From: Martelella radicis
GTDB lineage: Bacteria; Pseudomonadota; Alphaproteobacteria; Rhizobiales; Rhizobiaceae
Direction: 5' to 3'
DNA: 51,040 nt
Assembly: GCF_014196625.1 (NCBI RefSeq)
Contig: NZ_JACIDZ010000022.1
Coordinates: 1-51,040, forward strand
Shown: positions 1 to 51,040 of the stretch, one piece after another
Layout of the letters: every line of letters starts with the position of its first letter
Position numbering within the stretch: the first letter of the stretch is position 1
The notes under the pieces: model-generated
Database searches by the model: none
What the model saw: only the letters and a program-made list of their open reading frames with translations
Told to the model about the DNA's origin: nothing
Made by a program: the position numbers and the translations under genes

Positions 1-66
1 TCTAACGACCAGGATGCCGGACGACCTTCCGCCCGCACACATCATACCACAAGCCGCTATACACAG

Positions 67-93
67 GATGCCGGCTCAAGGCCGGCATGACGG
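67..93. repeat. Solitary half of the dispersed palindromic element
   Basis: An 8-bp stem (ATGCCGGC / GCCGGCAT) with a 5-nt loop is followed by GACGG. It matches one end of the ~120-bp composite elements at 4483-4602 and 18071-18189, but the partner palindrome is absent here. It lies just 3' of the minus-strand gene ending at 140 and could act as a transcript-end hairpin. No gene is seen in bases 1-139. Confidence 0.7.
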
Positions 94-139
94 ATTTTGA
101 GTGTGCCGATGGCTCTGCCGAGCATAGACAGAACTTCAT

Positions 140-802
140 TCACGGGGTCGCGTGTCGCGGCCCTTTCTTGTTGCGAGGGTGGCGTGAATAGGAATGCTTC
201 TCCCGCTCGGCCTCGGCCTTGGCGATCGCCTCGCCCTTCCTGCTGCCATAGCGCCAGCTCCACGCCATCATCAGCGCGAAGACCGAAATCCACATTGCCT
301 CCGAGACCACCAGGAAGACGCTGATCGGCATCAGCGGGATGATCAGCGCGCGCAGACACGCCTCGGCAATGAGCACGACCGCCCAGACGATCGTCATGAA
401 GCGCATCAGCGCGCGGTAATCCGGCGAGGCCGCATAGAGCCGGTTCAGGCTCTTGCGTTCCTCGGGGTCGCCTTCCGAGGCGAAGTGGAACACCAGAGGA
501 CGCGGCATCATCAGCGAGCCGGCAAAGACAAGCCCGATAAAGCCGGTGATCAGCGAATTCTTCAAAAGCGCGAGATAAGGACTGTCGAAATAAAGACTGC
601 CGATCAGCGAAGCCAGCGTTGCGGCAAGCGTGATGACGCCGATCGCCGCCAGCCGGTTGCTGCGGACATAGGCCACGACAATCACCGCGATCGGAAAGAC
701 CGAGCCGAACGCCAGTGCGTGAACCGTCGAAAAATCGTAGTGCTTGGCCAGAAGATAGGTCAGATAGGGCAGAATGGCCCCGAAAATGATATCGTTGCGC
801 AT
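140..802 (-). CDS. VC0807-like multi-pass membrane protein
   Basis: This 220-aa protein has about six hydrophobic segments and a charged, basic C-terminal tail rich in Lys, Arg and Glu (from about residue 185). It resembles the VC0807 group of uncharacterised inner-membrane proteins; no catalytic motif is visible, so no reaction is assigned. The start is supported by a strong GGGAGG ribosome site 8 nt upstream. It follows the MATE exporter gene on the same strand with a gap of about 100 bp, so the two may share a transcript. A palindromic half-repeat lies just downstream. The coding assignment is secure and the family name is moderate. Confidence 0.8.
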   Translation of the reverse strand: MRNDIIFGAILPYLTYLLAKHYDFSTVHALAFGSVFPIAVIVVAYVRSNRLAAIGVITLAATLASLIGSLYFDSPYLALLKNSLITGFIGLVFAGSLMMPRPLVFHFASEGDPEERKSLNRLYAASPDYRALMRFMTIVWAVVLIAEACLRALIIPLMPISVFLVVSEAMWISVFALMMAWSWRYGSRKGEAIAKAEAEREKHSYSRHPRNKKGPRHATP

Positions 803-900
803 CGTTTTTCCTCCCGCCCGCGATGACAGGCCCGGCTTGCGCCGGCCCCGCCATTATCCGCCTGTTTTAGCGAAAACGAAAGGAAAAAGGCCCGTTTCGC

Positions 901-2283
901 CTAACCTTCCGCCCTCTGCAGCAAACGCCAGTAGCGGATGCTGAGCATCACCGCGGCTGTGCCAAGGCCGCAGAGAAAGCCGGTCCAGATGCCGATGCCG
1001 CCGAGACCGAAGGGAAAGGCGAGCAGCCAGGCGAGCGGCAGACCGATGATCCAGTAGGCAATCAGCACCAGAACCATCGGGATGCGGGCATCCTTGAGGC
1101 CGCGCAGCAGCCCGTTCATGATTGCCTGCGCCGTGTCGAGCAACTGGAAAAGCGCTGCGATGATGATCAGCGGCGCGGCATAGGCAATGACGGCCGCCGC
1201 ATCCGGCAGGCTGATATCGATGAACAGCGACGACAGCGCGCGTGGCGCCAGCGCGAAGGCGATGCCGCTCGCAACGGCAAAGCCGATCGCCACCACCATG
1301 ACCGTGACGGAGGCGCGCATCACATTGGCCCGGTCGCCCGCGCCGTGAAACAGGCCGACGCGCACCGTGCCCGCCTGCGACAGGCCGAGCGGCACCATGA
1401 AGGTGATCGAGGAAAGCTGGATGGCAATGCCGTGGGCGGCGAGCGGCACGGCGCCGAACTGGCCCATCAGCACCGAGGAGACGGTGAACATCGAGACTTC
1501 CGCCAAGACGGCAACGCCGATGGGCAGGCCGAGCATCACCACTTCGCGGAAGGCCTGCCAATCCGGCTTCCAGAAGCGGACGAAAAGCTCGTAGCGGCGA
1601 AGCTCCGGATCGCGCTCGATATAGACGGCAAGAAACAGGAAACCGAAGAGCTGCACGAGAAAGGCAGCCACCGCAGCACCGCGAATGCCGAATTGCGGAA
1701 AGCCGAAATGGCCGAGCACCAGCGCATAGGCGAGCACGGCATTGACCACCAGCATGGCAACCGTCGCCCACAGGACGACGCTTGCCCGGCCGGTGGCGCT
1801 GACCAGCGACCGCAGCACATGGAACAGCAGCGCCGGGAACATCGCGAAGCCGACGATATGCAGATAATGCGAGGCCTTCAGCGCCACATCCGCCTCCTGC
1901 CCCATGGCCAGCAGGATCGGGTGCGACCAGATGAACAGCGGCAGCATGATCAGGCCGAACAGGATCGACGCCCACATGCCCATGCGCATCGCGCGGCGCA
2001 CGGCGACCTCATCGCCCTGGCTGTAGGCCTGCGCGACCATCGGGATGACGGCGATGGCAAGACCCGCGCCGAAGATGAAGATCGTAAAGAAGTACTGCGT
2101 GGCCAGAACGGTTGCGGCAAGATCGACCGCGCTCAGCTGACCGAGGATGAAGATATCGGTGGCATTGATGCCCTGCTGGGCAAGCTGTGCGCCGATGAGC
2201 GGAATTCCAAGAGCAAAGGTTTCCCGGAAATGGGACAACCACGAATGACCGGCTGCGGCTGCAGGAGGCATTGTGACAGACAT
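901..2283 (-). CDS. MATE family multidrug/sodium-coupled exporter
   Basis: A MATE (NorM/DinF-like) exporter of 460 aa with the expected 12 hydrophobic helices in two homologous halves. Family features include the N-terminal GIPLIGAQLAQQGINATDIF segment and the second-half segment LGLPIGVAVLAEVSMFTVSS. Members extrude cationic drugs or metabolites in exchange for Na+ or H+. I chose the ATG at 2283 because the frame upstream of it adds 35 residues with no similarity to the family; the ribosome site at either start is weak. The substrate cannot be told from the sequence. The downstream neighbour on the same strand is a small membrane protein. Confidence 0.9.
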   Translation of the reverse strand: MSVTMPPAAAAGHSWLSHFRETFALGIPLIGAQLAQQGINATDIFILGQLSAVDLAATVLATQYFFTIFIFGAGLAIAVIPMVAQAYSQGDEVAVRRAMRMGMWASILFGLIMLPLFIWSHPILLAMGQEADVALKASHYLHIVGFAMFPALLFHVLRSLVSATGRASVVLWATVAMLVVNAVLAYALVLGHFGFPQFGIRGAAVAAFLVQLFGFLFLAVYIERDPELRRYELFVRFWKPDWQAFREVVMLGLPIGVAVLAEVSMFTVSSVLMGQFGAVPLAAHGIAIQLSSITFMVPLGLSQAGTVRVGLFHGAGDRANVMRASVTVMVVAIGFAVASGIAFALAPRALSSLFIDISLPDAAAVIAYAAPLIIIAALFQLLDTAQAIMNGLLRGLKDARIPMVLVLIAYWIIGLPLAWLLAFPFGLGGIGIWTGFLCGLGTAAVMLSIRYWRLLQRAEG

Positions 2284-2461
2284 GTTTTCACCAGAGGCTG
2301 ACACGCCGGCGCCAGACAATAGCGGGGCCCCGGCGGCCAGTTTCTCTAGCCTGTTTTTTAGGCAATTGCCAGTGTGACGGGCGGTCAAAGAGGCGCAAAC
2401 CTGCGATGGAACCCTTCACGTTCGATCACAAGCGCGCAACCCTCAGCGCAATATCAGGCGA

Positions 2462-3142
2462 TCACGAAATCGGATTGCCCCCATAGCGGTAGGCCCCGCC
2501 GCGTTGCAATGCGTGGCGGTAGGCAGGGCGGGCGTGGATGGCGACGAGGTAGTCGAGGAGTGCCTGCGGGCGCTGGTCGAAGGGAATGCGCTCCATGCCG
2601 ACTTCTATCGGAAAGCTCATCATGATGTCGGCGGCGGTGAAGTCCGGGCCTGCGAACCAGCCATCGCGCTGAAGCTCTTCTTCCCAGAATGCACCGTGGG
2701 TTTTGAGCTGCGGATCGGTCAGTTTACCCATCACGCCTTTGGAGATCGCCTTCAGCAGCGGCCGCAGCAACTTCGGTCCCTGCTCGGGGATCTTCTGGAA
2801 GACGAGCTTCATCACCAGGATCGGCATGGCCGAACCTTCGGCATAGTGCAGCCAGTAGCGATAGCGCAGCGCCGCATCGGTTCCGGGCGCGGGACGCAAG
2901 CCGCTGTCGGCGCCGTATTTGTCGATCAGATATTCGACGATTGCCGCACTTTCGGCGATGATCGTTCCGTCATCCTCGATCACCGGCGACTTGCCGAGCG
3001 GATGCACCTTCTTCAGGCTTTCCGGCGCGCTCATGTTCTGACCGCGCTTGTAGGTCTTGATCTCGTATTCGACGCCCAGTTCCTCCAGCAGCCAGAGAAT
3101 GCGGTGGGCGCGGGAATCTTCGAGATAGTGGACAAGCAGCAT
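2462..3142 (-). CDS. Glutathione S-transferase family protein
   Basis: A 226-aa cytosolic GST. The N-terminal thioredoxin-like domain (about 1-80) holds the cis-proline loop VHPLGKSPVI at 46-55 and the glutathione-binding ESAAI at 64-68. An all-helical C-terminal domain follows. The likely role is conjugation or reduction of electrophiles with glutathione; the substrate is unknown. The ATG at 3142 is preferred over one 27 nt upstream because an AGGAG site sits 8 nt before it. The neighbours on both sides are transporters and appear to be separately transcribed. Confidence 0.9.
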   Translation of the reverse strand: MLLVHYLEDSRAHRILWLLEELGVEYEIKTYKRGQNMSAPESLKKVHPLGKSPVIEDDGTIIAESAAIVEYLIDKYGADSGLRPAPGTDAALRYRYWLHYAEGSAMPILVMKLVFQKIPEQGPKLLRPLLKAISKGVMGKLTDPQLKTHGAFWEEELQRDGWFAGPDFTAADIMMSFPIEVGMERIPFDQRPQALLDYLVAIHARPAYRHALQRGGAYRYGGNPIS

Positions 3143-3264
3143 GGGAAACTCCTGAACGAGGGCGGGCACAAAAGCCTAGATGGCTGTCCCGCGGGCGGGA
3201 TACAAGAACGACTACGCGGAGATGAAGCCTGCGGATCGCCGCCCTTCAGGAAAGAGGTCTGTGC

Positions 3265-4293
3265 CTAGCTGACGGTGAGCGCGACGGCGCCCGCATAAAG
3301 GGTCAGAATGCCGGCGCTCTCGAAGCCGATCCGGCCAGGCCCCGCTTTCTGCCGCACGATCAGCCCGAGAAGCAGGATCGCCGTTGCCGAAAGGCCGACC
3401 GAGAGCCAGATCAGGTCACCCTTGGTGATCGCATCGTAGAGCGAGCCGTCACGATAGGCGACATCCGAGAGCGTGAGGAACAGCGTGTCGAATGTGTTGC
3501 CGCCGATGATGCCGCCGACGGCAAGCTGCAGCGCCCCGCGGCGGACCGCGGCCAGCGTCGTCACGAGTTCGGGCAACGAGGTGACCACCGCCGTCATCAG
3601 CGCGCCGACCACCGAGGCGGAAATGCCGTAGCGATCCGTCAGCACGCCGGCAACGCCCGAGATCGCGTAGCCGGCGATACCCATCAGCAGCATCAGCGCG
3701 CCGAAAACGGCAAAAATAGTGACGTTGCCGCGTGCATCCTGCTGCTCTTCGTCCGGTGTGTCCGTGCGGGTCTCGCGCGTGCCGACTGGCCGCCACATCG
3801 GGTCATCGCGCACGCGCTTGGAGGCGATGACGCCGGCGATATAGATGCCGAACAGGATGAGCGAGAACGGGCTGATCGCGAAGAACGAAATATCCGGCGA
3901 GACATAGGCGATCAGCGGAATGGAGAGCAGCAGCACCAGAAGCGCGCCCTGGAAGAGGTTGGAGAGATCGGCCGCCGCATGTTCCAGATTGACGCGGCGA
4001 TAGATCATGTCGGCCAGCGCCAGAAACGCCGTCTGCGCGGCAATGCCGCCGACAGCGTTGGAAAAGCTGAGCGACGCCCTGCCCTCGAAGGCCGTCGTGA
4101 TCGACACCACCGTGCCGGACAGCGAGGTGGCCGCGCCCAGGAGCAGGCCCCCGATCAGCGCCTCGCCGAGACCGGTGCGGTCGGCGATGCGGTCGGCGAC
4201 ATCGGTGATCCGCACACCGCATGCGAGGATGACAAGCCCGGCGCCGGCAAAGATCGCCACCAGCCAGACAAGCGACAGGTTTTCAAAATTCAT
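3265..4293 (-). CDS. Sodium:calcium antiporter family protein
   Basis: A 342-aa inner-membrane protein of the cation/Ca2+ exchanger superfamily, with two inverted membrane halves joined by a hydrophilic loop (about 163-190). The second alpha-repeat is canonical: TSLPE at 238-242 and GGNTFD at 264-269. The first repeat reads TSLSG at 56-60, so the acidic residue that usually pairs across the transport site is missing. A start with GGAGAG upstream supports the ATG at 4293. Ion transport is likely by family, but the altered first repeat makes the coupling ion or even the activity uncertain. Confidence 0.85.
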   Translation of the reverse strand: MNFENLSLVWLVAIFAGAGLVILACGVRITDVADRIADRTGLGEALIGGLLLGAATSLSGTVVSITTAFEGRASLSFSNAVGGIAAQTAFLALADMIYRRVNLEHAAADLSNLFQGALLVLLLSIPLIAYVSPDISFFAISPFSLILFGIYIAGVIASKRVRDDPMWRPVGTRETRTDTPDEEQQDARGNVTIFAVFGALMLLMGIAGYAISGVAGVLTDRYGISASVVGALMTAVVTSLPELVTTLAAVRRGALQLAVGGIIGGNTFDTLFLTLSDVAYRDGSLYDAITKGDLIWLSVGLSATAILLLGLIVRQKAGPGRIGFESAGILTLYAGAVALTVS

Positions 4294-4423
4294 TCTGCTC
4301 TCCGTGTTGTTCAGGCAACGCCCGACAGCACGAATTGTTCTGCTTGAGGTTCAGTTCTTCAAATTCCGCTTCTGTCGTGCGCGTTAACTGCAGCAGGCGC
4401 CTTTGACGCGGCGATCAACGCAG

Positions 4424-4450
4424 AATGACCCAGCCGCAAGCCGGGTCATT
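4424..4450. repeat. 27-bp palindrome, copy 1
   Basis: AATGACCC and GGGTCATT form an 8-bp perfect inverted repeat around an 11-nt centre. A near-identical direct copy lies at 4653-4679, two substitutions apart. The pair flanks the composite element at 4483-4602. Confidence 0.7.
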
Positions 4451-4482
4451 CAGTTTGTTGGAAAAACAAGCGTCACCCCCAT

Positions 4483-4602
4483 CCGTCATACCGGCCTTGA
4501 GCCGGTATCCAGGGCCAAAGAGCAAGGACTATCGCACTCAAGGCGCTGTGACGAAGGGTATTTTTTGTGGCCCTGGACCCCGGCTCAAGGCCGGGGTGAC
4601 GG
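4483..4602. repeat. Composite dispersed inverted-repeat element, full copy (120 bp)
   Basis: Two palindromes face each other: CCGTCAtACCGGCCTTGAGC at the left and its complement-like end (GGCTCAAGGCCGGGGTGACGG) at the right, each joined to GGCCCTGG-type inner arms. The central spacer of about 55 nt is similar, when reversed, to the spacers of the copies at 18071-18189 and 50861-50953. The architecture recalls Rhizobium intergenic mosaic elements. Confidence 0.8.
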
Positions 4603-4652
4603 AGAGCGGGAGCAGGCTTCTTGCACCTGCAGCCGGCTCTGTCAGTAGCCAG

Positions 4653-4679
4653 AATGACCCGGCCGCAAGCCAGGTCATT
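4653..4679. repeat. 27-bp palindrome, copy 2
   Basis: AATGACCC/AGGTCATT around GGCCGCAAGCC; a direct repeat of 4424-4450 with compensating-looking changes at the stem base. It is the right flank of the composite element. Confidence 0.7.
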
Positions 4680-4735
4680 TGTGTTCAGTATCGATTCTGA
4701 GTTTTCACGTCATGTAACGCCGACAGGAGCCTTTG

Positions 4736-4906
4736 TCAGGCAGCGGCCCGATTGCGGCCATGCTCGGCGGAATGGCCACGCCTTCCGGCAAGCGCCGGTT
4801 TGGTCGCCGGCTTTTGGATGACACCGCCGACCATCCGGTAAAGAATGGTCAGCCCGGCGGCGGCGAACACAGTCTGAAATGCGATCAGTGGCAGATATTC
4901 AAACAT
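4736..4906 (-). CDS. 56-aa single-helix membrane peptide, unknown function
   Basis: A short open frame with ATG at 4906 and a GGGGAG ribosome site 6 nt upstream encodes 56 residues. The N-terminal half (about residues 5-30) is hydrophobic, beginning MFEYLPLIAF and containing FAAAGLTILYRMVGG. The C-terminal half is basic and His/Arg-rich (GRRGHSAEHGRNR). This gives an N-out or N-in single-pass membrane peptide with a charged tail. No family is recognised. It stands alone between the repeat-filled interval and carB, which is on the opposite strand. Ribosome site and hydrophobic profile support it; conservation was not testable. Confidence 0.55.
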   Translation of the reverse strand: MFEYLPLIAFQTVFAAAGLTILYRMVGGVIQKPATKPALAGRRGHSAEHGRNRAAA

Positions 4907-5144
4907 TGTTAACTCCCCGTTTGGAAAGCATAACGCAACATGTGAGGAAAAGGTTCACATCCGGTCTGACGATTGTCACAAAAACTTTGCGGTTGACGGC
5001 TTTGTGATCGCTTCATTTTCGGGGTTCCGTTCGCCTCGCAACTTCCCTATAAGGCCCTCCTAGCCTAAACCTTCTGACGTCCCGCACCCGGCCCGGTTCT
5101 CCGTGTCGGTTTTTGATGCAGAAATAGAACGACGGATAGCACAC

Positions 5145-8627
<3,483 letters not shown>

Positions 8628-8654
8628 TCGCCGGACATGTGACGACACGAGATG

Positions 8655-8686
8655 AAAAAAGGCGGGCGACAACCCCGCCTTTTTTC
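8655..8686 (+). terminator. Rho-independent terminator of carB
   Basis: AAAAAAGGCGGG, a 7-nt loop, then CCCGCCTTTTTT. The A/T arms make it potentially bidirectional. It lies 28 nt after the carB stop and before the next gene's ribosome site. Confidence 0.92.
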
Positions 8687-8712
8687 TCATTTGGGACAGG
8701 GAGCAGAACCCC

Positions 8713-9141
8713 ATGGCCGATACGATCGAGATCATCAATGAACGGGTCTTTCCCGTCGACCGGCAGACGCTTTACGCAGCCTTCGCCGATCCGGCGATCC
8801 TCGCGCGCTGGTGGGGCCCGCACGGCTTCACCAATCGCATCCTGGCCTTCGACCTTGTTCCCGGCGGAAAATGGCTGATCACCATGACAGCCTCCAACGG
8901 TACCGACTTCCGCAATCGCTGGAGCTTCTCGGAAGTCAAAGAAGGCCGCTTCATCCGCGCCCGCCACCACGAACCTGTACACGTCTTCACGCTGGAAATG
9001 AGCTTTGCCGATGACGTGGGCGGCGCGCGCCTGACCTGGCGGATGCTCTTCGACAGGACGGAAGAGAACGAGGCGATCTGGCACTTGCTGAAAGCCGCAA
9101 ACGAGCAGAATTTCGACCGGCTGTCTGCTGTTCTGAAGTGA
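8713..9141 (+). CDS. SRPBCC / AHSA1-like protein
   Basis: A 142-aa protein of the START/AHSA1 (SRPBCC) fold. The family pattern includes FPVDRQTLYAAFADPAILARWWGP near the N-terminus, followed by the PGGKW strand and the C-terminal helix. Such proteins form a hydrophobic pocket; bacterial members are often of unknown ligand. A GGGAG site precedes the ATG. It sits between the carB terminator and the convergent creatinase gene, so it is probably a single-gene unit. Confidence 0.88.
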   Translation: MADTIEIINERVFPVDRQTLYAAFADPAILARWWGPHGFTNRILAFDLVPGGKWLITMTASNGTDFRNRWSFSEVKEGRFIRARHHEPVHVFTLEMSFADDVGGARLTWRMLFDRTEENEAIWHLLKAANEQNFDRLSAVLK

Positions 9142-9176
9142 ATTGTCGGGTGCGACGGGCCCCGCCTTTCTGCCGA

Positions 9177-10397
9177 TCAGTTCGAGATGATGTTATGCTC
9201 CGGGCCAAAGGGGAAGCCGGTGATGTCTTCGGCGCCATCTTCGCCGACGACCAGAATATCGTGCTCGCGATAGCCGCCGGCGCCGGGCGCCCCTTCCGGC
9301 ACCCACAGCATCGGCTCCATCGAAACGACCATGCCGGGTTCGAGCACCGTCTCGATATCCTCTCTGAGCTCCAGTCCGGCCTCGCGGCCATAGTAGTGGC
9401 TGAGGATTCCGAAGGAGTGGCCATAGCCGAAGGAGCGGTACTGAAGGACGCCTGCATCCACGAGGAAGCGGTTCAGCTCCGCGCAGATTTCTGCACAGGA
9501 CACGCCCGGCCTGATCAATGACAGGCCGAATTCGTGCGCGGCCACATTGGTTTCCCAGTATTTCAGGGAAGCCGCATCCGGCTCGCCGAGAAAGAGCGTG
9601 CGCTCCAGCGCCGTATAGTAGCCGGAGATCATCGGGAAAGTGTTGAGGCTCAGGATATCGCCCCTCCGCAGCCGGCGCGACGTCACGGGGTTGTGGGCTC
9701 CGTCGGTATTGGGGCCCGACTGGAACCAGACCCAGGTATCGCGATACTCGGCTTCCGGAAAGGTTTCTGCAATGGCAAGCTCCATTGCATCCCTGCCGGC
9801 GATGGCAATGTCGATTTCCCGCACGCCCTCGGCAATAGCATCGCGGATTACCGCTCCGCCGCTATCGGCGATCCGCGCACCGTGCTTGATGAGCGCGATT
9901 TCCTCTTCGGATTTGACCATCCGCATCGCCATCACATCCGGCGCGATATCGGCACACTCGAAGGCTCCGACGGCTGCCTTCAGGGCCTGGCTTGCCGCAA
10001 GCGTCATGTGATCGGCCTCGATGCCGATGCGGCGGCTTCTCGCCAGCAGGCCGGCAGCGGTCTTCCAGAAATTATCGCGCTTCCAGTCGGTATAGATGAT
10101 GTTGTCACCGTGGCAGCGCCGCCAGGGCTGGCCGGCGTCGATATTGGCGGAGATCGTCACCAGGCTTTCCTGCGTCACCACACAGCCGAAGGAACGGCCG
10201 AAGCTGCAGTAGAGAAAGCCGGAATAATAGGCGATGTTGTGCATGGAGGTAAAAAGTACGGCGTCAATGCCGCGTCGCGCCATCATCTGCCGCAACAGGC
10301 CGACGCGCCGATCGTATTCGCCCTTGCTGAAGGGCAGTGCCGCCTTTTCGCCGTTCCGGCTCCTGAAGTTCTGAGGACGCGCCATCATCTCGGTCAT
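9177..10397 (-). CDS. Creatinase (creatine amidinohydrolase, EC 3.5.3.3)
   Basis: A 406-aa M24-fold enzyme that hydrolyses creatine to sarcosine and urea in the cytoplasm. It resembles Pseudomonas creatinase along its whole length, which is 403 aa by my recollection. Shared blocks are FLYCSFGRSFG (61-71), ISANIDAGQPWRR (82-94), TWVWFQSGPNTDGAHNPVT (221-239) with the catalytic-type His at 235, ALERTLFLG, YRSFGYGHSFG and LSHYYGREAGLELREDI. Unlike metallo-aminopeptidases of the M24 fold, creatinase needs no metal. No creatininase or sarcosine oxidase gene is next to it. It is divergent from the VOC gene across a 300-bp region. Start: AGGGA about 10 nt upstream. Confidence 0.92.
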   Translation of the reverse strand: MTEMMARPQNFRSRNGEKAALPFSKGEYDRRVGLLRQMMARRGIDAVLFTSMHNIAYYSGFLYCSFGRSFGCVVTQESLVTISANIDAGQPWRRCHGDNIIYTDWKRDNFWKTAAGLLARSRRIGIEADHMTLAASQALKAAVGAFECADIAPDVMAMRMVKSEEEIALIKHGARIADSGGAVIRDAIAEGVREIDIAIAGRDAMELAIAETFPEAEYRDTWVWFQSGPNTDGAHNPVTSRRLRRGDILSLNTFPMISGYYTALERTLFLGEPDAASLKYWETNVAAHEFGLSLIRPGVSCAEICAELNRFLVDAGVLQYRSFGYGHSFGILSHYYGREAGLELREDIETVLEPGMVVSMEPMLWVPEGAPGAGGYREHDILVVGEDGAEDITGFPFGPEHNIISN

Positions 10398-10698
10398 CGA
10401 AGGAATTCCCTGTCCAGTTCACCGGACGGGTATTCCCCTGCCCGGTGTCGAACGCATCAGCGCTCAAACGTCCGGGCGTGCAGGACCAACAACACAATGA
10501 ATAAGACCCCGTTACCGCGCACGACGCCATCGCCGCCGGGATCACGCTTAAAGGCTAGCGCAGCTTGGGGCTGTAATCAATCGGTCGTGACGCGATGATA
10601 CAACCTGAAAATCGTCAATTCGGCTTGACGACCACAGGTTACGTTGATATCAACTTAAATTGATTGAAGCAGACCCCACTGTGCCGACGGAGGACATG
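10398..10698. other. Divergent promoter region between creatinase and VOC gene
   Basis: No coding sequence is supported in these 301 bases. The right part holds a good promoter and palindrome for the VOC gene (10625-10654). On the minus strand only a weak pair (TTGATT, 17 nt, TAGCCT) is visible for the creatinase gene. Confidence 0.6.
10625..10654 (+). promoter_or_regulatory. Promoter with palindromic operator for VOC gene
   Basis: TTGACG (10625-10630), 17-nt spacer, TATCAA (10648-10653). The perfect 12-bp palindrome GTTGATATCAAC at 10643-10654 covers the -10 box, the classic position of a repressor site. The regulator is unknown. Confidence 0.6.
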
Positions 10699-11475
10699 AT
10701 GCAGGGACAATTCATCTGGTATGAGCTTCTGACAACCGACACTAAGGCCGCGTCGGATTTCTATAGCAAGGTTGCCGGCTGGGTCGGTGCAGACAGCGGC
10801 ATGCCCGGCATCGACTACACGCTTTTCAACGTGCCCGGCTTCGAGATGGGCCTTGCCGGAATGATGGCGCTGACGGACGAGATGTGCGAACAGAACGTCC
10901 CGCCGCACTGGCTCGGCTATGTCTATTTCGCCGATGTGGACGCCAAGACCGATGAATTCGTCAAAAAGGGCAGCACGACGCTGATGCCGCCCCACGACAT
11001 TCCGGGCATCGGACGCTTCTCGGTCATGCGTGATCCGCAGGGCGCCGCGATCTGCCTGATGAAAACGATCATGCCTGAAGGGCCGATGCCCCCCTGCCCC
11101 GAACCCGGCTCACCCGGCACATTCGGTTGGCACGAACTCTATGCCGCCGATGGGGCCGAAGCCATGGCCTTTTATGCGGAAATGTTCGGCTGGCAAGAAC
11201 TCTCCACCCACGATATCGGCCCGATGGGGACCTATCATCTCTTCGGCGTGGATGGCGAGCAAATCGGCGGCATGATGACCAGGCCACCGCAGATGCCTCA
11301 GCCGGCATGGGCCTTCTACATCAATGTCGATGCGATCGATGATGCGGTGGAGCGTGTCAAGACAGGCGGCGGCCAGGTGCTGACCGGCCCAATGGAAGTG
11401 CCTGGCGGCGACATGATCGCGCAATGTTTTGACCCTCAGGGCGCTTTCTTCGCGCTGGTCGAGCACAAGAGTTGA
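10699..11475 (+). CDS. Double-VOC-domain protein (glyoxalase/bleomycin resistance fold)
   Basis: A 258-aa protein made of two tandem VOC modules, about residues 1-122 and 135-258. Each begins with a similar block (FIWYELLTTDTKAASDFY and FGWHELYAADGAEAMAFY) and ends with a DPQGA strand. VOC proteins include glyoxalase I, dioxygenases and antibiotic-binding proteins, so the reaction is open. Two ATG codons are adjacent; the second (10699) is chosen because GGAGG lies 5 nt before it. A promoter with a palindromic operator lies upstream and a terminator downstream, so it is transcribed alone and probably induced. Confidence 0.88.
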   Translation: MQGQFIWYELLTTDTKAASDFYSKVAGWVGADSGMPGIDYTLFNVPGFEMGLAGMMALTDEMCEQNVPPHWLGYVYFADVDAKTDEFVKKGSTTLMPPHDIPGIGRFSVMRDPQGAAICLMKTIMPEGPMPPCPEPGSPGTFGWHELYAADGAEAMAFYAEMFGWQELSTHDIGPMGTYHLFGVDGEQIGGMMTRPPQMPQPAWAFYINVDAIDDAVERVKTGGGQVLTGPMEVPGGDMIAQCFDPQGAFFALVEHKS

Positions 11476-11539
11476 ACGAAACACGGCCTGTCCGGACCAT
11501 GATTTTCATGTTGTCCGCCATGCGGATTTGACGATAGTG

Positions 11540-11566
11540 AAAACGCGCCGCTCGACGGCGCGTTTT
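11540..11566 (+). terminator. Rho-independent terminator after VOC gene
   Basis: AAAACGCGCCG, 5-nt loop, CGGCGCGTTTT. An 11-bp perfect stem ending in A/T runs on both sides, so it may work in both directions. It separates the VOC gene from the MFS exporter gene. Confidence 0.85.
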
Positions 11567-11592
11567 CCGCCACCGAGGATTTCCTGGACAAG

Positions 11593-13134
11593 ATGATGAC
11601 TGAGACCGCCTCGGTTCCGGCGAAAGCCACAAGACGCGAATGGATCGGGCTCTTGGCGCTCTCCATCGCCTGCCTCGTCTATTCCATGGATCTGTCGGTC
11701 TTGTTTCTGGCCATTCCCTCGATTGTCAGGGAACTGGAGCCTTCGGCGACCGAACTGCTGTGGATGAATGACATCTACGGCTTCATGGTTGCTGGGTTCC
11801 TCGTCACCATGGGCGGTCTTGGCGACCGGATTGGCAGGCGGAAGCTCTTGATGCTGGGCGCGGCGGCCTTTGCCGCGGCCTCCACCTTCGCCGCCTTTTC
11901 CCAGAGCGCCGGCATGCTGGTGTTCGCCCGCGCCCTTTTAGGCATTGCCGGCGCCACCATTGCGCCTTCGACCCTTTCGCTGATCATGAACATGTTTCGC
12001 GACGAGGCCGAGCGCAACCGCGCCATCGGCGTATGGGGCACGGCCTTTGCTCTCGGCGGCCTTGTCGGGCCACTGATCGGCGGCGTGCTGCTGCATTTCT
12101 TCCACTGGGGTTCGGTGTTTCTCGTTAACGTGCCGATCATGGCGCTGCTGATCGTCTGCGCGCCGTTTCTGTTGCCGGAATACCGCTCCGGCGAGAACCC
12201 TCGCCTCGACCTCGCAAGCGTGGTCCTGTCGCTTGCGACCGTGCTGCCGATCATCTACGGCTTCAAACATATCGCGATCTATGGTTTTGATCCGCTCTAC
12301 CTTCTGCCGGTGGCCGCAGGGTTCGGCTTCGGGGCGCTCTTCGTCCGACGCCAGCGCGGCCTCTCCGAGCCGCTGGTGGACCTCGCCCTTTTCCGTGTCC
12401 CGGCCTTTTCCGTCTCAATGCTCGTCAATCTGGGCGGCGTGTTCTTCATCTTCGCCCTGTTCCTGATGCAGACGCAGTTCTTCCAACTCGTGATCGGTCT
12501 CTCACCGCTTGAGGCCGCGCTCTGGGCGGCGATCCCCGGCCTGTTCTTCACGATCATGTCGCTTCAGGCCTACCGTGTCACCAATCATTTCGGCCCCGTT
12601 GCAACCGTGCTGGGCGGCCTGGTTATCTTCGCGCTCGGCGCGGCGCTCATGGGATTTGCCGCCTATGCGGAAAGCCTGGCGGGCATTCTCTTCGCCAATG
12701 CGGTTCTGGGCGCAGGTTTCATCCCCGTGGTTCTGACGACGACCGGCCTCATCGTCGGCTCGGCTCCGCCTGAGCGCGGCGGCGTGGCCTCCGCGATGTC
12801 GGAAACCAGCGCCGAGTTCGGCGGCGCGCTCGGCGTCGGCCTTCTGGGGAGCCTCGCAACGATGATCTACCGACTCGATATGGCCGATGCCGACCTTTCG
12901 GGCCTTCCCGACGAGATTGCCGTCGCGGCGAGCCAGACGCTTGCCGGCGCAGTCGATGGCGCGCTCGAACTTGGGCTTTCGGATTCCGTGTGGCTCGCCG
13001 AGGCCCGCTCCGCCTTCAGCCTCAGCTATGCGGCCTGCTCAGGCGTCGCTGCCATAGCCCTTATCCTGCTCGCATTGGTCGCCAGGCACATCTACGGCAA
13101 TCACAGGCCCCGTATCGTTGAAGCCGGTCACTGA
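11593..13134 (+). CDS. DHA2-type MFS drug exporter, SmvA-like
   Basis: A 513-aa major facilitator with about 14 hydrophobic segments, the layout of the DHA2 (drug:H+ antiporter) group. The loop 2-3 motif A reads GGLGDRIGRRK (about 76-86), and the motif C-like GTAFALGGLVGPLIGG lies in helix 5. The sequence is closest in style to SmvA/LfrA-type exporters of quaternary ammonium compounds and dyes. The substrate is inferred only. Two ATGs are adjacent at the start; the ribosome site is weak. It lies after the VOC terminator and seems a single-gene unit. Confidence 0.9.
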   Translation: MMTETASVPAKATRREWIGLLALSIACLVYSMDLSVLFLAIPSIVRELEPSATELLWMNDIYGFMVAGFLVTMGGLGDRIGRRKLLMLGAAAFAAASTFAAFSQSAGMLVFARALLGIAGATIAPSTLSLIMNMFRDEAERNRAIGVWGTAFALGGLVGPLIGGVLLHFFHWGSVFLVNVPIMALLIVCAPFLLPEYRSGENPRLDLASVVLSLATVLPIIYGFKHIAIYGFDPLYLLPVAAGFGFGALFVRRQRGLSEPLVDLALFRVPAFSVSMLVNLGGVFFIFALFLMQTQFFQLVIGLSPLEAALWAAIPGLFFTIMSLQAYRVTNHFGPVATVLGGLVIFALGAALMGFAAYAESLAGILFANAVLGAGFIPVVLTTTGLIVGSAPPERGGVASAMSETSAEFGGALGVGLLGSLATMIYRLDMADADLSGLPDEIAVAASQTLAGAVDGALELGLSDSVWLAEARSAFSLSYAACSGVAAIALILLALVARHIYGNHRPRIVEAGH

Positions 13135-13355
13135 GCCCTGCCACGCCTAAAATCTACCTTTGATTGCATCTGTGCGGTTTGGCGCGCTACCGATTTGTCT
13201 GGAAATGGCATCGCCGCATCTGCTATAACCCGGCAAGGTTTGAAACTGGTTCCGGGGTCAACGCTTCGGAACCTGTTTCTTTTTGTGTGGCAAAACGGCC
13301 TGGGACTTCCTATGTGGAGGGCTGTTTGTCTCGCGACATGACGAAAGAACAAGGA

Positions 13356-13403
13356 GAAGCGGCGGCGCAAGACGGCTCTTGAGCGAGCCACGGCCGCCGC
13401 TTC
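13356..13403 (+). promoter_or_regulatory. Leader hairpin upstream of greA
   Basis: GAAGCGGCGGC and GCCGCCGCTTC form an 11-bp perfect stem, with an inner GGCTC/GAGCC stem. It ends 23 nt before the greA ATG, so it would be transcribed in the greA leader. There is no U-tract. An extended -10-like TGCTATAAC lies at 13221-13229. Confidence 0.55.
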
Positions 13404-13426
13404 GCAAATGACCGAAGGACAAGAAC

Positions 13427-13903
13427 ATGGTCGAAAAAGTACCGATGACCAAGGTCGGCGCCGACAAGCTTAAGGAAGAGCTGCGCTGGCGCCAGCAGGA
13501 GGAACGTCCGCGCATCATTCAGGCGATCTCCGAAGCGCGCGCCCATGGCGACCTTTCCGAGAATGCCGAATACCACGCCGCCAAGGAAGCCCAGAGCTAC
13601 AATGAGGGCCGGATCAGCGAGCTTGAGGACGTCACCACCCGCGCCGAGATTGTCGACCCGGCCAAGATGAACGGCGACAAGGTCCGTTTCGGCGCGACGG
13701 TGAAGCTTGTCGACGAAGATACGGAAGAAGAAAAGGTCTACCAGATCGTCGGCGACCAGGAGGCAGATGTCAAAGCCGGTCGCATCTCGATTTCCTCGCC
13801 GATCTCGCGTGCTCTCATCGGCAAGGAAGTCGGTGACTCGATCGAGGTCAACGCGCCGGGTGGCGCGCGCGCCTACGAGGTCCTGGAAATCCTCTGGCGA
13901 TAA
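13427..13903 (+). CDS. greA: Transcription elongation factor GreA
   Basis: GreA, 158 aa, binds the RNA polymerase secondary channel and stimulates cleavage of backtracked RNA. The N-terminal coiled coil (about 1-75) carries the conserved tip [18 protein letters not shown] with the acidic residues that coordinate Mg2+. The C-terminal FKBP-like domain follows, containing [17 protein letters not shown]. Length is normal. An AAGGACAAGAAC ribosome site precedes the ATG. The leader contains a strong hairpin. The next gene, a glycosyltransferase, starts 27 nt after the stop. Confidence 0.97.
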
Positions 13904-13930
13904 GGCCGGCATCGAAGGAAATGAAATTAG

Positions 13931-14989
13931 ATGGTCGCAAGGGTTAAAATCGTAAGCCGGTCAACCTCCGGCAAGACCCAGGACAATGTTGCCCGCCAAT
14001 TGCCGGAAGGCTTCGCTGAAAAGAACGATATCGAATTTGTCTTTGATGCCGATTCGACCGAATATGATTGGCTGGCGGTTTATGATGACCTTCCGCGATC
14101 GCGGCAGCCAACCGTAGAACCCTTGGCCTGCCCGCCGGCAAACACCATTCTGATCACGAGCGAGCCAAGCGGAGTGAAGATTTACGGGCGGGCTTTCACC
14201 CGCCAGTTCGGCCATGTGCTCACCAGCCAGGAACCATTTGCCCTTCGTCATCCGGGTCGAATCTGGAGCCAGGTCGGAGCGCTCTGGTATTATGGCAGCA
14301 ACTGGAATGAAAATCGCTATGTGACGGCTGACGAAATCAGTCACCATTTCCCGGAAAAGACCGACACGATCGGTTCCGTGTGCTCGACCAAGCAGCAGCG
14401 GCATACCCTGAACGGGCTCCGCTTTGCATTCACCGAATATGCCATGCGGCAGATGCCTGAGCTCAAGGTCTTCGGGCATGGAAGAAAGCTGATCGACGAC
14501 AAGGCGCTGTCGATCGACCCGTTCAAGTATCATCTGGCGGTCGAAAATCACGTGGCGCCCAATCACATCACCGAGAAGCTTTCGGATGCCTTCCTTGGCC
14601 TGTCATTGCCGTTTTATTTCGGCGCGCCGAACGTTCTGGACTACTTTCCCGAACAAAGCGTAATTCCGATCGACATTCGAAACCCTTCCGAAGCGGTGGC
14701 CACGATGAAAGCGGCCATAGCAGACAACGAATACGAAAAACGTCTGCCCGCTATCATCGAGGCTCGCCGCCTCGTGATCGAAGAATATAATCTGTTCACA
14801 ATGATCGCGGGCATCGTCAACCGTCACGAACGTCCGGCTTATGTACCGGCCGTAACCGAGATCAAGGGACAGCACGCGGCTCGCAAGGCGGCTCCGATCT
14901 CGGGCATGGCTGATTTGAGCTTCAGGGCGGGCCTGCACTTGAAAAACCTCATCGGAAATCTGCGGCAACCGGATTGGAGCAATATCTAG
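13931..14989 (+). CDS. GT10 family (alpha-1,3-fucosyltransferase-like) glycosyltransferase
   Basis: A 352-aa cytoplasmic glycosyltransferase. The family 10 donor-binding block is clear in the C-terminal half: YHLAVENHVAPNHITEKLSDA followed by LPFYFGAPNVLDYFP. GT10 enzymes transfer fucose or related sugars from a GDP-sugar, usually onto surface glycans. The acceptor and exact sugar are unknown. AAGGAAA precedes the ATG. It lies 27 nt behind greA with no surface-polysaccharide genes around it. Its codons look somewhat more A/T-rich than the neighbours, so it may be a later insertion; this is an impression, not a computed value. Confidence 0.85.
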   Translation: MVARVKIVSRSTSGKTQDNVARQLPEGFAEKNDIEFVFDADSTEYDWLAVYDDLPRSRQPTVEPLACPPANTILITSEPSGVKIYGRAFTRQFGHVLTSQEPFALRHPGRIWSQVGALWYYGSNWNENRYVTADEISHHFPEKTDTIGSVCSTKQQRHTLNGLRFAFTEYAMRQMPELKVFGHGRKLIDDKALSIDPFKYHLAVENHVAPNHITEKLSDAFLGLSLPFYFGAPNVLDYFPEQSVIPIDIRNPSEAVATMKAAIADNEYEKRLPAIIEARRLVIEEYNLFTMIAGIVNRHERPAYVPAVTEIKGQHAARKAAPISGMADLSFRAGLHLKNLIGNLRQPDWSNI

Positions 14990-15114
14990 AACCCGTCGAG
15001 GACAGGCGCCACGCCGAAGCGGCTTCAGGCGCATCGCGGCAGCAAAGCCGAACACGACCGAAGCCGCTGTGGCGCTTCGCCGGGCCGGAGGATGCACCTG
15101 CCTGCCCCACCGGA

Positions 15115-15876
15115 TCAGATGCGGAAAAAGCCGGCCAGTCCCAGCGCGATGCTGAAAAGCGCCGAAAACTCCATGGCGACAAGGGCGAGGACGCGATAGC
15201 CGTCGTCCGATCCGCGACGGAAGCACGCAGCCCCAAGCGCAGAGCCCAGGTAGCAGAAGGGCGAGGAAATCAGTCCGAGCAGGATGATGTCGAGGCTGAG
15301 CGTGCCGCGCGCCGCCGCCGTCAGAAGCGCGAACACTGCCATGACAGCAAAAAGCAGGATCATCGAGGCGCGCTTCTCGCGCGCAGAGATGTCGCGCGCG
15401 AGGAAGTAGGCGACTACCGGCGGCCCGGGTGCGGCGGCCAGCCCGCCGAACAGCCCGGAGAAGAAGCCGACCAACCCGGTCGAGACAATTCCGGTGTCGG
15501 ATTTCAGCGAAAGCCCGAAGAAAAGGACGAGCGCGGCGACCCCGGCAATCACGCCGATGATGATCTGCGCCAGGTAAAGCGGCACGAAACCGATGGCGAT
15601 CAGGCCGATGGGCGTGCCGCACAAGGCAGCAATCGCCAGAATGGACACGGCCCTGCGATCGGCAAAGATCATGCATTCTCTCATGTCGAAGCTGCTGAGT
15701 ACGATCTGGACGACCATCAGCGCCAGGATCGCGCTAGTCGGCGGCACGAGCAGTATGAGAAGCGGCATGGAAACGAGCGCCATGCCAAAGCCGGCAAAGC
15801 CGCGAAAAAAGGCGCCGACGGACAGGATCAGCGCAAAGCCCAGATAAACCGGCCAGGTGAAGGCGAGCTCAGGCAT
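15115..15876 (-). CDS. TauE/SafE family sulfite/anion exporter
   Basis: A 253-aa protein with about eight hydrophobic helices and the TauE/SafE pattern: FFRGFAGFGMALVSMPLLIL near the N-terminus and the repeat-like FFSGLFGGLAAAPGPPVVAY in the second half. Members export sulfite, sulfoacetate or similar anions. It is the last gene of the minus-strand isethionate series, 48 nt after pta, and a sulfite-export role fits because Xsc releases sulfite. Substrate by context only. The neighbour on the plus strand (GT10) is convergent. Confidence 0.88.
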   Translation of the reverse strand: MPELAFTWPVYLGFALILSVGAFFRGFAGFGMALVSMPLLILLVPPTSAILALMVVQIVLSSFDMRECMIFADRRAVSILAIAALCGTPIGLIAIGFVPLYLAQIIIGVIAGVAALVLFFGLSLKSDTGIVSTGLVGFFSGLFGGLAAAPGPPVVAYFLARDISAREKRASMILLFAVMAVFALLTAAARGTLSLDIILLGLISSPFCYLGSALGAACFRRGSDDGYRVLALVAMEFSALFSIALGLAGFFRI

Positions 15877-15924
15877 CCGCCCGCCTCGCCAGGCGGCAGG
15901 GACGATCCTTCAGATCCGAAGGCA

Positions 15925-16929
15925 TCATAAATGCGCATCCACCTGGCAGGCCGTCACCGCGATCATATCCAGCACATCTTCGGCCGAACAACCGCGCGAG
16001 AGGTCATTGGCGGGCTTTGCCAGCCCTTGCAGCACCGGCCCGACAGCCGTTGCGCCGCCGATTCGCTCGGCAATCTTGTAGCCGATATTGCCGGCTTCCA
16101 GGTTGGGGAAGATGAAGATGTTGGCTTCGCCGCCGAGCGGTTCGCCAGCGCCCTTGGCTGCCGCGATCTCGGGCACGAAGGCGGCATCGAACTGCATCGG
16201 CCCATCAACCAGAAGGTCGGGACGATTGAGCTTCAACAGCTTCACAGCCGCTTCCACCTTGTCCACGGAAGGATGCGAGGCGCTACCGCGCGTAGCAAAG
16301 GAAAGCATGGCAATCTTGGGCGTCTCGCCCGTCAGCACGTCAAAGGAATGAGCGGCAGCGATTGCGATCTTGCTCAGTTCGCCCGGATTGGGGTCGACCA
16401 CGAGGGCGGGATCGCAGAAGATGAAGGCGCCTTTTTTCGGGTGGTGATCGGCTTCCATCAGCATCAGGAAAAAGCTCGAGACGAGACGCGTGCCCGGCGC
16501 CGGCCCGATCACCTGGATTGCCGTGCGCACCATGTCGGCCGTGGAATGATGCGCGCCGCCGACCGTGCCGTCGGCATGGTCGGCCTTGACCATCAGCGCG
16601 GCGAAGACATGCGGTTCGCGCGCGATCCGCGCCGCGTCTTCCTCGGTAATGCCCTTGTGCTTGCGCAGCCTGAAATAGAGCGCGACCAGTTCGGACAGAA
16701 GCGGCGAGTTCTGCGGGTCCTCGGTCTCGATCGCCTCCGGCAGGCTCAGTCCCAACTGTGCGCAGCGGGCGGAAATCGTCTCGCGGTTGCCGACAAGAAC
16801 AATCCGCGCAAGCCCCATCCCGGCCGCCTTGCAGGCCGCCTCCAGAATGCGCGGATCATCGGCTTCCGGAAGAACGATCTTCTTGTTGAGCCGCTTTGCA
16901 GCGGCCATGATCTTTTCAAGCGGTTTCAT
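15925..16929 (-). CDS. pta: Phosphate acetyltransferase
   Basis: Pta, 334 aa, converts acetyl phosphate plus CoA to acetyl-CoA and phosphate. It is the short, single-domain (PTA/PTB) form without the N-terminal regulatory domain of the E. coli enzyme. Family blocks are KIVLPEADDPRILEAA near the start, the central DGTVGGAHHSTADMVR and the C-terminal GEANIFIFPNLEAGNIGYK. It starts 4 nt after the exporter gene stop with GAGGTG upstream, so translation is probably coupled. In the locus it uses the acetyl phosphate made by Xsc. Confidence 0.96.
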   Translation of the reverse strand: MKPLEKIMAAAKRLNKKIVLPEADDPRILEAACKAAGMGLARIVLVGNRETISARCAQLGLSLPEAIETEDPQNSPLLSELVALYFRLRKHKGITEEDAARIAREPHVFAALMVKADHADGTVGGAHHSTADMVRTAIQVIGPAPGTRLVSSFFLMLMEADHHPKKGAFIFCDPALVVDPNPGELSKIAIAAAHSFDVLTGETPKIAMLSFATRGSASHPSVDKVEAAVKLLKLNRPDLLVDGPMQFDAAFVPEIAAAKGAGEPLGGEANIFIFPNLEAGNIGYKIAERIGGATAVGPVLQGLAKPANDLSRGCSAEDVLDMIAVTACQVDAHL

Positions 16930-16933
16930 GCGT

Positions 16934-17968
16934 TCACCTCACGATCACGATTGTGCCCACCAGAACGATTGTGCCGATGAACAGGGTTTCCAGAACAATC
17001 AGCAGGATGGCCTGACCACCGACCTGCAGCATGCTTTTGAGCGAGGTCTTCATGCCCACCGCTGCGACGGCGAACAGAAGCGCCCAGCGGGAGATTTCGG
17101 CAAGCAGACGGCCAAGAGCCTCGGGCACAAGGCCGAACGTGTTCGCCGCCGCCAGCACCAGAAAGGCAATCACGAAGAATGGGAGGAGCGGCGGACGGCC
17201 CGTCTCCGAGACTTCTCCCGACATCTGGTTGCGGATGACGAGCGAGAGCACGAGAATGACGGGCGCCAGCATCGTCACCCGGATCAGCTTCACCAGGGTT
17301 GCCATTTCCCCGGCAGGCACCGAGACGGAAAACCCGGCCCCGACGACCTGGGCGACATCATGGATCGTGCCGCCCAAAAAGGTGCCCGACTGCAGATCGG
17401 TGAAGGCGAGCATGCTGGTCAGGATCGGATAGAAGATCATGGCGATCGTGCTCAGGATCGTCACACCCATGACCACGAAGATCAGATTGCGTTCCGAATC
17501 CTTGTCCTTCGGCAGGATGGCGGCAATCGCCATGGCGGCGGACGCGCCGCAGATTGCCACCGAACCACCGGAGAGCGCGCCGAAATGCCAGCTTCTGCCC
17601 ATCAGCCGCGCCAGCGCCACGCCGAAGAGAATGGTGCCGGCAACCGCCAGAACCAGAAGCAGCACCATCTGCCAGCCAAGCCCGATCAGCATGTCGGCGC
17701 TGATGCGCGCGCCGAGAATGGCGACGCCGAAGCGCAGCACCTTCTTCGCCGTCAGGTCGATGCCGGACGCCATGCGCGGATCTTCGGTGAGAAAATGAAA
17801 GGCGATGCCGATCAGAAGCGCCATCAGCATGGCCGGCGCGCCGTAATGCTCGGCAAGGAATTGCGCCGCCGTCGCGATCAGCGCGCAGACCAGCAGCCCG
17901 TATTTGTTGATATCGAAAAATCTGCGCAAACGCGTCAGCGTATCGGCAGCCGGGCCATCATCGGCCAT
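16934..17968 (-). CDS. YeiH/UPF0324 family putative sulfate/sulfite exporter
   Basis: A 344-aa protein with about ten hydrophobic helices and the YeiH family signature segments: LRFGVAILGARISADML, the Gly/Ser/Ala-rich SGGSVAICGASAAMAIA and FLGGTIHDVAQVVGAGF. Homologues beside xsc in other alphaproteobacteria (for example SuyZ) are proposed to export sulfate or sulfite. It leads directly into pta. The 288-bp gap from xsc contains a repeat element, so it may have lower or separate transcription. GGGAGG precedes the ATG. Confidence 0.9.
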   Translation of the reverse strand: MADDGPAADTLTRLRRFFDINKYGLLVCALIATAAQFLAEHYGAPAMLMALLIGIAFHFLTEDPRMASGIDLTAKKVLRFGVAILGARISADMLIGLGWQMVLLLVLAVAGTILFGVALARLMGRSWHFGALSGGSVAICGASAAMAIAAILPKDKDSERNLIFVVMGVTILSTIAMIFYPILTSMLAFTDLQSGTFLGGTIHDVAQVVGAGFSVSVPAGEMATLVKLIRVTMLAPVILVLSLVIRNQMSGEVSETGRPPLLPFFVIAFLVLAAANTFGLVPEALGRLLAEISRWALLFAVAAVGMKTSLKSMLQVGGQAILLIVLETLFIGTIVLVGTIVIVR

Positions 17969-18070
17969 GCTCTTCCCTCCCCCGGAAGATATTGGAAGGG
18001 GCAGAGACCGGCCCCGCCCCGCTTATTGTCAATACTTGTTGAAGACGGAAGTACCTTGCCTACCCAATTT

Positions 18071-18189
18071 CCGTCACCCCGGACTTGATCCGGGGTCCAG
18101 GGCCGCAAAAAACACCTTTGTATCAATACCTTGAACTTGATGGTCTTTGCCAATTGGCCCTAGATGCCGGCTCAAGGCCGGCATGACGG
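18071..18189. repeat. Composite dispersed inverted-repeat element, full copy (119 bp)
   Basis: The left end CCGTCACCCCGGACTTGATC and right end GGCTCAAGGCCGGCATGACGG bracket inner CCAGGGCC/GGCCCT arms and a ~50-nt spacer. It is the same type as 4483-4602, and its spacer is in the same orientation as 50861-50953. It lies inside the isethionate series, between xsc and the YeiH-type gene. Confidence 0.8.
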
Positions 18190-18255
18190 AAGTGAGTGGC
18201 GCAGGCCTTTGTCAACAAACCGAGGGCCGGAGACCGGCCCTTCCTCCTTGTGGTC

Positions 18256-20028
18256 TCAGGCGTCGGCGCGCATGTCGGCGGGATCGATGCCGGCAACGGA
18301 AACCGGCTTCTTCATCGCATCGCGACGGAAGGGCTCGCCGAGTTCCTGGTTGAGCACGACCTCGATGAAGGTGGTTTTCTTCTCCTTCATCTGCCGCTCG
18401 ATCGCCTTGTCGAGCTCGGCCGAAAGCGACTCCATCGTGGTCACCTGCACGCCCTCGACGCCGCAGGCCTTGGCGATGTCGGCATAGCGCACGTCCAGCG
18501 AGAGCTCGGTTCCGACGAAATTGTCATCGAACCACAGCGTCGTGTTACGCTTTTCCGCGCCCCACTGATAGTTGCGGAAGATGACCATGGTGATCGCCGG
18601 CCAGTCCTCGCGCTTCAGCGAAACCATCTCGTTCATGGAGATGCCGAAGGCGCCGTCGCCGGCAAAACCGATCACCGGCGTATTCGGCTGGCCGATCTTG
18701 GCGCCGGTAATGGCCGGAAAGCCGTAGCCGCAGGGGCCGAAGAGACCGGGCGCCAGATATTTGCGGCCCGCTTCGAAGGTCGGATAGGCATTGCCGATGG
18801 CGCAGTTATTGCCGATATCGGACGTGATGATCGCATCCTTCGGCATAGCCTTCTGGATGGCGCGCCAGGCCATGCGCGGGCTCATGCGCTCCGGCTCGCG
18901 GTTGCGGGCACGCTCGTTCCAGGTCGTGCCGACATCATCTTCCTCGTGATCGAGCGATGTCAGCTCCTGCGCCCAGGCGGACTTGGTCTTGGCGATCAGC
19001 GCCTTGCGCTCGTCACGATCGACATCGCCCGCAGTGCCGGAGAGCCGGTCGAGAATGCCGGTCGCAACCTTCTTGCTGTCGCCGACAATGCCGACGGTCA
19101 CCTTCTTGGTGAGCCCGATGCGGTCCGGATTGATGTCGACCTGGATGATTTCCGCATCCTTCGGCCAGTAATCGATGCCGTAGCCCGGCAGCGTGGAGAA
19201 GGGATTGAGGCGGGTGCCGAGCGCCAGCACCACATCGGCCTTGGCGATCAGTTCCATCGCCGCCTTGGAGCCGTTATAGCCGAGCGGGCCGGCAAACAGT
19301 GGATGCGAGCCCGGGAAGGCGTCATTGTGCTGGTAGCCAACGCAGACCGGCGCATCGAGCCGTTCGGCAAGCGCCTTCGAGGCTTCGATCGCGCCGCCGA
19401 GGACGACGCCCGCGCCATTGAGAATGACCGGGAACTTCGCCTTGCTCAAGAGCTCCGCCGCGCGGTCAACCGCTTCCTCGCCGCCGGCGGGACGCTCGAA
19501 TTCGACGATGGCCGGCAGTTCGATATCGATGACCTGGGTCCAGAAATCGCGCGGCACATTGATCTGCGCCGGGCCGCAGGCGCGCTTGGCCTTCAGGATC
19601 ACGCGGTTCAGCACTTCGGCGATGCGGGTCGGATCGCGCACTTCTTCCTGATAGGCGACCATGTCCTTGAACAGCGCCATCTGCTCGACTTCCTGGAAGC
19701 CGCCCTGCCCCATGGTCTTGTTGGCGGCCTGCGGGGTGACGACCAGAAGCGGCGTGTGGTTCCAGTAGGCCGTCTTCACCGGGGTGACCAGCGAGGTGAT
19801 GCCGGGGCCATTCTGCGCCACAACCATCGACATGCGCCCACTGGCGCGGGAATAGCCATCGGCCATCATGCCTGCATTGCACTCATGGGCGCAGTCCCAG
19901 AACTTGATGCCGGCGCGCGGGAACAGGTCGGAAATCGGCATCATCGCCGAGCCGATAATGCCGAAGGCATGCTGGATGCCATGCATCTGCAGGACTTTGA
20001 CGAAGGCTTCCTCGGTGGTCATTTTCAT
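18256..20028 (-). CDS. xsc: Sulfoacetaldehyde acetyltransferase (EC 2.3.3.15)
   Basis: Xsc, 590 aa, a thiamine-diphosphate enzyme that splits sulfoacetaldehyde with phosphate into acetyl phosphate and sulfite. It shows the Xsc-specific segment FWDCAHECNAGMMADGYSR with the cofactor-activating Glu at about residue 49, and the ThDP/Mg2+ motif GDG at 457-459 ending at Asn 486. Three domains of the acetolactate-synthase fold are covered end to end. The ATG at 20028 is chosen over an upstream ATG at 20097 because AGGAG precedes it. It lies 46 nt after the dehydrogenase gene, in the order expected for isethionate breakdown. Confidence 0.96.
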   Translation of the reverse strand: MKMTTEEAFVKVLQMHGIQHAFGIIGSAMMPISDLFPRAGIKFWDCAHECNAGMMADGYSRASGRMSMVVAQNGPGITSLVTPVKTAYWNHTPLLVVTPQAANKTMGQGGFQEVEQMALFKDMVAYQEEVRDPTRIAEVLNRVILKAKRACGPAQINVPRDFWTQVIDIELPAIVEFERPAGGEEAVDRAAELLSKAKFPVILNGAGVVLGGAIEASKALAERLDAPVCVGYQHNDAFPGSHPLFAGPLGYNGSKAAMELIAKADVVLALGTRLNPFSTLPGYGIDYWPKDAEIIQVDINPDRIGLTKKVTVGIVGDSKKVATGILDRLSGTAGDVDRDERKALIAKTKSAWAQELTSLDHEEDDVGTTWNERARNREPERMSPRMAWRAIQKAMPKDAIITSDIGNNCAIGNAYPTFEAGRKYLAPGLFGPCGYGFPAITGAKIGQPNTPVIGFAGDGAFGISMNEMVSLKREDWPAITMVIFRNYQWGAEKRNTTLWFDDNFVGTELSLDVRYADIAKACGVEGVQVTTMESLSAELDKAIERQMKEKKTTFIEVVLNQELGEPFRRDAMKKPVSVAGIDPADMRADA

Positions 20029-20074
20029 CGGGTTTCTCCTCTTCGAATTTTCGAAATCGTGTTGTCGGTCGCCC

Positions 20075-21691
20075 TCAGGCGGAGCGCCGCGCGTCATCGC
20101 GCACGAGATCGCTCAGTTTCTCGCCGATCATGATCGCCGGCGCATTGGTGTTGCCGGAGACGATCTCCGGCATGATCGAGCAATCGGCGACGCGCAGGCC
20201 CTGAACGCCGCGCACGCGCAGCCGCTCGTCCACCACGGCGCGCTCGTCCTGGCCCATGCGGCAGGTGCCGGTCGGATGGTAGATCGTCGTCGAATAATCG
20301 CGCGCCCAGGCGAGCGTCCCCTCATAATCATCCATCGCCAGATCGCTGGAGGGTCGGAACTCCTCGGAAATCTTCGAGTTGAGCGGCGCCTGGCGGGCGA
20401 TGCGGCGGGCAATGCGCACGCCCTCGACAACGGTGCGCCGGTCGGTCTCGGTCGAGAGATAATTGGGATGGATCTTCGGATAGGCACGCGGATCCGGGCC
20501 GTTCAGCACGATCTCGCCCCGGCTCTCGGGCCTCAACTGGCAGACCGACATGGTGAAGGCGGAGAAGGGATGAACCCCCTCGCCCGGACTGTCCGCCGAC
20601 CAGGGCTGGACGTGAAACTGGATATCGGGCGTTGCCACATGATCGCCCGTGCGCAGGAAGCCGGTGGCAAGGCTTGCCGCCATGGTCATCGGGCCTGCAC
20701 GGAAGAGCGCATATTTGAGCGCGATCCGCGCCTGGTTGAACAGCGACCGCACCTCGTCATTCAGCGTCGGCTCGTTGCACTTGAACACGAGGCGGGCCTG
20801 AAGGTGGTCCTGCAGATTGCGACCGACATCCGGCGAATGGCGGACGACCTCGATGCCGTTCTTCTTCAGTTGCTCCGCATCGCCGATGCCGGAGAGCATC
20901 AGAAGCTGCGGCGAATTGATCGCGCCGGAAGAAAGGATCACCTCGCGCCGCGCCGTGACCAGCGCCTCGCGCGTGCCGCCCGAAAGATAGCGCACGCCCG
21001 TGGCTCTGCCGTTTTCGATCACCACCTTTTCGACCAGCGCGCCGGTGACGACCGTGAGGTTCGGCCGTTTTTTAGCGGGGTTGAGAAAGGCGACGGCGGA
21101 CGAACAGCGCCGCCCCTTGCGGGCCGTCAGCTGGAAATAGCCGACGCCTTCCTGCGTGGCGCCGTTGTAATCGGGATTGAAGGGATAACCTTCCGCGGTG
21201 GCGGCCGCCACCCAGGCATCGCAGATCGGCCGCTGCAGGCGCATGTTGGAGACGGAAAGCTCGCCATCCGTGCCATGATATTCATCCGCGCCACGCTCCT
21301 GGTTTTCCGAGCGCTTGAACAGCGGCAGCACGTCCTCCCAGCTCCAGCCGGCGTTCCCCATCTGGGCCCAGCGGTCGTAGTCCTCCTTCTGGCCGCGCAC
21401 GTAGAGCAGGCCATTGAGCGAGGACGAGCCGCCAAGCACCTTGCCGCGCGGCCAGTCGAGCGAACGGCCGTTGAGGCCCGGGTCCGGCTCGGTCTTGTAG
21501 CACCAGTCGACGGATGGATTGTGCATCATGCGGAAATAGCCGACGGGGATGTGGATCCAGGGGTTCCAGTCCGAAGGCCCGGCCTCCAGCAGCACGACGC
21601 GCACGTTCGGATCCGCGCTCAGCCTGTTGGCGATCACACAGCCGGCCGAGCCCGCGCCGACAATCACATAATCTGCTTCCAGCCGCTCCAT
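20075..21691 (-). CDS. iseJ: GMC flavin dehydrogenase, probable isethionate dehydrogenase
   Basis: A 538-aa FAD enzyme of the GMC (choline dehydrogenase) family. The dinucleotide motif GAGSAG is at 12-17. The two GMC signatures are visible (RGKVLGGSSSLNG and SSGAINSPQLLMLSGIG). The catalytic His and Asn lie in YHPTGTCRMG and SGNTNAPAIM near the C-terminus. Position next to xsc, a TRAP transporter and an IclR regulator points to IseJ, the membrane-associated enzyme that oxidises isethionate to sulfoacetaldehyde. Another 2-hydroxy-sulfonate or choline-like alcohol is possible. No signal peptide is seen. A GAGGGGGG site precedes the ATG. Confidence 0.85.
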   Translation of the reverse strand: MERLEADYVIVGAGSAGCVIANRLSADPNVRVVLLEAGPSDWNPWIHIPVGYFRMMHNPSVDWCYKTEPDPGLNGRSLDWPRGKVLGGSSSLNGLLYVRGQKEDYDRWAQMGNAGWSWEDVLPLFKRSENQERGADEYHGTDGELSVSNMRLQRPICDAWVAAATAEGYPFNPDYNGATQEGVGYFQLTARKGRRCSSAVAFLNPAKKRPNLTVVTGALVEKVVIENGRATGVRYLSGGTREALVTARREVILSSGAINSPQLLMLSGIGDAEQLKKNGIEVVRHSPDVGRNLQDHLQARLVFKCNEPTLNDEVRSLFNQARIALKYALFRAGPMTMAASLATGFLRTGDHVATPDIQFHVQPWSADSPGEGVHPFSAFTMSVCQLRPESRGEIVLNGPDPRAYPKIHPNYLSTETDRRTVVEGVRIARRIARQAPLNSKISEEFRPSSDLAMDDYEGTLAWARDYSTTIYHPTGTCRMGQDERAVVDERLRVRGVQGLRVADCSIMPEIVSGNTNAPAIMIGEKLSDLVRDDARRSA

Positions 21692-21735
21692 GAGCCCCCC
21701 TCAAGCCCTGAATTGACAAAATGCAACGAAATCTC

Positions 21736-21778
21736 CTTGCAAGAACAGTCGATATATGATTGAAATCGATACTGCAAG
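21736..21778 (-). promoter_or_regulatory. Divergent operator and iseJ promoter
   Basis: Outer arms CTTGCA/TGCAAG and inner arms CAGTCGAT/ATCGATACTG surround a centre at about 21759. On the minus strand TTGCAG (21777-21772), a 17-nt spacer and TATCGA (21754-21749) make a plausible promoter for iseJ. It is a good candidate site for the IclR regulator encoded at 25251. The plus-strand promoter is unclear. Confidence 0.5.
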
Positions 21779-21805
21779 TCTCATTTTTTCAGAGGGAGGG
21801 AAGAA

Positions 21806-23041
21806 ATGACGGGACTGAATGAGAAACTGCGCGGCATTTCGCGGCGCGATCTTTTCAAGCTTTCAGGGAAATTCGGATTGAGCTCGACGCTTCTGGCGGC
21901 AAGCTCTATGGCAGGCGTGGTAACGCTGCCGCGCCTGGCACAGGCGGTCGAATCGACCTATGAGAAGCGTTTTTCCAAGGAGCCGAAATACACGCTGAAA
22001 TACGGTGCATCCGGTTTCAACGAGCGCAACCTGCTGATCGAGCGCGCCGGCTGCCTGGAGTTCGCCCGCGATCTCGAGGAGCGCACCGACGGTCTCGTCC
22101 GTGTCGAGTTCATCGGCGACAATCAGATCTGCGGACAGCTGAACTGCGTCGAGAAGACCCAGCTCGGCATTATCGACATCTATGCCGCCTCGACCCAGAA
22201 CTCGGCCGGCGGCGCGCCTTACCTGAACGTGCTGGACTATGCCTACATGTTCCCGGGCCGGGCCTCGCAGTATCACTTCCTTTACAGCCCCGGTTCCCAG
22301 CGCATCCTGCGTGATCCGCTGGAAAAGCGCCACGGGCTGAAATTCCTGTTCTCGCACTGCGAACTGCGCGGCATCCAGCTTGGCCTCAAATATCAGGACA
22401 AGCCCACGGTGACGAAGCTGGAGGAGCTCTTCGGCACCAAGAACCGCGTGACCGGCACCCAGCTCGGCCGTATCGCCATGCAGCTTCTGAACCTCAACCC
22501 GGTTCCGATCGCCTGGGAGGAAACGCTCGACGGCCTGAAGCAGGGCCTGATCGACGGCGCGGAAACCTGGGCGTCTGCCGTGGCCTACGCCAACATGTCG
22601 CCGGTGGTCTCTCAGTCCGTCGACCTCAAGTTCTTCTGCGGCACGGAGCACACCTCCATGTCTTCCAAGGTGTTCGACAGCTTCGAACCGGAAGTTCAGG
22701 AGGCGGTGATGGAATCGTCCTACCTGACGCAGGTACAGATCCAGGCGGCAAACGAAGCCGCGCTGGTCAAGACGGTCGGCTTCTCCGATCCGCAGCTTCC
22801 GGGCACCATCTTCGACGAATACAATGTGCGTCCGGCATTCCTGCCCGACGACCAGATCAAGATGGCGGAAGAGATGTGCTCGCCGGAATATAATCCGGAG
22901 CCTTGGGCACAATGGCGCGAGCGCCTCAACAACTGGGCCGGCGGCATCGACACCTATGCCGAGATCAGCGCCATCGCCCGCGAAGTGCCGGCCGACATGA
23001 AGCCGGAAAATGTCGAACCCCGCCGTTGGTGGAAAAGCTGA
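21806..23041 (+). CDS. iseK: TRAP transporter solute-binding protein (DctP type), Tat-exported
   Basis: A 411-aa periplasmic binding protein of a tripartite ATP-independent transporter. The N-terminus has a twin-arginine signal (SRRDLFKLSG at 12-21, then a hydrophobic stretch ending near residue 47), so it is exported folded, unusual for most DctP proteins. The DctP core shows the conserved helix-strand pattern, including PVPIAWEETLDGLKQGLIDG. The two TRAP membrane subunits follow, and the cluster makes isethionate the likely ligand. Ligand assignment is by context. A strong GGGAGGG site precedes the ATG. Confidence 0.88.
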   Translation: MTGLNEKLRGISRRDLFKLSGKFGLSSTLLAASSMAGVVTLPRLAQAVESTYEKRFSKEPKYTLKYGASGFNERNLLIERAGCLEFARDLEERTDGLVRVEFIGDNQICGQLNCVEKTQLGIIDIYAASTQNSAGGAPYLNVLDYAYMFPGRASQYHFLYSPGSQRILRDPLEKRHGLKFLFSHCELRGIQLGLKYQDKPTVTKLEELFGTKNRVTGTQLGRIAMQLLNLNPVPIAWEETLDGLKQGLIDGAETWASAVAYANMSPVVSQSVDLKFFCGTEHTSMSSKVFDSFEPEVQEAVMESSYLTQVQIQAANEAALVKTVGFSDPQLPGTIFDEYNVRPAFLPDDQIKMAEEMCSPEYNPEPWAQWRERLNNWAGGIDTYAEISAIAREVPADMKPENVEPRRWWKS

Positions 23042-23159
23042 TCGTCGATCGGCCATGAAATGAAGACAGCCGGCATTCGGGAGGGATGCCGGCTGTTTGC
23101 GACTGTCGCCGCCTGCCTATCGGGGCGGGAAAACCGGCGAGAACATTCTTTGGGAGGAG

Positions 23160-23834
23160 ATGACGTTGGTGACGTTGTTGAACGAAGCCTGGTCGATTAT
23201 TGCCGCGATCCCGAGCTGGGATTCCTGGACGATAAGCGAGACCCTGGGCACGAATGGCGCCTGGCTCGTGGGCCTTGTCGTCACGCTTCTCGGCGGCCTC
23301 CTGGTTGCCGTTCTCTATGCGCGCTTTCCCGCGCTTGAAAATCACTTCGAAAAATCGGTGATGATCTGGTCCTATCTGCTGATCGCCGCGATCATCGGCG
23401 TCGAGGTGGTTCGCCGTTTCGTCTTCTCGGTGCAGGCGCCCTGGTCGACAACGCTGCCGCCCTTCCTGTTCCTGATCATGAGCTGGGCGGGCTGCGCCTA
23501 TAATCTGAAATTCCGCAATCACTTAAGTTTTGCCGAGTTCCGCTCGATGATGCCGCGCAACGCCCAGTTCGCCTGCCTCGTCATCGATGCCGTGCTCTGG
23601 CTCACCTTCTCCTGGGTCGTCGTCGTCACCTCGACGCGGGTCGTGTTCAACTCCGCGGCCAACTTCCAGATCCTGCTCGGCACCGACAATGTCATGCAAT
23701 GGTGGCTGCTCATCTCCGTGCCCATCAGCTTCATCCTGATTGCCGGACGGGCAATCGAGAACCTTGCGATCGACTATCGCAAATACAAGAACGGCGCAGA
23801 CCTTATTTCCGCGTCGACGCAATTCGGCGATTGA
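23160..23834 (+). CDS. iseL: TRAP transporter small membrane subunit (DctQ type)
   Basis: About 224 aa, at least four hydrophobic helices, with the DctQ features ALENHFEKSVMIWSYLLIA and the IVIGVEVVRR-like amphipathic turn (IIGVEVVRRFVF). It pairs with the large permease encoded 9 nt downstream. The start is uncertain: ATG at 23160 directly abuts GGGAGGAG, which is too close for ideal spacing; TTG at 23166 or GTG at 23169 in the same frame are better spaced. The gap after the binding protein is about 120 bp. Confidence 0.85.
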   Translation: MTLVTLLNEAWSIIAAIPSWDSWTISETLGTNGAWLVGLVVTLLGGLLVAVLYARFPALENHFEKSVMIWSYLLIAAIIGVEVVRRFVFSVQAPWSTTLPPFLFLIMSWAGCAYNLKFRNHLSFAEFRSMMPRNAQFACLVIDAVLWLTFSWVVVVTSTRVVFNSAANFQILLGTDNVMQWWLLISVPISFILIAGRAIENLAIDYRKYKNGADLISASTQFGD

Positions 23835-23843
23835 GGAGGCCCC

Positions 23844-25205
23844 ATGTCAGACTCCCTTCTGGTTACCTTGATCTCGCTCGGCGCCACCGGCTTCTTCCTG
23901 ATCGGGGTTCCCGTGCTCCTCGTCATCGGCCTTTGGGTGATCGGCATGAGCATGATGCTCGGCCTGCCGCTCGACAATCTCGGCTCCGCGCTGTCGGATG
24001 TCTTCACCGACGGTTTCGCGCTTCTGGCCATGCCGCTCTTCATCCTCACCGGCGATCTGATCAACCAGTCCGGCATTGCAAGGCGCATGTCCGACTTCGC
24101 CTATTCCTGCCTCGGCTGGCTGCGCGGCGGCCTCGCCATGGCGGCGATCGGCGCCTGCGGCCTGTTTGCCGCGATCTCCGGTTCGAACTCTGCGACGACG
24201 GCCACGATCGGTGCCATGCTGCATCCGGAAATGAAAAAGGGCGGCTATGACGAGCGCTTTTCGGCGGCGACGGCGGCGGCCGGCGGCACGCTCGGCATCA
24301 TCATTCCGCCGTCGATCATCTTCATCGTCTACGGCTTCCTGATGAACCTGCCGATCTCCGATCTCTTCGTCGCCGGCATCATTCCGGGCCTTCTGATGGG
24401 GCTTTCGATGATGTTCTTCTGCTGGCTGATCTGCCGGAAGAACGGCTGGGGCCACATCATCGCGCTGGAGCCGTCCCGCATCCTGAAGACCGGCATCGGC
24501 TCATGGCTCGGCTTCTTCGCCATCGGCATCGTGCTCTGGGGCATCTACACCGGAAAATTCTCGCCGACCGAAGCGGCTGCCGTCACCGTCGGCTTCTGCG
24601 TGCTTGTCGGCTTCCTGTCGCTGCCGTTGCACCGGATGATGGGCTCGCCTTCCGAAGACCGTTCCCCGAATGAGCGCAGCTATGCGGAAATGCTGGTGGT
24701 GCGCGGCTTCACGCCAATCGACATCCCGTCGATTACGCTGCGCTCGGCCCAGATCACCGGCATTCTGGCACCGCTGATCGCGATCTCGGTGGTGATGCAG
24801 CAGATCCTTTCGGTTCTGGGCGCCGAACAGGCGATCGGCGATTTCGTCCGCTCCATGGGCGGCTATTATCCGGTCCTGTTCACCGCCATGGCGCTGGTGT
24901 TCATCACCGGCATGGTGCTGGAAAGCCTGCCGACGACGATCATCATGGCGCCGATCCTGGCGCCGATCGCCGCCTCCATCGGCGTTGATCCGATCCAGTT
25001 CGCCGTGGTCTTCCTGATCGGCGCATCGATCGGCTTCATCACCCCGCCCTACGGCCTCAATCTTTATGTGGCCTCGGGCGTGACCGGCGTGTCCTATTTC
25101 CGCATACTGCGCTATATCTACCCCTATATCGTCGCGCTGATTGCGGTTTGGGTCCTCGTCGCGCTTGTCCCGTCGCTCTCGACAATGCTAATCCCGCAGC
25201 GATGA
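23844..25205 (+). CDS. iseM: TRAP transporter large permease (DctM type)
   Basis: A 453-aa inner-membrane protein with about 12 helices. It shows the DctM hallmarks: GLPLDNLGSALSDVF, LFAAISGSNSATTATIG and the GTLGIIIPPSIIFIVYG segment that binds Na+ in family structures. It uses a sodium gradient to pull substrate from the binding protein. It lies 9 nt after the small subunit with GGAGG upstream, so the two are coupled. The proposed substrate is isethionate. Confidence 0.92.
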   Translation: MSDSLLVTLISLGATGFFLIGVPVLLVIGLWVIGMSMMLGLPLDNLGSALSDVFTDGFALLAMPLFILTGDLINQSGIARRMSDFAYSCLGWLRGGLAMAAIGACGLFAAISGSNSATTATIGAMLHPEMKKGGYDERFSAATAAAGGTLGIIIPPSIIFIVYGFLMNLPISDLFVAGIIPGLLMGLSMMFFCWLICRKNGWGHIIALEPSRILKTGIGSWLGFFAIGIVLWGIYTGKFSPTEAAAVTVGFCVLVGFLSLPLHRMMGSPSEDRSPNERSYAEMLVVRGFTPIDIPSITLRSAQITGILAPLIAISVVMQQILSVLGAEQAIGDFVRSMGGYYPVLFTAMALVFITGMVLESLPTTIIMAPILAPIAASIGVDPIQFAVVFLIGASIGFITPPYGLNLYVASGVTGVSYFRILRYIYPYIVALIAVWVLVALVPSLSTMLIPQR

Positions 25206-25250
25206 GCCGGCGTTTCGCCAGATGAATTGAAAAGCGTTTGAGAGACGATA

Positions 25251-26030
25251 TTGGACGATCAAGCCAGGGACGGACAGATACCGACAAACCTCCGCCTTCT
25301 GCTGGTGCTCGAAGCACTGGCGGAAGCCGGATCGCCCGTCACGCCGACCGAGGTGAACCAGAAGCTCGGCCTGCCGAAGCCGACGATCCACCGGCTGTTC
25401 GCCACGCTTGAGGCCGAAGGCTTCATCCAGCGCGAGATCGACGGGCGCGGCTATTGCCCCGGCCGCAGGCTGCGCGTCATGTCGGCAGGCATCCTCTCCT
25501 CGCTCAGGATCAGGACCGCGCGCGTTGCGATCCTCACCGAGCTTGCCGAGGCGATCAACGAGACCTGCAACATCTCGCTGCCGGATCTCGACGCGATGAT
25601 CTATTTGGAACGCGTCGAAACCAAATGGCCGCTCCGGATCCAGCTTCCGGTCGGCTCGCGCGTGCCGTTTTACTGCACAGCCAGCGGCAAGATGTATCTG
25701 AGTTCTCTCGACCGGAAACATCTGGAAAACTATCTGCGCGCGACCGAACTTTCGGCCCGCGCGGAGAACACGATCACTTCGCCTGGCGATCTAGTCGGCG
25801 AACTCGACCAGGTCCGCGAGCGCGGCTATGCGACGGACAACGAAGAGTTCATGGACGGCATGATCGCCGTCGCCGTGCCGATCCGCGACAGTTTCGGCCG
25901 CCTCGTCTCCGCGCTTTCGTTTCACGCGCCGCTGCAGCGGCTTTCGCTGGACGAGGCGATCAACAATGTCGACCGCCTGAACGCCGCCGCCGACAAGCTC
26001 TCGGCGCTGATCAGCAAATCCGATCTCTGA
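25251..26030 (+). CDS. iseR: IclR family transcriptional regulator
   Basis: A 259-aa regulator with an N-terminal winged helix (about 11-75; TEVNQKLGLPKPTIHRLFATL is the recognition region) and the IclR effector-binding domain (about 85-255; YFCTASGK-like FYCTASGKMYL and DNEEFMDGMIAVAVPIRD). It lies 45 nt behind the large TRAP subunit on the same strand. Characterised isethionate loci also carry an IclR-type regulator (IseR). The frame has no ATG before the DNA-binding domain, so TTG at 25251 is taken as the start; the only alternatives lie before an in-frame stop at 25239. Its likely target is the palindrome at 21736-21778. Confidence 0.85.
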   Translation: MDDQARDGQIPTNLRLLLVLEALAEAGSPVTPTEVNQKLGLPKPTIHRLFATLEAEGFIQREIDGRGYCPGRRLRVMSAGILSSLRIRTARVAILTELAEAINETCNISLPDLDAMIYLERVETKWPLRIQLPVGSRVPFYCTASGKMYLSSLDRKHLENYLRATELSARAENTITSPGDLVGELDQVRERGYATDNEEFMDGMIAVAVPIRDSFGRLVSALSFHAPLQRLSLDEAINNVDRLNAAADKLSALISKSDL

Positions 26031-26135
26031 CGCGAAGGTTGGCGGCTGGTTCGCCCGCCATAAGCCAGAACGAAACAGCCGCCGCCCCTTGAGGACGACG
26101 GCTGAGCCACGGCGCACGCCGCTTGAGTTCAGTTA

Positions 26136-26828
26136 TCAGTTGTTCGGGTTGCCCATGCCGCGCGGCATCGGCGGCTGCTGGCCCTGATTGCCGGCCGGCC
26201 CCTGGGCGAAGGGCCGCTGCGGGCCGGCGCCGGGAACCGGCAGTTCCGAAACCGCGACCTTGCCGTCGCCGTCGCTGTCGAGATACTGGAAGTGGCGCTC
26301 GAACATCGGGCGTCCGACCTCGACCTGGAAGGCCTCGAACTCGTCCAGCGAGAGATAGCCGTCGCCGTTCTTGTCATACTGACCGAGGTCGCCCATCATC
26401 TGCGGGCCGCCCGTCGGGCCTGCGCCGCGCGGGCCATTGCCGGGCCCCATGCCGGGACCGCGCATGCCGCCGGGCCCAAAGTCGCCCTGCGCGCCGCCGC
26501 GCTGGCCCTGCATCATGCCGGGGCCATAAGCGCCGCCGTCATTGCCGCGCATCGCCATCTGGCCGGGGCCCCTCTGCTGACCCTGGGCGAAGCCGCCCTG
26601 CGGCCCACCGCGCGTCGGACCTGCCTGCTGGCGATCCTGCATCATGCCCTGACGTCCGCCCGGACCTCTGGCTGCGCCCTGCGGACCGTCGCAATCCGTC
26701 ATCATCTGCCGGGGGCCCTGGCCACGGCCGCCCCAGTTGTCACCAGGCCCTGCCGCGAATGCGGGAACGGCAGCGCCGCCGATGAGTGCTGCAACCAGTC
26801 CTGCTGCGAAAATCGTATTGCGTTTCAT
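26136..26828 (-). CDS. Secreted EF-hand protein with Gly/Pro/Gln/Met-rich tail
   Basis: A 230-aa exported protein. Residues 1-26 form a Sec signal peptide ending AFAA. Residues 27-148 are low-complexity, rich in Gly, Pro, Gln, Arg and Met, with repeated MM and GM pairs and a single Cys at 46. Two canonical EF-hand loops follow: D152-K-N-G-D-G...E163 and D184-S-D-G-D-G...E195. It should bind Ca2+ (or another divalent metal) in the periplasm. An upstream extension of the frame overlaps the divergent regulator and is rejected; the ATG at 26828 has AAGGAG before it. It is divergent from a two-component system. Confidence 0.85.
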   Translation of the reverse strand: MKRNTIFAAGLVAALIGGAAVPAFAAGPGDNWGGRGQGPRQMMTDCDGPQGAARGPGGRQGMMQDRQQAGPTRGGPQGGFAQGQQRGPGQMAMRGNDGGAYGPGMMQGQRGGAQGDFGPGGMRGPGMGPGNGPRGAGPTGGPQMMGDLGQYDKNGDGYLSLDEFEAFQVEVGRPMFERHFQYLDSDGDGKVAVSELPVPGAGPQRPFAQGPAGNQGQQPPMPRGMGNPNN

Positions 26829-26996
26829 GACATCGCTCCTTTCGATCTGTCGATGTCGCCAATCTGCCCCTTCTATGTCGCAGTACGATGCCGGGATAAG
26901 GTTGAATTGTATCCGTTGGTCGCAGGACCTTCCGCCTGATACAAAACGTGACACAGTTTTGCGCAACGGCTCGTGTGACTGCGCTAAGGTAAGACT

Positions 26997-27719
26997 ATGG
27001 ACAAGGAACCCCACATCCTGATCGTCGACGATCACCGGGAAATCCGCGATGCGGTGCAGAGCTATCTGCAGAAGAACGGCTACCGGGCGACGGCCGTGCG
27101 CGATGCTGCGGAAATGGACGACAAGCTGCGCAGCGGCAGCTTCGACCTGATTGTGCTTGACGTGATGATGCCGGGCGAGGACGGCATTTCCGTCTGCCGC
27201 CGCCTAAGCGCGGATGGCAGCGTGCCGATCCTGATGCTGACCGCACTCGGCGAGGAGACCGACCGGATCATAGGCCTCGAGGTCGGCGCGGATGACTATC
27301 TGCCGAAACCCTTCAACCCGCGAGAGCTTCTGGCCCGCATCCGCGCCATTCTGCGCCGCTCGGAGCGCCAGCCGAAGCTTTCCGGCGCGCCCGCCGGCGA
27401 AAGACTGCGCTTTGCCGACTGGACGCTCGACACCGACACGCGCCGCCTGACCGCCGATGACGGGCGCGAGGAGGTGCTGACGACGGCGGATTTCCGGCTT
27501 CTGACCGTGCTTCTCGCGCGCCCGCGTTTCGTTCTGAGCCGCGAACAGCTTCTCGACGCCACCTCCGGGCGCAGCGCCCATGTGTTCGACCGCACCATCG
27601 ACAACCAGATCAGCCGCCTGCGCCGCAAGATCGAGCCGGATCCGGCAAGCCCCGCAATCATCGTGACGGTGCGCGGCGGCGGCTACTCGCTTGCCTGCGA
27701 CGTGGAGCATGTGTCGTGA
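26997..27719 (+). CDS. OmpR-family response regulator
   Basis: A 240-aa DNA-binding regulator: receiver domain (1-120) with acidic pocket D11/D12, phospho-acceptor Asp 55 (LIVLDVMMPG) and the Lys of LPKPF near 103; then an OmpR winged helix (about 135-235; SRLRRKIEPDP and VRGGGYSL). It overlaps the downstream kinase gene by 4 nt, the usual sign of a cognate pair. The divergent EF-hand gene across 168 bp is its natural first candidate target. Confidence 0.95.
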   Translation: MDKEPHILIVDDHREIRDAVQSYLQKNGYRATAVRDAAEMDDKLRSGSFDLIVLDVMMPGEDGISVCRRLSADGSVPILMLTALGEETDRIIGLEVGADDYLPKPFNPRELLARIRAILRRSERQPKLSGAPAGERLRFADWTLDTDTRRLTADDGREEVLTTADFRLLTVLLARPRFVLSREQLLDATSGRSAHVFDRTIDNQISRLRRKIEPDPASPAIIVTVRGGGYSLACDVEHVS

Positions 27720-29128
27720 GAGCGCTTCTTCCCCGCACACTGCGCGGCCAGATCATCGCGCTCATCGTCGTGGCCCTGGCAATCGCGCAGGCGCTGACGC
27801 TCTGGCTGTTCGTCGACCAGCGCGCGCTCGCCGTACGCTCTGCCCTTGCCATCGAGGCGGCGGACCGAGCCGGCAGCACGGCGCGCCTGCTGGAGGATGC
27901 GCCGCAGGATCTCCGATCCGAAATCCTGCAGGCCGCAAGCTCCTCGCTCGTGCGCTTTACCATCGGCCAGACACCGCTCGTCTCGAGCGAGGCCGGCAAC
28001 GCGCCGAACTGGATCGAGCGGCGGATCCGCGCGGTCTTCGCAACAGATGATCCGCGCACCATCCGCGTCGATCTGCACACCGACCAGCCCCGGCCGCCGC
28101 CGCGCGCCGGGCCAGTTCCAGGCGCAGGCCAGATGCACGGAATGGGTCAGATGCGGCCGCCGCCTGGCCAGCCCCCGGTCAGCGCGACGGCGCTCGACCT
28201 TTCGATCGCGCTTGCCGACGGAAGCTGGCTCAATGTGACCTCCCGCTTTCGCGATCCGCCCTATCAATGGGTCTGGTCGGAGGCGCTGCCCTTTGCGCTG
28301 ACGGCGGGGTTTCTGGCTGTGGTTCTGTGGTTCGCGCTTTCCCGTCTGACGGGACCGCTTCGCCGCCTTGCCGCCGCCGCCGACCGGCTCGGCCGGGGTG
28401 AGGATGTCGAACCGATCGCTGCCACGGGGCCGGAGGAAATGAGCCGACTTGCCGTATCCTTTAACGAGATGCAGGCGCGGCTCGACCGATTCGTGCGCGA
28501 GCGAACGCAACTGCTCGGTGCCCTCGGACATGATCTGCGCTCGCCGTTGACAGCGCTGAGGGTACGCGCCGAGATGGTGGACGAGGAGGAAACCCGCGAG
28601 CGCATGGTCGCGACGATCGAGGAAATGCGGGAGATGGTCGAGGCAACGCTCTCCTTCTCGCGCGGTATGGCCATGAACGAACCGGTCGAGACGGTGGAGC
28701 TCCAGACGTTTCTCTCGGACCTAGCCGGCGAACTCATCGAAACGGGACATGACGTGACGACTGCCGCGATCGCTGACGCCGAGCTCAGGCTCCGGCCGCT
28801 TTCCATGCGGCGGGCTTTGCGCAATCTCATCGAGAACGCCGTGCGCTACGGAAAGCGGGCGACGATATCAGCCGCGGCCGAAAACGGATCGGCTGTCATC
28901 AAGATCGAGGACGAGGGAGCGGGCATTGCCGGCGATCAGCTTGACCGGGTGTTCGAGCCCTTTGTCAGGCTAGAAACATCGCGCTCACGCGAGACTGGGG
29001 GCGTCGGCCTTGGCCTTTCGATCGCCCGTACCGCCATCCTGGCCCATGGCGGCGGAATTGCACTCGAAAACCGCCCAACCGGCGGATTACGTGTGACCGT
29101 CACGCTGCCGCTTGCCACCTCCGCCTGA
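27716..29128 (+). CDS. EnvZ-type sensor histidine kinase
   Basis: A 470-aa inner-membrane kinase starting at GTG within the regulator's stop codon. Membrane helices at about 12-33 and 190-209 frame a periplasmic region of about 155 residues. HAMP (210-262), the H-box with phospho-acceptor His 272 (GHDLRSPLTAL), and the ATPase domain with NLIENAVRYG, DEGAGI and GVGLGLSIA follow. The periplasmic part holds a Pro/Met-rich insertion (about 125-154, with QMHGMGQM) that resembles the tail of the divergent EF-hand protein, hinting at metal or that protein as the signal. The signal is not known. Confidence 0.93.
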   Translation: MRALLPRTLRGQIIALIVVALAIAQALTLWLFVDQRALAVRSALAIEAADRAGSTARLLEDAPQDLRSEILQAASSSLVRFTIGQTPLVSSEAGNAPNWIERRIRAVFATDDPRTIRVDLHTDQPRPPPRAGPVPGAGQMHGMGQMRPPPGQPPVSATALDLSIALADGSWLNVTSRFRDPPYQWVWSEALPFALTAGFLAVVLWFALSRLTGPLRRLAAAADRLGRGEDVEPIAATGPEEMSRLAVSFNEMQARLDRFVRERTQLLGALGHDLRSPLTALRVRAEMVDEEETRERMVATIEEMREMVEATLSFSRGMAMNEPVETVELQTFLSDLAGELIETGHDVTTAAIADAELRLRPLSMRRALRNLIENAVRYGKRATISAAAENGSAVIKIEDEGAGIAGDQLDRVFEPFVRLETSRSRETGGVGLGLSIARTAILAHGGGIALENRPTGGLRVTVTLPLATSA

Positions 29129-29549
29129 CATCCTGGTGCAATAGAACGCCCCTACAATCGCCAAAATAGAAAATATGCATGTTTTTGCTCGCAAAAGGTG
29201 CTTTTTACCAAAAATGGCGCCAAGGAAAAATTGTTACCCGTCAAGTCTGACTTGATCTTGATACCGCAATCATTTTATGAAAGCATAATCTTACCGAAAA
29301 CAATCAACATTCCGGCGCCGTGCGGGCATCACCTCGCGAACAACAGTGAAGAGTTGGGGGGAATCTGAACGCCTGGAGTTTACGTGTATCGTCCTGTTTT
29401 TTTTGCTTTGAAGACAAAACTGCGCAGCGGCATAGGCACTAGAACAGTAGCGTGAATTCACCTCGACTACGCTTATTACCTTGGGACTTCGTCCCCGGTT
29501 TCGACGAAACAGATTAGAACTAACGTGTTGAGCACGAAAAAGATTTTCC
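29129..29549. other. AT-rich 420-bp interval without a credible gene
   Basis: The stretch is clearly richer in A/T than the rest of the window. It has a promoter-like pair (29252-29280) over a palindrome, but no frame with both a ribosome site and protein-like composition. A frame on the minus strand (29291-29569) is rejected. Confidence 0.6.
29241..29280 (+). promoter_or_regulatory. Promoter-like pair with 15-bp palindrome
   Basis: TCAAGTC T GACTTGA (29241-29255) is a perfect palindrome that overlaps TTGATC (29252-29257). A 17-nt spacer and TTATGA (29275-29280) follow. It could drive the small zinc-ribbon gene 270 nt downstream through a long leader. Confidence 0.4.
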
Positions 29550-29720
29550 ATGAGATTTTTCCATTGCACCTATTGTGGCCATAATCTCCGCTTCAGGAGG
29601 CCGGTTTGTTCGCAGTGCTATCAACCGACACCCGTTTATAACCGGTTACGCTTCTGGCTCCTTCTGGCTCTGCTACCGCTGATCGCAGGCGCCGCATTGC
29701 TGCTGATGTTGCTCATCTAG
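29550..29720 (+). CDS. 56-aa zinc-ribbon membrane peptide
   Basis: ATG at 29550 opens a 56-residue frame: MRFFHCTYCGHNLR, then CSQC at 20-23, giving two CxxC knuckles (6-9 and 20-23) typical of a zinc ribbon. A basic turn and a strongly hydrophobic helix (about 35-56, WLLLALLPLIAGAALLLMLL) close the protein. It would sit in the membrane with the ribbon on the cytoplasmic side. No clear ribosome site is seen, which lowers confidence. No named family is assigned. It lies alone between the sensor kinase and the regulator at 29931. Confidence 0.55.
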   Translation: MRFFHCTYCGHNLRFRRPVCSQCYQPTPVYNRLRFWLLLALLPLIAGAALLLMLLI

Positions 29721-29895
29721 AGCCATGCCGCGTTTCACGGAGACGCGGAGTAGTTCTATCTGTTTGTTTTGACGCATTTTCGCGGATTTCAGATGTTTCC
29801 ATCTGACCGCGCGAAGCAGACGAACAGACAATGGCACGTCTCATCGAGGCCGACAGGGACGTCGGGGCAAATTCCGTGAGATCGGCAGCCGCGGC

Positions 29896-29924
29896 TTGCA
29901 CTGAGTATAAAACATACTCATAAT
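29896..29924 (+). promoter_or_regulatory. Promoter with operator filling the spacer (GntR-type regulator gene)
   Basis: TTGCAC (29896-29901), 17 nt, CATAAT (29919-29924). The spacer is almost exactly the palindrome TGAGTAT-AAAAC-ATACTCA (29902-29920). The expected start point is near 29931, the A of the ATG, so the mRNA would be leaderless; no Shine-Dalgarno sequence precedes the gene. Confidence 0.6.
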
Positions 29925-29930
29925 AACCCG

Positions 29931-31022
29931 ATGCAGAGCAAGACAAAACAGATCCTCGCTGATATCGGCAGATGGGTCGACAATAAGATCGCCGAGGCGG
30001 AACCCGGGGAACGTCTCCCGACCATCCGCCACCTGATGCGGGAATTCGGAACCGCACAGCGCACCGTCGAAGCAGCTCTGAGGCCTTTTCTTGATGACGG
30101 GCGGCTGATCTCGCGCCCTGGCGCAGGCATCGTTGTGGCAGGCGAGACGCTGGACGCAACGCAGAACGCTTATGCCGCCGACCTGCTGATTCTCTATCGC
30201 AATTCCGACAGCCGCCTTGCACGCGTGACCCTGCAGGAGGTCGCCGCGCGGCTGAAGAGTGCGGGATCCTCGGTTCTACAACTCGGCTTTTCCGGCGACG
30301 ATCAGGCAATCGACGTGCTGGAGCGGATCGGTCGCTTTCGCGCCTGCCTTATCCAGGTGAATTTCGAAATCCTCACCGTCGCCTTTCTGGCGGCCCTCCA
30401 CCGGCAGGCCGATCACATCGTCATCGACGGCGTTTCGGCAACCGGCATCGATGTCGATGCGATTGGCACCAACTGGCGGGAGGCACTGTCGATCGCCTTC
30501 CGCGCCGTGCGGGAAAACGGCCACGAGAAGATCGCCTTCCTGACCTCTGCCCACCACGCCCGCCAGATCGCCATGGCCCGGCGCGAGTTCGAATTGCTCG
30601 GCAGCACGCTTCCCGATCCAGCACAGCGCTGGCTGATTGAACTGAACGCCCTGCCCGGCAGCTACCAGATCAACGACATCGCCGAGGCGATCGGACGTCA
30701 TGCCGATGACGCGGGTCGGCTCCCCTTTACCGCGCTCATCGTCTGGGGCGTGGTCGAGGGCTTCATTCTCGAGCGCGCGCTTTTCGAACTTGGCCTCGAG
30801 GCCGGGCGGGACCTCAGCGTGATCATGCTCGGCAGCACCGACTTCCAGTCGGAACATCTCGGTCGCTTCGACGTGGTCGGCAACAGCCACGCGGAGAAAC
30901 TCGCCGTGTTCGAGCGGATCATCGCGGAGCGGATCGCCGACAGACCGCACGAACCGCAGACCCATTACCTGCCGATCTCCCATGTGCGCCATGGCTCCGT
31001 CATCGATCTGTCCTCTGATTGA
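29931..31022 (+). CDS. GntR-HTH regulator with LacI-type sugar-binding domain
   Basis: A 363-aa regulator. The N-terminal winged helix (about 8-72) has the GntR pattern PGERLPTIRHLMREFGTAQRTVEAAL. Residues about 80-360 form a periplasmic-binding-protein-like domain, as in LacI proteins, with GHEKIAFLTSAHHA. It therefore probably responds to a small sugar. The gene precedes the oxidoreductase of the sugar locus. TGAGTA/TACTCA-type palindromes occur upstream of it and in the next gap, fitting autoregulation and control of the downstream genes. A leaderless transcript is predicted. Confidence 0.85.
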   Translation: MQSKTKQILADIGRWVDNKIAEAEPGERLPTIRHLMREFGTAQRTVEAALRPFLDDGRLISRPGAGIVVAGETLDATQNAYAADLLILYRNSDSRLARVTLQEVAARLKSAGSSVLQLGFSGDDQAIDVLERIGRFRACLIQVNFEILTVAFLAALHRQADHIVIDGVSATGIDVDAIGTNWREALSIAFRAVRENGHEKIAFLTSAHHARQIAMARREFELLGSTLPDPAQRWLIELNALPGSYQINDIAEAIGRHADDAGRLPFTALIVWGVVEGFILERALFELGLEAGRDLSVIMLGSTDFQSEHLGRFDVVGNSHAEKLAVFERIIAERIADRPHEPQTHYLPISHVRHGSVIDLSSD

Positions 31023-31055
31023 GTACATATGATATTGTAGCCATATATATACTCA
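31020..31055 (+). promoter_or_regulatory. Operator-like TGAGTA/TACTCA pair before the oxidoreductase gene
   Basis: TGAGTA (31020-31025) and TACTCA (31050-31055) repeat the half-sites of 29902-29920 at wider spacing, with TATATA boxes between. TTGAGT at 31019-31024 may be a -35 box. It probably marks the regulated promoter of the catabolic operon. Confidence 0.45.
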
Positions 31056-31101
31056 CATAGCATCCGATGCCGATGACAATGATCAAGTCCAGAGGCGTTG
31101 C

Positions 31102-32367
31102 ATGCTCCACGAGCCGGTCCAGCAAAAAACAACAGGCGTCGCCATTATCGGCGCGGGTGAACGCGGCATCTATTATGTCGGCTCCCGCATGGCCGAAATT
31201 GCCGGCGAAACCGGCTTTCGCGTCGTCGGCGTCTTCGACCGGCTGGAAGACCGCGCGGGCTATGCCGCCGACCACCTGAACGCGCTCTACGGCAAGGCCG
31301 GCGTGCGACACGCAGTGCGCGTCTTTGCAGACCTCGAGGATGCCGTGTCCGACCCCGCCGTCGACCTCGTGGTGGTCACGACCCACACCAACGCGCACCG
31401 CGCCCCGGTCGAAGCCGCGATCGCCGCCGGCAAGCGCGTCTATCTCGACAAGCCGATTTCGGTGACGCTCGAGGATGCCGAGGCCATTCTGGCGGCTGAG
31501 CAGAAGGCCGGCCAGCCAATGCTGATGGCCTTCACCCGGCGTTATGAAAAGCCCTGGGTGGAGACGGTGAAGCTTGCCCATGAAGGCCGCGTCGGCGATC
31601 CGCAGATGATCCTGCTACGCTCGGTCATCCCCTATACGCGCTATCTGCAGCTCTGGCACCGTAAGCAAGCGCTTTCGGGCGGCGCGCTCAACGACAAGTG
31701 CTCGCACCATTTCGACGTGCTGAACTGGGTCGCCGCATCCAAGCCGGTCTCCGTCACCGCCGTCGGCGGCCGCAGCAACGTCTTTCCGCCCGATCCGAAT
31801 GCCCCGGAGCGCTGTTCGCTCTGCGACCGCGACTGTCCCTATCGCCGGCACGAAACCCTCGTCGACCGCTTCGAGGGCGCCGGCGCCGTCGCCAATGCGA
31901 GCTGGAGCGAGGCGGCGCTGATCGAGGACCGCAACGACACCTGCGTCTACCAACCGGGTGCGGATATCGACGACCACGCCATCGTCACCATCCGTTACGC
32001 GAATGGCGTCACGGCCTGTCTGTTCTTCGCCATTTTCGGCCCTTGGGCCGAGGATCAGGAGACGCTTGAGATCGTCGGTTCCTCCGGCCGCATCCGCATG
32101 GAGCGCCATTCCGGCGCGATCGACATCGTCGAGGATTACGGCCGCAAGCACGGCACGCTCGGCTTTACCAACCCGGACCGGACCTCGACCCATTTTGGCG
32201 CAGATCTCGAACTTGTCAGGACGCTTCGCCGCTTCATGGATGGCGAAAACCCGCCGGTCGGCATCGAAGACGGGCTTGCTTCGCTGCGCCTCGTGCTCGC
32301 CGCGCAGAAATCCATGAAGAACGGCGGCATGCCGGTGGACCCGGCAACACAGGAATTTGCCCGATGA
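31102..32367 (+). CDS. Gfo/Idh/MocA family oxidoreductase
   Basis: A 421-aa NAD(P)-dependent sugar oxidoreductase. The Rossmann motif GAGERG is at 17-22, the family EKP-equivalent DKP at 116-118, and the substrate-loop SGGALNDKCSHHFD at 192-205 with the catalytic-type His pair. A Cys cluster (238, 241, 245: CSLCDRDCPY) lies in an insertion seen in part of the family and may bind zinc. The likely substrate is a sugar, sugar acid or inositol-like compound imported by the ABC system downstream. AGAGG precedes the ATG, and its end overlaps the next gene by 4 nt. Confidence 0.9.
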   Translation: MLHEPVQQKTTGVAIIGAGERGIYYVGSRMAEIAGETGFRVVGVFDRLEDRAGYAADHLNALYGKAGVRHAVRVFADLEDAVSDPAVDLVVVTTHTNAHRAPVEAAIAAGKRVYLDKPISVTLEDAEAILAAEQKAGQPMLMAFTRRYEKPWVETVKLAHEGRVGDPQMILLRSVIPYTRYLQLWHRKQALSGGALNDKCSHHFDVLNWVAASKPVSVTAVGGRSNVFPPDPNAPERCSLCDRDCPYRRHETLVDRFEGAGAVANASWSEAALIEDRNDTCVYQPGADIDDHAIVTIRYANGVTACLFFAIFGPWAEDQETLEIVGSSGRIRMERHSGAIDIVEDYGRKHGTLGFTNPDRTSTHFGADLELVRTLRRFMDGENPPVGIEDGLASLRLVLAAQKSMKNGGMPVDPATQEFAR

Positions 32368-33923
32368 CCAGACGCTTTCCCGAACGCCTGACCCCGCTCG
32401 CCAACAGGCTGGGCCTGCAGCCGCTTTATGGCGACATCCATAACCACTCGGCGCTGTCCTATGGCCATGGACGGCTGGAGGACGCGCTGGCGCGGGCCGC
32501 ACTGCAGCTCGATTTCGTCTCCGTCACCGGCCATGCCGCCTGGCCGGACATGCCGGTCGACGTGCCGGAGGTGGCGCATATCGTCGACTTCCACGTCAAG
32601 GGCTTTGCGAAGCTGAAGGCCAACTGGAAGAGCCATTTCGAGACGCTTTCGGCGTATGAAAATCCGGGACATTTCGCCGTTTTTCCCGGCTACGAAATTC
32701 ATTCCTGTGCACATGGCGACTACACCATCGTCTACGCCGACCTTGATGTCGCGGAGCCGGAACTGGCCGATACACCGGAAGACCTGAAGACCGCGCTGGC
32801 CGCCGCCAAGGGTGATCGCGCGCTCGCCTTCCCGCATCACATCGGCTACCGCCAGGGCGCGCGCGGCATCAACTGGGACACGTTCGATCCGGCCCTGTCG
32901 CCCTTTGTCGAAATGTTTTCCATGCATGGCTGCGCGGAAGAATCAGAGTCCGAACGCTCCTATCTGCATTCCATGGGTCCGGTGAACGGCGCCTCGACCA
33001 TGCGCGCGGGGCTGAAGCGCGGCGCGGTCTTCGGCATTGTCGGCAATACCGATCACCACTCCGCGTTTCCCGGCTCCTACGGTCATGGCCGCATGGCGGT
33101 CTATGCCGAAGCCGATGACCGCGACGCAATCTTCGCGGCCATGCGCGCGCGGCGCACCAACGCGCTGACCGGTGACAATATTCATCTTCTGACGGCAATC
33201 GGCGACACGGTTCAGGGCGGCATCATCGCCCCTTCGGACAAGGCCACACTCGATATCGAGGCCATCGGCGGCGGCTTCATCGACGTCATCGACGTCTTCC
33301 GCAACGGCGCGCTTTTCGCCCGCATATCGCCCGAACTCGAGCCTGCCCCGGTCGACCCCGGCGACGGCGCGACGACGGAGACCATTCTCCATGTCGAGCT
33401 TGGCTGGGGCGCGCGCGGCAAGAGCCACGACTGGGCGGGAACACTCAACCTCGAAGGAGGCGAGATTCTGAGCGTGGAGCCGCGTTTCCGCGGCGCCGAA
33501 ATCGTCTCACCGCTGGAAGGCGAGGATGAGGCAGCAGTGCTGCCGACGCTCGACCTCGCCGACGGCAAGGTGACCTTTTCCGTCACCGCCGCGGCCAACC
33601 CCAACAATGTCACCTCGGCCACGCAAGGCTTTGCCATCCGGCTCAGGACGAAGCCGGGTGCGAGGCTGAAGGCCGTGCTTTCCGGCAAACAGCTCGACAT
33701 CGCGATCGACGACCTTTTCGAGGGCGCCGTCTCGGGCAATCTCGGCCCGATCGACAGCCCCGCCTACCGGTTCCACGCCCTGCCCCGCCCCCACCAGTGG
33801 CAGTGGCAGGGCCGCGTGGCCCTCGGCGCGCTCGAAGCCGGAGAGAACATCTATGTGCGACTGCGCGAGAAAACCGGCCAGATGGCCTGGACCTCGCCGA
33901 TTTTCTGCAGAAAGGAGGCGTAA
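32364..33923 (+). CDS. PHP/CehA-like metal-dependent hydrolase
   Basis: A 519-aa protein whose N-terminal half is PHP-like: DIHNHS at 24-29 (metal-binding His26, His28), later VTGHA, FPHHI and GNTDHHS with further His/Asp ligands. The C-terminal half (about 300-519) is beta-rich and not recognised. It is similar in style to CehA/McbA and DUF3604 proteins, which hydrolyse phosphate or carbamate esters in a few cases. It has no signal peptide and starts within the stop of the oxidoreductase gene, so it should work on the same imported substrate. The actual bond cleaved is unknown. Confidence 0.75.
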   Translation: MTRRFPERLTPLANRLGLQPLYGDIHNHSALSYGHGRLEDALARAALQLDFVSVTGHAAWPDMPVDVPEVAHIVDFHVKGFAKLKANWKSHFETLSAYENPGHFAVFPGYEIHSCAHGDYTIVYADLDVAEPELADTPEDLKTALAAAKGDRALAFPHHIGYRQGARGINWDTFDPALSPFVEMFSMHGCAEESESERSYLHSMGPVNGASTMRAGLKRGAVFGIVGNTDHHSAFPGSYGHGRMAVYAEADDRDAIFAAMRARRTNALTGDNIHLLTAIGDTVQGGIIAPSDKATLDIEAIGGGFIDVIDVFRNGALFARISPELEPAPVDPGDGATTETILHVELGWGARGKSHDWAGTLNLEGGEILSVEPRFRGAEIVSPLEGEDEAAVLPTLDLADGKVTFSVTAAANPNNVTSATQGFAIRLRTKPGARLKAVLSGKQLDIAIDDLFEGAVSGNLGPIDSPAYRFHALPRPHQWQWQGRVALGALEAGENIYVRLREKTGQMAWTSPIFCRKEA

Positions 33924-34093
33924 TCGGACCAGTCAGACTTCGCGGGTCTTCGTACCGGCGTGAACCAGGCAATCGGAGCGGAATATCGCCGGATTGTCAT
34001 CAGAAAGGAAAGGCCGACCGAAACAGGCGGTATTCCAACAAGCGGGAACTTTTCAAAACCGGTCCGCGAAAAGGGCCGGAGGGAGAACAGGCA

Positions 34094-35362
34094 ATGAAGC
34101 ATTTCAAGACATTCACCGGCGTGCTGCTGGCCGCCAGCGCCCTGATGGCGGTCTCGGCCGGCGCGGTCGAACTCAACATCGTCCATGGCGCGATCGGCAA
34201 GGACAACGAGGTCCTGCGCAAGGAACTCGACCGCTATCAGGAGAAGACCGGCAACACGGTCAACATCGTCTCCATGCCGGAATCGACCACCGACCAGTTC
34301 GGTCAGTACAAGCTCTGGCTTTCGGCCAAGTCGCCGGATATCGACGTCTACCGCATCGACGTCATCGGCGCGCCGCAGCTCGCCGATCACTTCGTCGACC
34401 TGACCGAGGCAACCGCCGACATCATCGACCAGTTCGTTCCGGCATCGGTCGAATCCCAGACCGTCGACGGCAAGCTCGTCGCGCTGCCGATGTTCCTCGG
34501 CGCGCCGGCGCTCTATTACCGCAAGGACCTTCTGGAAAAATACGACCGTCCGGTGCCCGAAACCTGGGACGAGATGACCGAGACCGCGAAGATCATCATG
34601 GATGGCGAGCGGGCCGAGGGCAACGGCGACATGTGGGGTTTCGTCTTCCAGGGCGCGCCCTATGAGGGGCTGACCTGCGACGGCCAGGAATGGATCTACT
34701 CCTATGGCGGCGGCCGCATCGTCGAACTCGACGGCTCCATCGCCATCAACAACCCTGAAGCCGCCGAAGCGCTCAACATGGCGAAATCCTGGGTCGGCAC
34801 GATCGCGCCGCAGGGCGTGCTCAACTACATGGAAGAGGATGCGCGCGGCGTGTTCCAGTCGGGCAATGCCGTGTTCATGCGCAACTGGAACTATGCCTAT
34901 GCGCTGGCAGACGGTCCGGATTCCCCGGTCAAGGGCAAGTTCGACGTGACCACGCTGCCCGTCGGCGCAGAGGGCGACAGCTCGGCGGCAACGCTCGGCG
35001 GCTGGCACCTGGCGGTTTCCAAATATTCGCCGAACCAGGAAGAGGCGATCGAGTTGGTGAAATACCTCAACAACTTCGAGAACCAGAAGGAACGCGCCAT
35101 CGAGACCTCGCGTCCGCCGACCGTGACCGCCGTCTACGACGATCCGGAAGTGGCAGAAGCCCAGCCCTTCATTCCGCGCTGGAAACCGGTCGTGCTCAAC
35201 GCCCTGCCGCGTCCTTCCGCCGCGACCAAGCGCAAGTATAACGAGGTATCCTCGGAATTCTGGACCGCCGTGCACGATACGCTTTCGGGCGACGGCACCG
35301 CCGAGCAGAACCTCGCCAAGCTGGAAGCAAAGCTGAAGCGCCTGCGCGGCAACGGCTGGTAA
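34094..35362 (+). CDS. Sugar ABC transporter substrate-binding protein
   Basis: A 422-aa periplasmic protein of the family 1 (maltose/trehalose-type) extracellular solute-binding group. Residues 1-24 form a Sec signal peptide without a lipobox (MKHFKTFTGVLLAASALMAV). Family segments include SPDIDVYRIDVIGAPQLADHF, the PLFYN-like PALYYRKDLLEKY and GAVFMRNWNYAY. The substrate is inferred to be a small oligo- or monosaccharide, possibly sulfated given the downstream sulfatase. GGAGG lies 10 nt upstream of the ATG. A strong hairpin follows the stop and may raise its level over the permeases. Confidence 0.9.
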   Translation: MKHFKTFTGVLLAASALMAVSAGAVELNIVHGAIGKDNEVLRKELDRYQEKTGNTVNIVSMPESTTDQFGQYKLWLSAKSPDIDVYRIDVIGAPQLADHFVDLTEATADIIDQFVPASVESQTVDGKLVALPMFLGAPALYYRKDLLEKYDRPVPETWDEMTETAKIIMDGERAEGNGDMWGFVFQGAPYEGLTCDGQEWIYSYGGGRIVELDGSIAINNPEAAEALNMAKSWVGTIAPQGVLNYMEEDARGVFQSGNAVFMRNWNYAYALADGPDSPVKGKFDVTTLPVGAEGDSSAATLGGWHLAVSKYSPNQEEAIELVKYLNNFENQKERAIETSRPPTVTAVYDDPEVAEAQPFIPRWKPVVLNALPRPSAATKRKYNEVSSEFWTAVHDTLSGDGTAEQNLAKLEAKLKRLRGNGW

Positions 35363-35370
35363 GATCGGCC

Positions 35371-35401
35371 GGCGCCGCGCGGCAACCGACCGCGCGGCGC
35401 C
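35371..35401 (+). promoter_or_regulatory. Intercistronic hairpin after binding-protein gene
   Basis: GGCGCCGCGCGG, 7-nt loop, CCGCGCGGCGCC: a perfect 12-bp GC stem 9 nt after the stop. There is no U-tract, so it is more likely an mRNA-stabilising element than a terminator. Confidence 0.7.
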
Positions 35402-35432
35402 GTCTCAACCAATGACAAGAAGGGAACGGAAC

Positions 35433-36373
35433 ATGGCAGAACCGGTCGAAAAATCGACCCTGTCACAACAGCGGGTGCTGTCCGCCTGGGTCTTCCTGGC
35501 GCCGATGCTCGCGGTGCTTGCCGTGGTCGCGGTCTATCCGCTGGTCAAGACGATCTATTTCGGCTTCACCGACGCATCGATCGATTTTCCCGGCCAGGCG
35601 CAATGGGTCGGCTTCCGCAACTATCTCGAATATCTCGATTATGGCGGCGGCGAAGGCGAATATTACGGCCTTCTGGCCGATCCGGACTGGTGGCAGGCCG
35701 TCTGGAACACGCTGCGTTTCACCTTCTTCTCGGTGCTGTTCGAAACCATTTTCGGGATGATCATCGCGCTGGTGCTCAACACCCAGTTCTTTGGCCGCTC
35801 GCTGGTGCGCGCCGCAGTGCTGATCCCCTGGGCTATTCCCACCATCGTCTCGGCCAAGATGTGGGCCTGGATGATGCATGACCAGTTCGGCATTTTGAAC
35901 GACATGCTGATGAAGCTGCATATCATCGCCGAGCCCGTCGCCTGGACGGCCGATCCAGATACCGCGATGCTTGCCGTGCTGATCGTCGACATCTGGAAGA
36001 CCACGCCCTTCATGGCGCTTCTGATCCTCGCCGGCCTGCAGATGGTGCCGAAGGACATGTATGAGGCGGCAAAGCTCGACGGCATTCATCCCGTCCGCGT
36101 GTTCCGCAAGGTCACCCTGCCGCTGATCATGCCGGCCGTGCTGGTGGCAATCGTCTTTCGCGCGCTCGATGCGCTGCGCGTGTTCGACATCGTCTACGTG
36201 CTGACCCCCAACAACGCCAATACGGCCACGATGTCGGTGTTCGCGCGCGAGAACCTGTTCGATTTCGATCGTTTCGCCTATGGCTCGGCGGCCTCCACGC
36301 TGCTGTTCCTGATCATTGCGCTTCTGACGATCGGCTTCATCCGCGCCACCCGCATGAACCTTGGAGGCGACAG

Positions 36374-36377
<4 letters not shown>
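35433..36377 (+). CDS. Sugar ABC transporter permease (MalF type)
   Basis: A 314-aa inner-membrane subunit with about six helices. The EAA loop that docks the ATPase is MYEAAKLDGIHPVRVFRKVTLPLIMP. The start at 35433 is preferred over an in-frame ATG at 35412 because of AGGGA spacing. It overlaps the next permease gene by 4 nt (ATGA). Confidence 0.92.
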
Positions 36378-37207
<830 letters not shown>

Positions 37208-37211
37208 TCTC

Positions 37212-38213
37212 ATGGCCTCCATCGAACTCAACAAGATCTGCAAGTCCTTCGGCCATGTCGAGGTGCTGAAGGATATCGACCTCAGCCTCGAAAAGGGCGA
37301 GTTCATTGTCTTCGTCGGGCCGTCGGGCTGCGGCAAGTCCACGCTTTTGCGGCTGATCGCCGGGCTTGAGGATATCTCCGGCGGCGATCTGATGATTGAC
37401 GGCGAGCGCGTCAACAACGTGCTGCCGGCAAAGCGCGGCATCTCCATGGTGTTCCAGTCCTATGCGCTTTATCCGCACATGACGGTCTATGAGAACATGG
37501 CCTTCGGTCTGGAACAGGCTAAGCTCGACAAGAGCGAGGCCGACAAGCGCATCCGCGAGGCGGCCGAAATGCTGCAGATCACCCCCTATCTCGAGCGCAA
37601 GCCCCGCCAGCTTTCCGGCGGCCAGCGCCAGCGCGTTGCCATCGGCCGGGCGATCACCCGCCAACCGCGCATCTTCCTGTTCGACGAGCCGCTGTCGAAC
37701 CTCGACGCAGCCTTGAGGGTCGATACCCGCATCGAGATCGCGGCACTGCACAAGCGCATGGCGGGCGTCACCATGATCTATGTGACTCACGACCAGGTCG
37801 AGGCGATGACGCTTGCCGACCGGATCGTGGTGCTGAATGCCGGACGGGTGGAGCAGGTCGGGACGCCGATGGAGCTCTACATGAAGCCCGCCAGCCGCTT
37901 CGTCGCCGAATTCATCGGCTCGCCGCGCATGAATGTGATCGAGGGCGCGATCGCGGAGAATTTCGGTGCGGCCGCCTGCGGCATCCGGCCGGAACACCTC
38001 GCGATCTCGCGTGAAGACGGCCGCTGGGCCGGCAAAGTGCTGCTTTCAGAGGAACTTGGGAGCGATACTTATATCCATGTGGAAACCGATGACGCCGGCA
38101 TGCTGAATGTGCGCGCGCCCGGCGCGCAGGATTTTTCAGCCGGCGAGACGGTCTTTGTGACGCCGGACGAGGCGGCGCTGCACCGTTTCGACGAGGCGGG
38201 CGTCGCGGTTTGA
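37212..38213 (+). CDS. Sugar ABC transporter ATPase (MalK/UgpC type)
   Basis: A 333-aa ATPase that powers the permease pair. Walker [10 protein letters not shown] is at 36-44, the Q-loop Gln at 82, the signature LSGGQ at 134-138 and Walker B IFLFDEP at 154-160. The TOBE regulatory domain (about 240-333) is present but shorter than in MalK (about 370 aa). The MalK-like switch [15 protein letters not shown] is intact. Confidence 0.95.
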
Positions 38214-38226
38214 GGGGGCGAGCGAT

Positions 38227-39201
38227 ATGAACAGCAGCTTCAGGCCATCCGACGCGCCGCGCCCGATCGCGGTCATCGGCAATGCCAATCTCGATCTCGT
38301 CACCGGCAGCATCGATGACTGGCCGGACTGGGGCACGGAGGTCTTTCTGGAAAAGTCTGACTTCCGCATCGGCGGCTCGGCGGCCAATACCGCGCTCGTG
38401 CTGCAGCGCCTCGGCCAGACCGTCGGCCTCGTCTCGGCAACCGGCAGCGATGCCGCGGGCGCAATGATCACGCGACAGTTCTCCGGCCCGCTCGACAGGG
38501 TCGAAACCCGGCCGGGTCCGACCTCGATTTCCGTCGGCGTGCTGCAGACCGGCGGCGAGCGCAGTTTCTTTTCCACCAACGGCCATCTCGACGGGCTCGA
38601 TGCTGCCTACTTTTCCAGCGCCCTTGAGGACTGGCCGCTGAAAGGCGCGATCGCGCTCGTTTCCGGCGGTTTCGCCCTGCCGGGACTCTTCGACGAGCAT
38701 ACGGCCTTCCTTGAGCGACTGAGGGCGCGCGGCGCGACCATCGCCATTGACCCCGGCTGGCCGGGCGAAGGCTGGAGCGACCTCGCGATCGAAAAGGCCC
38801 GCGAATGGATTGGCCTTGCCGACCATATTCTTCTCAACGACAAGGAAGTCCTTGGGCTTTCCGGCGAGAAGACCGTCCATGCCGCCTGCCGCGCGCTCAG
38901 CCCGTTCATGCGGTCGGACGCGGTGCTCGTGGTCAAGCGCGGCGCCGACGGTGCTGCCTGCTACCATGCCCGCGACTACCTGGTCGAACATGCCGAGCCG
39001 CTCGCGGTGATCGACACGGTCGGCGCCGGCGATGCCTTCAATGCCGGCTATCTGAGCGCCGTCGCGGAAGCTGCCTCCGACCGTGCGGCGCTGCGGCGCG
39101 GCATTGATGTGGCCGGCGCGGTGATCAGCGAATTTCCCCGCAGTTCCGCCCCCCTCAGCCTTCAACGGAGCCAGCAATCATGCGCAATATCCTCCTTCTG
39201 A
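38227..39201 (+). CDS. PfkB family carbohydrate kinase
   Basis: A 324-aa ribokinase-like kinase with the N-terminal GG motif region (FRIGGSAANTALVLQRLG, 47-64) and the C-terminal DTVGAGDAFNAG at 263-274 holding catalytic Asp 269. It phosphorylates a sugar taken up by the adjacent ABC system, thereby trapping it. The exact sugar is unknown; an amino sugar would fit the next gene. Its end overlaps the sulfatase gene by 22 nt, so the two are tightly coupled. GAGGGGG precedes the ATG. Confidence 0.88.
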   Translation: MNSSFRPSDAPRPIAVIGNANLDLVTGSIDDWPDWGTEVFLEKSDFRIGGSAANTALVLQRLGQTVGLVSATGSDAAGAMITRQFSGPLDRVETRPGPTSISVGVLQTGGERSFFSTNGHLDGLDAAYFSSALEDWPLKGAIALVSGGFALPGLFDEHTAFLERLRARGATIAIDPGWPGEGWSDLAIEKAREWIGLADHILLNDKEVLGLSGEKTVHAACRALSPFMRSDAVLVVKRGADGAACYHARDYLVEHAEPLAVIDTVGAGDAFNAGYLSAVAEAASDRAALRRGIDVAGAVISEFPRSSAPLSLQRSQQSCAISSF

Positions 39202-40580
39202 TCGCCGACGATCTGGGGCGCATGACCGGCTGCTACGGCGAGACGGCGATCGCGACGCCCAATATCGACAGTCTTGCCGCGAGCGGCACGCGCTTCGACA
39301 TGGCCTTCACCTCGACCGCCTCGTGTTCCGCCAGCCGTTCGGTGATCTATACGGGGCTCCACACCCATGAGACCGGTCAATACGGCCTCAACCACGACCA
39401 CCACCATTTCATGACCTTCGATCATGTGGACACCGCGCCGGCGCTTCTGAACGCAGCCGGCATGAAGACCGGGATCATCGGCAAGGTTCATGTCGGGCCT
39501 GACGCGGTCTATCCCTGGCAGGTGCGGGAGGAAAGCTGGGAACGCGACGTGCGCTGGTCGGCAGACCGCGCGGCCGCCTTTTTCGACAGCGCCAAGGCCG
39601 AGCAAAAAACCTTCTTCCTCACCATCGGCTTCATCGATCCGCACCGCGATGAAACCCGCGGCGGCTTCGGCAATGACCGCGTCTATCCCGGCGTAGAGGA
39701 TCGCGTCTTCGCGCCGGAAGATGTCACCGTGCCGCCCTTCCTGACCGACCTGCCGGAAGTGCGCCAGGAGCTTGCCGACTATTACCGTTCGATTGACCGC
39801 CTCGACCAGGGCGTCGGCATGGTGCTGGATGAACTGGAGCGTTCCGGCCTTGCCGATGACACGCTCGTCGTCTTCCTCTCCGACAATGGCTCGCCCTTTC
39901 TGAATTCCAAGACCACGCTTTACGATGCCGGCGTGCACCTTCCGCTTATCATGCGCAGACCCGGTGGGCGCGCTGGCGTTGAAAACCCCAATCTCGTATC
40001 CTTCACCGATATTTTGCCGACCTTTCTCGACTGGACCGGCCACAAGCCCCCGCCCGGCGCGCGCAAGGGCCGTTCGCTGCTGCCGATCCTTGACAGCGAG
40101 ACACTTGAGGACGACTGGCAGGCCGTGTTCGGCTCGCATACCTTCCACGAGGTGACGAATTACTGGCCGACGCGCTTCATGCGCACCACGCGCTACAAAT
40201 ATCACCGCAATGTCGCCTGGCAGCTCGATTTCCCCTTTTCCGGCGACCTCTACGGCTCGCTGACCTGGGAGGGGATCCGCAATCAGGACCCGGCGATGAT
40301 CGGCGGTCGCTCGGTGAAGGACTATGTCCGCCGTCAGCCGGAGGAGCTCTATGATCTGGAGACCGATCCGCACGAGGTCAACAATCTGGCCGGCGACCCC
40401 GGCCACCGCGACCGCCTGCTTGAAATGCGGGCAGCGACCGAGGCCTGGCAGAAGGAGACCGGCGACCCCTGGCTCTACCGCGACGGCGTATCGCTCAGAG
40501 CCATCGAAAAGCACCTCGAAGCCGGCTTGGCCGTACCCGACCGGTTCGACTTCGACCCGGACAATCCGGGTTCTCGCTAG
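39180..40580 (+). CDS. Cytoplasmic formylglycine sulfatase, heparan N-sulfatase (sulfamidase)-like
   Basis: A 466-aa type I sulfatase. The formylglycine motif C49-S-A-S-R53 and metal ligands D10, D11 and a later SDNG are present. Beyond the general fold it matches animal N-sulfoglucosamine sulfohydrolase in long segments, for example TGLHTHETGQYGLNHDHHHF, GMKTGIIGKVHVGP, IDPHRDETRGGF, QAVFGSHTFHEVT and ELYDLETDPHEVNNL. Sulfamidases release sulfate from the amino group of glucosamine. No signal peptide is seen, so it should act in the cytoplasm after import. A formylglycine-generating enzyme is not in the window. Another sulfated sugar cannot be excluded. Confidence 0.85.
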   Translation: MRNILLLIADDLGRMTGCYGETAIATPNIDSLAASGTRFDMAFTSTASCSASRSVIYTGLHTHETGQYGLNHDHHHFMTFDHVDTAPALLNAAGMKTGIIGKVHVGPDAVYPWQVREESWERDVRWSADRAAAFFDSAKAEQKTFFLTIGFIDPHRDETRGGFGNDRVYPGVEDRVFAPEDVTVPPFLTDLPEVRQELADYYRSIDRLDQGVGMVLDELERSGLADDTLVVFLSDNGSPFLNSKTTLYDAGVHLPLIMRRPGGRAGVENPNLVSFTDILPTFLDWTGHKPPPGARKGRSLLPILDSETLEDDWQAVFGSHTFHEVTNYWPTRFMRTTRYKYHRNVAWQLDFPFSGDLYGSLTWEGIRNQDPAMIGGRSVKDYVRRQPEELYDLETDPHEVNNLAGDPGHRDRLLEMRAATEAWQKETGDPWLYRDGVSLRAIEKHLEAGLAVPDRFDFDPDNPGSR

Positions 40581-40593
40581 CCGATCCGATTTA

Positions 40594-40630
40594 CAAAGCC
40601 ATTGCTTTGAAAAGGCGGGGCCGTTATACG
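40594..40630 (+). promoter_or_regulatory. Promoter and palindromic operator of the SufR-like gene
   Basis: TTGCTT (40602-40607), 17 nt, TATACG (40625-40630). The perfect inverted repeat CAAAGC-CATT-GCTTTG (40594-40609) overlaps the -35 box. A related site (13 of 16 matching) lies at the sod promoter. Confidence 0.6.
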
Positions 40631-40660
40631 GGTCGGGTGACACACAAGACCCGATGAAGC

Positions 40661-41344
40661 ATGGCACGCGACACCGAGACCAATCCCCAGAACAGCACTC
40701 CGAGCGCCGGGTATACGACCCGCAGCGCCGGCGACCGCATTCTCATGCAACTGAAAATGCATGGCGGGCTGACGGCGGCCGAGCTCGGAAAGCGCCTCGG
40801 AACCACGGGCGAAGCCGCGCGCCAGCAACTGGCCCGGCTTGCAGAAACGGGGCTCGTTGAGCCCGAAAGCCGGCGTTCCGGCGTCGGCCGCCCGCGCCAG
40901 GTGTGGAGCCTGACGCCAGCCGGCGAGGCGCGTTTTCCCGACACCCATGCGACGCTGACGGTGGAGCTTCTGGAGAGCATTCGCGCCGAGCTTGGCGAAG
41001 CCGCGCTCGAGACGGTGATTGCCGCGCGCGAACGGCGCACCGGCGGCCTTTACAGGACCGCGATGGAGGGCTGCGACAGCCTGGATGAAAAGCTCGCCGT
41101 GCTGACCCGGCTGCGCTCTGCCGAGGGCTATATGGCGGACTGGTACGCGGCGGAAGACGGCACGCGCCGCTTTGTCGAGCACCATTGCCCGATCTGCGCC
41201 GCCGCCACCGCCTGCCAGGGGTTCTGCCGCTCGGAACTCGCGATCTTCCGCCAGCTTCTCGGCCCCTCCGTCGACATCCGCCGCGACGAGCACATCGTCA
41301 AGGGCAGCCGGCGCTGCACCTATGTCGTGAGCGAGACCCGATAG
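40661..41344 (+). CDS. SufR-like winged-helix regulator with Cys cluster
   Basis: A 227-aa regulator. The N-terminal winged helix (about 25-90; GGLTAAELGKRLGTTGEAARQQL) is ArsR/DeoR-like. The C-terminal part has C176, C179, C185, C189 and C219 (HHCPICAAATACQGFCRSEL, later RRCTYVV), the pattern of Fe-S sensing regulators related to SufR. It likely senses iron-sulfur or redox state. Its promoter holds a palindrome whose near copy lies at the sod-ferredoxin promoter nearby, suggesting a small regulon. The TPR gene follows 20 nt later. Confidence 0.82.
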   Translation: MARDTETNPQNSTPSAGYTTRSAGDRILMQLKMHGGLTAAELGKRLGTTGEAARQQLARLAETGLVEPESRRSGVGRPRQVWSLTPAGEARFPDTHATLTVELLESIRAELGEAALETVIAARERRTGGLYRTAMEGCDSLDEKLAVLTRLRSAEGYMADWYAAEDGTRRFVEHHCPICAAATACQGFCRSELAIFRQLLGPSVDIRRDEHIVKGSRRCTYVVSETR

Positions 41345-41364
41345 AAATGGGAAAGGAAAGCTGC

Positions 41365-41685
41365 ATGCCTGCCGGAATTCGCGAGGCGCTGGAAAAACAG
41401 GTGGCCGAGGGCAAGGACAACGCGCTCTGCCGGTTGACGCTCGGCCGCATTCTCGCCGGCGAGGACCGGCTTGACGAGGCGATCGCCCATCTTGTCCGCG
41501 CGCTAGAACTCGACCCCGATTATTCCGCCGCCTATTCGGCGCTCGGCAAGGCCTATCAGCGCAAGGGTGACACCGCGCGCGCCATCGAGACTTTCGGGAA
41601 AGGCGCCGACGTCGCCACCCGCAAGGGCGACCTGCAGGCCGCCCGGCAGATGCAGGTGCTGCACCGCAAGCTGAACAAGGGCTGA
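41365..41685 (+). CDS. Small TPR-repeat protein
   Basis: A 106-aa protein with about two and a half tetratricopeptide repeats (ALCRLTLGRILAGEDRLDEAIAHLVRALELDPDYSAAYSALGKAYQRKGDTARAI contains the typical W/L-A-Y-P spacing). TPR proteins bind partner proteins. The ATG at 41365 has AAGGAAA upstream; an in-frame ATG at 41347 lacks one. It follows the SufR-like regulator by 20 nt and is probably co-transcribed. It is convergent with the flavin reductase gene. Confidence 0.8.
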   Translation: MPAGIREALEKQVAEGKDNALCRLTLGRILAGEDRLDEAIAHLVRALELDPDYSAAYSALGKAYQRKGDTARAIETFGKGADVATRKGDLQAARQMQVLHRKLNKG

Positions 41686-41688
41686 CGT

Positions 41689-42231
41689 TCAGCCGAGACC
41701 CCGATAGCCGCGACCGTGCCAGATCAGCGGCGACGCCCCCTCCTCCCGCGCGATTTCGGCGATCGAGCCGGCAAAGAGCACATGCGTGCCGGTATCGATC
41801 CGGCCGATCACGTCGCAATCGAGCGCCGTCATCGCGCCCTCGAGTTTCGGATTGCCGGAGGTCCACGCCGTCCACGTCCCGCATTTGAAGCGGTGGGCGG
41901 GCGCGATGCGGCCGGCAAAGGCATCGGCCACGGTCCATTGCGTCGCCGAAAGCATGGCGAGCGAGAACGCGCCCTTCTCCGCAATCAGCCCCGCCAGATG
42001 CGCGCTGGCGTCGATCGACACGAGGATGGAGGGCGGCGAGCCGCTGAGGGAGAAGACGGCGGTCGCGGTGCGGCCGGAGCGTTCCCCCTCAGAGGCCGCC
42101 CCCACGATGCAGACGGTTGCGGCAAGCGAGGCCATCGCATCGCGGAAGTCCTGTTTTTCGATCGGCGTTCGGGCCGGTTTTCCAAGCGGCATCGGCCGCG
42201 CGCCATGTGCGGCAAAGGCATCGACCGTCAT
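41689..42231 (-). CDS. Flavin reductase family (FMN-binding) protein
   Basis: A 180-aa protein with the flavin-reductase fold: [15 protein letters not shown], the flavin phosphate-loop region [20 protein letters not shown] and the C-terminal [11 protein letters not shown]. Members reduce FMN/FAD with NAD(P)H and often supply a monooxygenase, or act on their own. No partner oxygenase is in sight. Its ATG overlaps the stop of the ferredoxin gene by 4 nt, so they form one unit and may exchange electrons. Confidence 0.85.
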
Positions 42232-42569
42232 GATCCCTCTCCCGGTTTTTCGGAGAAGAGATCGCGAAATTTGTTCGGCACGCCCTCCATCTCCTTGGCA
42301 TTTTCAGGCGGCGTGCCCTTGGCGATGATGTTCGGCCAGACTTCCGCATATTTCCGGTTCAGTTCGATCCAGAAATCGAGATCCGGGCCGTCGACATCGG
42401 GCACGATCGCCTCCACCGGACATTCGGGTTCGCACACGCCGCAATCGATGCATTCATCCGGGTGGATGACGAGAAAATTCTCGCCCTCGTAGAAACAGTC
42501 GACGGGGCAGACCTCCACGCAATCCATGTGCTTGCAGGCGATGCAGTCTTCGGTAACGACATAGGTCAT
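42228..42569 (-). CDS. fdxA: 7Fe ferredoxin FdxA
   Basis: A 113-aa ferredoxin of the Azotobacter FdI type carrying one [3Fe-4S] and one [4Fe-4S] cluster. The N-terminal ligands lie among C9, C12, C17, C21 and C25 ([17 protein letters not shown]); the second set is C40, C43, C46 and C50 ([12 protein letters not shown]). The helical C-terminal extension of the 7Fe group is present. It transfers single electrons at low potential and has roles in oxidative stress in related bacteria. It follows sodB by 51 nt and is coupled to the flavin reductase gene. No good ribosome site is visible. Confidence 0.93.
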
Positions 42570-42578
42570 GGGATCAGC

Positions 42579-42610
42579 GGGCGCCGCACGCTGCGGAAGG
42601 CGCGGCGCCC
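42579..42610 (-). promoter_or_regulatory. Intercistronic hairpin between sod and fdxA
   Basis: On the transcribed minus strand GGGCGCCGC, 14 nt, GCGGCGCCC form a perfect 9-bp GC stem. No U-tract follows. It could slow decay, attenuate, or mask the fdxA start region 9 nt further on. Confidence 0.5.
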
Positions 42611-42620
42611 GTCCTTTTCA

Positions 42621-43223
42621 TCAGCCGAGATTGGCTTCGGCGAATTCGTAATTGGCGAGCTTGTCGAGGAAGTTGCCGACATAGTCGGGGCGGCGGTTGC
42701 GGAAGTCGAGATAGTAGGAATGCTCCCACACATCGAGGCCGAGCAGGACCTTGCCCTCGCCGGTGGCGAGCGGATTGGAGCCGTTCGGGGTCTTCGCCGT
42801 CTTCAGCTTGCCGTCCTCACCCAGCACGAGCCAGGCCCAGCCGGAGCCGAACTGGCCGACGGCGGCCGCCTTGAAGGCGTCCTTGAAGGCATCGACGGAA
42901 CCGAAATCCTCAACGATCTTGGCTTCCAGACGGCCGGGCATGCCGCCGCCATTGGGCGAAAGAGCGTTCCAGAAATGCAGGTGGTTCCAGTGCTGGCCGG
43001 CATTGTTGAAGACCGGGGCGAGATCGGCCTTGTCCTTGGAAAAGGCGATGATTTCCTCAAGCGACTTGCCCTGAAGATCGGCATTCTTCTCGACGAAGCC
43101 ATTGAGCGTCGTCACATAGGTCTGGTGGTGCTTGCCGTGATGCAGTTCCAGCGTCTCCTGCCCCATGCCGCGGTCGGCAAGGGCGGAATGGGCATAAGGC
43201 AGAGCGGGCAGTTCAAAAGCCAT
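42621..43223 (-). CDS. sodB: Fe/Mn superoxide dismutase
   Basis: A 200-aa cytoplasmic enzyme that converts superoxide to oxygen and peroxide. Metal ligands sit in MGQETLELHHGKHHQTYV (first His), NHLHFW (second), and DVWEHSYYLDF (Asp and last His). The residues around GQHWNHLHFWN and the DVWEHSYYLDFRNRRPDYV end are typical of rhizobial enzymes that can use Fe or Mn, so the metal is left open. GGGAGA precedes the ATG. A tetraloop hairpin and two operator-like sites lie in its upstream region. It likely heads an operon with fdxA. Confidence 0.95.
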   Translation of the reverse strand: MAFELPALPYAHSALADRGMGQETLELHHGKHHQTYVTTLNGFVEKNADLQGKSLEEIIAFSKDKADLAPVFNNAGQHWNHLHFWNALSPNGGGMPGRLEAKIVEDFGSVDAFKDAFKAAAVGQFGSGWAWLVLGEDGKLKTAKTPNGSNPLATGEGKVLLGLDVWEHSYYLDFRNRRPDYVGNFLDKLANYEFAEANLG

Positions 43224-43241
43224 TTTGTTTCTCCCGTGATT

Positions 43242-43257
43242 GCGCGCCGAAGCGCGC
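43242..43257 (-). promoter_or_regulatory. cUUCGg tetraloop hairpin in the sod leader
   Basis: In mRNA sense it reads GCGCGC-UUCG-GCGCGC, a 6-bp GC stem closed by the exceptionally stable C(UUCG)G loop, 18 nt before the sod ATG. It probably protects the 5' end or tunes translation. Confidence 0.65.
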
Positions 43258-43269
43258 CGGTTTATTTAA

Positions 43270-43321
43270 CAAGCAATGCCTTTGAAAATCATCGGCGCAA
43301 ATATGTCAAGCGATGACTTGG
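43270..43321 (-). promoter_or_regulatory. sod promoter with two SufR-like operator candidates
   Basis: On the minus strand TTGACA (43309-43304), 17 nt and TTCAAA (43286-43281) form the promoter. CAAGCAATGCCTTTG (43270-43284) matches the palindrome at 40594-40609 in 13 of 16 positions. A looser copy, CAAGCGATGACTTGG, lies at 43307-43321 over the -35 box. Confidence 0.5.
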
Positions 43322-43362
43322 AAAATTAGAGGGATGCGACGACGATGCCCGCCTCCAAAACG

Positions 43363-43500
43363 ATCTCCCGCCCCCTTGAGGGGGAGATGCCCGACAGGGC
43401 AGAGGGGGGTGAACCTTTTCAGAGAGCACGGAGTTGTCGGCCGATGCCCGACACCCCTCTCTGTCGCGTTCGCGACATCTCCCCCTCAAGGGGGGAGATT
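43363..43500. repeat. Second dispersed inverted-repeat element (138 bp)
   Basis: The ends ATCTCCCGCCCCCTTGAGGG and the complementary CCCCTCAAGGGGGGAGATT are each palindromes; inner arms GATGCCCGACAGGGCAGAGG and CCGACACCCCTCTCTGTCGC are also related in inverted orientation. The make-up (CTCAAG-centred palindromes, paired arms) parallels the other element but the sequence differs. It lies between the sod and haemoglobin promoters. Confidence 0.75.
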
Positions 43501-43595
43501 GATGACCGCGACGCCAGCGCCTCGCCGCCGCCAGGACATAGAAAGCGAACAGCCGGACGCCGCCGAAGGCCAAACGAAACGCGCAAGGAAAACCA

Positions 43596-44003
43596 ATGCA
43601 GCAAACACCTATCACCGAAGCGCTGATCCGCACGGTCGTGACCGAATTCTACGCGAAGGCCCGCAAGGACGCGCTCCTCGGCCCGGTTTTCAGAGGCGTG
43701 GTGCCGGACGAACACTGGGCCGCGCATATCGCGACGATCACCGATTTCTGGAGTTCGGTCTTCCTGAAGACCGGCCGCTACCAGGGCCGGCCAATGCCCA
43801 AACACCTCGCCATCCCGGAGATCTCGGACGACCATTTCCGGCGCTGGCTGACCCTTTTCGGCGAGACGGCGGAGGAGGAATGCGACCCCGAAACCGCCGC
43901 ACGGTTCAAGGAGCGGGCCGCGAAGATTGCCAATGCGATGCGAATCAATATCGCGATGCAGCGCGGGAAAAACCTGGTGGAGATGCGATCGCTGGAAGGA
44001 TAA
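43596..44003 (+). CDS. Group III truncated haemoglobin
   Basis: A 135-aa truncated globin of class III. Marks are YAKARKDALLGPVF near the N-terminus, the Trp-rich turn HWAAHIATITDFWSSVFL and the proximal-His block GRPMPKHLAIPEISDDHFRRW. These haem proteins bind O2 or NO; roles in NO detoxification or sensing are proposed. AAGGAAA precedes the ATG. It stands between the repeat element and the convergent alkylsulfatase gene, near other redox genes. Confidence 0.92.
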   Translation: MQQTPITEALIRTVVTEFYAKARKDALLGPVFRGVVPDEHWAAHIATITDFWSSVFLKTGRYQGRPMPKHLAIPEISDDHFRRWLTLFGETAEEECDPETAARFKERAAKIANAMRINIAMQRGKNLVEMRSLEG

Positions 44004-44096
44004 TGGGCGTCAGGACCAAAATGTCTTGGAGGATGCCGGTGTTTCCGCCGGCATCCGGATTGCAAATTTTTCTTATTCTTCGGAATAGTTCCGGGA

Positions 44097-46046
44097 CTAC
44101 GGCGTAACGATATTGAACCAGAACTCGAATGTGTCGAGCAGAGCCACGAAATTTTCGACCTGCTGCCGGTCGCCCTCGACCATCACCGACCCGTCGTCGA
44201 TTGCCCCCATCATGGTGACCTGGCCGAGATTGATACTATCAAGCACCGAACGGTCGAGCGTCACCGTCGCGTCGACATCGTCGCTCTGGCTGTCGAGCGT
44301 GTAGTTCATCACGCCGTTGGTGACGGTGACGACGAATTCCTCGCCGACATCCGGCATGACGAAGTTAAGCGCGATCTCCTGGCCGGCCGCTTCCGGATGG
44401 TTCAGCCGGACAGCGAGATAGTCGAGATAGGTACCGAGCGGCAGGTTGCGGACAATATCCGGCGAGGCAGTGGCCGGCGTCGCGGCTTCGATAACACCGT
44501 CACGCAGTTCCTTGGCGCCAGACAGATAGAAATTCCGCCAGGGGCCACTTTCGGCCTGATAGCCCATCTGCGCCAGGGCATCGGCCAGGAAGTTCCTGGC
44601 CTCCGCATTGTCCGGATCGGCAAAGACCACATGATTGAGAGCTGTGGCGACCCAGCGGTAATTGCCTGCCTCATAATCGGCTCTCGCCTTCTCGATCACG
44701 GCATCCGCACCGCCGGCATATTCCACGAACTTCGTGCCTTCCTCGACCGGCGGCAGCTCATTGAGCTCGGAGGGGTTGCCTGAGAACCAGCCGAAGTAAA
44801 GCTGGTACTGCGCCTTGGCATTGTGGCTGACACTGCCATAATAACCGCGATTGGAGAATGTCTGCGCCAGGCTGTCGGGAAGCGTCAGCTCCTCGGCAAT
44901 CTCCAGCATGGTCTCACCGCTATTGGCAAGACGAAGCGTCTCGTCGTGGATATAGCGGTAGGTATCGCGCTGCCCCTTCCAGAATTCGATGATTTCTTCG
45001 TTGCCCCATGTCGGCCAGTGATGGCTGCCGAAGCTCACCTCGACCTCGCCGCCGAAACGGTTGATCGTATCATTGATATATTTGGCGAAAAGATCGCCAG
45101 AACGTACCTTGGCGCCGCGCAGCGTGTAGAGATTGTGCAGGGTGTGGTTGATTTCCTCGGCCTGCATCATCGCCTTGAACTGAGGAATATAGAACATCAG
45201 TTCCGCTGGCGCCTCCGCCCCCGGCGTATTCAGGAAGATCATCTCGATGCCGTCGATCGTCTCGGTCTGCGGCGTTTCGCTGATCGTCAGCGTCGGCTCC
45301 ACGATGGTCACCGTGCCGGCTGCCGTCGTCGTGCCAAGACCGGAACCAAGCGAGCCTTCCGGTCCTTTTTCGACAACGTTGCCATACATGTAGGAGGCCC
45401 GCCTGCTCATCGTGTTGCCGGCAATCAGGTTCTCGCTGACTGCCTCCTCGAAAAAGCCGACGGGCGCGACGACGGGAATGCCGTTCGCCTCCATCTCCTC
45501 AGGCGTCGTGATCCCTTTGACGCCGCCGAAATGGTCGACATGGCTATGGGTGAAAATGATGCCGGTGACGGGCAGATCCTCCACATGTTCCCGCAAGAGT
45601 GCAAGCCCGGCCGCAGATGTCTCGTCGGCCGTCAGCGGATCGACAACGATCCAGCCGTTCTCGCCGCGGATGAAGCTCATTACCGCCAGGTCAAAGCCGC
45701 GCACCTGGTAGATGCTGCCCTCGACCACTTCGAACAGGCCGTGAATGGCATTGAGTTCGCTCTGGCGCCATAGGCTCGGATTGGCCGTCGGCGGCGCATC
45801 ACCTTCAAGAAAATCGAAGGCAGCCATGTCATATACGGGGGTGCCATCCGGCATGGTGATTTGGTCGCTGTCGAGCGTCGCGATCAGTCCGCGACGCGCA
45901 TTTTCAAAATCTGTGTCATCGTCGAAAGGCAGATAATCGAGCAAGGCATCATTAGCCTCGATGGTCGTCTGTGTCGCGTCTTGCGCGTTTGCGGTGGCGG
46001 CCAGACCCAGAGCGACACCGCTCACCGCCAATAAAAATCGAAACAT
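44097..46046 (-). CDS. Secreted alkylsulfatase, SdsA/BDS1 type (MBL fold)
   Basis: A 649-aa zinc-dependent type III sulfatase that hydrolyses primary alkyl sulfates such as dodecyl sulfate. The N-terminus is a Sec signal peptide ending ANAQ near residue 22. The metallo-beta-lactamase motif THSHVDH is at about 166-172, followed by the family block AEAPAELMFYIPQ. A helical dimerisation domain and a C-terminal SCP2-like lipid-binding domain complete the family layout. ATG at 46046 is chosen over the adjacent GTG because of AGGAAG spacing. It is divergent from a Crp/Fnr regulator. Confidence 0.93.
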   Translation of the reverse strand: MFRFLLAVSGVALGLAATANAQDATQTTIEANDALLDYLPFDDDTDFENARRGLIATLDSDQITMPDGTPVYDMAAFDFLEGDAPPTANPSLWRQSELNAIHGLFEVVEGSIYQVRGFDLAVMSFIRGENGWIVVDPLTADETSAAGLALLREHVEDLPVTGIIFTHSHVDHFGGVKGITTPEEMEANGIPVVAPVGFFEEAVSENLIAGNTMSRRASYMYGNVVEKGPEGSLGSGLGTTTAAGTVTIVEPTLTISETPQTETIDGIEMIFLNTPGAEAPAELMFYIPQFKAMMQAEEINHTLHNLYTLRGAKVRSGDLFAKYINDTINRFGGEVEVSFGSHHWPTWGNEEIIEFWKGQRDTYRYIHDETLRLANSGETMLEIAEELTLPDSLAQTFSNRGYYGSVSHNAKAQYQLYFGWFSGNPSELNELPPVEEGTKFVEYAGGADAVIEKARADYEAGNYRWVATALNHVVFADPDNAEARNFLADALAQMGYQAESGPWRNFYLSGAKELRDGVIEAATPATASPDIVRNLPLGTYLDYLAVRLNHPEAAGQEIALNFVMPDVGEEFVVTVTNGVMNYTLDSQSDDVDATVTLDRSVLDSINLGQVTMMGAIDDGSVMVEGDRQQVENFVALLDTFEFWFNIVTP

Positions 46047-46213
46047 CACAATTGCTTCCTCATGTTTTCATTGTTAAATCCAGTAGAAACCGCAACCGCA
46101 CCGATTGCACCGGAATTGTCGTTCGCATCCAGCTTGTTTTAGTGTATGTTTAACCAATGCTTCCGACCTCCTCATCTGAGGATATTGATGAAATAAGCTG
46201 CGGAGGCGGCGCC

Positions 46214-46981
46214 GTGAGCTCAGAAATTGAACAGGCGATTGAATTAGTGTCGCATCAGGGCTGGTATTCCGAGTGTGGACCGGCAACCCGCGCGCTTCTG
46301 ACCACGATCATGAAACTTCGCCGATACGCGCCGGGCGAGGCGATCTATCTCGTCGGCGACTGGGCGGACGGCGTCTACGGCCTCACCTCGGGCGGGATCG
46401 ATATATCCATTCCACGGGCGGACGGTCTGGACTTCACCTTCCACCGCGCCGAAAGCGGCTTCTGGATCGGCGATCTGGCGATGATCTCAAAGTCGAGAAG
46501 GCTGGTATCCATCTATGCGGCGGAAGAGGTCACTATGCTGCATATGCGCGCAACCGACCTGAGTGTGCTCTTGCATAAGCACCCCTCCCTCTTTCACGAC
46601 TTCTACAGGCTAAGTTACCAGAACTTCGCGGTCACCTTCCAGCTCCTGTCCAACATCTCCATGGCCTCATCGGAAGGCCGTGTGGCGCTGCGCCTTCTAC
46701 TGCAGCTAGAGAATGCGCCGGACCCTCGCGGGCGGATCAGGATTTCGCAATCGAAACTGGCGGAGATCGTCGCCCTGTCGGCGCCCACGCTTCAGCGTGT
46801 ACTGAGACGCCTGAAGGATCTTGGGTGCATCGAGCAGCGCTACGGCGAAATCCACATCACCAACCGCGCTGCCCTGCTGAAAGTCTGCGGCGAAGGCGCC
46901 GGCCTCGGTTCCTTTACCCGCGGTCCCGACTATATCCCGCCGCCTCAGCCGACCACGCTCGACCTGCCGCCGAGAGTTTGA
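46214..46981 (+). CDS. Crp/Fnr family transcriptional regulator
   Basis: A 255-aa regulator with an N-terminal cyclic-nucleotide-binding fold (about 20-140; APGEAIYLVGDWADGVYGL) and a C-terminal helix-turn-helix (about 175-230; ISQSKLAEIVALSAPTLQRVLRRL). No Fe-S cysteine set of FNR is seen. GTG at 46214 has a perfect GGAGG 7 nt upstream, while an ATG 57 nt before it has none, so GTG is chosen. Being divergent from the alkylsulfatase gene, it probably controls it. It is convergent with parC. Confidence 0.88.
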   Translation: MSSEIEQAIELVSHQGWYSECGPATRALLTTIMKLRRYAPGEAIYLVGDWADGVYGLTSGGIDISIPRADGLDFTFHRAESGFWIGDLAMISKSRRLVSIYAAEEVTMLHMRATDLSVLLHKHPSLFHDFYRLSYQNFAVTFQLLSNISMASSEGRVALRLLLQLENAPDPRGRIRISQSKLAEIVALSAPTLQRVLRRLKDLGCIEQRYGEIHITNRAALLKVCGEGAGLGSFTRGPDYIPPPQPTTLDLPPRV

Positions 46982-47050
46982 GGTTCGAATGACACCGACG
47001 CGGAGCATGCTTCGGTCCGGAAAGACGAGTGATACTGGAGAGCGCCGGCA

Positions 47051-49330
47051 CTACCCCCGAAACGTCCCGTTCCGCGGAAATCCCTTCGGCGCGATCCTTC
47101 CGGCGGTGGCGCGGTCGCCGCGCCATTCCATCAGTTCGTCGACATTGCGGGTGTGGGTGCGGCCCGCGCTGTCGGTCCAGGTGAGGCCTTCTTCCAGCGC
47201 GAAGCATTTGGCGTCCGAAAGGCCGCCATCCTTGTAGCGCTGCAGGCGCACGCCCTTGCCGCGCGCCATCTCGGCGATCTGCGACAGCGGGAAGACGAGG
47301 AGTTTGCGGTTTTCGCCGATGACGGCGACGTGGTCTCCGGTCGCGGGTGTCAGCAGCTTCACCTCCACGGGCATCGTCACATTCATCACCTGCTTGCCCT
47401 TGCGGGTATTGGCGACCATGGCGTCCTCATCGACGATGAAGCCGTTGCCGGCGGTCGACGCGATCAGCATCTTGCGGCCGGGCTCGTGCACGAAGGCGGT
47501 GACGACGTCCTGGTCGGCGTCGATATCGACCATGATGCGAAGCGGCTCGCCATGGCCGCGCCCGCCCGGCAGCTTGTCGGCGCCGAGGGTGAAGGCCTTG
47601 CCGCCGGTGGTGACGATCAACAGCTTGTCGGTGGTCTGCGCCGGGAAGGATAGCTTCAGGCTGTCGCCATCCTTGAACGACAGGCCGGAGGCATCGACAT
47701 GGCCCTTCAGCGCCCTCACCCATCCCTTTTCCGAGATGACGATGGTGACCGGTTCCTTCTCGATCATCGCCTGCTGGATCGCCTCGACATCGGTCTCCGG
47801 CGCATCGTCGAAGGTGGAGCGGCGGCGGCCGAGCTCGGTCGCCTTGGCGAAGGTCTTCTTCACCTCGCCGATCTCCCAGGCAACCGTCTGCCACTGCTTG
47901 TCCTCGGAGGCGAGCAGCGCCTCGATATCGGCTTTTTCCGCCGTCAGCGCGTCGAATTCCTTGCGGATTTCGATTTCCTCGAGCTTGCGCAGCGCGCGCA
48001 GCCGCATGTTGAGGATGGCTTCCGCCTGCACGTCGGTGATCTCGAAGCGCTCGATCATCACCTGTTTCGGCTCGTCCTCCTCGCGGATGATGCGGATCAC
48101 CTCGTCAAGGTTCAGATAGGCGACCAGGAGGCCGCCGAGGATTTCCAGCCGCCGCTCGATCGCCGCCAGCCGGTGGCGCGAGCGGCGCTGCAGCACCTCG
48201 CGGCGGTGGCCGAGCCATTCGGTGAGAACATCGACGAGGCCCATCACCTTCGGCACCTTGCCTTGGGAGAGCACGTTCATGTTCATGGAAAAGCGGCTCT
48301 CCAGATCGGTGAGCTTGAATAGCGATTCCATCAGCAGCGCCGGGTCGACGGCACGCGATTTCGGCACCAGCACGACGCGGATGTCTTCCGCCGACTCGTC
48401 CTGGATATCTTCGAGAAGAGGCAGGCGGCGGGCGATCAGCAGTTCCGCGATCTTCTCGATCAGCCGCGATTTCTGCACGCCATAGGGAATTTCGGTGACG
48501 ACGATCTGGTAATTGCCGCGCCCGAGATCCTCTTTCTCCCAGCGGGCACGCACGCGAAAGCCGCCGCGCCCGGTCTTGTAGGTTTCGACCATGCTGTCGA
48601 AATCTTCGACGATGATGCCGCCGGTCGGGAAATCCGGCCCCTGGATCATGTTCGCCTTCGGCCCGTCGGCGTTCGGCAACGTCATCAGGTCTTCGACCGT
48701 TGCATCCGGATGCTTGATCAGGTGGATAGCCGCCTCGCACAGCTCATGGGCGTTGTGCGAGGGAATGGAGGTCGCCATGCCGACGGCGATGCCGGTCGAA
48801 CCGTTGGCGAGCAGGTTCGGGAAGGCGCCGGGCATCACCACCGGCTCCTCGTCCTCCTCGTTATAGGTCGGACGAAAGTCCACGGCGTCCTCGCCGATGC
48901 CTTCCAGCATCAGCGCCGCCACATCGGTCATGCGCGCCTCTGTGTAGCGCATGGCCGCCGCGCTGTCGCCGTCGATATTGCCGAAATTGCCCTGGCCGTC
49001 GACCATCGGATAGCGCTGGGCAAAGCTCTGCGAGAGGCGCACCAGCGCATCATAGATCGAGGCGTCGCCATGAGGGTGGAACTTACCCATGACGTCGCCG
49101 ACGATGCGGGCGCATTTCTTGTAGGCGGAACCCGGGCGCACCCCGATCTCGCTCATGCCGTGGATGATGCGGCGGTGCACGGGCTTCAGCCCGTCGCGCA
49201 CATCCGGCAGGGCGCGGTGCATGATCGTCGACAGCGCATAGGCGAGATAGCGTTCTTCCAGCGCCTTGCGCAGGTCCACGGCATCGATGTGGTTGTCGCC
49301 GTCATCCGGCGGAAGAATTTCGTTTCCCAT
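47051..49330 (-). CDS. parC: DNA topoisomerase IV subunit A
   Basis: ParC, 759 aa, the DNA-cleaving subunit that decatenates daughter chromosomes with ParE. The N-terminal block [35 protein letters not shown] and the catalytic-Tyr segment [10 protein letters not shown] are conserved; the C-terminal beta-pinwheel domain lacks the GyrA box, which separates it from GyrA. Positions that correspond to E. coli Ser80 and Glu84 are Ala and Asp. parE is not adjacent. The gene lies between the Crp-type regulator (convergent) and a divergent secreted protein. Confidence 0.96.
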
Positions 49331-49478
49331 GGGGTTTTGTTAGTGGATGCAACCGGCTCCCGCAAGGCGCGAGTGGGCCCAATCCCCTGAAAACACGGGG
49401 GCTCGCGCGCGAAAACAGACGTCTCCGGCGCAAGGCTGGCCACTGTGACGCGGGCACATCTTTTCTGGCAGAATTGCA

Positions 49479-49499
49479 ATTCGGTCCTATATGCCGAAT
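49479..49499 (+). promoter_or_regulatory. Palindrome in the parC / secreted-protein promoter region
   Basis: ATTCGG, 9 nt, CCGAAT, with TATATG (49488-49493) as a possible -10 inside it. It lies 40 nt before the ATG at 49539. No convincing -35 was found. Confidence 0.4.
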
Positions 49500-49538
49500 A
49501 ACATGATCCAGAATCAGACCAATCCCGGGAGTGACACC

Positions 49539-50774
49539 ATGCGCAAAGCGCCTTTCCGCCATTTTCTCCTCGCCGGCAGCTTCCTGGCAGCAACGACGGT
49601 TCCCGCCTTCGCGCTCGATGCCGAAGACATGCTCTCCAAGCTCAATGCCGCCTCGATGGCCCAGGGCAGCGTCGGCTTCACCTATGACGATGTCGAGGAA
49701 GGCGACGACGGCGACATCACGGTTTCCGGCGTGATCTACGGCCCGCTTGCCGAAAGCCCGGATGCGCCGGTCGAGATCGAACAGGTCGCGCCGGTGACGC
49801 TCAACTTCGAGGGCGTGAAGGAAGACGGCAATGGCGGCTACACTATCAACAAGGTGTCCACCTTCGATCTCGCCTTTGCCGCCGATGAGTTCGAGTTCGA
49901 CATCGGCTCTTTCACCCAGGAAGACATCAGGGTTCCGGCAGATCCGGACGCGGATATGATGTCGGGCATGAACTATGCCGGCTCCACGCAAGCCACCGAC
50001 ATCACCTTCACGACCAACGGTCATCAAGTGGCGACGATCGAGAACGCCAGTGCCGACCAGACTATCGAGGCCGGTACGAAAGCGAGCTTCCTCGGCACCG
50101 TTTCCGGCATCGCGATCGACCTTTCCGGCATCGACGACATGGAGGACGAGGCGCGCGATACGCTGACGGCACTTGACCTGATGGAGATGCATGCAGCCGT
50201 GACCCTCAGCGGCGACTGGGACATGCAGTCCGGCGACATGAACTTCTCGACCTATGAGATCGCGGTCGAGGATGTCGGCACGCTCAATATCAGCTTCGGT
50301 ATGACCGGCCTGACGCTTGAGACCATGGAGACGTTCCAGAAGCTGGCCGAGGAAGGGCAGAAAGCGCAGGAGATGGACTCCGCCGAAGCCGGCGACGAGC
50401 AGAACCCCTCCCAGCAATATCTTCTCGAACTCGGCCAGAAGATCGGGCTTTCCGAACTCCGCGTCAGCTTCACCGACGATTCGATCACCACGCGGGCGCT
50501 GCAATATGCGGCCGAAAAAGAAGGCATGATCGCCGAGGAGATGGCCGACAAGATCGAGGTCGATCTCGGCGCGAGCCTTTCGGCGATGAATGTGCCGGGC
50601 CTCGCGGACATGGTGACCACCGCCGTCGGCACCTATTTCTCCGATCCGCAGAATATCTCGGTGTCCATCAAGCCGCAGATGCAGATGCCGATCCTGGCCG
50701 TCGTCATGGCCGGCGCCGCCGCCCCGCAATCGATCCCGCAACTGCTGAACCTGCAGGTTACGGCAAACGAATAG
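49539..50774 (+). CDS. Secreted protein of unknown function
   Basis: A 411-aa exported protein. MRKAPFRHFLLAGSFLAATT and the following residues make a Sec signal peptide ending AFA. The mature part is acidic (many Asp and Glu) and strand-rich, with long stretches of alternating hydrophobic residues and repeated segments such as NISFGMTGLTLE and ELRVSFTDDS, suggesting a beta-rich periplasmic fold. I recognise no family with confidence. An upstream in-frame ATG at 49491 lacks a ribosome site; ATG at 49539 has GGGAG before it. A GC hairpin follows the stop. Confidence 0.75.
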   Translation: MRKAPFRHFLLAGSFLAATTVPAFALDAEDMLSKLNAASMAQGSVGFTYDDVEEGDDGDITVSGVIYGPLAESPDAPVEIEQVAPVTLNFEGVKEDGNGGYTINKVSTFDLAFAADEFEFDIGSFTQEDIRVPADPDADMMSGMNYAGSTQATDITFTTNGHQVATIENASADQTIEAGTKASFLGTVSGIAIDLSGIDDMEDEARDTLTALDLMEMHAAVTLSGDWDMQSGDMNFSTYEIAVEDVGTLNISFGMTGLTLETMETFQKLAEEGQKAQEMDSAEAGDEQNPSQQYLLELGQKIGLSELRVSFTDDSITTRALQYAAEKEGMIAEEMADKIEVDLGASLSAMNVPGLADMVTTAVGTYFSDPQNISVSIKPQMQMPILAVVMAGAAAPQSIPQLLNLQVTANE

Positions 50775-50786
50775 ACCTATTTGCAT

Positions 50787-50811
50787 GCCCCGGCGGAAAA
50801 CCCGCCGGGGC
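50787..50811 (+). terminator. GC hairpin after the secreted-protein gene
   Basis: GCCCCGGCGG, 5-nt A-rich loop, CCGCCGGGGC: a perfect 10-bp stem 12 nt after the stop. No T-run follows, so termination is possible but not certain. Confidence 0.55.
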
Positions 50812-50860
50812 TCGGACTGCTGACGCCTGTGGGAGATGCAAGAAACCTGATCCCCATTCT

Positions 50861-50953
50861 CCGTCACCCCGGCCTTGAGCCGGGGTCCAGGGCCGCAAGA
50901 AAACCTTTTGCCACAGTGCCTTACGCGCCACGGCCCTCACTATTTGGCCCTGG
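50861..50953. repeat. Composite dispersed element, truncated copy
   Basis: It begins CCGTCACCCCGGCCTTGAGC, GGGGTCCAGGGCC as in the full copies and keeps the ~50-nt spacer up to GGCCCTGG, but the terminal right palindrome is missing. The spacer is alignable with those at 18071-18189 and, reversed, 4483-4602. Confidence 0.75.
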
Positions 50954-50965
50954 CAACTGTATTGT

Positions 50966-50992
50966 TTTGTACCTGTTCAGGCTGGTTTGTAC
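50966..50992. promoter_or_regulatory. Direct repeat TTTGTAC with 20-bp period
   Basis: TTTGTAC occurs at 50966-50972 and 50986-50992, two helical turns apart. Such spacing suits a dimeric regulator. The controlled gene would lie beyond the window edge; nothing else is seen to 51040. Confidence 0.35.
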
Positions 50993-51040
50993 ATGGTCTG
51001 ATCTCTTAGCATTGCGTTTGCAAGGGTTAGGATTTTTCGT

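What the first reader, a model, noticed from the sequence alone, without database searches (positions are those of the whole stretch)
29931..40580. Sugar-uptake operon ending in a cytoplasmic heparan N-sulfatase-like enzyme
The sulfatase (39180-40580) shares long segments with animal sulfamidase, not merely the C-x-[AP]-S-R motif, and has no signal peptide. It is translationally coupled to a PfkB kinase and sits behind an ABC sugar importer, a MocA oxidoreductase and a PHP-like hydrolase. The simplest model is import of a free N-sulfated (or O-sulfated) amino sugar, desulfation inside the cell and phosphorylation. Established: family of each protein. Inference: the joint pathway. No polysaccharide lyase is present, so small scavenged sugars rather than whole heparan are implied. 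This is the best candidate for an undescribed system.
Basis: partly seen in the sequence, partly recalled or inferred. Interest (0 to 1): 0.82.

Follow-up and report, generated by a model that had tools for sequence, protein, structure and literature searches.

The report
Cytoplasmic sugar-sulfatase import operon
Some alphaproteobacteria share a nine-gene set that probably takes up a small sulfated sugar and removes its sulfate inside the cell with a relative of the human enzyme missing in Sanfilippo A disease, but whether it cuts the same nitrogen-sulfate bond is open.

Summary
Window 29931-40580 carries a GntR/LacI-type regulator, MocA oxidoreductase, PHP-fold hydrolase, binding protein, two permeases, ATPase, PfkB kinase and an S1 sulfatase without export signal. 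Human sulfamidase (SGSH) is its nearest solved relative by sequence (295 against 136 bits) and fold (TM 0.82).

Added here: (1) gene order is conserved in other alphaproteobacteria (15 of 27 loci hold all nine genes, three hold eight). (2) Inverted repeats TGAGTA...TACTCA lie upstream of the regulator and before MocA; the second is conserved. (3) In 5 of 20 readable loci a GlmS/NagB-II-like SIS gene precedes the kinase, which favours an amino sugar. (4) Arg282, reported as special to sulfamidase, is Lys, and its partner Asp399 is Ser, in all 21 alphaproteobacterial sequences compared; 40 of 40 bacterial rows have Lys. Some exported relatives sit beside galactose genes. (5) The binding protein resembles maltose/trehalose binders.

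Verdict: uptake and cytoplasmic desulfation of a sugar sulfated at carbon 2 is the best reading. N-sulfated hexosamine is the leading but unproven substrate; 2-O-sulfated hexose is the main rival. New variant of a known kind.

The parts
29902..29920 (.). Inverted repeat TGAGTATAAAACATACTCA just upstream of the regulator gene; probable operator
   Evidence: pattern expected 0.01 times in the window, found twice; three places in the whole 5-Mb genome. Not found in exact form before the regulator in the loci
29931..31022 (+). GntR-type DNA-binding domain joined to a LacI-type sugar-sensing domain: dedicated regulator (inferred)
   Evidence: PF00392 31 bits; PF13377 23.5 bits, below its cut-off of 26.5
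31020..31055 (.). Second probable operator: TGAGTA and TACTCA half-sites 24 bp apart in the regulator-MocA gap
   Evidence: half-site cores invariant in 14 of 14 aligned gaps; exact pattern with the same 36-bp length in 12 of the 27 loci
31102..32367 (+). Gfo/Idh/MocA NAD(P)-dependent oxidoreductase; sugar dehydrogenase or NAD-dependent glycosidase (role inferred)
32364..33923 (+). PHP-fold metal-dependent hydrolase (DUF3604/CehA-McbA-like) with a C-terminal beta-rich part
34094..35362 (+). Periplasmic sugar-binding protein of the alpha-disaccharide type, with signal sequence (by eye)
35412..36377 (+). ABC permease 1
36374..37207 (+). ABC permease 2
37212..38213 (+). ABC ATPase, UgpC/MalK type
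   Evidence: NF008653 452.9 bits, above its cut-off of 432
38227..39201 (+). PfkB-family sugar kinase, no NCBIfam equivalog reached
   Evidence: present in 17 of 20 readable loci
39180..40580 (+). Formylglycine-type S1 sulfatase of the SGSH/S1_8 group without export signal; Lys at SGSH position 282, Ser at 399

Best explanation
A dedicated uptake-and-breakdown operon for a small, C2-sulfated sugar, most likely an N-sulfated hexosamine that arrives as an alpha-glycoside. The GntR/LacI-type regulator sits on TGAGTA...TACTCA operators and is released by the sugar (inferred). The ABC importer brings the glycoside in with its sulfate on (inferred from protein families and the missing export signal). 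MocA oxidises the sugar at a ring carbon, or acts as an NAD-dependent glycosidase, and the PHP enzyme hydrolyses the product (inferred, weakest step). The sulfatase removes the sulfate at position 2 in the cytoplasm (position inferred from its S1_8 relatives). The freed sugar is phosphorylated by the PfkB kinase and, where the SIS gene is present, isomerised and deaminated to a sugar phosphate; elsewhere a housekeeping enzyme would do this (inferred). Shown: gene content, conserved order, repeats at the promoters, fold families, catalytic residues. About 0.75 for import plus cytoplasmic desulfation of a small sulfated sugar; about 0.4 that the bond cut is N-S.
For: Nine-gene synteny; operator-like repeats; SGSH and then S1_8A/B/C are the nearest solved structures by fold, SGSH then S1_8A by sequence, and the characterised S1_8 enzymes I read about act at carbon 2 (GlcN-2-N-sulfate, Gal-2-sulfate, Xyl-2-sulfate: PMC5066984, PMC10154612, PMC12549532; passages, one section). 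Of the ten active-site residues of SGSH nine are kept; H368 and D401, named in the SGSH docking model, are kept. SIS gene with the SQSG loop, Glu, His and C-terminal Lys of GlmS in 5 of 20 loci. No export signal seen in alphaproteobacterial members against leader-like stretches in 16 of 18 distant ones (by eye). FGE genes present. Binding-protein type.
Against: Lys282/Ser399 instead of the sulfamidase Arg/Asp pair. Lys-type relatives lie beside galactose-type genes or beside MocA plus 3-keto-disaccharide hydrolase, and no scanned neighbour was a heparin enzyme. The SIS gene is absent from 15 of 20 readable loci, including the two Martelella loci and the window, and its NCBIfam scores are far below cut-off (two of five scanned). 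The kinase is absent in 3 of 20. SGSH is on a long branch at an unresolved fork, not the sister of the alphaproteobacterial clade. No substrate was tested.
Confidence: 0.5

Rival explanations
1. The substrate is a 2-O-sulfated neutral hexose or its alpha-glycoside, such as galactose-2-sulfate from red-algal galactan, and the enzyme is an ordinary S1_8 O-sulfatase that works in the cytoplasm.
For: Lys at position 282 as in O-sulfatases, including the Gal-2-sulfatase S1_8A (by eye in the alignment); Bacteroidota homologs about as close to the window enzyme as SGSH is (40-45% against 42%) beside GLAA-B-type genes (L080, L083) or galactokinase and GalT (L088); several host genera are known from the sea (hosts, habitat recalled).
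Against: A GlmS/NagB-II-like SIS gene in 5 of 20 clusters is hard to explain for a neutral hexose; H368/E369 shared with SGSH; no galactose gene among the families that recur in the alphaproteobacterial loci at the thresholds.
Confidence: 0.3
2. The substrate is an amino sugar sulfated on oxygen (3-O or 6-O GlcN/GalN), desulfated inside the cell.
For: SIS gene plus kinase point to an amino sugar; Lys282 is the O-sulfatase state.
Against: The S1_8 enzymes I found described act at carbon 2, and the first 19 structures in the fold search are all SGSH or S1_8.
Confidence: 0.12
3. The sulfatase is a passenger for sulfur supply: the operon feeds on an alpha-glycoside and the sulfatase only scavenges sulfate.
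For: PfkB and SIS vary among loci; L045 has PfkB plus sulfatase without the ABC genes upstream.
Against: The sulfatase closes the cluster and overlaps the kinase and is present in each locus by the way the loci were found; operator-like repeats in the genome only at this cluster plus one doubtful place.
Confidence: 0.08

Closest known systems
N-sulfoglucosamine sulfohydrolase (human SGSH; Pedobacter heparinus Nsulf, SulfAtlas S1_8)
   Same: To SGSH: fold (TM 0.82), 42-43% identity, formylglycine motif, metal and sulfate site residues, H368, E369, D401. The P. heparinus sequence was not seen
   Different: Arg282 is Lys, Asp399 is Ser; no export signal; in an ABC-import operon, not lysosomal (SGSH) or in a periplasmic heparin locus (P. 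heparinus; PMC10154612, passages)
S1_8A/B/C galactose-2-sulfatases of the lambda-carrageenan locus (PMC12549532, passages and one section)
   Same: Next nearest structures; Lys at the 282 position (S1_8A row, by eye)
   Different: 21-23% identity; the HEVT stretch around H368/E369 is not shared in the S1_8A alignment (by eye); part of a polysaccharide cascade with GH150, GH110 and GH2
Choline-O-sulfate pathway, BetC, in alphaproteobacteria (PMC12442346, passages)
   Same: Small sulfated solute imported and desulfated by a sulfatase (cytoplasmic site recalled)
   Different: Other sulfatase (window enzyme 120.8 bits against the choline-sulfatase cut-off of 433) and no sugar genes
Bifidobacterium breve GlcNAc-6-sulfate utilisation (growth data in passages of PMC6045583; the sulfatase cluster itself recalled)
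   Same: A sulfated amino sugar used as carbon source; intracellular desulfation (recalled)
   Different: 6-O-sulfate, N-acetylated sugar, needs NagA1 or NagA2
Sulfoquinovose clusters: SmoF binding protein, GH188 NAD-dependent sulfoquinovosidase (PMC10755693, passages and part of one section)
   Same: Binding protein related to SmoF (211 bits); MocA profile hits the GH188 structure 8qc2; GH188 occurs in Roseobacter-clade hosts
   Different: A sulfonate, not a sulfate ester or sulfamate; MocA here is equally close to aldose-aldose oxidoreductase

Membership tests
Formylglycine-dependent S1 sulfatase | C-x-[AP]-S-R motif, metal and sulfate-site residues (SGSH D31 D32 C70 R74 K123 H125 H181 D273 N274) | tested here: met
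   Identical in P0001 and the 20 other alphaproteobacterial rows that cover them (the PDB row prints the matured residue 70 as S). Among the 13 Bacteroidota rows one has Thr at 123 and five have His at 274
Formylglycine-dependent S1 sulfatase | FGE to mature the enzyme | tested here: met
   Two FGE-sulfatase family genes in the genome, 230.7 and 132.5 bits, cut-off 23.3
S1_8 subfamily | Nearest characterised sequences and structures are S1_8 | tested here: met
   SGSH then S1_8A/B/C by Foldseek; SGSH then S1_8A by phmmer. The SulfAtlas classifier itself was not available
N-sulfoglucosamine sulfohydrolase (sulfamidase) | Arg at 282, paired with Asp399 | tested here: not met
   Lys and Ser in 21 of 21 alphaproteobacterial rows (L038 and L045 not scored). 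Whether the proven bacterial sulfamidase of P. heparinus has Arg could not be looked up (paper not held), so the feature may belong to animal enzymes only
N-sulfoglucosamine sulfohydrolase (sulfamidase) | Residues that bind the sugar in the docking model: K123, H368, D401 (main chain) | tested here: met
   roles from the figure legend in PMC4014121
N-sulfoglucosamine sulfohydrolase (sulfamidase) | Releases sulfate from GlcNS | not testable with these tools
   Needs purified enzyme
GlcN-6-P deaminase / GlmS-type SIS (accessory gene of five relatives) | SQSG phosphate loop, Glu, His, C-terminal Lys | tested here: met
   All five proteins, aligned to the genome's own GlmS; the roles of Glu488, His504 and Lys603 of E. 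coli GlmS are recalled
GlcN-6-P deaminase / GlmS-type SIS (accessory gene of five relatives) | NCBIfam equivalog score | tested here: not met
   Two of five scanned: NagB-II 47.6 bits (L033) and 24.8 bits (L044) against a cut-off of 430; GlmS 41.7 and 27.3 against 418
NAD-dependent glycosidase (GH188/GH109 type) for MocA | Catalytic residues and activity | tested here: inconclusive
   Profile hits 5a02 (81.3 bits) and 8qc2 (80.9 bits) about equally; the conserved Lys, Asp and His positions fit dehydrogenases too (recalled)
PHP-fold hydrolase | Fold similarity to PHP structures | tested here: met
   3e38 E 5e-7, 2anu E 2e-5, TMt up to 0.65; model pTM 0.83, mean pLDDT 75
Alpha-disaccharide binding protein | Close relation to solved maltose/trehalose binders | tested here: met
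   405 bits to 6jai (ligand not named in the table), 305 to MalE3 6dtq, 215 to trehalose/maltose binder 1eu8; ligand of the window protein untested

The most novel reading that the evidence does not exclude
A so far undescribed route in alphaproteobacteria in which N-sulfated hexosamine glycosides (heparan-like fragments) are imported intact by an ABC transporter, opened by a MocA/PHP oxidative step, and N-desulfated in the cytoplasm by a lysine-type sulfamidase that does without the arginine thought to mark N-S bond cleavage.
Probability: 0.3. Interest if true: 0.72.

Novelty: new variant of a known kind. Interest (0 to 1): 0.52.

Why it matters
If right, some alphaproteobacteria carry a compact pathway that takes sulfated sugars up before desulfating them, so surveys that look for secreted sulfatases could overlook it, and it comes with a regulator and operator that can be used to find the substrate. 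It also gives a direct test of whether Arg282 is needed for cutting sulfamates: PMC4014121 (passage) announced an Arg282Lys mutant of the human enzyme as future work, and here is a natural Lys form of the same fold.

Tried and rejected
Rejected or unproductive: (a) Finding the P. heparinus sulfamidase to see whether it has Arg or Lys at 282: its paper is not held; 20 Bacteroidota regions around polysaccharide-lyase (PF14099) hits held no close SGSH-type sulfatase (one weak hit, L109, 93 bits). The question stays open. (b) A wider regulon: the third operator-like place (C32:8898-8924) lies at the start of a helix-turn-helix frame near a transposase-like frame (by eye), so I do not count it. (c) Heparinase II/III-type genes in the genome: three PF07940 hits, none on the window's contig; their specificity was not tested. 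(d) Recurrent extra genes around the cluster: only the SIS family recurred in three or more loci at the thresholds. (e) Amadori-type (FrlB/FrlD) reading of SIS plus PfkB: for the L033 protein the deglycase 3eua scores lower (27.7 bits) than GlmS/NagB-II structures (38.5-41.1 bits); the top hit, 7kqa (42.9 bits), is labelled FecR. (f) The AlphaFold sulfatase model is poor at the pocket (residues 46-79, 238-251, 321-328 and 349-361 under pLDDT 50), so no pocket comparison was made from it.

Limits and rows dropped before counts: L038 (frames split, left as it is) and L045 (cut off) were not scored at position 282; L031 (sulfatase only) and L045 are not among the 20 loci readable between ATPase and sulfatase. 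Matches above the E limits were not examined, and at most four candidate places per genome were scored. Paper searches list only part of their hits (20 of 27, 18 of 18, 20 of 71, 10 of 559, 12 of 23, 12 of 24).
Full report
WHAT IS THERE. The window carries a tight run of nine genes on the + strand from 29931 to 40580: regulator, MocA, PHP, binding protein, two permeases, ATPase, PfkB kinase, sulfatase. The binding protein starts at 34094; the longer ORF listed from 33797 overlaps the PHP gene in another frame. Distances between neighbours are 79, -4, 170, 49, -4, 4, 13 and -22 nt. Two contigs fetched by name match contigs of genomes that the genome search calls 'same genus': G001 with Martelella mediterranea IOP_24 and G010 with M. 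lutilitoris GH2-6 (equal contig lengths and positions), so the window is from a Martelella.

THE SULFATASE. Human sulfamidase SGSH is its nearest solved relative by sequence, 295 bits against 136 for the next, S1_8A, and by fold: TM 0.81-0.82 to 4miv/4mhx, then S1_8A/B/C at 0.63-0.69 (model mean pLDDT 71.6, poor at the pocket). The genome has eight S1 sulfatase hits; the other seven are 21-28% identical to SGSH in the alignment. SulfAtlas puts SGSH and the Pedobacter heparinus N-sulfamidase in S1_8 (PMC5066984, passages; PMC10154612, passages). The lambda-carrageenan S1_8A/B/C enzymes are assigned to galactose-2-sulfate, and their authors note a xylose-2-sulfatase elsewhere in S1_8 (PMC12549532, passages and one section). 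So the characterised members I read about act at carbon 2, on nitrogen or oxygen.

THE ARGININE TEST. PMC4014121 (passages, one from its abstract) reports that a lysine conserved in O-sulfatases is Arg282 in SGSH, held by Asp32 and Asp399. In the window enzyme and the other alphaproteobacterial orthologs compared (21 of 21 rows; L038 and L045 not scored) the residues are Lys and Ser; H368, E369 and D401 are kept. In total 40 of 40 bacterial rows have Lys: these 21, six rows from the five distant loci and 13 Bacteroidota sequences (from the 13 of 395 genomes with a match at E <= 1e-110). This weakens the claim that the enzyme is an N-sulfatase, but does not settle it: the proven bacterial sulfamidase of P. 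heparinus could not be read, so I do not know whether Lys is compatible with N-S cleavage.

WHERE THE RELATIVES SIT. I scanned 26 chosen neighbours in 12 of the 13 Bacteroidota loci (all but L082; not every neighbour) with Pfam. Six loci showed a sugar context: GLAA-B-type genes in L080 and L083 (the link of GLAA-B to GH110 galactosidases is recalled), galactokinase signature plus GalT in L088, MocA plus 3-keto-disaccharide hydrolase in L089, L090 and L091. Six did not in the neighbours scanned: L081, L084, L085, L086, L087, L092. None of the 26 was a heparin enzyme. The distant locus L041 also has a MocA gene near its sulfatase. In the tree the 21 alphaproteobacterial rows form one clade (100/100), while SGSH hangs on a long branch from an open fork (with the tool's own long-branch warning); the likeness to the animal enzyme is real but not exclusive.

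EXPORT. The alphaproteobacterial sulfatases start at the core strand; none of the 19 frames printed shows a signal peptide (by eye; L022, L025, L026 not printed). Of the 18 distant homologs printed, 16 have an N-terminal stretch that reads like a Sec, lipoprotein or Tat leader (by eye); L042 does not and L046 is unclear. The alphaproteobacterial form is therefore best read as cytoplasmic.

CONSERVATION. Of the 27 loci found in 84,980 species genomes (the scan uses two short conserved peptides, so others may be missed), 15 hold all nine genes in order (L038 with split frames), three hold eight without PfkB (L023, L024, L029), two are cut by a contig end but agree as far as they go (L028, L037), one is too short (L031), one has kinase plus a cut-off sulfatase without the ABC genes upstream (L045), and five distant ones lack the cluster. 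Record titles name Martelella, Oricola, Oceaniradius, Roseitalea, Afifellaceae, Phyllobacteriaceae, Rhizobiaceae, Thioclava, Tropicimonas, Roseibaca, Epibacterium, Rhodobacteraceae and unnamed alphaproteobacteria; that several of these genera are marine is recalled. The cluster is patchy, judged by the sulfatase: 7 of 121 genomes in the relatives sample (own included), all within the genus, where 7 of 13 have it; 3 of 397 in an order sample, own included; only the own genome of 385 in a class sample. Patchiness with fixed gene order suggests transfer as a block (inference).

AN EXTRA GENE POINTS TO AN AMINO SUGAR. Between ATPase and kinase, 5 of the 20 loci in which this interval can be read (L022, L030, L033, L037, L044) hold a protein of about 340 residues of the SIS family. 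Two of the five were scanned: the best but weak NCBIfam hits are GlcN-6-P deaminase NagB-II for L033 and GlmS for L044; solved relatives of the L033 protein include GlmS and a GlcN-6-P deaminase. Aligned with the genome's own GlmS all five keep the SQSG loop, the Glu of LKLKE, the His of KHGP and the C-terminal Lys (catalytic roles recalled). Together with C2 sulfation this favours a 2-N-sulfated hexosamine. The window genome lacks the gene in the cluster but has another SIS protein alignable with GlmS (C5:199336-200046) and two Glucosamine_iso (NagB-type) hits.

OTHER PARTS. The binding protein is closest to the 6jai group (405 bits), then MalE3 (305), a trehalose/maltose binder (215) and SmoF (211), which suggests an alpha-disaccharide or alpha-glycoside. 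The MocA profile hits aldose-aldose oxidoreductase and 8qc2 about equally; 8qc2 is the NAD-dependent sulfoquinovosidase FlSqgA (PMC10755693, passages and part of one section). PHP has the PHP fold. The kinase reaches no equivalog cut-off and its profile hits ribokinase-family structures of mixed specificity.

OPERATORS. TGAGTA-N(5-25)-TACTCA occurs twice in the window, against 0.01 expected, and at three places in the whole genome with none for the reversed control. The site in the regulator-MocA gap is conserved: half-site cores are invariant in 14 of 14 aligned gaps and the exact 36-bp form is in 12 of the 27 loci. The site before the regulator was not found in exact form elsewhere.

KNOWN OR NOT. 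Searches for Martelella with sulfatase (no paper), for N-sulfoglucosamine, alphaproteobacteria and S1_8, for cytoplasmic sulfatase with Roseobacter and ABC transporter, and searches gave no description of this operon in the titles and abstract starts listed; the lists are partial and the library holds open-licence papers only. Import of a sulfated small molecule followed by desulfation has precedents (choline-O-sulfate, passages of PMC12442346; growth of B. breve on GlcNAc-6-sulfate, passages of PMC6045583, internal desulfation recalled). Hence: new variant of a known kind.

VERDICT. Real, conserved and probably regulated as a unit. Import and cytoplasmic desulfation of a C2-sulfated glycoside is the best reading; N-sulfohexosamine leads (about 0.4) over 2-O-sulfated hexose (about 0.3).

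Noticed in passing
window 44100-46049 (-): An alkylsulfatase-type protein (Alkyl_sulf_dimr 202.5 bits, Alkyl_sulf_C, metallo-beta-lactamase domain) 3.5 kb downstream on the other strand: a second, unrelated kind of sulfatase in the window.
   Followed up: partly
window 40661-41344 (+): SufR-like regulator directly after the sulfatase, below the SufR cut-off (112.5 against 178.8 bits); it did not recur in the related loci at the thresholds.
   Followed up: partly
L045 8610-10036: Kinase plus cut-off sulfatase without the ABC genes upstream, beside a FAS1-dehydratase-region protein: the pair may move on its own.
   Followed up: partly
L037 7268-9738: ParA/ParB-like frames downstream of the cluster suggest a plasmid location in this Rhodobacteraceae MAG (by eye).
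   Followed up: no
L038: A record titled Marinicella sp. W31 carries a cluster 75-97% identical to the window's with split frames: probably a misnamed, error-rich Martelella-type assembly.
   Followed up: no
L089-L092: Bacteroidota SGSH-type sulfatases with Tat-like leaders (by eye); L089-L091 have MocA and 3-keto-disaccharide hydrolase genes nearby, and a second sulfatase-like frame lies near in all four (BLAST; Pfam only for L089 and L092): a possible sulfated 3-keto-glycoside pathway.
   Followed up: partly
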